From a virus: a stretch of 34,396 nucleotides of DNA. Each line of letters starts with the position of its first letter. Position 1 is the first letter of the stretch. This document shows, in pieces, positions 1-34,396 of this stretch. The stretch covers positions 1-34,396 of the IMG/VR virus record IMGVR_UViG_3300025362_000025. One strand, given 5' to 3'. Both the position numbers and the translations under genes were made by a program. Under the pieces are notes generated by a model that saw only the letters and a list, made by a program, of their open reading frames with translations, was not told the origin of the DNA and searched no databases.

Positions 1-110
1 AGCTGTTGACTGCGGCTGGTTACCAGTTTTGCATTGATTTTGAGATTGATGAGATCTGTCTCACCCACTGATTTTCCGCACTTATCACATATAAATGTTT
101 TTGTAATCAT
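1..110 (-). CDS. Small Cys-pair (zinc-ribbon-like) protein, 3' end cut by window
   Basis: The minus strand opens with ATG at 110 preceded by a clean GGAG six bases upstream. The 36 visible codons start MITKTFICDKCGKSV and run off the left edge without a stop. A CxxC pair (CDKC) near residue 8 is half of a typical zinc-ribbon knuckle; the second pair, if any, lies outside the window. It is the last gene seen in the early leftward operon, downstream of the PAPS-reductase-like gene. I do not recognise a family; small zinc-finger proteins of this shape are common in phage early regions. The function is unknown. Confidence 0.6.
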   Translation of the reverse strand, partial: MITKTFICDKCGKSVGETDLINLKINAKLVTSRSQQ

Positions 111-128
111 ATCACACTCCTATATTCT

Positions 129-158
129 TTTTACAAATGCCGACTTAATTGCTTTTCC
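129..158 (-). other. Nine-codon ORF behind a strong RBS (possible leader or start-codon relic)
   Basis: Immediately after the GGGAGG of repeat copy A there is an ATG at 158, followed by MEKQLSRHL and TAA. The RBS and start are the same ones that serve the PAPS-reductase-like gene in repeat copy B, so this may be the duplicated start region of a gene whose body has been lost, or a leader peptide. Nothing proves it is translated. Bases 111-128 hold the RBS of the next gene. Confidence 0.2.
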
Positions 159-203
159 ATATTTACCTCCCTTTCAAACTCAGCCGCCAGGAATCTAACC
201 AAG
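156..203 (-). repeat. 48-bp direct repeat, copy A
   Basis: It matches 1154-1201 at 45 of 48 positions by eye. On the minus strand it reads as a tRNA-like T-arm (here with loop TTAGATT), the acceptor-like CGGCTGA, then GAAAGGGAGG and ATG. The two copies bracket the PAPS-reductase-like gene. Stem pairing in this copy is weaker than in copy B. Confidence 0.8.
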
Positions 204-237
204 GATATCGGGATGTTGCTAACCGCTTTTGCAATTC

Positions 238-1158
238 CTAAAAAAGTTTTTCTTGTACTGGCGGTTCTATATAATCATCATATTTAACACCTATATGGTC
301 CAATACCTTTCCACATCCTAATTTATTAATACAGTAATTATATTGTTTGGGATGTGTCTTCTTCATTCTTTGGAATCTATTTTCACCCTTTTCAAGATGA
401 ACACCGAACATACAAAACATACATCCGGTTCTTTCATATCCCATATCATATATTTTAGAATAAGGAACATTTTTATTTCTTAAGTATTCCCAGATATCAT
501 CTTCGTTCCAGAAAGCAATAGGTTGTGATTGTGGTTTTTTTATATCAAAGGCGTTGCAGCCTGTTTTAAGATAGTCTATTTGTCTGAACCTACTTTCGGA
601 TGCCATTAGTCCATACATGGGTTTTAACCCTGTTTCCTTTTGGAAGTTATCACCAGGCTGTTTCTTCAAGTAATGACAACATTTGTCAGAAATTTTAAAA
701 GGAGCATCCAATAAATATTTATACTTTTTGCAATTAAACGCAGAAAGCTCGCCTGTTTTTTTATTAATCAGATTTCCTTGTAGTTGTTTAAGTCTATTTG
801 TGCCAGGGTTTGCCCCTTGAACTACATTAGATATCTTTTTAGATATCACAGGATACCCATATTTTGTAATAACATCCTTAAAATTCATTTTAGGTTTAAG
901 ATATATAACACCAGGGACAGTGTCTACAAAATCAACTATCTCTGGATATTCCAAACCTGTATCTACGAATACAGCTGGAATATTAGGATAAAGAGATCTG
1001 GCGATATGAAGAAGAACAGTGGAATCTTTTCCGCCTGAAAAAGAAATATAAACTTTTCCATTAAAATGATTATACCAATCAGTAATTTTATTCTCAGTCA
1101 TTGCTATTTTACATTCTAAAGGCAATGACTGTTTTTGTTGTAATTGCCAGTGTTCCAT
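238..1158 (-). CDS. PAPS-reductase-family protein (phage type)
   Basis: The 306-residue product has the PP-loop SGGKDS at residues 41-46, which in this family (ATP pyrophosphatase fold, PF01507) binds the nucleotide or sulfate adduct. It also has Cys160-Cys161 and Cys246-x-x-Cys249, the CC...CxxC pattern that ligates a 4Fe-4S cluster in APS reductases. I start it at ATG 1158 because GGGAGG lies seven bases upstream and the family normally begins near this point; the frame stays open to 1212 but that extension is the tRNA-like repeat. It is the penultimate visible gene of the early operon, after recombination genes. Phage members are rarely tied to sulfate assimilation; a role in nucleic-acid or cofactor modification is conceivable but unproven. 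Family assignment is secure, substrate unknown. Confidence 0.88.
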   Translation of the reverse strand: MEHWQLQQKQSLPLECKIAMTENKITDWYNHFNGKVYISFSGGKDSTVLLHIARSLYPNIPAVFVDTGLEYPEIVDFVDTVPGVIYLKPKMNFKDVITKYGYPVISKKISNVVQGANPGTNRLKQLQGNLINKKTGELSAFNCKKYKYLLDAPFKISDKCCHYLKKQPGDNFQKETGLKPMYGLMASESRFRQIDYLKTGCNAFDIKKPQSQPIAFWNEDDIWEYLRNKNVPYSKIYDMGYERTGCMFCMFGVHLEKGENRFQRMKKTHPKQYNYCINKLGCGKVLDHIGVKYDDYIEPPVQEKLF

Positions 1159-1201
1159 ACTTACCTCCCTTTCAAACTCAGCCGCCTGGAATCGAACCAA
1201 G
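1154..1201 (-). repeat. 48-bp direct repeat, copy B
   Basis: This is the partner of 156-203. It contains the RBS and start codon of the PAPS-reductase-like gene and, upstream of these, a canonical T-arm (CTTGG, loop TTCGATT, CCAGG) and acceptor-like CGGCTGA. Confidence 0.8.
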
Positions 1202-1222
1202 TAAAGCACCACTGCCAGCTGA
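1178..1222 (-). other. tRNA-like minihelix (tRNA remnant lacking D and anticodon arms)
   Basis: On the minus strand TCAGCTG (1222-1216) pairs over seven positions, one of them a G-T wobble, with CGGCTGA (1184-1178). The latter directly follows a T-arm with loop TTCGATT and a five-pair stem (one wobble). Only 14 bases sit between the 5' acceptor strand and the T-arm, so no D-arm or anticodon arm can form and there is no CCA. It looks like a collapsed tRNA gene. The acceptor plus T-arm stack is the known minimal shape recognised by RNase P, so it might be processed; that is inference. Confidence 0.45.
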
Positions 1223-1260
1223 ACATTTAAATTAATATTAAAAGGCCACTAAAAATATTA

Positions 1261-1289
1261 ATTATAGCAAGTCAAACCGCTTGCAATGG
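1261..1289 (-). promoter_or_regulatory. Possible extended -10 promoter before the PAPS-reductase-like gene
   Basis: The minus strand reads TGCTATAAT (1269-1261), an extended -10 with a perfect TATAAT. The hexamer 17 bases upstream, CCATTG, is a poor -35, which extended -10 promoters can tolerate. It lies in the only sizeable gap (1159-1295) of the early operon and would transcribe the tRNA-like element and the PAPS-reductase-like gene. Confidence 0.35.
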
Positions 1290-1295
1290 TTTATG

Positions 1296-1745
1296 CTAAA
1301 ACGGATTACTGTAACCTGAAGTAATACTGTTACTTTCATCAATGGACATATCATCTATGCACTTGTTGATATAAACATTCTGGTTCTCACCTTTATTTTT
1401 TACATAAATTTCAAGTTTAAGTCCTATGAGTTCACTTACTCTGTTTTCAATATCTGAGAATTTATCAAGTTTCAGTCCACATACTGCAAAATCTTTCTTG
1501 ATATATTTAAGGCTTTTTGCTGAATTGATAACTGAGTTTTTGAAAAGAACTCTGTTTGTATGATTGCCTACCATAACTTTCATTTGAAGCACAATCATAG
1601 GCTTTCTTGACTCTTTGGTTTCTTCAAGTTCAGCTTCCATTATCATAACATTGTAATTGCCATCAGGTATTGGTTTAAAGTCTGTCTTCTGCTCTTCTAC
1701 TTCTGTTGCTTCATAAATTTCATCATAAACTGTAAGATCTAACAT
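1296..1745 (-). CDS. DUF669-type single-stranded DNA-binding protein
   Basis: This 149-residue protein resembles phage DUF669 proteins: an N-terminal PIPDGNYNVMIMEAE segment, a stretch on modified or binding strands (KPMIVLQMKVMVGNHTNR), a central NSAKSLKYIKKDFAVCGL region, and a short polar tail ending SNPF. DUF669 genes sit in phage recombination or replication cassettes and are regarded as SSB-like. Its start overlaps the stop of the Sak4-like gene as TAATG at 1745, with AGAGG upstream, so the two are probably translationally coupled. The neighbouring ATPase and PD-(D/E)XK nuclease support a ssDNA-handling role. Confidence 0.8.
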   Translation of the reverse strand: MLDLTVYDEIYEATEVEEQKTDFKPIPDGNYNVMIMEAELEETKESRKPMIVLQMKVMVGNHTNRVLFKNSVINSAKSLKYIKKDFAVCGLKLDKFSDIENRVSELIGLKLEIYVKNKGENQNVYINKCIDDMSIDESNSITSGYSNPF

Positions 1746-2593
1746 TATTTTACCTCTTTCTTTGTTGTGATTGTATTTGTTTTTGTTGCTGTGTTGAAGT
1801 ATGCTATGAATTTATTAAAGTCCAATGGTAACTTAGCAGGTAACTTACCTGATCTGTCTCCTGCATCAAAACTCATTGAAGGTTTTGTATTAATCACTCT
1901 TACCGTTTTAAGTTCTCCATCAACTTTAGCCTTCTCCTGTGAACAGAATAGAATCATATCAACAAAGCCTGTAATAAACCTGTAAGGGCTGCTTTTCTTT
2001 GCATCTGGTATTGTGGGAACTGTTTTTGTGTACTTGCCTGTACGATCATCTACATCCTTGTCATAAGCATGGCTTGTCATTATGAGTCCGTAAGGCATAC
2101 TTGCAAGCTTATTCAAAACTCTTCTGAACTCATTAAGTATAAGTGCTGAACCTTTACCGAAACTAAGAACCCCATCATTAGGAGCATCAACACCATACTT
2201 TTTACAAATGTATTCTTCACAGAATGTATAAAGATTATCTACTGTATCAATGATTATTGTTTTGTAATCATGCTTACCTTCTGCTATCAATGCACAAGCA
2301 TCAAGGAACTCTTGCCAATTTAATGTATCTATCTTATATACTGAAAGAGTGTTGAGTCCTTGTTCCGTTGCAATGAACAATGCTTTTTCTGCGTTAGAAC
2401 AGAATGTACTCTTTCCTATTTTCGCTATTCCATACATTAATATGCTATACTGACTGAAATCTGTAATTATTTCTGATTTTTTTGTTGGTAACATTTTATC
2501 TCCTTCATAATCTTCTTCTGTGGGATATCCATAATTATCGTCTAATAAATTATTGTAATATTCTTCTATCAAATAATTAGAATGTTCTCCCAT
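1745..2593 (-). CDS. Sak4-like RecA-fold ATPase (single-strand annealing/recombination)
   Basis: Of 282 residues, 55-63 form a Walker A (GIAKIGKST) and KTIIIDTVDN around 111-120 a Walker B with Asp116; TSHAYDKDV later fits the sensor region of AAA_24/Sak4 proteins. These act with an SSB-like partner and an exonuclease in phage recombination, matching its neighbours. The start is uncertain: ATG 2593 overlaps the upstream stop as TAATG but has a weak RBS, whereas ATG 2494 (Met34) has AAGGAG five bases upstream and gives the usual family N-terminus. The intervening 33 residues are acidic. Either or both starts may be used. Family call is firm. Confidence 0.85.
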   Translation of the reverse strand: MGEHSNYLIEEYYNNLLDDNYGYPTEEDYEGDKMLPTKKSEIITDFSQYSILMYGIAKIGKSTFCSNAEKALFIATEQGLNTLSVYKIDTLNWQEFLDACALIAEGKHDYKTIIIDTVDNLYTFCEEYICKKYGVDAPNDGVLSFGKGSALILNEFRRVLNKLASMPYGLIMTSHAYDKDVDDRTGKYTKTVPTIPDAKKSSPYRFITGFVDMILFCSQEKAKVDGELKTVRVINTKPSMSFDAGDRSGKLPAKLPLDFNKFIAYFNTATKTNTITTKKEVK

Positions 2594-3585
2594 TAAAATA
2601 CTTTTTCTTTTTCTGTTGTTAATTCTTCATGTGCTTCTTTTTTTATAAAGAAGTTCTCAAGTATCATTGGGTTCTCTCCTGAAGAACAATATTGATAATA
2701 CTCACAAAGACTATTGAATTGAGTACAAAATGTATTGTTTTTATAAAACACTCCTCTCTTTTGTGCTTCAAGGAAACTCTTTGTAAGATCCCATAATTCT
2801 ATCTGAAGCTCTTTTATTCTATTTCTATCTAATAGTATCTCCTCTCTATGAAATACCTGATTTGACTTATCCTGATACCACTCTGTGCATCTATCAAAGA
2901 ACATATCTTCTGTTTCTGACATCTTTCGTTTAGCTGAACTCTTACCTGATTTAGATTTAGCAACAAGAGCATCGTATCTTTCCTGATATTCCGCTTCTGA
3001 TTCACCCTTACCCATTTTCAAACCGCACTTACCAAGTATGTTATAAATAATACCTTCTATTTTGATGTCAAGAGTTCTTTCAACGGAATAAGCATAGAGC
3101 AGTATTTGAAAGTCAGTCCATAACTTACTGATATATCCTGCATCAATAGTGCTTGCTGTCTTATGCTCAAGTATCCAGTATGTGCCATCAGGTTTCTGAA
3201 CTATTCCATCTACCTTACCGCCAAGTTTAAAGCTTCTGCTCTTGTGTCCTGTTTCTGGATTAATAATGTCATCTTCAAACTCATATTCAACTTCAATTAC
3301 TTTAAAATCTTCAGTAGGATATACATTTAAGTATTCATCCATCATTGCAATAGATTTTATTTCTTGGTCTATCTTCAATTCAGCTTCAGTAAGTTCAGCA
3401 TCAAAGTTTCTTTCATTAGTCTTGTACCAGTGTTCTAAACAGTTATGTATGAGTGTACCGTATGTGAAATTATCATTTTTATCAGGTGATACATATTCAA
3501 GTAAGTATCTTATCTGACATTTCTTTCTGCAATTCTTGAATAAAGCCCAAAGTGAATAAGTGGTTTTCATTCTTGTATCTGTCAT
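2593..3585 (-). CDS. PD-(D/E)XK exonuclease, Cas4/AddB-like with probable Fe-S cluster
   Basis: The 330-residue protein shows YGTLIHNCLE (residues 42-51), GGKVDG with Asp126, LEHKT with Glu140 and Lys142, and DFQILLYAY from 158: the ordered motifs of the RecB/Cas4 nuclease family. Cys19 and Cys23 near the N-terminus and a C-terminal Cys-x6-Cys-x5-Cys cluster suggest the 4Fe-4S staple known in Cas4 and AddB. I start it at ATG 3585, which has AAAGGAG five bases upstream and overlaps the preceding stop as ATGA. With Sak4 and the DUF669 protein it would supply 5'-end resection for phage recombination. Confidence 0.85.
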   Translation of the reverse strand: MTDTRMKTTYSLWALFKNCRKKCQIRYLLEYVSPDKNDNFTYGTLIHNCLEHWYKTNERNFDAELTEAELKIDQEIKSIAMMDEYLNVYPTEDFKVIEVEYEFEDDIINPETGHKSRSFKLGGKVDGIVQKPDGTYWILEHKTASTIDAGYISKLWTDFQILLYAYSVERTLDIKIEGIIYNILGKCGLKMGKGESEAEYQERYDALVAKSKSGKSSAKRKMSETEDMFFDRCTEWYQDKSNQVFHREEILLDRNRIKELQIELWDLTKSFLEAQKRGVFYKNNTFCTQFNSLCEYYQYCSSGENPMILENFFIKKEAHEELTTEKEKVF

Positions 3586-3884
3586 GATTGCTCCTTTGGT
3601 GGTTTTGGTAAAGGCATCCAATGCGTTATGTTATTTAATGTCATATCAAAACTATCATTAAAAAACACTTTGTTTCGATATGTTTGTATCTGATAAAATA
3701 CTTGTGTAGATTGATAGGTGTTATCAAAACATCCCACTACGCAAATAGTGTCATTATCCGGTGATTCATCTTTAACACTTATCCATTCCATCTTTTTTTC
3801 TCGTACAAGCTTGTCAACTACTTGTCCTCTTGATAAACCTAATTCTTTACTTTGTTTCTCCACATAATCATCTGTATCTGTCAT
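3582..3884 (-). CDS. DUF551 protein with an N-terminus copied from the RHH regulator
   Basis: Residues 32-100 form a standard DUF551 domain, starting MEWISVKDESP and ending with THWMPLPKPP; its function is unknown although it is common in phages. Residues 1-31 are encoded by a perfect 94-bp copy of the early regulator gene (4700-4793) and lack that protein's beta strand. The duplicated DNA ends at the first base of ATG 3791, the natural start of DUF551 proteins. ATG 3884 overlaps the preceding gene's stop as ATGA but has no clear RBS, so translation from 3884 (coupled) or 3791 is possible. The gene therefore looks like a recent fusion. A local assembly error is the main alternative. Confidence 0.75.
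   Translation of the reverse strand: MTDTDDYVEKQSKELGLSRGQVVDKLVREKKMEWISVKDESPDNDTICVVGCFDNTYQSTQVFYQIQTYRNKVFFNDSFDMTLNNITHWMPLPKPPKEQS
3791..3884 (-). repeat. 94-bp perfect direct repeat, copy 1
   Basis: Identical to 4700-4793 at an offset of 909 bp. It encodes MTDTDDYVEKQS through VREKK and is fused in frame to DUF551. Identity stops at 3791 and 3884. Confidence 0.95.
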
Positions 3885-4078
3885 GATTTAAAGTCGCTTT
3901 TGCATTTAGCTCTATCACACTTACAGCCGCTGCAAGGGTTATGACCAGAAAGAACTAATCCCATTACAGTGTTGCCACCTAATAAACAAGCGCAAGGCAC
4001 ATACCCTTGTGCTTTAGCCATATTTAAAATACCATCATCTTCATCTGCTTTTTCTTGTTCAAAATAATGTACTTTCAT
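3881..4078 (-). CDS. Cys-rich small protein, unknown function
   Basis: The 65-residue protein has an acidic N-terminal half and six cysteines arranged as CxC (PCACLL) and then CxxCxC-x5-C (NPCSGCKCDRAKC) at the C-terminus, which suggests metal binding, either zinc or an Fe-S cluster. GAGGG lies six bases before ATG 4078. Its stop overlaps the DUF551 gene start as ATGA. It belongs to the early operon block of small accessory genes. I recognise no family. Confidence 0.7.
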   Translation of the reverse strand: MKVHYFEQEKADEDDGILNMAKAQGYVPCACLLGGNTVMGLVLSGHNPCSGCKCDRAKCKSDFKS

Positions 4079-4080
4079 AT

Positions 4081-4320
4081 CTATCCCTCTCTAACTCTTG
4101 TTAAAAACTCTCTCTTAAAGTTTCTTGTTTCCTTTAACCAAAGACTCTTACCGTCATTGCCTGTCTTAATGCTTTTCATCTTCGCTGCTATCCTGTGATA
4201 GAGCAATCTTTGCGGACACATCTTCACATCTATCTGTGGAGATAAGCAACCATTGGTAGCTTCATAGTCTCTGAATATGCAAAAGCAGTTCTGACATATA
4301 ATTTTAAGTGGCTTTGTCAT
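4081..4320 (-). CDS. Small early protein with Cys motif, unknown function
   Basis: This 79-residue basic protein opens with MTKPLKIICQNCFCIF, containing CxxCxC, and has two more cysteines at about 25 and 35. The pattern could make a small zinc finger. It is packed two bases from the next gene and three from the previous one, with only a weak RBS, so it probably depends on coupled translation within the early operon. Nothing else identifies it. Confidence 0.65.
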   Translation of the reverse strand: MTKPLKIICQNCFCIFRDYEATNGCLSPQIDVKMCPQRLLYHRIAAKMKSIKTGNDGKSLWLKETRNFKREFLTRVREG

Positions 4321-4322
4321 TT

Positions 4323-4685
4323 TTAGTTTCTAAAATATGCAGGAACATCACCCTTGGTATCTTTAATTATCTGTTTAAGTTCTGTCTGAGTTGGCATAAC
4401 AAAGTATTCCTCTTCATCATCAAAAGCTCCATTTATCATTTCAACTACAGTCTTAATGTGAGATATTTTTGAATATTTGCCTATGAATCTGCCTGAACCT
4501 TCTATTGTAGCCCAGATGATACCGTACTTTGTAATTCCTTTTACTACTCTGCCTGTTGCATCTGTCTTCTCTTCTTTACCATTGTCAAGTTCCTGAAACT
4601 CTTCACCAGGCCATAAGCTGTTTTCTTTTCTTGTATAAGGTACCGATCCACCATTCTGTGCAATAATTGTTAATACATGACTCAT
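4323..4685 (-). CDS. Early protein of unknown function
   Basis: The 120-residue protein begins MSHVLTIIAQNGGSVPY, a hydrophobic segment followed by a polar body with a Gly-rich strand region (KYGIIWATIEGSGRFIGKYS) and an acidic stretch FDDEEEYFV. ATG 4685 follows directly on the stop of the RHH regulator (TAA then ATG), so the two are likely co-translated. GAGGAAAG within the regulator's final codons could serve as RBS. No family recognised. Confidence 0.7.
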   Translation of the reverse strand: MSHVLTIIAQNGGSVPYTRKENSLWPGEEFQELDNGKEEKTDATGRVVKGITKYGIIWATIEGSGRFIGKYSKISHIKTVVEMINGAFDDEEEYFVMPTQTELKQIIKDTKGDVPAYFRN

Positions 4686-4841
4686 TTACTTTCCTCTTTT
4701 CTTTTTTTCTCGTACAAGCTTGTCAACTACTTGTCCTCTTGATAAACCTAATTCTTTACTTTGTTTCTCCACATAATCATCTGTATCTGTCATTAAATGA
4801 AAAACCTTTCTTATTTTGTTGTCTTCATCTTTGTCGGTCAC
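4686..4841 (-). CDS. Ribbon-helix-helix (Arc/CopG-type) early regulator, GTG start
   Basis: This 51-residue gene starts at GTG 4841 behind a near-perfect SD (AAGGAGGTG, 4855-4847). The product fits a minimal RHH fold: beta strand KVFHLMTD (residues 12-19), helix A DDYVEKQSKELG (21-32), then SRGQVVDKLVREKK (34-47). RHH proteins dimerise through the strand and insert it into the DNA major groove, often on arrays with one-turn spacing. It is the first gene after the early promoter and its operator-like repeats at 4869-4910, so autorepression is likely. Part of this gene (4700-4793) is duplicated in front of DUF551. It is a gene call from reading the frame; the fold is inferred. Confidence 0.8.
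   Translation of the reverse strand: MTDKDEDNKIRKVFHLMTDTDDYVEKQSKELGLSRGQVVDKLVREKKKRGK
4700..4793 (-). repeat. 94-bp perfect direct repeat, copy 2 (probable source)
   Basis: Lies inside the RHH regulator gene from internal Met17 codon (4793) to the last lysines. Identical to 3791-3884. It is taken as the source because here the sequence is part of a complete domain with its own RBS and promoter. Confidence 0.95.
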
Positions 4842-4868
4842 TATTTCACCTCCTTTTTCTTATTGTTC

Positions 4869-4910
4869 AAGTACCACCTGAGTACCACTTGAGTACCACT
4901 CAAGTACACC
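4869..4910 (-). promoter_or_regulatory. Operator array: four AGTAC half-sites at 11-bp spacing
   Basis: On the plus strand AAGTACCAC, GAGTACCAC, GAGTACCAC and AAGTACACC start at 4869, 4880, 4891 and 4902, one helical turn apart. Within them CTTGAGTACCACTCAAG (4888-4904) is a perfect 7+3+7 inverted repeat. The array covers roughly the start point and first bases of the early transcript, directly downstream of the -10. This is the layout expected for a repressor site, most simply for the RHH protein encoded next to it. Confidence 0.75.
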
Positions 4911-4911
4911 A

Positions 4912-4940
4912 ACTATATCACCTATTAAAACCTATGTCAA
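4912..4940 (-). promoter_or_regulatory. Early promoter, sigma70-like
   Basis: Minus strand TTGACA (4940-4935), a 17-base spacer, then TATAGT (4917-4912). The -35 is a perfect match and the -10 differs at one position. It faces the early operon and is followed at once by the operator array. Confidence 0.85.
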
Positions 4941-4960
4941 CACTTTATTTTTTTTTATTT

Positions 4961-4997
4961 AAAAAAGAATTGCCTGACACATGATATGCCAGGCAAT
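4961..4997 (-). terminator. Rho-independent terminator closing the late operon
   Basis: Minus strand ATTGCCTG (4997-4990) and CAGGCAAT (4976-4969) form an eight-pair stem with a 13-base loop, followed by TCTTTTTT. It separates the lysis-side genes from the early promoter, so late transcription should stop here. Bases 4998-5033 show nothing further. Confidence 0.85.
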
Positions 4998-5033
4998 ATA
5001 TAATATAGTATAAAGGTGGTGGGCTTGAAAGTG

Positions 5034-5348
5034 TTATTTTTTCATTGTTTTCTTTTTATTTTTCTTTTTCATAGGCTCTCTCACTATTCCTGCCAGTGTT
5101 CCTGACATTGGAGTTTTGTTCACTTTCTTTTCAAGATCTCTTTTGTTTTCAAAACCATCAACAAAATCATCAAATCTTGTTCCCAATTCTTCTATGAAAA
5201 AAGGAGCTTTATTTTTTCTCTGATAAAATGCTTCTTTGTGCATCTGTTTTAGATCGGCTTTTGTTTTCTTTCTGCTGTACTTATTGTTTATTTTTTTTGC
5301 TCTTTTTTTAGAATCTTCTTCTGACTCATTAAACCTTTTTATTGCCAT
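5034..5348 (-). CDS. Highly basic small protein, unknown
   Basis: The 104-residue protein is dominated by Lys and Arg (KKRAKKINNKYSRKKTKADLK near the start and MKKKNKKKTMKK at the end) around a short acidic centre (EELGTRFDDFVDGFE). Such composition fits nucleic-acid or membrane contact, or an internal virion protein, but nothing decides between these. AAGGTG precedes ATG 5348. It is the last late gene before the terminator at 4961-4997. Confidence 0.65.
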   Translation of the reverse strand: MAIKRFNESEEDSKKRAKKINNKYSRKKTKADLKQMHKEAFYQRKNKAPFFIEELGTRFDDFVDGFENKRDLEKKVNKTPMSGTLAGIVREPMKKKNKKKTMKK

Positions 5349-5357
5349 GATATCACC

Positions 5358-5564
5358 TTAAAGTTTCTTTTTATATTTGATAGAGAGATATGTTTTCAAA
5401 AATACTCTTATCATTGCTATTATAAAGGCTCCTGTAAGGCAGTAAGCACAATGATTAAAGTTATCTTTAAATTGATATGCAAAGAATAATAAAGCAGTCA
5501 TAACAACAAGCAGGCCGTCTTTAGATGATTCTGTAAATACTTGTGTTAAAAGTTCCTTGTTCAT
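5358..5564 (-). CDS. Holin-like small membrane protein
   Basis: This 68-residue protein has two hydrophobic segments (about 17-32, LLVVMTALLFFAYQF, and 41-56, CLTGAFIIAMIRVFL), a short polar N-terminus and a Lys-rich tail (SIKYKKKL). Size, topology and position near the M15 peptidase fit a class II-type holin, which forms the membrane lesion that frees the lytic enzyme. Its start overlaps the previous stop as ATGA at 5564-5561. Sequence alone does not prove holin function; the other membrane protein nearby (6534-6932) is an alternative. Confidence 0.6.
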   Translation of the reverse strand: MNKELLTQVFTESSKDGLLVVMTALLFFAYQFKDNFNHCAYCLTGAFIIAMIRVFLKTYLSIKYKKKL

Positions 5565-5935
5565 TTCAACTCTTTTCTTTCTTCTCTGAGATTAAATTCA
5601 AGTTTCTGAAGGAAGTCATTAAGCTGAGATATCTTTTCAATTCCCATGTAAGTGTCTATATCTTTTGGATCAATAAAAGGAAGAACCTTTTTAAGTCCGT
5701 CAACATAGTTCTGTCTTTCACTTTCGGTGTCTATGAAATCATTAAGAAAATCAACAACAGCTATTCTTGCATCCTGAAGTCTCTTAGGATCTCTTAGGAA
5801 AGATATTACCTCTTCTTTGACTAATCCTATTGCCATAGCTCCCAATGTTTTAAGAGCATCCTTCTTATTCAAAAGATAATCAACTGCCTTCTTTGCTACA
5901 CCATTCTTTAAATTATTAAAACTAAATAAACCCAT
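5561..5935 (-). CDS. Unknown protein in lysis region
   Basis: The 124-residue protein is largely helical and charged, with a weakly hydrophobic stretch (TLGAMAIGLVKEEV, about residues 31-44). It has a strong RBS (TAGGAGG) before ATG 5935 and overlaps the holin-like gene by four bases. No catalytic motif or family is recognised. Tight packing between the peptidase and holin-like genes suggests a part in lysis or late maturation, but this is guilt by position only. Confidence 0.65.
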   Translation of the reverse strand: MGLFSFNNLKNGVAKKAVDYLLNKKDALKTLGAMAIGLVKEEVISFLRDPKRLQDARIAVVDFLNDFIDTESERQNYVDGLKKVLPFIDPKDIDTYMGIEKISQLNDFLQKLEFNLREERKELK

Positions 5936-5945
5936 TTTGTTCCTC

Positions 5946-6383
5946 CTAAGGAAATATTTTTATTATACCTTTACTTATATCTACATTACTTGTATCCAGA
6001 TGAAGCCATGAAACTTTCATTTCTACCCTGGTTATATATTTATATCTATCTGCATCTTGGTTATTAAATATATCTTGTCTTATTTCTTCAGCAGACATAT
6101 CCTCCATTTTAGAATCAATAGCCCTGCCATATTTGTGCATACTTAATATTGCTCCTATTTTGCAATTAAAAGGTCTTAATCCTCTATATTGATAATTACC
6201 ACCCCAATACCAATCATTTACTGTTACAGAGCGTTTAAAGTGATTTCTGATAGAATCCATAGTCCATAGTATTCTTGGATCAAAAAATCTTAATAAATAA
6301 TCAGGTCTATTTTTATATTTTTCATAAGTTTTTTTATCTACTAATTCAAATATTTTAAACCATTCTGGACTGTAACTGTTCAT
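5946..6383 (-). CDS. M15-type zinc peptidase, probable endolysin
   Basis: With the start at ATG 6383 (GGAAGGA six bases upstream) the protein has 145 residues. It carries the M15 pattern SMHKYGRAID with His83 and Asp90, and E-x-x-x-S-W-L-H-L-D with Glu121 and His128, the zinc ligands and general base of D-Ala-D-Ala carboxypeptidase/L,D-type cell-wall peptidases. Many phage endolysins and some virion lysins use this fold. The frame also extends upstream to 6431 but that part overlaps the 60-residue gene and lacks an RBS. No signal peptide is seen, so it would need a holin. Next to the holin-like gene, cell-wall cleavage at lysis is the likely role. Confidence 0.78.
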   Translation of the reverse strand: MNSYSPEWFKIFELVDKKTYEKYKNRPDYLLRFFDPRILWTMDSIRNHFKRSVTVNDWYWGGNYQYRGLRPFNCKIGAILSMHKYGRAIDSKMEDMSAEEIRQDIFNNQDADRYKYITRVEMKVSWLHLDTSNVDISKGIIKIFP

Positions 6384-6537
6384 GAACATTCCTTCCAAAA
6401 CCACATTCATCTTGATGTTTTGCAATAACATTTATTATTACAGTAGTCATATTCTTATCAGGATGTTTCTTTTTATAATGTTCTATAAGCTTATCCATGC
6501 TCCTGACACCTAACTGAGCAGCTTCGTAGTCAATCAT
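6355..6537 (-). CDS. Small basic protein overlapping the peptidase start
   Basis: The 60-residue product (MIDYEAAQLGVRSMDKLIEHY and on to LQSRMV) is charged and probably helical. Its start overlaps the preceding stop as ATGA at 6537-6534, and its 3' end overlaps the peptidase gene by 29 bases and supplies that gene's RBS. This argues for coupled expression. No family recognised. Confidence 0.6.
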   Translation of the reverse strand: MIDYEAAQLGVRSMDKLIEHYKKKHPDKNMTTVIINVIAKHQDECGFGRNVHEQLQSRMV

Positions 6538-6932
6538 TTACGACCTCCCTGACTTAGTATGGTATCAAGACTGCCTTGTAACCTTGCCATTAAGAGAGCT
6601 AAATCCTGTACATGAGAATTAAAACTATTATTATCGTTTCTCATTTCTTTTAGTTTATCCTTACAAATATTAACATCTCTTTGCATTTCAGATATAGCAG
6701 GAGCAATTTTATTTATTGAAATGAATATATCTGAAGTCATAACTGCATCTGCACAAGACATCTTACTATTCATACATGGAGCGTTTTTAATCTTATATGC
6801 TGTGTAAAAGGATATAATTGCAGGAATAGAGAATACTGAAGCTATTACAAATATAAACAACCATACATACCAAGGTATGCCTGATTTAATCATTGTCTGT
6901 ATTGTTTTAAGTATAGTTATGAGTGTTGGCAT
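6534..6932 (-). CDS. Single-span membrane protein, unknown (lysis region)
   Basis: The 132-residue protein has one long hydrophobic segment (about residues 21-46, WYVWLFIFVIASVFSIPAII) followed by a polar, probably coiled-coil C-terminal part (ISEMQRDVNICKDKLKEMRN). AAAGGA lies seven bases before ATG 6932. It could be a holin, an accessory lysis protein or an i-spanin-like protein (no lipoprotein partner is seen). It heads the short cassette that contains the M15 peptidase. Confidence 0.65.
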   Translation of the reverse strand: MPTLITILKTIQTMIKSGIPWYVWLFIFVIASVFSIPAIISFYTAYKIKNAPCMNSKMSCADAVMTSDIFISINKIAPAISEMQRDVNICKDKLKEMRNDNNSFNSHVQDLALLMARLQGSLDTILSQGGRK

Positions 6933-6951
6933 TGTAGTGTCCTTTGTTGAT

Positions 6952-9378
6952 TTATTTATTATAAACTATGTCCACACTCAAAACATCTGAAGCTGCTATG
7001 GTTATAGGTGCAGCATGAGTTGCGAATGTGCCTCCTGATACTTGAAATGTTGCAATACTTGCTGTGCCATCTATAACTAAGGTTCCAAAAGCAAAAGTTC
7101 CAGCGGTGTTATCAAAAATTCTCCATGTTCCCTGATATGTTACTCCTGCGCTAATTGATGCAAAAGGAAGGACTAGCGTCAAATTACCCCCTGGTATGGT
7201 AGTAGTTGAACCTATTGTCATAGTTGCTTGCACATGAACAATATCATCTTTTAAAGAATATTGACCTGCAACAGTACCATCACCTATGGTTATAGCTGTA
7301 CCTGCATTAAAAGTAGGTGTGAACGCTACTGTATCAAAATCTCCTGATCTTGTAGTTATAGTTGGAGAAGATTCTGTATAATCTAATATTGTCTGACCAA
7401 CAAAGGTATTTCCACTTTTATATAATTCAGTATATATACCTTCAATATATATTCCGTAATCCGCTAATGGTGATGTTCGTGTATCAACAAATTCATTATT
7501 ACTAATTATTAATTTTACAAATGCCGAAGCAGTTCCTGTCAGCCCTGCATAAATGCCTATTGAATTAGTAAAAACTGCTGTTGGTGTTATATCCGAAAAA
7601 GTGTTATTTCTTACAGTTACAGTGCCAAGGCCATTGGTGGCATTAGTGGTCAAGTACACGCCATGATTAAATCCTGTGCAGTAATTACCATCTATAATTA
7701 TTTTATCATGAGTTTGTCCTGCAACAGCCTGAGGAGATACCGCTATGAATGCAGAGGCTTTAGCAACACCTACTTTAGAAGCTATATTATTAGAAATCAA
7801 AACATCGGTGATAGCATAGTTAGGAGCTATTAAAACAGCCACTTTTAGGTCTGGAACCGATCCAGTAGGAATACTATCATCAAGTCCAAAGGTATTACCA
7901 TCTATAACTACCTTTTTGATAATAGATTCTGGTGCAGTAGACCTGTAAAAATCAACACCTATAAAATTAATTGGCGAAAAGTTATTACCAGAGATAATTA
8001 TGTTGTCGCAGTCTGAGGTCAAGTTTGAAGATACCCACATACCTTGATAATAGTTTTTGACATTATTGTTTATGAATCTCTGATTTGCACCATGAACTTC
8101 ATAAGCAACAAGACCTCCAACGCCTCCTACAAACATAGCATCTTGAGTAAAAGTATTTCCCTCAATAAGCACATCATCAGCCCACCCATATACCGATGAA
8201 TGATCTCCTGAGTCAAGACCATTGTTATTAAATAAACAATTTCTAATAATCCACCTTTTGCCAAGAATAGTAGACGCTGTATTTGATTGAGCCATACCAA
8301 TACAAGTAACTCCTGCTGTATTAATAAAATTACAATTTTCTATTAAAACATCATCTGCCTTTGCTGCAATGCCACTTGGAGTTCCAGAAAAAAGGATATG
8401 TGCTTGTGTCCATTGATTATAAGTACCTGATCCTCTATTTGGACTTATTTTATTGTTTGCTCCGTTCATATCCATAATAATATTATTAAAGTGTATGTTA
8501 GATAATGTAGAGTTGCTGAAAAACATTCTTAGATGTTGTGGACTTGCATCTATTGATTGGCCATCTGCAAGTTTTAAAGTTGCACCTTCAATACCTTCTA
8601 TATCAAAATTATCAGTCATTACGAAAGCTGCTAACACAGAAGAACTTGCTTCATCTACAACAGCAGTAGCAGGAATTATATTATAAGTTTTGCTTTGTAA
8701 TACAACTTTAGAAGAAGAACGATTAGCAAATGATAAAGCTAAATTTATTTCTGAACAATCATCTGTTGTACCATCTCCTACTGCACCAAACCATTCAGGG
8801 AAAATAACATCATTTTTTGCATTTCCAGATAGAGAACCAATAGATAAGTCTAATATTTGTGATAAACCTGCTCTTATTGAACCAGATATAGTCAGAGTTA
8901 TTCCTGTATTTGGCTTTAAAATTGCCCCTTTGTCAAAATACAAAGTTGTGTTTGCGTTAAATGAAATATTTGAACTTATTAAATATGTTCCAGAAGGAAA
9001 ATACAGAGTAGCGTTTGAAACACCGATAGCCGTAACCGCTGTATTTATAGCCGTATAATCATTTGCAATGCCATCTCCTGTAGCGTTATATGGAGAATCT
9101 TTAACACAATACCAATATTCATTTGTAGTTTCAGGTGGATATGTTTCTCCTGACTGAGTAGCAATATTAGCAAGATTAATAGGTGTCATTGTTCTTGCTA
9201 TTCCAGAAGGACTTTTAAATGGTCGTCCGTGACTATCTGTTACTGCAGCTACTGTTCCTGATGTTACATACAAGTCTTCAAGTGCTAACTGTGTAAAATA
9301 TGCAGTTATAGACTGTGCTTTATGAATACCAAATATTGATATAAAAACAAAAAGTATTATCCATATTTTTTTAATCAT
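6952..9378 (-). CDS. Exported beta-helix tail fibre/spike protein
   Basis: The 808-residue protein, started at ATG 9378 with AGGAG upstream, begins with a signal-like segment (MIKKIWIILFVFISIFG, ending near HKAQS). It then has two pectate-lyase-3-type openings: YNATGDGIANDYTAI with FPSGTYLIS, and FGAVGDGTTDDCSEI. A long array of short N-rich beta-helix rungs follows (NNTFSD, GNNFSP, DGNYC patterns), and a C-terminal beta domain from about residue 680. This is the usual build of phage receptor-binding spikes that grip or cut surface glycans. No lyase residues can be assigned. It is the last fibre-type gene of the late operon. The signal peptide is unusual for a spike and is treated separately. 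Confidence 0.8.
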   Translation of the reverse strand: MIKKIWIILFVFISIFGIHKAQSITAYFTQLALEDLYVTSGTVAAVTDSHGRPFKSPSGIARTMTPINLANIATQSGETYPPETTNEYWYCVKDSPYNATGDGIANDYTAINTAVTAIGVSNATLYFPSGTYLISSNISFNANTTLYFDKGAILKPNTGITLTISGSIRAGLSQILDLSIGSLSGNAKNDVIFPEWFGAVGDGTTDDCSEINLALSFANRSSSKVVLQSKTYNIIPATAVVDEASSSVLAAFVMTDNFDIEGIEGATLKLADGQSIDASPQHLRMFFSNSTLSNIHFNNIIMDMNGANNKISPNRGSGTYNQWTQAHILFSGTPSGIAAKADDVLIENCNFINTAGVTCIGMAQSNTASTILGKRWIIRNCLFNNNGLDSGDHSSVYGWADDVLIEGNTFTQDAMFVGGVGGLVAYEVHGANQRFINNNVKNYYQGMWVSSNLTSDCDNIIISGNNFSPINFIGVDFYRSTAPESIIKKVVIDGNTFGLDDSIPTGSVPDLKVAVLIAPNYAITDVLISNNIASKVGVAKASAFIAVSPQAVAGQTHDKIIIDGNYCTGFNHGVYLTTNATNGLGTVTVRNNTFSDITPTAVFTNSIGIYAGLTGTASAFVKLIISNNEFVDTRTSPLADYGIYIEGIYTELYKSGNTFVGQTILDYTESSPTITTRSGDFDTVAFTPTFNAGTAITIGDGTVAGQYSLKDDIVHVQATMTIGSTTTIPGGNLTLVLPFASISAGVTYQGTWRIFDNTAGTFAFGTLVIDGTASIATFQVSGGTFATHAAPITIAASDVLSVDIVYNK

Positions 9379-9401
9379 TATTATTCTCCTATTATTTTTT
9401 A

Positions 9402-10016
9402 TTACCAAGTTGCAATATCTGCTCTTACCCATGTATCAGTACCAACACATATATATATGTGTGTGGCATCCCATGATACTTCACCAGTCACACCTGTTGC
9501 TGTTGCATTCGCAGGAACAACAGGAACTGCTATTGTTACATTCCCAGCGGACACAGTTAATTTGTCGGTTGTTGTGAGTGTTCCTCTAAATTCAGCACTT
9601 AAATCAGATTTTAATCTCAATACCTCTGTTGAATTATATCCTGAGTTATATAGGCTATTAAAACTTAAATAAGTAACAGGATTAGTAAAATTAAGATCTA
9701 ATCTGAATACTGGATTTGTGCTACCATCTTTTAATACTAATAAACCTTTAGTGTCTCCTGTGCCAAGTGCTGTATTTTGTGTAAATATATCAAAAGAGCC
9801 GTTGGTTAATGCCCCTGCTGTGAGTGTGGTTCCAACGGTAACTGCATCTGTTACAGCAAGACTACCGCCAATAGTTCCATTGCCTGTTACAGCTAATACG
9901 GAAGTAACTATGTTATTAAAAGTTTCTTCTCTCTTACCATCTTTTACTACTGCAGCGTTAGAAACACTTGCAATCATAAAAGTAATCAAAATAAATGATA
10001 GTATTTTATTTTTCAT
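9402..10016 (-). CDS. Exported small fibre-like protein
   Basis: Starting at ATG 10016 the 204-residue protein opens with a textbook signal peptide (MKNKILSFILITFMIASVSNA, predicted cut before AVVKDG). The mature part is low-charge and Thr/Gly/Val-rich (GNGTIGGSLAVTDAVTVG), followed by a C-terminal SWDATHIYICVGTDTWVRA module common at the ends of phage tail and appendage proteins. It lies 24 bases before the spike gene and both carry signal peptides, so they probably act together. A further upstream TTG at 10031 is in frame but lacks an RBS. Confidence 0.75.
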   Translation of the reverse strand: MKNKILSFILITFMIASVSNAAVVKDGKREETFNNIVTSVLAVTGNGTIGGSLAVTDAVTVGTTLTAGALTNGSFDIFTQNTALGTGDTKGLLVLKDGSTNPVFRLDLNFTNPVTYLSFNSLYNSGYNSTEVLRLKSDLSAEFRGTLTTTDKLTVSAGNVTIAVPVVPANATATGVTGEVSWDATHIYICVGTDTWVRADIATW

Positions 10017-10035
10017 TTTAAACCCTTTCAACTCC

Positions 10036-10938
10036 CTACATAGGAGTACAATTATTATGTAATGAAGCTAAATTGTTTTTAGCTCTTTTTGTTTGTTGTT
10101 TTTCTCTTTTAAATTCCATTGCATAATAAGCAGCTTCTTCTTTATCTTCTTTTTTTCTTGAAGTTCTGAGTATGCTACTTGCAGCAAGTAATTCAAAATC
10201 TTTTAACATAAAGTCTGGTACAGTGTCTACTACAACTTCAGTAAGGTTAGCATCATCAGCTGTTGTAGCCCATGCAGGTACACTTGCTGTTTTGTAATAA
10301 TCATACAACGCACCACCATTATCAGCAGCAAACAATACAGGAGCCCCTACATCACCGTCAGTTGACATAGCACCTGTATCAGCTTCTATGAATGTACCTG
10401 AATCATCAGTAAAGTATCTTGGTATTCCAAATTCACCCTCTGTGTCTACCGCTTCTCCTCCGACTGTAATAACACTTGCTGCACCATAATCTCCATCAGC
10501 AGTAGCAGCACCACTTAAATTTGGTATAGGAAACAGTTTTATATATCCATACTCTACTGTGTCTTTTAGAAAGTATGAAGGAGTTCCCTGGTTGCTTTCA
10601 TCATAATTGTTTTCAAAGTCATAGCCATAAGCATTACCGTTACTTTGGTTTATATCAATAATTTCTTGTGTAGTTGGTCTTATAACTTGTCCACTATATC
10701 CAACCATCTTCATCCTGATTATTTCCATACAGTCAGAAGCTATCTTGTAAATAGCAACACCCTTAGTAAAGATAATCAACTTTGATATCTTCTTTAAGAT
10801 TCCAAGATCTTTACAGTACCATGTCATTTCATCAGCAATAGCATTTCTTATTTGCTTCTTTGTAAATCGTTGATGATTCGGATCATGGATAGCGTAGGCA
10901 ACTTTTTCAATCATGTCTGCTAAAGTCATTGTAGCCAT
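10036..10938 (-). CDS. Head-tail adaptor-like protein with a repeat insertion
   Basis: The 300-residue protein begins MATMTLADMIEKVAYAIHDP and has KQIRNAIADEMTWYCKDL, both typical of phage adaptor proteins joining portal and tail. A C-terminal helical section (DFMLKDFELLAASSILRTSRK and following) also fits. Between about residues 145 and 220 lies a three-fold acidic repeat (DGDYG, EGEFG, DGDVG each followed by a strand) that is extra to the core. It sits after the giant protein gene, unusually far from the portal gene. I am moderately sure of the adaptor role. Confidence 0.65.
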   Translation of the reverse strand: MATMTLADMIEKVAYAIHDPNHQRFTKKQIRNAIADEMTWYCKDLGILKKISKLIIFTKGVAIYKIASDCMEIIRMKMVGYSGQVIRPTTQEIIDINQSNGNAYGYDFENNYDESNQGTPSYFLKDTVEYGYIKLFPIPNLSGAATADGDYGAASVITVGGEAVDTEGEFGIPRYFTDDSGTFIEADTGAMSTDGDVGAPVLFAADNGGALYDYYKTASVPAWATTADDANLTEVVVDTVPDFMLKDFELLAASSILRTSRKKEDKEEAAYYAMEFKREKQQTKRAKNNLASLHNNCTPM

Positions 10939-10961
10939 GTTTATTCCTTTACTTTATTATA

Positions 10962-13900
10962 TTATCTTCTTTTCACTCTTCGCCTTGTTGTTCTAATTCT
11001 ACCAGTTTTTTTTAAAGACTGCTTGAAATTTGCATCTCTTATATTTTTAGTTTTCAAAGTATCAAGAAATCTTTTTGTTTTAATACCAGGCAGTTTGTCT
11101 AAAACTTCTCTTAACTGTTTCTTTTCATCTTCTGTTGATTGCTCATATCTAAGCCAGAATTGATTAGCTCTTTCCTCTGGTGTAAGTCTTTTTATTTGCA
11201 TCCACCATCTTCTATCCGGAATATCTTTTAACTTTTCGCTATCAGAAAATCTTTTACTTAATCTTTTAGATTCTAAAGGTGTCTCTTGATTTTTAATAAA
11301 AGTTTCTATTTCTTCTTTTGTTTTCTTATCATCAAAATAATCTTGAACCATGTTATCTAATTTCAAAGTGTTTTCATAAGCCTTTGAGTTTGCTTTTATT
11401 TTAGCTTCATCAATTTTTTTCTGATACTTATAGTATGAGTCTGTCTTTTTCAAAAACTTTCTTATGAATGGAATTTTAAGTATTCTATCTTGAATAACAT
11501 CCTTATTCTTTCTCTCTTCTTCAAATAGTTTTGTATAAGCATAATCGCCTAATGAAGTATAAATGTTTCCAGAAGTGAATATTTGTTCAAGAGCGACTTT
11601 AAGTCTGTCAGGAGACATACCCAATGTTTCACCTGCTTTTTTAAAGAATGGATGTGTATATGAGGTTTGTTCTAATTCAGGTTTAACTTTTTTACCCTTC
11701 CATATAGGCTGACCTCTCCATATATCTATGTTTGCTGAGTAAGCTATAATGGCATCCAATGTAGGAGGAATCCCTTGTGCAGGCATATACGGTAGAAAGT
11801 CTTGTATGGTTTTAACTATCTGTTCTGGATCTACTTCTTTACCCAATGACATTGCGGTAAGGTTTTCAAATATAGAACTTATAACTCTTTGTCCTTGGTC
11901 TTTAGCAATCTTTACATATCTCTTTCTCGTATTGCCTTCTTTGTCAATATATTCACTGTTAGGTATAAGTATATTAAAATAGTTTCTTTTATCTGTAGGA
12001 GAAATCTTATCATATTCGTCTTCATCAGATCCAACATTAAACATATAAAGAAGTGTACTTGCTACTCCAAGTTGTGCCGCTTTATACATTGTTTGAGCAG
12101 GTCTATCTTTACTTGCTCTAAATATACCTCTTGAACCTTGTATTCCTGCATTTAGATAAGGTATAATATTGCTTGCAGCCTTTGTCATTCTACCGCCTTG
12201 AGAAAAATCAAGATAGTTTCTTGCTTTCCATGTTGCTTCTTTTCTGTCTTCTAAAGATAATTCAGATACTTTAACTCCTTTTTTCTTAGCAATATTTATT
12301 AATTCTTGTTCTCTTAAAGCAAGTCTTGTTAATATTTCAGAAGTTTCACCAGAATAACTTAAAATACCTTGTACTTTTTCTATCTTTTTATTAACAGTAT
12401 TTTCAAACAATCTACCTTGATTAGAAAGAAAATCCATTCCACCGCCTTCATCTATATAATCGTTATATCTTCCTTTTCTTGAAACAGCATCTGTAAAAAC
12501 TTCAGACATTCTTTTAGCAATTTGAGCACCCGCAATAGGAAGTGTAGAAGAAAAAGCATCTGTGGTTAATAGAATGTGTGCTATATCTCTTGGAGTGTTT
12601 GTAATTATAAATTCAGGGTTAACGCCTGTTGCCATCATTTTTAATATTTTAGTTCCAGAGAATATCTGTAAAATTTGAGTTTGCATCATAGAAAAAATAG
12701 GATCACTTTTAATCCACTCAATAGCTAAATCAGAAGGCAAAATCATTTCTTGTTTCTGTCCTTCTATCATAACACTTATTTTTTCAAATCCAGGCTGTAA
12801 CTTTTCATTTTTTTCAGCAATCTGAACTAAACCGTTTTCAGGATTAGACTCTGCTAAATTATACATTTCTTGGTTAGCAATGTTTTTAAATATCCTTGCT
12901 TGAGTTCTTGCTATTACAGAAGGTAATAATATTGATGTATCTGTTTCTATAAGTCTCAAAGAACCTTCATCAGTAAGTTTTTGTATTCCACTATTTGGAA
13001 CTGTTATCTTTTTACTGCCATCAAAAAATGTCATATCAGGATCTACATAATCAAGAACCTGTCTTGGAGAATAGTATTCGCCTGTCTCCCTTAATGCCTT
13101 TAAACTTTCTTTAGTTATTAAACCATTCTTTTCTAATTCACTTAACTGTTCATCAAATGCAGACCAATACTTTTTAGCTTTATCCTCTATTTTACTTTTG
13201 ATATCAGCAGGAATATTATTTATAGTCTTCTGAAATTCTTGTACCTTTGTATTATTTTGAAATGTAAAATCAGGTTTTCTTTTAAGTATTTCAAGAGATC
13301 TTTTAGCAAATATATAAGCATCAAAATGTTTCTTTTCAGTCTTATTCATATCTCCAAATATAGACTCTGTAAATTCATTTATTTTCTTAACAGCTTTTGC
13401 AGAAGCACCTGCAATTAAATCATGGTGCATTACTACTTTTTTTCCTGCATCACCAAGGCTGTATAAGAAGTCTTTTATGTTTGCACTTTCATCTATTATG
13501 TTTCTTTTTAAGAATTTTATAATTTTAGTTTTTGTTATCTTTCTTTTTATTTTAGATAACTTTTCAGACTGTTCTATGGTGTCATATACAGAAGTTAATT
13601 CAGGTTCTTCAGACTTCTTTATTTCTTTTGTATCAGTTTTTACAGGCTCTACAACTTTATCAGGATCATAAGCATTAACTTCATCCTTAGTCATACCAAC
13701 TTTAGAGGTATCAGTATTAGGATCATCTATGAGCTGATTCATTGCTTGCTTTAATCCTTTTATATAATCGTTTCTTTTATCTGCTGTAACTCTGCTGAGA
13801 ACATTTTTAGTTATGTCTTGTAGTTTATATATACCTTTTTTAAAATAAGCTTTAATGAGCTTTGCAGAAGCTTTAACAAGCGGTGCGTTCATTGGTACTA

Positions 13901-16900
13901 AACCGCCAAGTATTTTACCTTGTGCCCTCTTAACTTCTTTCCAAGCATTTTCTATTTCTTTGTCAACTGCTTGTAGCTTAGTGTCTTGTTTACCAGTAGG
14001 ATTATTCAAGTCAAATGAAGTAGTAACCTTAGCGAATGAATTTCTAATAGGCATTATAAAAGCTATATTTTTTTTATTGTTAGCGTCTCTTATTCTCATA
14101 GGTTCATAGGCTTCTTTAATTGAAACTTCTATTTCATCTATTCCTAACTTTTTAAAAGTCTCTAATGCCTTTTGCAAATTATTTGGATTTATACGAAGTT
14201 CTAAATCACCTTGTTTTATTTTAGCTAACACATCGTCTTTATTTTGTAAAAGTTTTTCAACAGCAGACATACCTCTTGCTTTATCTAAAAGATCGTCTGT
14301 TTTCATTTGTTTATATTTTTGATTGCTTGAATTGTCAATTATTTCTGATGCATAAGGGAACTCAGCATTTAATTTTTTACCTGTTAGTTTTTTATTATTT
14401 TTATCTATTTCAAAAATGCCACCTTCTTTTACATCTGCTTCTACAGTAATGAAAATGCCACCATTGGTTGCTTGTATTCTTTGATTCTTTTTATCGAAGA
14501 ACACTCCTGAATATTGAATTTTTTCTCTTGTTTTATCTGCAAAAGGAATTATTATTTCTTCAATAGGATTATTTGACTTTTTAATTTTTTTCTTTATTGG
14601 AGTAACATCTATATCAATAACTTTAGCAAGTCCTGGAATTATTATTTTATCTTCTTTTTTCTTTGGAGTTTTAGGAAGAACACCTGATAACAGTTCTTTT
14701 AATTTAGATATAAAACTTTCAGGAAAGTTCTTACCATAGTATTCACCTGCTATTAAATTACCTTTTGATGTAACGTTTTTTTCACTCATATCACCAACAG
14801 ATGTTTTTTTCTCTGATGTTTTATTTTTTATTGCTTCATTTAATATCTCGGTTGCTTTTTCAAAGTTTAATATTGTTTTACCATTAAGACCAGTGTTAGA
14901 AGTTGCAGGTCTTACATCAACAGCATTTTTAGTATCTTTAGGTTTGTCAAAATAATAAGGATTAAGTCCAACATCTTTAGCTTTTTGTGAAGCATTTTTA
15001 TATGTTTGTTCTATGTCTGTTTTTTTCTTTCTTCTCTCTTCAAGATTTTTCTTAAACTCTATTGCTGTTTTTATAGTATCTATTTGTTTACCGTATATAG
15101 CTGAATCTTTTGAAGATTCACCTATTGATCTATTACCAGATAATACTCTTCGTTGTTGTCCTTCCATAAATAAAGCTAAATCTTCTAACTCTTCAAATGA
15201 AAATTTATCCAACGATTTTGTAGAAGCATTAACACTCATTGCTCTACTTCTTTTATCAAGTTCTCCTTTTTTATATTCATAAGGTTTCTTCTCAACAGTC
15301 AAAGATTCTTTTACAGTTGGTTTAGTTTTATTCTCCATCAGATGATTAGCATAGTCATAAGCAGTCTTGCCTAAATCATATCCACCTACATAATATATTT
15401 TTTTCTTACCTGAATCTTTTATTCTCTGTTCATGAGCGTCTTGCTCTCTTTGATTCGCTCTGTTAGATGCCAACCTTGTCATAGGCTGAATTTTATCAAC
15501 CTCTTCTACGCTTATTTTAGCATTGTCATTTACAAGTTCTCTAACCTTTTCTTTTTTTGTCATTAGTTTGCCATCAAAATTAAACATTTTATTTAATGCT
15601 TTTATAACTTGACCTCTGCGCATTTTAGGCATATCTTTATCAAAGCCATCTACATTTTCTTGTTCTTTTTTCTTTATTGTTTCTTCTGTTTTAATTATTT
15701 CTTGTTTTTTATTAAAAGCAATATTACGCTTTTCTTTTTCTATTTCAAATGTTTGTTCTTTTTCAGCAATTTCAATAGTATCATAAAACGGATCACTGAA
15801 ACTTTGTGATAATTCTTTTGGCAATTTCACAGCATACTTAACACCTTTAGGAGTGTTTACTTTATATATTGAAAACTTATCTTTTGGAATATCAAAAGTA
15901 TATTTATCAGCTTTCTTTACTGCCACTTTTTGCTTAACTGTTTCTTTGAGTGTAGGTTTAACTTTAACAGGCTCTATTTTAGCTTCTGGCTGTACTTCTT
16001 GTTTTTGTGGTGTGATTATAGTCTTTTGTTTTTTAGCTTCTACTTTAGTCTTCACAGCTTCAACGAGAGGTTTCTTGTTAGCTTTCTTTTCTTTTGCTAA
16101 CTTCATTGCTCTTGAAATCGCTGTTTCCTGTACTGGTTCTACTTCTTTTTTAGATTCTATATCAAAATTAGTTTTCCCTATAATTTTACCTGTTTCAATA
16201 TTTAATTCTTTAATTTTTTTATTAAATGTTTCTATTTTTTCTTTATATTCAACTAATCTATTTTTGTTTTCTTTTATAAATCTTTCTCTTAATTTTATTG
16301 AACTATCCCATTGCCCTTTATAATTTTCTTTTCTTTTTTTATATTCTTTTATTTCTTTTTTATATTCTTTAGTTCTATTTAAATTAGCGTCAATTTCTCC
16401 TTGGTAATATTTTAATTTTTTTTTATTTTGTTTTAAACTTAAACTTGCTTCTCTATTTATGTTTTCTTGTACTGTTCCAGTTCTTATTTCATTAGACGCT
16501 TTTTTTATAACATTATCTAATAAATTTTTTATAGGAACAAGTTCATTTCCTGCTTTATTTATTTCATCTGTAAGTCTTTTATATATAATATTAATATCGC
16601 CATCACTTACACCAGTTTTTTTAATAATTTTTTTAATATGATTACTCATAAAAGTTTTTAATTTATCAGTATTTACTCCAACATTTTTAATATTTAATTC
16701 TTCGCCAACCATTAATGAATCTTTTAAACTATCAATATGTTTTTTTATAGCTTCTGGTGTTGAGGATAAAAAATTTTGTTTAAATAATGATGTTGTTTTC
16801 TTCAATATATTAATAATTTTTATTTGTTTTTCATTAGGTTTTATAATTTCTTTTTTCTTAGGTTCAACTTTGTCTTTAACTGTTTCAACAAGAGGTTTTT

Positions 16901-18929
16901 CTTTTACATTAATATCTTCTGCTATTACTTCTGGCTTAGTCTGTTCATTGAGGTCTACCGTTACACCTCTATCAGCTTCTATTTGTTGTAGTTCGTCAAG
17001 CTGTGCTTTCTGTTCAGGAGTAATATTATCTGTAAGTTTCTCACCTGTAACAGGATTTTTAATAGTATTTATATCAATCTTGCCTTTAGGTTGTGAAATC
17101 ATTTTTGCTAACTTTTGACTTGTAACGCCTATTGGTCCGCCTGCTGCTGCCATTATGAGAGTAGAAAAAAGAACTTGTTTTGCTTGCTCAGGCAAGGTTT
17201 TAGCCCACTTAGATAAATTTTCTTCATAGCTTTCATCATCTTTTGTTTTTGCTATTGTATCAGAAAAACCTTGTGCTACCGTTGTTAATCCTTCACTTAT
17301 AAGTTCTGACACAAGATATTTTTCAAGCTTTTCTAAAATTGGTGCTGTTGATTTTCCAAATAACTTTTTCATCGGGAAATACTCAAATGCAGTTTCTATA
17401 CCACCTTGAAGTAATCCCATTCCTGCAGCAGACCAAGGAGACCATTTTTCATTATCTATAAAATCATTGTAAGTGCTTGAAGCTTCTTGTGCACCACCGT
17501 ATAAAGCACCTGCAACCGTTGCTGCAAAAGGAGCACCTGCACCAGATAGCCCTCCACCCATAGCCATTGCAGGAGCCATCATTCCTAAGTTTTCTAATGC
17601 CATTGCAACAGTTTCTGAGTTTGAACCTTTTTTAAATTTAGGTCTCATTTCATTTGCTGATTTAGTCCAATAATCAATAGCAGTCTTTCCAAGGTTTGTT
17701 AAGGTTTCTTGACCTGTTACATCACCTATAAATCTTAATGCAGTTCCAGGCATAGACATACCACCTGTCATTCCTGTACCTATTGCAGCAGGAGCAGTTT
17801 TAACATTTTGAGCAAGATCTTTAAGTCTATAATCAGAATAAGGAACTTCAAAAAAATCATCTTCATCAACAACTGTAGGAATTTCATCCTTTACTTCAAC
17901 ATCAGTAGGAACGGTTTTAGCTTTGCTTTCTCTTACATCACCAGGGTATTCAAAAGATTGCATAGACTTCTCAGGTATAATATTGAATATATCATTCATC
18001 AAACTCTTCTTTGATATTTCATATTCATTATCATCTGCTATATCAAGTGACATATCCATTTTAGTATTTATGTAATCAAGCTTTACTTTTTCATTTTCAT
18101 TAATAAGATTGTTTTCATCTTGGAACATCAAATATTCATAATAGTTTTTAGAAGCAAACTTTCTATCACTTTCATCTGCTTTTACATTCTTGTATATGAA
18201 CTCAGCAATATCTTTACCTTCTCTTGCTGTTGATGCAGAAGGATCTTGTGAAGCATCTACTTGTACCGATTCCATTGTAGGAGCATTTACAGAGTTAGTC
18301 TGTCCTGCTTCTACAAGAAAGTCATTCAATGTCACATCACCCTTTGCAACTCTTCTAAAAGCATTGTTGGTCATATTATCAACTACATTATCTGTTGCAG
18401 TTGGAACTAATGTTTTAAGTCTCTGTTTGAAAGTTTCTCTACCTGTCTGCAAAAGTTTTTTGAGAGAAACATTCTGTATCTTATTCTTTATTGCTCCATA
18501 AGCAAAAGCAGATACAGCGGCCTTTTCAGGAGCTATACCTTTCTCTTTTAATGGATTGAACTTATCCACAAAGTCTATTGTATCATCGTAATCAATAACA
18601 TTCTTTACAGCAGTTTCATCACCGCCAAATACAGTCTTCTGACCATTCATAAATATAGAGTTTGTTTCATTATCAGGTTGTACTTGCTGTTGTTGTGGCT
18701 GTTGAGGTTGTGATAACTCTGGTAAAGATATAGATTCACTTAAAGAAGGCAAAGATTGATTTCTTTGAATACTACTTAAACCACCCTGTACAGACTCAGG
18801 AGACTCTTCTTGTGTAGTTTTTTGGTTTGCTATATCATCAGCAGCAGTCTGTCTTTCCTGTTCTGTTAACGCTTTAAATGCAGGTTCATTAGCCATTAAT
18901 TTATCATATACATATCTTGATGAAGCCAT
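10962..18929 (-). CDS. Giant polyvalent virion/ejection protein (2655 aa)
   Basis: Regions in order: a Gln/Pro-rich low-complexity stretch (about 52-92); an N-terminal helical part; a Gly/Ala-rich hydrophobic region (about 375-525) such as MAPAMAMGGGLSGAGAPF; a very lysine-rich coiled coil (about 820-915); repeated KP-LVE-VK-KVE-KK linkers near 677, 951, 990 and 1201; a DnaN/beta-clamp-like region (about 1430-1630) ending FIMPIR; and a large polyvalent-protein domain resembling LPD38 (about 2090-2410, with NPEFIITNTPRDIAH). The C-terminus is basic. Polyvalent proteins are packed in the head and injected with the DNA; the neighbouring ejection-type genes agree. AGGA precedes the ATG. No lytic transglycosylase or protease domain was found. 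The family role is likely; individual activities are unknown. Confidence 0.75.
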   Translation of the reverse strand: MASSRYVYDKLMANEPAFKALTEQERQTAADDIANQKTTQEESPESVQGGLSSIQRNQSLPSLSESISLPELSQPQQPQQQQVQPDNETNSIFMNGQKTVFGGDETAVKNVIDYDDTIDFVDKFNPLKEKGIAPEKAAVSAFAYGAIKNKIQNVSLKKLLQTGRETFKQRLKTLVPTATDNVVDNMTNNAFRRVAKGDVTLNDFLVEAGQTNSVNAPTMESVQVDASQDPSASTAREGKDIAEFIYKNVKADESDRKFASKNYYEYLMFQDENNLINENEKVKLDYINTKMDMSLDIADDNEYEISKKSLMNDIFNIIPEKSMQSFEYPGDVRESKAKTVPTDVEVKDEIPTVVDEDDFFEVPYSDYRLKDLAQNVKTAPAAIGTGMTGGMSMPGTALRFIGDVTGQETLTNLGKTAIDYWTKSANEMRPKFKKGSNSETVAMALENLGMMAPAMAMGGGLSGAGAPFAATVAGALYGGAQEASSTYNDFIDNEKWSPWSAAGMGLLQGGIETAFEYFPMKKLFGKSTAPILEKLEKYLVSELISEGLTTVAQGFSDTIAKTKDDESYEENLSKWAKTLPEQAKQVLFSTLIMAAAGGPIGVTSQKLAKMISQPKGKIDINTIKNPVTGEKLTDNITPEQKAQLDELQQIEADRGVTVDLNEQTKPEVIAEDINVKEKPLVETVKDKVEPKKKEIIKPNEKQIKIINILKKTTSLFKQNFLSSTPEAIKKHIDSLKDSLMVGEELNIKNVGVNTDKLKTFMSNHIKKIIKKTGVSDGDINIIYKRLTDEINKAGNELVPIKNLLDNVIKKASNEIRTGTVQENINREASLSLKQNKKKLKYYQGEIDANLNRTKEYKKEIKEYKKRKENYKGQWDSSIKLRERFIKENKNRLVEYKEKIETFNKKIKELNIETGKIIGKTNFDIESKKEVEPVQETAISRAMKLAKEKKANKKPLVEAVKTKVEAKKQKTIITPQKQEVQPEAKIEPVKVKPTLKETVKQKVAVKKADKYTFDIPKDKFSIYKVNTPKGVKYAVKLPKELSQSFSDPFYDTIEIAEKEQTFEIEKEKRNIAFNKKQEIIKTEETIKKKEQENVDGFDKDMPKMRRGQVIKALNKMFNFDGKLMTKKEKVRELVNDNAKISVEEVDKIQPMTRLASNRANQREQDAHEQRIKDSGKKKIYYVGGYDLGKTAYDYANHLMENKTKPTVKESLTVEKKPYEYKKGELDKRSRAMSVNASTKSLDKFSFEELEDLALFMEGQQRRVLSGNRSIGESSKDSAIYGKQIDTIKTAIEFKKNLEERRKKKTDIEQTYKNASQKAKDVGLNPYYFDKPKDTKNAVDVRPATSNTGLNGKTILNFEKATEILNEAIKNKTSEKKTSVGDMSEKNVTSKGNLIAGEYYGKNFPESFISKLKELLSGVLPKTPKKKEDKIIIPGLAKVIDIDVTPIKKKIKKSNNPIEEIIIPFADKTREKIQYSGVFFDKKNQRIQATNGGIFITVEADVKEGGIFEIDKNNKKLTGKKLNAEFPYASEIIDNSSNQKYKQMKTDDLLDKARGMSAVEKLLQNKDDVLAKIKQGDLELRINPNNLQKALETFKKLGIDEIEVSIKEAYEPMRIRDANNKKNIAFIMPIRNSFAKVTTSFDLNNPTGKQDTKLQAVDKEIENAWKEVKRAQGKILGGLVPMNAPLVKASAKLIKAYFKKGIYKLQDITKNVLSRVTADKRNDYIKGLKQAMNQLIDDPNTDTSKVGMTKDEVNAYDPDKVVEPVKTDTKEIKKSEEPELTSVYDTIEQSEKLSKIKRKITKTKIIKFLKRNIIDESANIKDFLYSLGDAGKKVVMHHDLIAGASAKAVKKINEFTESIFGDMNKTEKKHFDAYIFAKRSLEILKRKPDFTFQNNTKVQEFQKTINNIPADIKSKIEDKAKKYWSAFDEQLSELEKNGLITKESLKALRETGEYYSPRQVLDYVDPDMTFFDGSKKITVPNSGIQKLTDEGSLRLIETDTSILLPSVIARTQARIFKNIANQEMYNLAESNPENGLVQIAEKNEKLQPGFEKISVMIEGQKQEMILPSDLAIEWIKSDPIFSMMQTQILQIFSGTKILKMMATGVNPEFIITNTPRDIAHILLTTDAFSSTLPIAGAQIAKRMSEVFTDAVSRKGRYNDYIDEGGGMDFLSNQGRLFENTVNKKIEKVQGILSYSGETSEILTRLALREQELINIAKKKGVKVSELSLEDRKEATWKARNYLDFSQGGRMTKAASNIIPYLNAGIQGSRGIFRASKDRPAQTMYKAAQLGVASTLLYMFNVGSDEDEYDKISPTDKRNYFNILIPNSEYIDKEGNTRKRYVKIAKDQGQRVISSIFENLTAMSLGKEVDPEQIVKTIQDFLPYMPAQGIPPTLDAIIAYSANIDIWRGQPIWKGKKVKPELEQTSYTHPFFKKAGETLGMSPDRLKVALEQIFTSGNIYTSLGDYAYTKLFEEERKNKDVIQDRILKIPFIRKFLKKTDSYYKYQKKIDEAKIKANSKAYENTLKLDNMVQDYFDDKKTKEEIETFIKNQETPLESKRLSKRFSDSEKLKDIPDRRWWMQIKRLTPEERANQFWLRYEQSTEDEKKQLREVLDKLPGIKTKRFLDTLKTKNIRDANFKQSLKKTGRIRTTRRRVKRR

Positions 18930-18963
18930 GTTTTAAGTCCTAATCCGTTTTATTGAATGAAAA

Positions 18964-19089
18964 TTATTGAAATAAAGATTTTCTTCTTTTACTTTGCTGT
19001 TCAGAAGTAGAAGGTGTTGTTTCAATTCTACCACCATCAAGCGTTCCTGTCGACGGTTGTCTTGATATAGGGGCGTTAGAACCACTCAT
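18964..19089 (-). CDS. 41-residue late protein, unknown
   Basis: ATG 19089 overlaps the stop of the previous gene as ATGA and the frame runs 41 codons to TAA. The product starts MSGSNAPISRQPSTGTLDGG and ends basic (KRRKSLFQ). It is Ser/Thr/Pro/Gly-rich and unstructured. A real gene is likely because it fills the only gap between two ejection-protein genes and uses the ATGA coupling seen elsewhere. It could be a small internal virion component. Confidence 0.6.
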   Translation of the reverse strand: MSGSNAPISRQPSTGTLDGGRIETTPSTSEQQSKRRKSLFQ

Positions 19090-20093
19090 AGGAAGTTTTT
19101 TACTCCCCCTGCTAAAGTTCCTACAACAGGAGTTTTTTCTGAAGATCCTGCTGATATATTTTCAAGTTCAGCTTTTAAATCTTCTATTTCTTCTTGAATT
19201 TTTATGTCACCAGGAGAACCTTTTTTGAGATCAATCATCCTTTTGTAGAGTACATTCAATCTTTTAGATATTTCAATCATTCTGTTTTCAACGACTTGAC
19301 TAAGTTCACCTTTAGCTTTGGATAATCTTAATTCTTCAATTTGAAGCTTAACATCATTGATCTTTTCTCTTGTGCTTTTAGGCATACCCTCTGTACCAGA
19401 ACCCTCATATTTAAGAGTCTTTTGGTAACCGTCAAGTTTAGTTTGAGGTCTATCTACATTTGAAAGCATACTGCCTGTAGCTTGACTTGTGCTTGGATCT
19501 ATACCCATGCCAGAACTCATTGCGCCCTCTACAGTAGAAGCAACTTCTTTTGTAAACAATTTGTCTATATCTTCATTCATTCCTTTTTCAATAACTTCTT
19601 TTGGAATAAATGAAAGTCTACCCTTTGGAGTGTTCATATATACTTTACCGTCACTCTGAAATTGTGAAAAGTCACTTTCAGGAACATTAACACCATTTTT
19701 TTTATACATGGCAACAACATTATCTACTTCTTTTTGAGCAGCTTCATAACTTCCAGTTTGATTAAAAGCGTCTTTATACACTTGAGGTAATTTAGTTGCA
19801 AGATCAATTAATACTTTTCGTTCAAACTTTTCTTGTTCATATTCTCTTGAACTTTTAGTTTTATCTTCTTGATATTTTCTTTGTGATTGTTGCTGACTTT
19901 CTGTATAAGAGCGATCTTCTTTTTGTTTTTCTTCATTGTATCGTCTCTGATCTGCTAATCTGCCTTGATATTTTTCTTCGTTGTAAGTTCTATCAGCTTC
20001 AAGCTGTTTTCTTTTTCTATCTTCTGTCATACGCTGATTTTCAGCGTTCATATATCCTCTTGCAATACCTGCAAGCCCTTTTGCAAAACTCAT
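19086..20093 (-). CDS. Probable internal/ejection virion protein with coiled coil
   Basis: With the start at ATG 20093 (AAGGAG six bases upstream) the protein has 335 residues. It opens MSFAKGLAGIARGYM, then a long Arg/Glu/Gln coiled coil (about 20-95, with repeated RxYxEEK patterns such as RTYNEEKYQGR and RRYNEEKQKE), and ends with a further helical pair (EIEDLKAELEN). Such architecture is seen in podovirus internal core proteins. It lies between the 269-residue core-like protein and the giant polyvalent protein, the expected set for DNA ejection. No enzymatic motif is visible. Confidence 0.65.
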   Translation of the reverse strand: MSFAKGLAGIARGYMNAENQRMTEDRKRKQLEADRTYNEEKYQGRLADQRRYNEEKQKEDRSYTESQQQSQRKYQEDKTKSSREYEQEKFERKVLIDLATKLPQVYKDAFNQTGSYEAAQKEVDNVVAMYKKNGVNVPESDFSQFQSDGKVYMNTPKGRLSFIPKEVIEKGMNEDIDKLFTKEVASTVEGAMSSGMGIDPSTSQATGSMLSNVDRPQTKLDGYQKTLKYEGSGTEGMPKSTREKINDVKLQIEELRLSKAKGELSQVVENRMIEISKRLNVLYKRMIDLKKGSPGDIKIQEEIEDLKAELENISAGSSEKTPVVGTLAGGVKNFL

Positions 20094-20103
20094 ATCAAAC
20101 TCC

Positions 20104-20913
20104 TTAATAAGAAATATTTCTTGTACCAAGACTTGAGTCAAAATTATTATAAGCACCAAAATCAAAATCTGAAGATCCTGATGAACTTGATGATCCCGAA
20201 TTTTTCCGAGTCATGTTACTGAGAAAACTGCCTATACCTTCAAAAGAACTATTAGCATTATTCTGAGCTGTATTAGCAGCGTTTCTTAATGAATTAGATC
20301 TACTGTTCAAACTGTTCGATGCAGAACTTATAGCAGATACAGGAGCAGATTGACCAGATGAAGGTATGCCTTGCATAAGCTGTAACCAGTTAGATACATT
20401 CTGAATTTCTTTATCTTGTCTTTCTATATCCCAAAGAGCTTGTTTGTTGATATCATCTTTTCTTGCTTGCCCTATATCCGATGCTCTTCTAAATCCTGCT
20501 GAAGATTCAAGAGACTTTCCAAGTGCAGAAGTGGTAGGTTCATACTGATTCCTTGTAGCCATATCTCTTCTGAGGTTAGCAAGTGTAGAACCATAACCCT
20601 TGTTAATAGCTTCCTCTTGTTCTCTGAGTCCTGGAAGATCATCTGGATAGTCAGGTTTAAATGTTGTATCTTTTGCTTCAAATCCTGCTTCTACAAGTTC
20701 TTTTTTCTTTTGAACTAAATAATTATCTACAGGTTCAATATTCTTTTTATAGTTAGTCCATAATTCTTTTGTAGTGCTATATTGAAGATCCGCCATTGCT
20801 TGTGATGTAATAGCGGCATCAGCGGATGCTCCTGCCATTTTTCTTGCATCTTTTCCAGATTCATAAGCATTATAAGCATCTATTCCCATACTTATTATTC
20901 CCAATACTGACAT
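20104..20913 (-). CDS. Probable internal virion protein (gp14-like position)
   Basis: The 269-residue protein starts MSVLGIISMGIDAYNAYESGK, an Ala/Gly-rich helix that is common at the N-termini of small podovirus internal core proteins, followed by Gln/Ala-rich helices (ASADAAITSQAMADLQY) and a Ser/Asn/Gly-rich tail (SGSSSSSGSSDFDFGAY). AAAGGAG precedes ATG 20913. Its position, before two other ejection-type proteins, supports the assignment; similarity to T7 gp14 is in style and place only. Confidence 0.6.
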   Translation of the reverse strand: MSVLGIISMGIDAYNAYESGKDARKMAGASADAAITSQAMADLQYSTTKELWTNYKKNIEPVDNYLVQKKKELVEAGFEAKDTTFKPDYPDDLPGLREQEEAINKGYGSTLANLRRDMATRNQYEPTTSALGKSLESSAGFRRASDIGQARKDDINKQALWDIERQDKEIQNVSNWLQLMQGIPSSGQSAPVSAISSASNSLNSRSNSLRNAANTAQNNANSSFEGIGSFLSNMTRKNSGSSSSSGSSDFDFGAYNNFDSSLGTRNISY

Positions 20914-20965
20914 ATTAAGCTCCTTTCATTTCTTCGTTGATATTTATTTGTGATTATTTTAAATA

Positions 20966-22519
20966 TTATTCATAAGTTACAGTTATTATTGCAGATCCCG
21001 TTGTCACAATAAATAATCCTGTGCTAAAAGGAGCATCAAACAGAAAACTACCTTGAACTTTCAATGAATCTATGGTTGTTATTATTATTCCTGCTGCGCT
21101 TGTGCCATCATAAACGGTTACACTTCCTGAATTGTTAGTAACATTAATTGAATGTAAATCTCCTGCCCCAACCTTACAAAGAGTGTTTGCTGCTCCGCTG
21201 ATATATTTATATGTTGATGCCGTTCTAAGTTTTCCTTCCCTAGATATAACAACACCTAAACAGTCAAAAGTTACATCTATTATGTTTCCATTACTGTTAA
21301 TGTTTTCAAAAGTTATTGGCTGAGTTAATCTTCTTGTCAAATGACCACCGACAGATTTATGTAAAAGCTTATTATTTATATAATAAAATGCACCTATTGG
21401 AGTCCACTCAATATCAAGTTTATAATAAACAGCAGGATCTATAATAAAATTTGGTCCATATATACCATTGAAATCACCACTGCTAATTAATGTGTCTACT
21501 GTAACTTTTCTTGAACCTACATTGAGGGTTAAACCATCTAATTCAAAGAAAAAGCCTTCATCTACATCATAGGCTCCACATCTTCTAATGTTGTCAGCGA
21601 CCAGGGCATCATTAAATTTATAAGCACCTGTGAAAATTAAAGCGGAACCTACAACAAATCTACCACTTCTGACAGAATTATATTTAGCTGTTGAATTCGC
21701 AGTTACTCCGGTTGTAAGTTTAATTTCTCCTGTTTGTGTTACGGCACCTGAACCTGTTACTGTTTCAGTCCAAAAATTAGGATCTTTCAAAGTTCCATCA
21801 AAGTTTGTGCCTACTATTCCAGAATTTTCATTTACATTCAATGTGTTTGTTGGAGAAATCCAAGCGTGCCTGTCTGAATTTATTTTACCTGTTATGGTTG
21901 ATTCTACCTTTACTCTGTCATCGTCTGTCAAAGATCTTGGGAGTGTAGATATAACAGGTGCCATGCCTGTTGCAAATCTTAAAGCCGTTGTTGCTGATAA
22001 GTCAGTATTAGTTACTCTAGCTCTATAATAAGGAGCTACGCTTGCAAAAGTTCTACTGCAAGCATTATTAGCTAAACATTCAAAAGTATCGCATATATCC
22101 CAATTTGTGGCATCTAAACTCTGGTCTATATAAATTATACAATCACGATCTGCAAAGTGATAAACCTGGATTCCATTAGCGCCGAATGTTTCATCTGCTG
22201 TGCCCGTAAAGGTTGCTCCGCTTGCAAGGTTTGTATCTGTATAATTATTAGTTGAAGAAATGATCGATTGAATTAAAGCTACTCCGAGATGATAATCACC
22301 ATCTGCATCAGGCTGAGAATCTATTGCATTTCCAAGTGAATCAACAATAGTGACATCTGATGTTCCTGTTGATCCTGCTATATTCACATCAAGAGCATTA
22401 CTTGTTACACCTACAAGGTTTTCACTTTCATCTTGAAGTATAAATCTGTTTATATAAGATGCTTGTATCGGTGTTGCAAAAAGTGATATTACTAATAAAA
22501 GTAAAAATAGTTTTTTCAT
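20966..22519 (-). CDS. Exported virion-module protein with appendage-type beta domain
   Basis: Starting at ATG 22519, which overlaps the preceding stop as TAATG, the 517-residue protein begins with a signal peptide (KKLFLLLLVISLFATPIQA, cut near ASYINR). The body is beta-rich. Residues around 300-350 (RCGAYDVDEGFFFELDGLTLNV) match a domain seen in many phage appendages and fibres. The end is a small beta sandwich (VTVYDGTSAAGIII). It sits between a fibre-like gene and the ejection genes. Function is probably host contact; the export signal is odd for a virion protein. Confidence 0.72.
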   Translation of the reverse strand: MKKLFLLLLVISLFATPIQASYINRFILQDESENLVGVTSNALDVNIAGSTGTSDVTIVDSLGNAIDSQPDADGDYHLGVALIQSIISSTNNYTDTNLASGATFTGTADETFGANGIQVYHFADRDCIIYIDQSLDATNWDICDTFECLANNACSRTFASVAPYYRARVTNTDLSATTALRFATGMAPVISTLPRSLTDDDRVKVESTITGKINSDRHAWISPTNTLNVNENSGIVGTNFDGTLKDPNFWTETVTGSGAVTQTGEIKLTTGVTANSTAKYNSVRSGRFVVGSALIFTGAYKFNDALVADNIRRCGAYDVDEGFFFELDGLTLNVGSRKVTVDTLISSGDFNGIYGPNFIIDPAVYYKLDIEWTPIGAFYYINNKLLHKSVGGHLTRRLTQPITFENINSNGNIIDVTFDCLGVVISREGKLRTASTYKYISGAANTLCKVGAGDLHSINVTNNSGSVTVYDGTSAAGIIITTIDSLKVQGSFLFDAPFSTGLFIVTTGSAIITVTYE

Positions 22520-22956
22520 TATACTGCTCTCCATCCAGAACTCGGTGATGCAAATAATTTTACATTATTATTTCTATATACTTTGTTATCTGTACTTGCG
22601 TTTACTGTTCCAATTATAGTTACATTACCTAATGAGGTATTTAAAATATTAAGTTCTTGTCTCTCCATTAATGTTGAAGCCAATAGAGTTATATTTATTG
22701 GACTTGTACACTCTATATAACTATCATCTGAAAGTATTGTGTAATCAGCAGATACAACTTTATATGTTTTAAAGTTTAATGCTTCTTCTTCATTATTCCT
22801 TAATGCTCTTTTAGTGTTGGCGTTTGCTCCTATGTTTCTAAGAGATTTACCACCAAACTGAGGTGAAGCAAGTTTACCCTCTAATATTTCAAGTCTTCTC
22901 GTTAATATTCTAAGAGAAGTGTTTATATTCCTATTTATTGTTTCTCCTATTGCCAC
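22519..22956 (-). CDS. Small fibre-like protein
   Basis: The 145-residue protein has an N-terminal coiled coil (INRNINTSLRILTRRLEILEG) and a C-terminal domain (TYKVVSADYTILSDDSYIECTS then LNILNTSLGNVTIIG) found in many phage fibres and appendages. That arrangement suits a trimeric appendage joined to the tail. It overlaps the tail-nozzle gene by 10 bases and the following gene by one. Confidence 0.7.
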   Translation of the reverse strand: MAIGETINRNINTSLRILTRRLEILEGKLASPQFGGKSLRNIGANANTKRALRNNEEEALNFKTYKVVSADYTILSDDSYIECTSPINITLLASTLMERQELNILNTSLGNVTIIGTVNASTDNKVYRNNNVKLFASPSSGWRAV

Positions 22957-24557
22957 CCTGCAACCTCAAATCTTATATTAGAAACTTCAGCATTTAATGA
23001 ACCTTCAAGTTCAAACTGAAATTCTCTACCATCTGTACCGTCAGGGCATTGCAAGTATCTACCAAACTCAGTAGACCAATCAAATGTAAAGTCAGTTCCT
23101 ACTTGTACACCATCAAGATATAGTCTTCCTATGATAGTTCCAGAACCTTTTACATCAATGTTTGGATCCCATATTCTATTACCGCCAGGAGAGATTATCT
23201 TTCCACTCTTCCATTTCCATGTTGAAGTCTCTGTTATTTCAGTAGAACCATATAGTTTATAAACAGTTCCATTTGATAAAACATACAGATCACCTGTAAC
23301 ATGATCTTGATAAGAACCTTGTACGATTATATCAAGCATTGTTATTTTATTCTTTTTAACTACTGAATTATCAATTAAAATAGTTTTTGTTGAATGAAAT
23401 ATATATAAGTAATCATCCATAAAGTTCATAGATGCTGAATTGTTATCAACATTTTCTTTAAACCATTTTTCATCAAAACCATCATTGGATATTATTTCAT
23501 TTGTAGAACCATTATCAAGAGCAATGCCACTATCTGCAAGGTACATAGTTCCTATTGGAGTTAATACTGCTGCTCTTGGATTTACATTGCCCTCATTACC
23601 TGTTGTTCTATTTGGTAGTGCTATTTCAGGTTCTGTGAAGTCTAATCTTGCTGAACCGTTTTCAAGTAACACAGTTGCATATAATTCTGATACAATTATT
23701 CTTTTTACTTTTGCGCCAACAGACACAACATATTGAGAAGGCCATGCTTGAGGATATCCTGGTTCTGATATTAGTATCTTATCATCTTTCCAAGCATACA
23801 GACTTCCATTCATAGGACCTGCAATGCCATCTAAATCTTCAATAGGTGGTTGCCAAAATATATCTATTCCAAGTTCATTCACTCTTGTAGAAGTGTAATA
23901 TGAAGGAAGTAAGTTTGCTGTTATAATCAAATCATCATCTGTAATAGTGCCATCATCAAGATAAGTTGTTGTTCCTACAGGCACAGTGGCAAGAAGATAA
24001 TAATTACTTCCAAGGTTAGCAGTTCTATATATTTTCCAGTTTACCACATAAGCACTCGTTGGCAATGCAGGTCTATTTATAGTTGTTTGTTGTGAAGCAA
24101 GTTCTAATGTAACAGGAGTTTGATTAGGTTGTGACACATCTGTGTAGTCTCCCATCTCTCTTTCCCATACAACAACATAAGAATATGCTCCTGATACAGT
24201 TCCAACAGCGGTACTTGTAGTAGGGTTAGCAGGTTGATCTAATCCCAATACATCTGATAAAGCACCTATCTGTAATTGAAGTTTTCCAGATGATGCTTTA
24301 TCAGTGTATATATGAAGATTAATATTGTCTCTAAGCCAATCTATATGATATTCGTTATCAGCAATCCACTGATCGTTGAACTTAAATAGAGAATCGGCAG
24401 TAGTTGAATATCCAGTTGCTATTTGCAATGGAGACTTAACAGACTTTATTATACCACTTCTAAGGTCTATATTTTCTGCATTATCGGCATATCCAAAACT
24501 TGTATAACCGTCTTTTACAGGGATCATACCGCCAAATTCTCTAAAAGTTCTATACAT
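22947..24557 (-). CDS. Tail nozzle/hub-like protein of a podovirus
   Basis: The 536-residue protein starts MYRTFREFGGMIPVKDG, then ENIDLRSGIIKSVKSPL, both typical of the beta-propeller tail-hub proteins of podoviruses (P22 gp10 or T7 gp12 role, lying under the portal-adaptor ring). A central PQAWPSQYVVSVGAKVKRII and VLLENGSARLDF also match this group. Residues about 110-215 form fibronectin-like strands. It follows a small unknown gene and precedes the fibre-like gene. The exact homolog is not certain; the role as a tail hub is likely. Confidence 0.72.
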   Translation of the reverse strand: MYRTFREFGGMIPVKDGYTSFGYADNAENIDLRSGIIKSVKSPLQIATGYSTTADSLFKFNDQWIADNEYHIDWLRDNINLHIYTDKASSGKLQLQIGALSDVLGLDQPANPTTSTAVGTVSGAYSYVVVWEREMGDYTDVSQPNQTPVTLELASQQTTINRPALPTSAYVVNWKIYRTANLGSNYYLLATVPVGTTTYLDDGTITDDDLIITANLLPSYYTSTRVNELGIDIFWQPPIEDLDGIAGPMNGSLYAWKDDKILISEPGYPQAWPSQYVVSVGAKVKRIIVSELYATVLLENGSARLDFTEPEIALPNRTTGNEGNVNPRAAVLTPIGTMYLADSGIALDNGSTNEIISNDGFDEKWFKENVDNNSASMNFMDDYLYIFHSTKTILIDNSVVKKNKITMLDIIVQGSYQDHVTGDLYVLSNGTVYKLYGSTEITETSTWKWKSGKIISPGGNRIWDPNIDVKGSGTIIGRLYLDGVQVGTDFTFDWSTEFGRYLQCPDGTDGREFQFELEGSLNAEVSNIRFEVAGWQ

Positions 24558-24558
24558 T

Positions 24559-25077
24559 TTATTTATAATCCTTCATTGTTTCTGAAACTTCTCTTGTTTT
24601 CTTTTCAATAAGTTCAGCTTTACGCTTAAGATCAACAGGTTCAGGGTTAAGTATTTCTATCTGTTCATATACTTTTCTTGGACAAAGCTTTGCTACGATG
24701 CCGTCAGCATTTTCTATTTGCACCCACGAAGTAATAAAATGATCTTCTATGTGTCTAACTACTATTCTCTGAAGTTCTGTTTTAACACCACGATATACTT
24801 CATATTTGAGTCCATTTACAGAACCAACTTTTGGATTTTCAAATCTATCATTAGGAACAGGACCAAGAACTACAATGAGTTTCTTCATGTCTTCTTTTTT
24901 TCTCTTAGACTTTGCTTTGATTCCTGCTTCATCTACAACAGCAGTTTTGATAACTTCACTGAGTGCAGCTTTAATATCATCTTTATTAAGTGCTCTTTTC
25001 ACTTCTTCAGGTTCTACAGCTTTTTCAAATACGCTATTTAATCCACCACTTTTGACTTCTTTTTTCTTAAATACCAT
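24559..25077 (-). CDS. Unknown late protein
   Basis: Starting at ATG 25077 (GGAGG eight bases upstream; an upstream ATG at 25092 lacks an RBS) the protein has 172 residues. The first third is Lys/Glu/Ala helix (EVKRALNKDDIKAALSEV), then a compact domain (KLIVVLGPVPNDRFENP to IVAKLCPRKVYEQIEIL), then a charged helix. It is the first gene after the capsid terminator and stands before the tail nozzle, so a tail or connector role is possible. No family recognised. Confidence 0.68.
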   Translation of the reverse strand: MVFKKKEVKSGGLNSVFEKAVEPEEVKRALNKDDIKAALSEVIKTAVVDEAGIKAKSKRKKEDMKKLIVVLGPVPNDRFENPKVGSVNGLKYEVYRGVKTELQRIVVRHIEDHFITSWVQIENADGIVAKLCPRKVYEQIEILNPEPVDLKRKAELIEKKTREVSETMKDYK

Positions 25078-25118
25078 TTTGGAGCCCTCCATTATTTTTA
25101 TATATTTGTTTTAAATGA

Positions 25119-25157
25119 AAAGAGGGGAGGGCTGCCGAAGCAGCACTCAACCTCTTT
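25119..25157 (-). terminator. Hairpin terminator after the capsid genes, UUCG loop
   Basis: Minus strand AAAGAGG (25157-25151) and CCTCTTT (25125-25119) pair outside; GCTGC-TTCG-GCAGC forms a stable inner stem capped by a UUCG tetraloop; four Ts and a T-rich tract follow. Two small mismatched interior positions separate the stems. It sits between capsid and tail modules and probably ends part of the capsid transcript. Confidence 0.7.
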
Positions 25158-25175
25158 ATTGTTTGTTAATTACTG

Positions 25176-25664
25176 CTATGGAATAAGTGTAATTGTAGTT
25201 ACAACACTATCTTCAAAAAGACCAGTTCCAATAAGGATACCCTTTGAAATCTTGCCTTTTTTTGGAAATGAAGGATTAGTTGAACTATAAGCAATTTCAT
25301 TGCCTTCAGCATCAACAACACAATGAATATAATCAGCATCAAGGATTGTTCCTACTGAATTATAAAATCTTGTTACACCAGCAACCTGTTTGAAATAAGC
25401 AGGATGATCCGTACTGGCAGCAATAGATTTTGCGCCAAGATATCTTTCTACATTAGTTGCTACCGCAGCAGCTAAAATGATAGACATTTCAGAAATAGCA
25501 GTAGTTCCATCTGTAGGAATCAAAGCCATAACAGCTGTTTTTGCAGCTCCAGGCATAAGAACATTAACCTGTGAAGGAGTGTACCCACAAGCTATAAAAA
25601 GACCAAAAGCGTGAGTGTCAAGAGTAGCGCCAGTGATAGAAAAAACTTTTGTCATGTTATCCAT
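25176..25664 (-). CDS. Small capsid-associated protein, unknown
   Basis: With the start at ATG 25664 (AAGGAGG five bases upstream, directly behind the capsid stop) the protein has 162 residues. It begins MDNMTKVFSITGATLDTHAFG, is Ala/Val/Thr-rich without charge clusters and has strand-rich texture (GILIGTGLFEDSVVTTITLIP at the C-terminus). Its position just after the major capsid gene and before the terminator suggests a decoration or auxiliary head protein. No family recognised. Confidence 0.68.
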   Translation of the reverse strand: MDNMTKVFSITGATLDTHAFGLFIACGYTPSQVNVLMPGAAKTAVMALIPTDGTTAISEMSIILAAAVATNVERYLGAKSIAASTDHPAYFKQVAGVTRFYNSVGTILDADYIHCVVDAEGNEIAYSSTNPSFPKKGKISKGILIGTGLFEDSVVTTITLIP

Positions 25665-25674
25665 TATATCCTCC

Positions 25675-26688
25675 TTATGCCCTTCTCTTTGAAGCGGCAG
25701 CCCATACAAGGCACATCCAGTTCTGATTAAGAATAACGATATCGTGAATACACAACCAACCTGCATGACCTCTGCGACCGAGAGCATCACTTGCACCTGG
25801 TTTAGGCTTAATAAGGAAAACATTCATTGAATCTCTACCTTTAAGCATTGCACAACCGATAGCATCTTTTGCAAGAACCACTATTGGATATACATCAGCA
25901 TCAGTACCAGAAGTAGACCTAATAACATCTGAATCAACTGCTCCGCCAAGATCTGCTGTTGGAAGGTAATGATTAGAAGTTACAAATCTGATCTCATTTA
26001 CTGAACCAATTTCATTGTCACTAATACTGTCAGCAGGGCCAGCACCATAATCTTTTACATTAGCCCATGAAGAGCAAGCACGAAGATCAGGTTTAAGGTC
26101 ATTGTGTACAAGACCGATATAAGCAGCAGTAATTGCCTGAGTACCAAAGTTAGGAGTAGCAGTCTGAATCTTTGTAAATTTCTTAGCATCATCAGACTCA
26201 AGAAGTGCAACAACTTCTTCAAAGAGAGAATCATCTACTACATCAACAACATCACCTACAGCAGATACAGCACCAGAATAACGAATGTTTGTAGCTTCTT
26301 TAAGTGCTGCAAAGTCAAATCTTTCGATTGAACCAGGAGCCTGTTCAGAAAGCAGTTCGATAATATTTGCAGGTACATCATTAGCATCCATGTCAAATAT
26401 TTTGGAAGAAAGTCTGATGAAATCACCAAATTCTTTCATGTTAAGGTTTACATCACTTGTACTTGGTTTCTGACCATCAGGGTTTTCACCTTCAGCAAGA
26501 GGAACATCAGCGTAAGTGAGTCTTGAATACCTTCTGAAATAATCGTGATCAGTTGTATTCTGTGCCTTCATAAATTTCTTAGCATATCTCTGAATGTTAA
26601 GTTTTGGGTTTGTCTGTGTAAGTATTTCTTTTGCAGCTTTACCTGCGCTCATGGGAGGTAAGTCACCATATTTATTAAAATCAGCCAT
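25675..26688 (-). CDS. Major capsid protein, N4-gp56 family (HK97 fold)
   Basis: The 337-residue protein has the recurring features of N4-gp56-type capsid proteins: VPLAEGENPDGQKPSTSDVN followed by MKEFGDFIRLSSKIFD (residues about 62-100), an LLSEQAPGSIERFDFAALKEATN helix, TPNFGTQAITAAYIGLVHNDLKPDLR (about 178-203) and the late EIGSVNEIRFVTS. Hundreds of copies would form the T-number head. AAAGGA precedes ATG 26688. Scaffold lies upstream and the terminator downstream, as is usual for a strongly expressed capsid block. High confidence. Confidence 0.9.
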   Translation of the reverse strand: MADFNKYGDLPPMSAGKAAKEILTQTNPKLNIQRYAKKFMKAQNTTDHDYFRRYSRLTYADVPLAEGENPDGQKPSTSDVNLNMKEFGDFIRLSSKIFDMDANDVPANIIELLSEQAPGSIERFDFAALKEATNIRYSGAVSAVGDVVDVVDDSLFEEVVALLESDDAKKFTKIQTATPNFGTQAITAAYIGLVHNDLKPDLRACSSWANVKDYGAGPADSISDNEIGSVNEIRFVTSNHYLPTADLGGAVDSDVIRSTSGTDADVYPIVVLAKDAIGCAMLKGRDSMNVFLIKPKPGASDALGRRGHAGWLCIHDIVILNQNWMCLVWAAASKRRA

Positions 26689-26724
26689 TGTTATTTCCTT
26701 TCATAGTTAAAAAAATGTTTGTTA

Positions 26725-27690
26725 TTAAACCGAATTCCATCCATCATCAAAGCTTCCACCAGATGTGGGTTTTCTTTCAGATGTTTTCTTTGCTTTTACT
26801 TGGCTTGCCGCTGAATCAATTTTGGATTTATTTATTGTCTTGTTTTTGGCATCAATTCTTTCAGCCGTTTTCTTTGCTTTCCACGCATTAAACTTATCTA
26901 TTGCATGAATTACAAGAGTAGTATTTTGAGGGTCTGAATTAACCTGTGCTGCAAGTCTATTATTTATAGGAAGATCCCACCATCGTTTGAAGGTCTTCCC
27001 TTGTATAATTTCCTTGCCGTTTTCATGTCCAAATTCTTCATTTGTGATTTCAGACCAATACTTATCTTCAGCAGTTTTAATATTATTTCTTTCTGCTTCG
27101 GCTTGTTTTCTGGCATTAGGATAAAGTTCTTGAAAAGATTCTTTAGACTTCTTATCAGAAACCCTTTCTGCCATACCAATCATTGCATTTTTAAGACCAG
27201 GATAAGTTTCAAATAATTCTGATACATCTTCATCAAACAAATCATCGAAATCCATTTTTTGAAGTTCTTTAGAAGAATGTGTTTTTTTAAGTTCTAAAAG
27301 CTGTTTAGTTGCTTCATCAAGTTTTGATCTCATTTCAGCTTTTTCAGCATCTGCTTCCAACTTGCTCTTTTCAGCCCAAGCTCTTGTATCAGCATAACGC
27401 TTCTTATAACTTTCTTCTTCTTCTTTATTCAAAATATCATCAATTAATTTATCTTCATTTGAAGAATCTTCATCCTGTTCTTTACCGTCAACATCAACAT
27501 CATTATCATCACTTGAATCATTATCATCAAACAAATCATCATCAGATATAATGTTGTCATCTCGTTCATCAGATTTATTTTCAGTATCAACAGAAGCCGA
27601 ATCAAGTTCGGGTGTCTTTACCTCTTCCTTACCATCTGAATCCCATCCTGCACCAAAATCATCATCATGTTCAAAACCTTGCTGTTTCAT
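26725..27690 (-). CDS. Scaffolding protein
   Basis: The 321-residue protein has a very acidic N-terminal third (runs such as SDDDLFDDNDSSDDNDVDVD), a charged coiled coil (about 90-140), and a basic C-terminus with KRRxx-like content (KAKKTAERIDAKNKTINKSK) that would bind the inner face of the capsid protein. It stands directly before the major capsid gene, and no enzyme motif is present. AAAGGAGG lies five bases before ATG 27690. It is not recognisable by sequence identity; the call rests on composition, size and place. Confidence 0.75.
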   Translation of the reverse strand: MKQQGFEHDDDFGAGWDSDGKEEVKTPELDSASVDTENKSDERDDNIISDDDLFDDNDSSDDNDVDVDGKEQDEDSSNEDKLIDDILNKEEEESYKKRYADTRAWAEKSKLEADAEKAEMRSKLDEATKQLLELKKTHSSKELQKMDFDDLFDEDVSELFETYPGLKNAMIGMAERVSDKKSKESFQELYPNARKQAEAERNNIKTAEDKYWSEITNEEFGHENGKEIIQGKTFKRWWDLPINNRLAAQVNSDPQNTTLVIHAIDKFNAWKAKKTAERIDAKNKTINKSKIDSAASQVKAKKTSERKPTSGGSFDDGWNSV

Positions 27691-27709
27691 CAAACCCTCC
27701 TTTGTGGGT

Positions 27710-27758
27710 ATAACATTTTATAAGAGTGAAGCCTTTGCAGGGGCTCTTTTTATGTTAT
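27710..27758 (-). promoter_or_regulatory. Inverted-repeat leader (5' UTR hairpin) of scaffold-capsid mRNA
   Basis: Minus strand ATAACAT (27758-27752) pairs with ATGTTAT (27716-27710), and inside it AAGAG and CTCTT can pair. The element starts at about the transcription start of the promoter at 27766-27794 and ends just before the scaffold RBS. It could stabilise the capsid mRNA. The interior can fold in alternative ways, one of them with a plus-strand T-run. Confidence 0.4.
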
Positions 27759-27765
27759 AGAAGCC

Positions 27766-27794
27766 ACTATATGTATATAATAAAAGTTATTCAA
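27766..27794 (-). promoter_or_regulatory. Promoter for scaffold and capsid genes
   Basis: Minus strand TTGAAT (27794-27789), 17-base spacer, TATAGT (27771-27766). The -35 overlaps the stop of the exported small gene. Together with the hairpin leader and the terminator at 25119-25157 it would give a separate capsid transcript. Confidence 0.6.
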
Positions 27795-28200
27795 CGCAAA
27801 TAACTTCTATTGAAACACCGTTACCAGTGTCTGCTTTGTCTGTTGTTATTAACAGACGATCAATACCATTATTCTGTGCATTATGCTTTACTAAAGGATA
27901 TAAACCACTTTCAGGAGGAGTATAAATTATTTCCTGTTCTCCTACTAACCAGTCAGTCGAATCTAATTCTTTTGTTGCTCCGTTTGGATCTAAAACCATA
28001 ATAGAGGTTTCAAGAGTCACACCAAGAGCATTAGTGAATTTTATTGCAACTGACATAAGGTCTTTCGGTTTATATACTTTTATTGTTTTACTTAAAGCTG
28101 CTGCATTAATGCTTGCATCTTCTTCATAAACAGTTTTAAATGCAAATAATGGTATTGCGATAATAGATATTAGAATAAAACTTAGAAATATCTTTTTCAC
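27787..28200 (-). CDS. Exported small protein in the head module
   Basis: GTG 28200 follows AGGAGG by six bases and gives 137 residues, opening with a signal peptide (VKKIFLSFILISIIAIPLFA, cut near FKTVYEE). The mature part is beta-rich (VAIKFTNALGVTLETSIMVLDPNG, and a PPESGLYPLV turn). It lies between the small head genes and the scaffold promoter. A periplasmic or surface role during infection, or a virion role, are both possible. No family recognised. Confidence 0.7.
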   Translation of the reverse strand: MKKIFLSFILISIIAIPLFAFKTVYEEDASINAAALSKTIKVYKPKDLMSVAIKFTNALGVTLETSIMVLDPNGATKELDSTDWLVGEQEIIYTPPESGLYPLVKHNAQNNGIDRLLITTDKADTGNGVSIEVICVE

Positions 28201-28210
28201 AATAAACCTC

Positions 28211-28531
28211 CTATACACTTTCTACAAATTTCTTGTAGATACTTTCATGTTCGAGAGTAAGTTCTGATGAATCATTAAGTTTGATTAATTCAGATTTTAT
28301 GATACCTAATTCAGCTTCTGTTATATCTATATCAAACTCTAAATCTTTCGTCTTTTCTGAATCCCATCTGACCATGCCTGTTTCATCAGAACTTATTTCG
28401 AAGTCTTTTATTTCTTTACTTGTAAACGAAACTTTATTAGAAAGTTCTCTTACTACTCTTAGAGTAATTATATTTCCTTTTTCAGGAATCAAGCCCAGTG
28501 TCATTAATCTTTCTTTTATATTAAGTTTCAT
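28211..28531 (-). CDS. Small head-module protein, unknown
   Basis: Starting at ATG 28531 (AAGGAT close upstream) the protein has 106 residues, charged and probably alpha/beta (LIPEKGNIITLRVVRELSNKVSFTS then many Asp/Glu). The next gene's signal-peptide start follows within ten bases. No family recognised; it may be a small virion or packaging factor by position. Confidence 0.65.
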   Translation of the reverse strand: MKLNIKERLMTLGLIPEKGNIITLRVVRELSNKVSFTSKEIKDFEISSDETGMVRWDSEKTKDLEFDIDITEAELGIIKSELIKLNDSSELTLEHESIYKKFVESV

Positions 28532-28539
28532 TGTTATCC

Positions 28540-29211
28540 TTATGAATCGCAAGCCATGAGAAACATTTCAGTTGTTCCTACAAGTATTTTAATCTTATGA
28601 CTCATTTTAGTTTCATCGACATCAGCTTGTACCATGTTACCTGAACCAATAGTTCCGCCAAGGATAGACATAAGATAAACTTCATCATCTATATTTGTGA
28701 TTGCTGTAGCGTTTCCACCAAGAACACATCTAAAGAAACTAACTTTTCCAGAAATATCTGAAGATGAACCTGAACCATAAATTTCTGCATTAAGTGCTGA
28801 AAGTGTACTTGCATAAGATGCGTCTGCTAACATAATCTGCGCATCTACACCTGCTCCAAAACCTGAACATGAACCTGCTGTAGATAGATCGAGAGAAATA
28901 TGAGCCCCTCTTGCTGTACCAAGTGCTGCTGTTGCTTTTGTAAATGCTCTAATACACTCACCACCACCACCTGCACCGTTCTGTTCGAATCTAAGATATG
29001 CAAGTCTATTATCGCCTGATGTAGCAGTTGTTTTACATCTAAGTTCCATAAACTTGTTATCTGCTGTAGCAGAAGTGAGAGGAACCGAACTTGTTCCCAT
29101 TGTCGTTTTTGTGAGCTTTAGTATTCCATCAGCCCCTACAACAAGTTTGTTTTTTGTTGATCCTACTTCAATACCATTTGTTTTAATTGGTGGTAACTTA
29201 ATTTTACCCAT
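28540..29211 (-). CDS. Head-module protein, probable decoration-type, unknown
   Basis: The 223-residue protein starts MGKIKLPPIKTNGIEVG and is Gly/Ala/Ser/Thr-rich with short strands, including NGAGGGGECIRAF and a DISGKVSFFRCVLGG stretch; no enzyme motif is seen. AGGAGG lies upstream of ATG 29211. It sits between portal and scaffold in a place where other N4-gp56-type phages carry head auxiliary proteins. The decoration role is only a suggestion. Confidence 0.6.
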   Translation of the reverse strand: MGKIKLPPIKTNGIEVGSTKNKLVVGADGILKLTKTTMGTSSVPLTSATADNKFMELRCKTTATSGDNRLAYLRFEQNGAGGGGECIRAFTKATAALGTARGAHISLDLSTAGSCSGFGAGVDAQIMLADASYASTLSALNAEIYGSGSSSDISGKVSFFRCVLGGNATAITNIDDEVYLMSILGGTIGSGNMVQADVDETKMSHKIKILVGTTEMFLMACDS

Positions 29212-29224
29212 AATAATAATCCTC

Positions 29225-29473
29225 CTATTTTTTATAATGAACTAAAAATTCGGTAGCACTTTCTTCTAAATGAAGAAGCTTATCCAATATTCTTATAGCA
29301 CCCTGTGAATCTCTGATCTTATCGACTGAGCATTTAGGAGAAATAAGAAATTTAACTTCATGATCTTTCATTCTAATAAGTATATTCTTTATAGCAGAAG
29401 CTGTACTTGTATTATTATAATAGTCTTTTACAGTTTCCGCATCTTTATAATTTTCTTTTTCAAATAACTTCAT
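29225..29473 (-). CDS. Small protein after portal, unknown
   Basis: The 82-residue protein (MKLFEKENYKDAETVKDYY, then KILIRMKDHEVKFLISPK-like core) is charged and helical with one strand pair. Its start overlaps the portal stop as ATGA. It could be a small head-completion factor. No family recognised. Confidence 0.6.
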   Translation of the reverse strand: MKLFEKENYKDAETVKDYYNNTSTASAIKNILIRMKDHEVKFLISPKCSVDKIRDSQGAIRILDKLLHLEESATEFLVHYKK

Positions 29474-31395
29474 TGAATCAATCCTTGTTCTTTACCTGCT
29501 ATTACTGCTTGTTGCATTTCAGGAGGTAAATTACTTACTTCTTTTTGAAGTTGTTTTTGTTGTTCTTGCATCTGCATTTGCTGTTGTGCTTTCATTTGTT
29601 CTTCAGCTTGCATCTGCATTTGCTGTCTTTGTTTTTGTTCCACTTCTTCTTTTGAATAAGTATATTTGAAACCATCAAGATTTTGAGAATCATATAAATC
29701 TTTAAGTATTGCTTTAAAATTAGTCTCCATATTTACTTCAGGATTATTCATATTGTTTATAGATTGAAGCATGAACATAAGTGAATTTGCTAATTTAACT
29801 CTTCTTGAGTATGTTTCATAACCATAAGCTTTTACACTCATATCGGCATAAAAAGGAATATATTCTTCACTTCTCATAAAGAAATCATAATACTCATACC
29901 ACTGAGGAGCTAAAATGTGCCTATCTATTTTCTTCATGATATAAAGAATAAAAGCGTGAGCACCACTCATTGACTGTTCTACTTCATATCTTGTTTTTTC
30001 TACATCTATTACTTCACCTTCAAGTATCTTTGGAATACCAGAATCATCATCTGCTTCTTTAGAAGACCATTGAAGACCATCTATAAGATTCTGACTACCA
30101 GATTGAATAGTTTGAAACTGAATTATTTGACTAAGGTTTTCTACTTCATCAAGTAATTCAAACATCTTACCTGGTGCTATATCAGGAGTTTCGCCATCTG
30201 CAAGTAACGATCTTTTAACAGCACCTATTGGAACACCATCAAACTTCTTTGCGTCCATATATGCCCTTGCTACACCGTTCTGTATCTCTTGCATATCTCT
30301 CATACATTCAGGAATACCAAGACCATAAGGAGTGCCATTTTGTTTAAGCCATGTAACTACATTGATAGGCCTTTTGCCACAAATGTTTATCTTTACTGAT
30401 ATAGTTTTACTGTCAGCAATAACAATATTTACTTCTACTGTAGAAACATCATCATCTTCTTCATCAAAAAGATCTGCTATAAGTTCTCCGAAAACCTCTT
30501 CATCATATTCTAATAGTTTTTTAACAGGGCATTTACCCCAAAAATCATAGAGTGTAATTGTTTCTCTTCTTGTGGCGTTTTTATCTTTGTTAGGATTTTC
30601 TTCATTACTGCCTGATGAACTGTTTGCTTTACTTGAGTTTTTTACAACTTCTCTTACGGCGTCCATATCGTAACTTTCAGTAGGATCGTCATTTGCCATT
30701 TGTAAAAGTTCGTCAGGTCTAATAGAAGGTCTGTGTATAACACCTATACCGTCTTGGGCATCATTGCCTTCAGGGTCCATAAATACATCCCATATATCAA
30801 TGTGTTCACCTGTTGGTATCTGTTTTTTAATACAAGTCTTTTCATATCTGAGATTTTCCATATCAATAGTGCCATCTTCAGATTTAACAAATGTTTCTTC
30901 TACAGGTAACCATGTTTCTAATTTAGATGTTTTAAATTTCTTTGAACGCCAAGCACCACTGCCATGTACTATTAAATCAAAAGAAAGTTTATCAAATTCA
31001 GACTCTATATCACTTTCAGTAGCCCAATCTTTATATACTTGTTCTTGTTTATCTGCTCTTGATTGAAGTTCATCCTTATCAAGCATTTTAGCCCAAGGGC
31101 CCTCCATTACAGGAGTAGGCTCTATCTTCATTGGTATTCTTGAACCAGGAAAGAGTGTAGTTCTAATTATTGCTTGTGCAGATCTACATTTTCTCTTTGT
31201 CATATTAACAAATATTTTAGATCTCCAATCAGAACCTTCTCCGCCTTTCCACTTCACATTAAATCGACCTTCCCATTGGTCAATGTTAAGGTGCATATCA
31301 TTTTCTTTATCTTTTCTAAAAGTAGAGAAGTCTGAATATAATCCTAATACATAAGATGATAATACATCTGAATCTATTTTTTCTTTATTTGCCAT
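29470..31395 (-). CDS. Portal protein (P22/podovirus type)
   Basis: The 641-residue protein has the layout of podovirus portals: an N-terminal WEGRFNVKWKGGEGSDWRSKIFVNMTKRKC segment, a wing with IVHGSGAWRSKKF, then DPEGNDAQDGIGVIHR, YGLGIPECMRDMQEIQNGVARAYMD (stem/clip helix, about 370-395) and a Gln/Met-rich C-terminal helix (QQMQMQAEEQMKAQQQ) for the barrel. It forms the dodecameric head vertex that works with the terminase. Its ATG overlaps the terminase gene by 11 bases. Downstream neighbours are small head proteins. High confidence. Confidence 0.88.
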   Translation of the reverse strand: MANKEKIDSDVLSSYVLGLYSDFSTFRKDKENDMHLNIDQWEGRFNVKWKGGEGSDWRSKIFVNMTKRKCRSAQAIIRTTLFPGSRIPMKIEPTPVMEGPWAKMLDKDELQSRADKQEQVYKDWATESDIESEFDKLSFDLIVHGSGAWRSKKFKTSKLETWLPVEETFVKSEDGTIDMENLRYEKTCIKKQIPTGEHIDIWDVFMDPEGNDAQDGIGVIHRPSIRPDELLQMANDDPTESYDMDAVREVVKNSSKANSSSGSNEENPNKDKNATRRETITLYDFWGKCPVKKLLEYDEEVFGELIADLFDEEDDDVSTVEVNIVIADSKTISVKINICGKRPINVVTWLKQNGTPYGLGIPECMRDMQEIQNGVARAYMDAKKFDGVPIGAVKRSLLADGETPDIAPGKMFELLDEVENLSQIIQFQTIQSGSQNLIDGLQWSSKEADDDSGIPKILEGEVIDVEKTRYEVEQSMSGAHAFILYIMKKIDRHILAPQWYEYYDFFMRSEEYIPFYADMSVKAYGYETYSRRVKLANSLMFMLQSINNMNNPEVNMETNFKAILKDLYDSQNLDGFKYTYSKEEVEQKQRQQMQMQAEEQMKAQQQMQMQEQQKQLQKEVSNLPPEMQQAVIAGKEQGLIQ

Positions 31396-33274
31396 ATCCT
31401 AATACCCTCTTGTAATGATTTTTATAATCATCATATCTTTTTCTGTGTATATTTTGACTTGGAGCTTGATATCTTCTGTCTTTTGCTCTACTGTTAAGAA
31501 AATATCTTGCTTCATCAGCTATATGATCTTCAGACTTAGTGTCTATATCGTCAAGGTCTCTTTTATCATGTTGCAATGCAGGAATAGTTCTAATAAAATC
31601 TCTGCAATTATCCATTACATATAAGTCAGGAACGCCATTTTTCCCTGTCATGTATTGTCTCATTAAATCCCAGCCGGGCTTCCTTTTCTTATCTGCTTTT
31701 CTAAATCTTACTTTACCTTTACCTTCTTTTATCATTCTGCTATATAAAGAGTAACCACCATCTTCTACAAAAATGTTCCAATCCGAAACACCATAAGAAA
31801 CATTCCAATTCTTTTCTCTATATAATATTCCTTTTGTAACTTCTTCAATGTGCATCCTTATACCTTTATCAGGAATTGATACACCGTTCTTATCTTTCTC
31901 ACAACCATACCATTCAGCAAGTCTTATTACACTTCCAGAAGGATAACAAACTCCATCAGGAGCCATACTTCCATCTGCAATAGCCCACCATCCTACACTG
32001 AAAGGATGTGAAGAACCCCAATCCATTGACCTTACTATTTTCCATGTAGTCAAAGGTGGGAATGAAGGAATTATATTTTTTTCACTCCAGTCATTTGTAA
32101 AAAAACCACCTGGTACAATATCCCAATCTCCATCAAGGAAAGCTTTTCTTTTAATTGGATCTTTTATCGAAAGCAATTCATGTGCGTAAGTGGGATCGTT
32201 TGCCATGCCTATCTGGTTGTCAGTCATTTTTGCTTGTATGAAAACTCTTGTTCTACCTAAATCATCTGTCATTATTGTATATGGAGGAGCAGGATCTACA
32301 AAATATGCTTTTACCCAAAAGTGACCTGGACCACCTGGATTACCTGTACACCTTACTCTTTTTCTTTTAGCAACTTCAGGATCAGAAGTTCTACAACAAG
32401 TTCTAATGATTTCATACATTTCGTATGTGGGCCAGTTACCTATTTCATCAATCCCTATCCAAGGATATTCATGACCCCAATATTGCTCAACATCCTCTTC
32501 TTTTGCAAGGTACTTCATATAGAGTCTTGAACCTGAAGGAAATAGCCAAAAACCTTTAGACTCATTCCATATAGCACCAAGCTTAGGAAATATCTTTCTT
32601 GCTTTCTTTTTCAAATCATTCAGCTGAGGAATACTTCTTCTAAATATTATTCCATTCCATTCTTCGCCAAATTCATCAACATCTTGTAGATAATCAAGCA
32701 ATAACCAAAAAGAATTATGTGTAACATTAAAGTTTCCAGTAACATATAATCCATCTCTGTTGTTTACAGTTATACATTGTGCTTTTTCTCTGCCTGAAAA
32801 TGATATTGATTCTATTTCAACTATTTTGTCACATTCTTTTTTAACTTCATTATATTTTTGTATAAATACTTTTAAATCATTTTTTAAAAATATTATTATC
32901 TTTTCTGTATCAGTAACGAACCAATCTCCATTTTCAAATTTTATTTTCCATAAATGTTCTAATGTACATCTATCTATTGTTTCATCTGAAAATTTAAAAT
33001 CATAAATATCTTTAACACCTAAAGGATGTATAGCTATTACTTCAGTTTGTGTGCTTGTAGGGCTTGTTATAATGCTACCTACCTGTAAATTTCCCATCTC
33101 CATAAGTCCGAAAGGTGTTGATATCAGTGAGTCTAAAGTTTGCCCTTTACCTGTGAATTTTGCTCCGCCATATAGTAACTCATAAGCCATACACTCTGTT
33201 GCTGCAGTCTGTGGGCCTACCTGTGGACCAAATACTTCTTTAGGTCTTTTTAGTTTAGTTGCTGTAAAAGCCAT
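31385..33274 (-). CDS. terL: Terminase large subunit, interrupted by an in-frame intein
   Basis: The 629-residue precursor would yield a 485-residue enzyme after splicing. The extein ends GGAKFTGK at residue 43 and continues SFWLLLDYLQ at 188, so splicing rebuilds the ATPase Walker A GGAKFTGKS. The Walker B is WIGIDEIG (about residue 271), and the C-terminal nuclease keeps MDWGSS (about 416) and DDIDTKSEDHIADEARYF (about 578), the RuvC/RNase H-type metal ligands. It translocates DNA into the head through the portal. ATG 33274 overlaps the small terminase stop as TAATG. Without splicing the ATPase would be inactive. Confidence 0.92.
   Translation of the reverse strand: MAFTATKLKRPKEVFGPQVGPQTAATECMAYELLYGGAKFTGKGQTLDSLISTPFGLMEMGNLQVGSIITSPTSTQTEVIAIHPLGVKDIYDFKFSDETIDRCTLEHLWKIKFENGDWFVTDTEKIIIFLKNDLKVFIQKYNEVKKECDKIVEIESISFSGREKAQCITVNNRDGLYVTGNFNVTHNSFWLLLDYLQDVDEFGEEWNGIIFRRSIPQLNDLKKKARKIFPKLGAIWNESKGFWLFPSGSRLYMKYLAKEEDVEQYWGHEYPWIGIDEIGNWPTYEMYEIIRTCCRTSDPEVAKRKRVRCTGNPGGPGHFWVKAYFVDPAPPYTIMTDDLGRTRVFIQAKMTDNQIGMANDPTYAHELLSIKDPIKRKAFLDGDWDIVPGGFFTNDWSEKNIIPSFPPLTTWKIVRSMDWGSSHPFSVGWWAIADGSMAPDGVCYPSGSVIRLAEWYGCEKDKNGVSIPDKGIRMHIEEVTKGILYREKNWNVSYGVSDWNIFVEDGGYSLYSRMIKEGKGKVRFRKADKKRKPGWDLMRQYMTGKNGVPDLYVMDNCRDFIRTIPALQHDKRDLDDIDTKSEDHIADEARYFLNSRAKDRRYQAPSQNIHRKRYDDYKNHYKRVLGYGK
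32714..33145 (-). other. Class 3-type mini-intein in the terminase P-loop (144 aa)
   Basis: Residues 44-187 of the terminase precursor. It begins GQTLDSLISTPFGLMEMG, with no Cys or Ser nucleophile at position 1, and ends VTHN before Ser188. Key residues match the class 3 'WCT' set: Trp109 two after His107 in block B (CTLEHLW), Cys167 in block F (AQCITV), and Thr185 in block G (VTHN). His186 and Asn187 are the C-terminal pair. No LAGLIDADG or HNH endonuclease is present, so it is a mini-intein. Its DNA is more AT-rich than the flanking extein. The splice points keep the reading frame. Confidence 0.88.
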
Positions 33275-33783
33275 TACTTATCTTCAAACTTCATAGGCTT
33301 TATATTCTTAGGCATATTATCTTCTTTATGTTTCTTTTGCCAATCTTCATTAGACAGTCTTTTAGTCTTAACAGTCTTATCTTCAACCTCTTTTTGTTCA
33401 ACAACATCTGCATCAGGTTTAGTTCCAGATATAATGCAAGCAGCCTTATAATCAGGATGCTTTATCTTTTCAAATACAACTCTCTCTTTTATCTTACCCT
33501 CTGGATCATAAGTAGTCTTAACTTCTTCATAAGGATAGCCTTCTGCCATTTTGACAAAAGCAACTTTACCTTTTTCAGCAAGGCAAGTATCTCTATTACC
33601 TTTGAAGTCATTATATCTAAGTCTAAGATCAGGGAGTTTTTTTAAGTTTTTATTGAAGATATAGTATGTTATTCCGAATGTTTCACATACTTTACTGACA
33701 TTGGTTTCAGGATAGTCTTCAAGAAACTCAATTATAGATTCTATTACAGGAACAATTTCAATATCTTTTATGTTGTCACTCAT
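33274..33783 (-). CDS. terS: Terminase small subunit
   Basis: The 169-residue protein has an N-terminal helix-turn-helix-like part (NVSKVCETFGITYYIFNKNLKKL, about 30-52), as expected for DNA recognition at the packaging site, and a lysine-rich C-terminus (KTKRLSNEDWQKKHKED) that could contact the large subunit. AGAGGAG lies six bases before ATG 33783. It precedes terL with a one-base overlap. Assigned by position and HTH shape; small terminases diverge strongly. Confidence 0.75.
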   Translation of the reverse strand: MSDNIKDIEIVPVIESIIEFLEDYPETNVSKVCETFGITYYIFNKNLKKLPDLRLRYNDFKGNRDTCLAEKGKVAFVKMAEGYPYEEVKTTYDPEGKIKERVVFEKIKHPDYKAACIISGTKPDADVVEQKEVEDKTVKTKRLSNEDWQKKHKEDNMPKNIKPMKFEDK

Positions 33784-33803
33784 AATTCTCCTCTATAACA
33801 AAA

Positions 33804-33834
33804 AAAGTATATACAAAAAACTTGCATATACTTT
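33804..33834 (-). promoter_or_regulatory. AT-rich hairpin over the late transcription start
   Basis: Minus strand AAAGTATATGCAA (33834-33822) pairs with TTGTATATACTTT (33816-33804), 13 pairs with one G-T wobble and a five-base loop, followed by a T-rich tract. It could terminate transcripts arriving from the methyltransferase gene, or act as an operator at the late promoter start. Both readings are inference. Confidence 0.55.
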
Positions 33835-33835
33835 A

Positions 33836-33864
33836 AAAATACTCTATTTGTTGCACTTTGTCAA
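33836..33864 (-). promoter_or_regulatory. Late promoter before terS
   Basis: Minus strand TTGACA (33864-33859), 17-base spacer, TATTTT (33841-33836). The -10 matches consensus at four of six. It faces terS and lies in the 100-base gap after the methyltransferase gene. Confidence 0.6.
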
Positions 33865-33890
33865 CAAAGACTGTTTACATTTGTCAACAA
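33856..33890 (-). promoter_or_regulatory. Two TTTGTCAACAA sites at the late promoter (possible operator)
   Basis: On the plus strand CTTTGTCAACAAAG (33856-33869) is a perfect 6+2+6 palindrome lying over the -35, and its core TTTGTCAACAA recurs at 33880-33890 at 23-bp spacing, over the methyltransferase stop. Repeated palindromes on a -35 are a usual repressor arrangement. No cognate regulator is identified. Confidence 0.4.
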
Positions 33891-34396
33891 CATTTTATTT
33901 GTATAGGTTGTTTTAATCTCTCTTTTCCTATTTCAAAATACTTATCATCTTTTTCAATGCCTATGAAGTTTCTATTAGTATTTTTACAAGCTACTCCTGT
34001 TGTACCAGAACCCATTGTGAAATCTAAAACTGTCTCACCTTCATTTGTGTAAGTTTTGATTAGATATTCCATTAGGGCTACTGGTTTTTGGGTTGGATGT
34101 TGTTTTCCCTTTCTACCATCTGGTAAATCAAACTTTATTAAATTTATTGGGTGTTTATACCATTGTTCTTCTTCCGTTTTCCTTATTAAAACGCCTTTTG
34201 TTCCCTTTCCAAATTGCTCACCATTATTATTAACACTATCATTTTTTCTATAACAAGCCTTAAATTCTTCAGGTGTTCTTTTTATTTTTTGTGGGTTATA
34301 AGTCGGTTGTTTTTTATAAAAAACACTAATTTGCTCTAATGCTCTCATTGGTTGCCTTTTTGCCATAAAATTACCTGTTGGCTTGTTTTTTTGCCA
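33884..34396 (-). CDS. DNA methyltransferase (N6-adenine/N4-cytosine type), 5' end outside window
   Basis: The frame is open through the right edge: ten codons before ATG 34366 read WQKNKPTGNF without a stop and continue smoothly into AKRQPMRALEQISVFYKKQPTYNPQ, so ATG 34366 is internal. The visible 170 residues carry HPTQKPVALMEYLI and DFTMGSGTTGVA, the S-adenosylmethionine-binding motifs X and I of PF01555-type methyltransferases, then the NRNFIGIEKDDKYFEIG segment. The catalytic DPPY-type motif IV should lie in the missing N-terminal part. Phages use such enzymes to evade restriction. No partner nuclease is visible. Specificity is unknown. Confidence 0.82.
   Translation of the reverse strand, partial: WQKNKPTGNFMAKRQPMRALEQISVFYKKQPTYNPQKIKRTPEEFKACYRKNDSVNNNGEQFGKGTKGVLIRKTEEEQWYKHPINLIKFDLPDGRKGKQHPTQKPVALMEYLIKTYTNEGETVLDFTMGSGTTGVACKNTNRNFIGIEKDDKYFEIGKERLKQPIQIKCC

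Follow-up and report, generated by a model that had tools for sequence, protein, structure and literature searches.

The interrupted terminase gene

How does a phage terminase large subunit (TerL) become a packaging ATPase when 144 residues separate the Lys from the Ser of its Walker A motif? The question is raised by a gene near one end of the window, which is the whole 34,396-nucleotide stretch analysed here (IMG/VR record IMGVR_UViG_3300025362_000025). The reading we favour, with a probability of about 0.93, is that the Walker A loop of this phage TerL is split by a class 3 mini-intein, putatively competent for splicing. This draws on the sequence, a predicted fold and analogy with characterised inteins.

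The host protein is a terminase large subunit. In addition to its profile matches (Table 1), relatives have an unbroken Walker A motif and a homologous C-extein. The motif was located in 69 viral-contig loci, of which 68 have an uninterrupted GGARGGGK[S/T] or something similar; the remaining one is a near-identical sister contig. The C-extein is 37-39% identical to the best phage TerLs, and an identity of about 41% to phage TerLs was also obtained. Neither extein lacks a part, and both are collinear with the TerLs that have no intein. The insertion point lies between Lys43 and Ser188 (GGAKFTGK^S). The boundaries proposed in a preliminary description of this DNA are exact: on the minus strand, the intein codons occupy positions 33145 to 32714 of an open 629-aa frame.

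Table 1. Coordinates of the TerL precursor, its exteins and the catalytic residues of the intein (intein numbering for single residues unless stated).
Feature	Position	Strand	Basis or remark
TerL precursor ORF, 629 aa	31385..33274	minus	Pfam Terminase_6N 1.6e-06; phrog_979 terminase large subunit 3.9e-32
N-extein, aa 1-43, Walker A end ...GGAKFTGK	33146..33274	minus	matches uninterrupted GGARGGGK[ST] of intein-free relatives
Class 3 mini-intein, 144 aa, aa 44-187	32714..33145	minus	sequence anatomy, family profile, predicted fold
Gly1, non-nucleophilic first residue	33143..33145	minus	Gly also at position 1 in L025 and L065
Trp66 (B:12 of the WCT triplet)	32948..32950	minus	aligned with class 3 relatives
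Cys124 (F:4), presumed initiating nucleophile, precursor Cys167	32774..32776	minus	
Thr142-His143-Asn144 (block G, THN)	32714..32722	minus	
C-extein from Ser+1 (Walker A Ser188), remaining ATPase and nuclease domains	31385..32713	minus	

Class and integrity of the intein

Is the insertion an intein at all? Neither Pfam nor NCBIfam has an intein match to the 144 residues, which might suggest an unrelated domain or an assembly artefact that merely resembles an intein. However, a phmmer search of the PDB finds gp41-1 at 6e-06, and a five-row family profile, built from the window intein and four of its class 3 relatives, reaches class 3 DnaB inteins at 1e-12; together these exclude chance resemblance. 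The profile matches comprise gp41-1 (including its WCT-grafted variant 6riz), 6bs8 and 6rix/6riy, and in the class 3 structures the Cys and THN residues are aligned. An AlphaFold2 model predicts a HINT fold (pLDDT 86.3, pTM 0.79), for which the best Foldseek matches are 6riy, 6riz and 6bs8 (E about 1e-08 for 6riy and 6bs8, both class 3). Moreover, the same insert is present in the sister contig and a homologous one occupies the same site in the closest relative (L013, see below). An unrelated insertion is thus refuted by the profile and fold matches, and we give it practically no chance.

The next question is which class of intein this is. In the phmmer search the class 1 intein gp41-1 and an engineered variant of it rank highest, so overall similarity alone cannot fix the class. 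The catalytic residues do. Position 1 is Gly rather than Cys, Ser or Thr. Block B reads CTLEHLW (Cys60 to Trp66), with His64 two residues ahead of Trp66; block F reads QCITV, with Cys124 as its second residue; and the intein ends in VTHN (Thr142, His143, Asn144), followed by the nucleophilic Ser+1 (Ser188). When aligned with class 3 relatives and with 6bs8/6rix, the WCT triplet is complete (Trp66 at B:12, Cys124 at F:4 and Thr142 at G:5). A full triplet accompanied by the block B His is what has been described for class 3 inteins (PMC7664689, PMC6195587). The alignment and the predicted fold therefore uphold the class 3 assignment of the preliminary description, which had also recognised the Gly and the three signature residues correctly. 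It had named a close homologue with Cys at position 1 as evidence to the contrary; the closest one has Ala there.

The absence of a homing endonuclease was likewise read correctly. Searches of domain families give no LAGLIDADG or HNH match to the 144-residue intein, and only 57 residues lie between Trp66 and Cys124. Endonuclease-bearing relatives, in contrast, match LAGLIDADG_3. The sequence, the 72 viral and 80 bacterial relatives and the predicted fold support the class 3 identity, the mini form and the Walker A site.

Could it be a relic? In this alternative the insertion would be a class 2-like or cleavage-only remnant that yields cleavage products and not spliced TerL, with packaging carried out by another protein. 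The missing nucleophile at position 1 is in keeping with this, and a pseudogene-like class 3 intein is known from Arthrobacter (Arth_1007; PMC3196547). However, all class 3 catalytic residues and both extein junctions are intact, the exteins are whole and collinear when set against intein-free TerLs, and the reading frame is kept in the second contig. None of the other window proteins scanned stood out as a second TerL, although the record is possibly a fragment. We therefore consider a relic very unlikely. The intein of the window is confirmed as real and intact, and as ordinary for its kind, a group that is large and already recognised.

Relatives and precedents

The preliminary description considered class 3 inteins uncommon compared with class 1. 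That weighting needs correcting, as they are plentiful in phages: pattern scans gave 467 confirmed matches in IMG/VR, and 226 in GTDB genomes. Phage records and IMG/VR yielded a viral set of 72 distinct inteins. Trp is present in 70 of these, Cys and Thr in all 72, Lys at -1 in 71 and Ser or Thr at +1 in 72. Position 1 is non-nucleophilic in 68; across all 72 it is Ala in 44, Glu in 12, Gly in 3, Cys in 3, Ser in 1 and others in 9. The bacterial genome set (80) has Trp and Cys throughout (80/80 each), Ala at position 1 in 76/80 and GK ahead of the junction in 75/80. The search pattern came from block F in the viral scan and from block G in the genome scan, which biases the Cys count of the former and the Thr count of the latter; Trp, residue 1 and Lys-1 were unselected in both.

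Given the near-universal Lys-1 and Ser/Thr+1, the clade is almost confined to Walker A K^S/T sites; the proteins that carry them include terminases, helicases, PhoH and an SbcC-like ATPase. Therefore, the placement between Lys and Ser, although described exactly at the outset, is not special: it is the usual site of this clade.

A few relatives depart from the pattern. L059, L061 and L074 (ORF from 2012) form a more distant group with 207-aa inteins at GAGK^C...THN^T, which combine the class 3 motif with a class 1-like first residue: the WCT triplet is full, yet position 1 is Cys. In L054 and L032 the class 3 Cys and THN are present, with the block B Trp replaced by Cys or Asn.

Precedents in terminases are close. 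Inteins at the P-loop of mycobacteriophage TerLs, and class 3 TerL inteins, have been described (Kelley 2016, PMC5050341, in excerpt). In the same excerpt, TerL1-a sits at the Lys^Thr P-loop site of TerL, the site used in the window, but is not among the TerL inteins named there as class 3 (TerL1-c, -d and -e). The TerL inteins of Acinetobacter phage TaPaz, whose TerL is annotated as intein-containing, and Pseudoalteromonas phage HM1 carry the class 3 signature and are likewise in Walker A (Lys^Thr). However, they have an insert of endonuclease size (355 and 361 aa) and Ala or Val at position 1. A class 3 mini-intein of 145 aa sits in the P-loop of L017, which is probably a T7-type terminase.

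The closest relative is L013, the TerL of IMG/VR 3300035698_005559. Its intein is likewise a mini form of 144 aa, occupies the same site and shares 41% identity with that of the window; the exteins are 36% identical. L013 differs in having Ala1 and in that its nuclease domain holds a further intein, of the Cys1 type. That intein (aa 611-918 of the ORF from 1945) is about 308 aa long, starts with Cys and ends in SN^T (DLEDID^C...CSN^TDAEDH), and it matches Pfam Intein_splicing and Hint_2. A single terminase, that of L013, thus combines a class 3 intein in the P-loop with a Cys1-type intein at the nuclease site. In L051, another TerL with a P-loop class 3 intein (ORF from 2357), a second Cys1 Hint domain starts at the matching nuclease place, from about aa 774 onward (DLDTHQNDHYCFVAGTKV...). 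A stop precedes any recognised end of this second intein, which is perhaps decayed, split or frameshifted. Neither the window record nor the sister contig contains a second copy of the window intein.

Among inteins with solved structures, DnaBi1 of M. smegmatis (6bs8) and MchDnaB1 (6rix/6riy) resemble the window intein in their P-loop insertion, the WCT triplet, the lack of an endonuclease, a size of about 140 aa and the HINT fold. For DnaBi1 (DnaB-1), a published class 3 mini-intein, both the P-loop position and Ser+1 have been described (PMC6195587). However, both reside in a DnaB helicase and have Ala rather than Gly at position 1, the block B motif is DxxH in DnaBi1 but TxxH in the window, and the fold alignment gives a low identity overall (20-25%).

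Splicing and ATPase activity

Splicing most likely follows the steps worked out for characterised class 3 inteins. His64 and Thr142 would activate Cys124, which would then attack the Lys43-Gly44 bond to form a block F branched intermediate. The N-extein would then be taken over by Ser+1. Finally, Asn144 would cyclise and the exteins would be ligated as GGAKFTGKS, giving a packaging ATPase of 485 aa (629-144), the length given in the preliminary description. Class 3 mini-inteins of this anatomy do splice (Msm DnaB-1, Mle DnaB and Bvi IcmO; PMC5222942), although in model precursors the splicing of some class 3 mini-inteins is poor (PMC5222942).

It is sound to infer that ATPase activity would depend on splicing, because Lys43 and Ser188 of one P-loop lie 144 residues apart and because P-loop inteins have been published (RadA, cited in PMC6195587). 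The precursor would be unable to bind or hydrolyse ATP properly, and packaging would wait for splicing.

Loss of the endonuclease and persistence

Mini-inteins are usually viewed as descendants of full inteins. The tree rejects the mini forms as one clade with a single origin (AU p = 0.0033), so under that view the endonuclease was lost more than once. The endonuclease of the window intein was probably lost rather than never present. The pairing of L013 with the window intein is neither shown nor rejected by the tree test (p 0.48).

How does such an intein persist? The element would now be kept by vertical descent, and because only its exact removal would restore the gene. The sister contig, IMGVR_UViG_3300023292_000011, was the only match in single-sequence pattern searches of viral contigs. 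Its frame is open, and every base of its intein DNA matches (432/432), whereas the extein has 7 differing positions; these changes, none of them in the 432 bp, are too few to judge selection. Base composition was considered as a sign of recent arrival and dismissed: the intein has a GC content of 27.5%, where the mean is 33.0%, yet 8.5% of equally long coding segments reach values as low, which is not significant. Its composition falls inside the range seen for genes of the window.

What if the intein is retained because its splicing is conditional? In this hypothetical scenario an oxidation like that shown for M. smegmatis DnaB-1 would affect Cys124, together with Cys60 or Cys105. We regard this as improbable. 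Were it true, oxidised Cys124 would hold TerL inactive and time DNA packaging to the state of the host.

The intein of the window leaves the general picture of class 3 inteins unchanged. It is a clean endonuclease-free example in a packaging ATPase, and it can be compared with a mini relative at the same site (L013) and with many relatives that bear an endonuclease. Because a single origin of the mini forms is rejected, such inteins can help to explore why mini forms persist.

Other genes in the window

Three further genes of the window, all on the minus strand, can be mentioned. The gene at 10962-18929 encodes a 2655-aa protein with an LPD38 domain (2.4e-10) and lies within the virion gene block. 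A PAPS-reductase-domain protein (PF01507, 3.8e-25) is encoded at 238-1212, near genes for AAA_24 and PD-(D/E)XK nuclease proteins. An N6/N4 DNA methyltransferase gene (PF01555, 4.6e-28) at 33884-34396 is cut by the end of the window, and the sister contig likewise begins within this gene.
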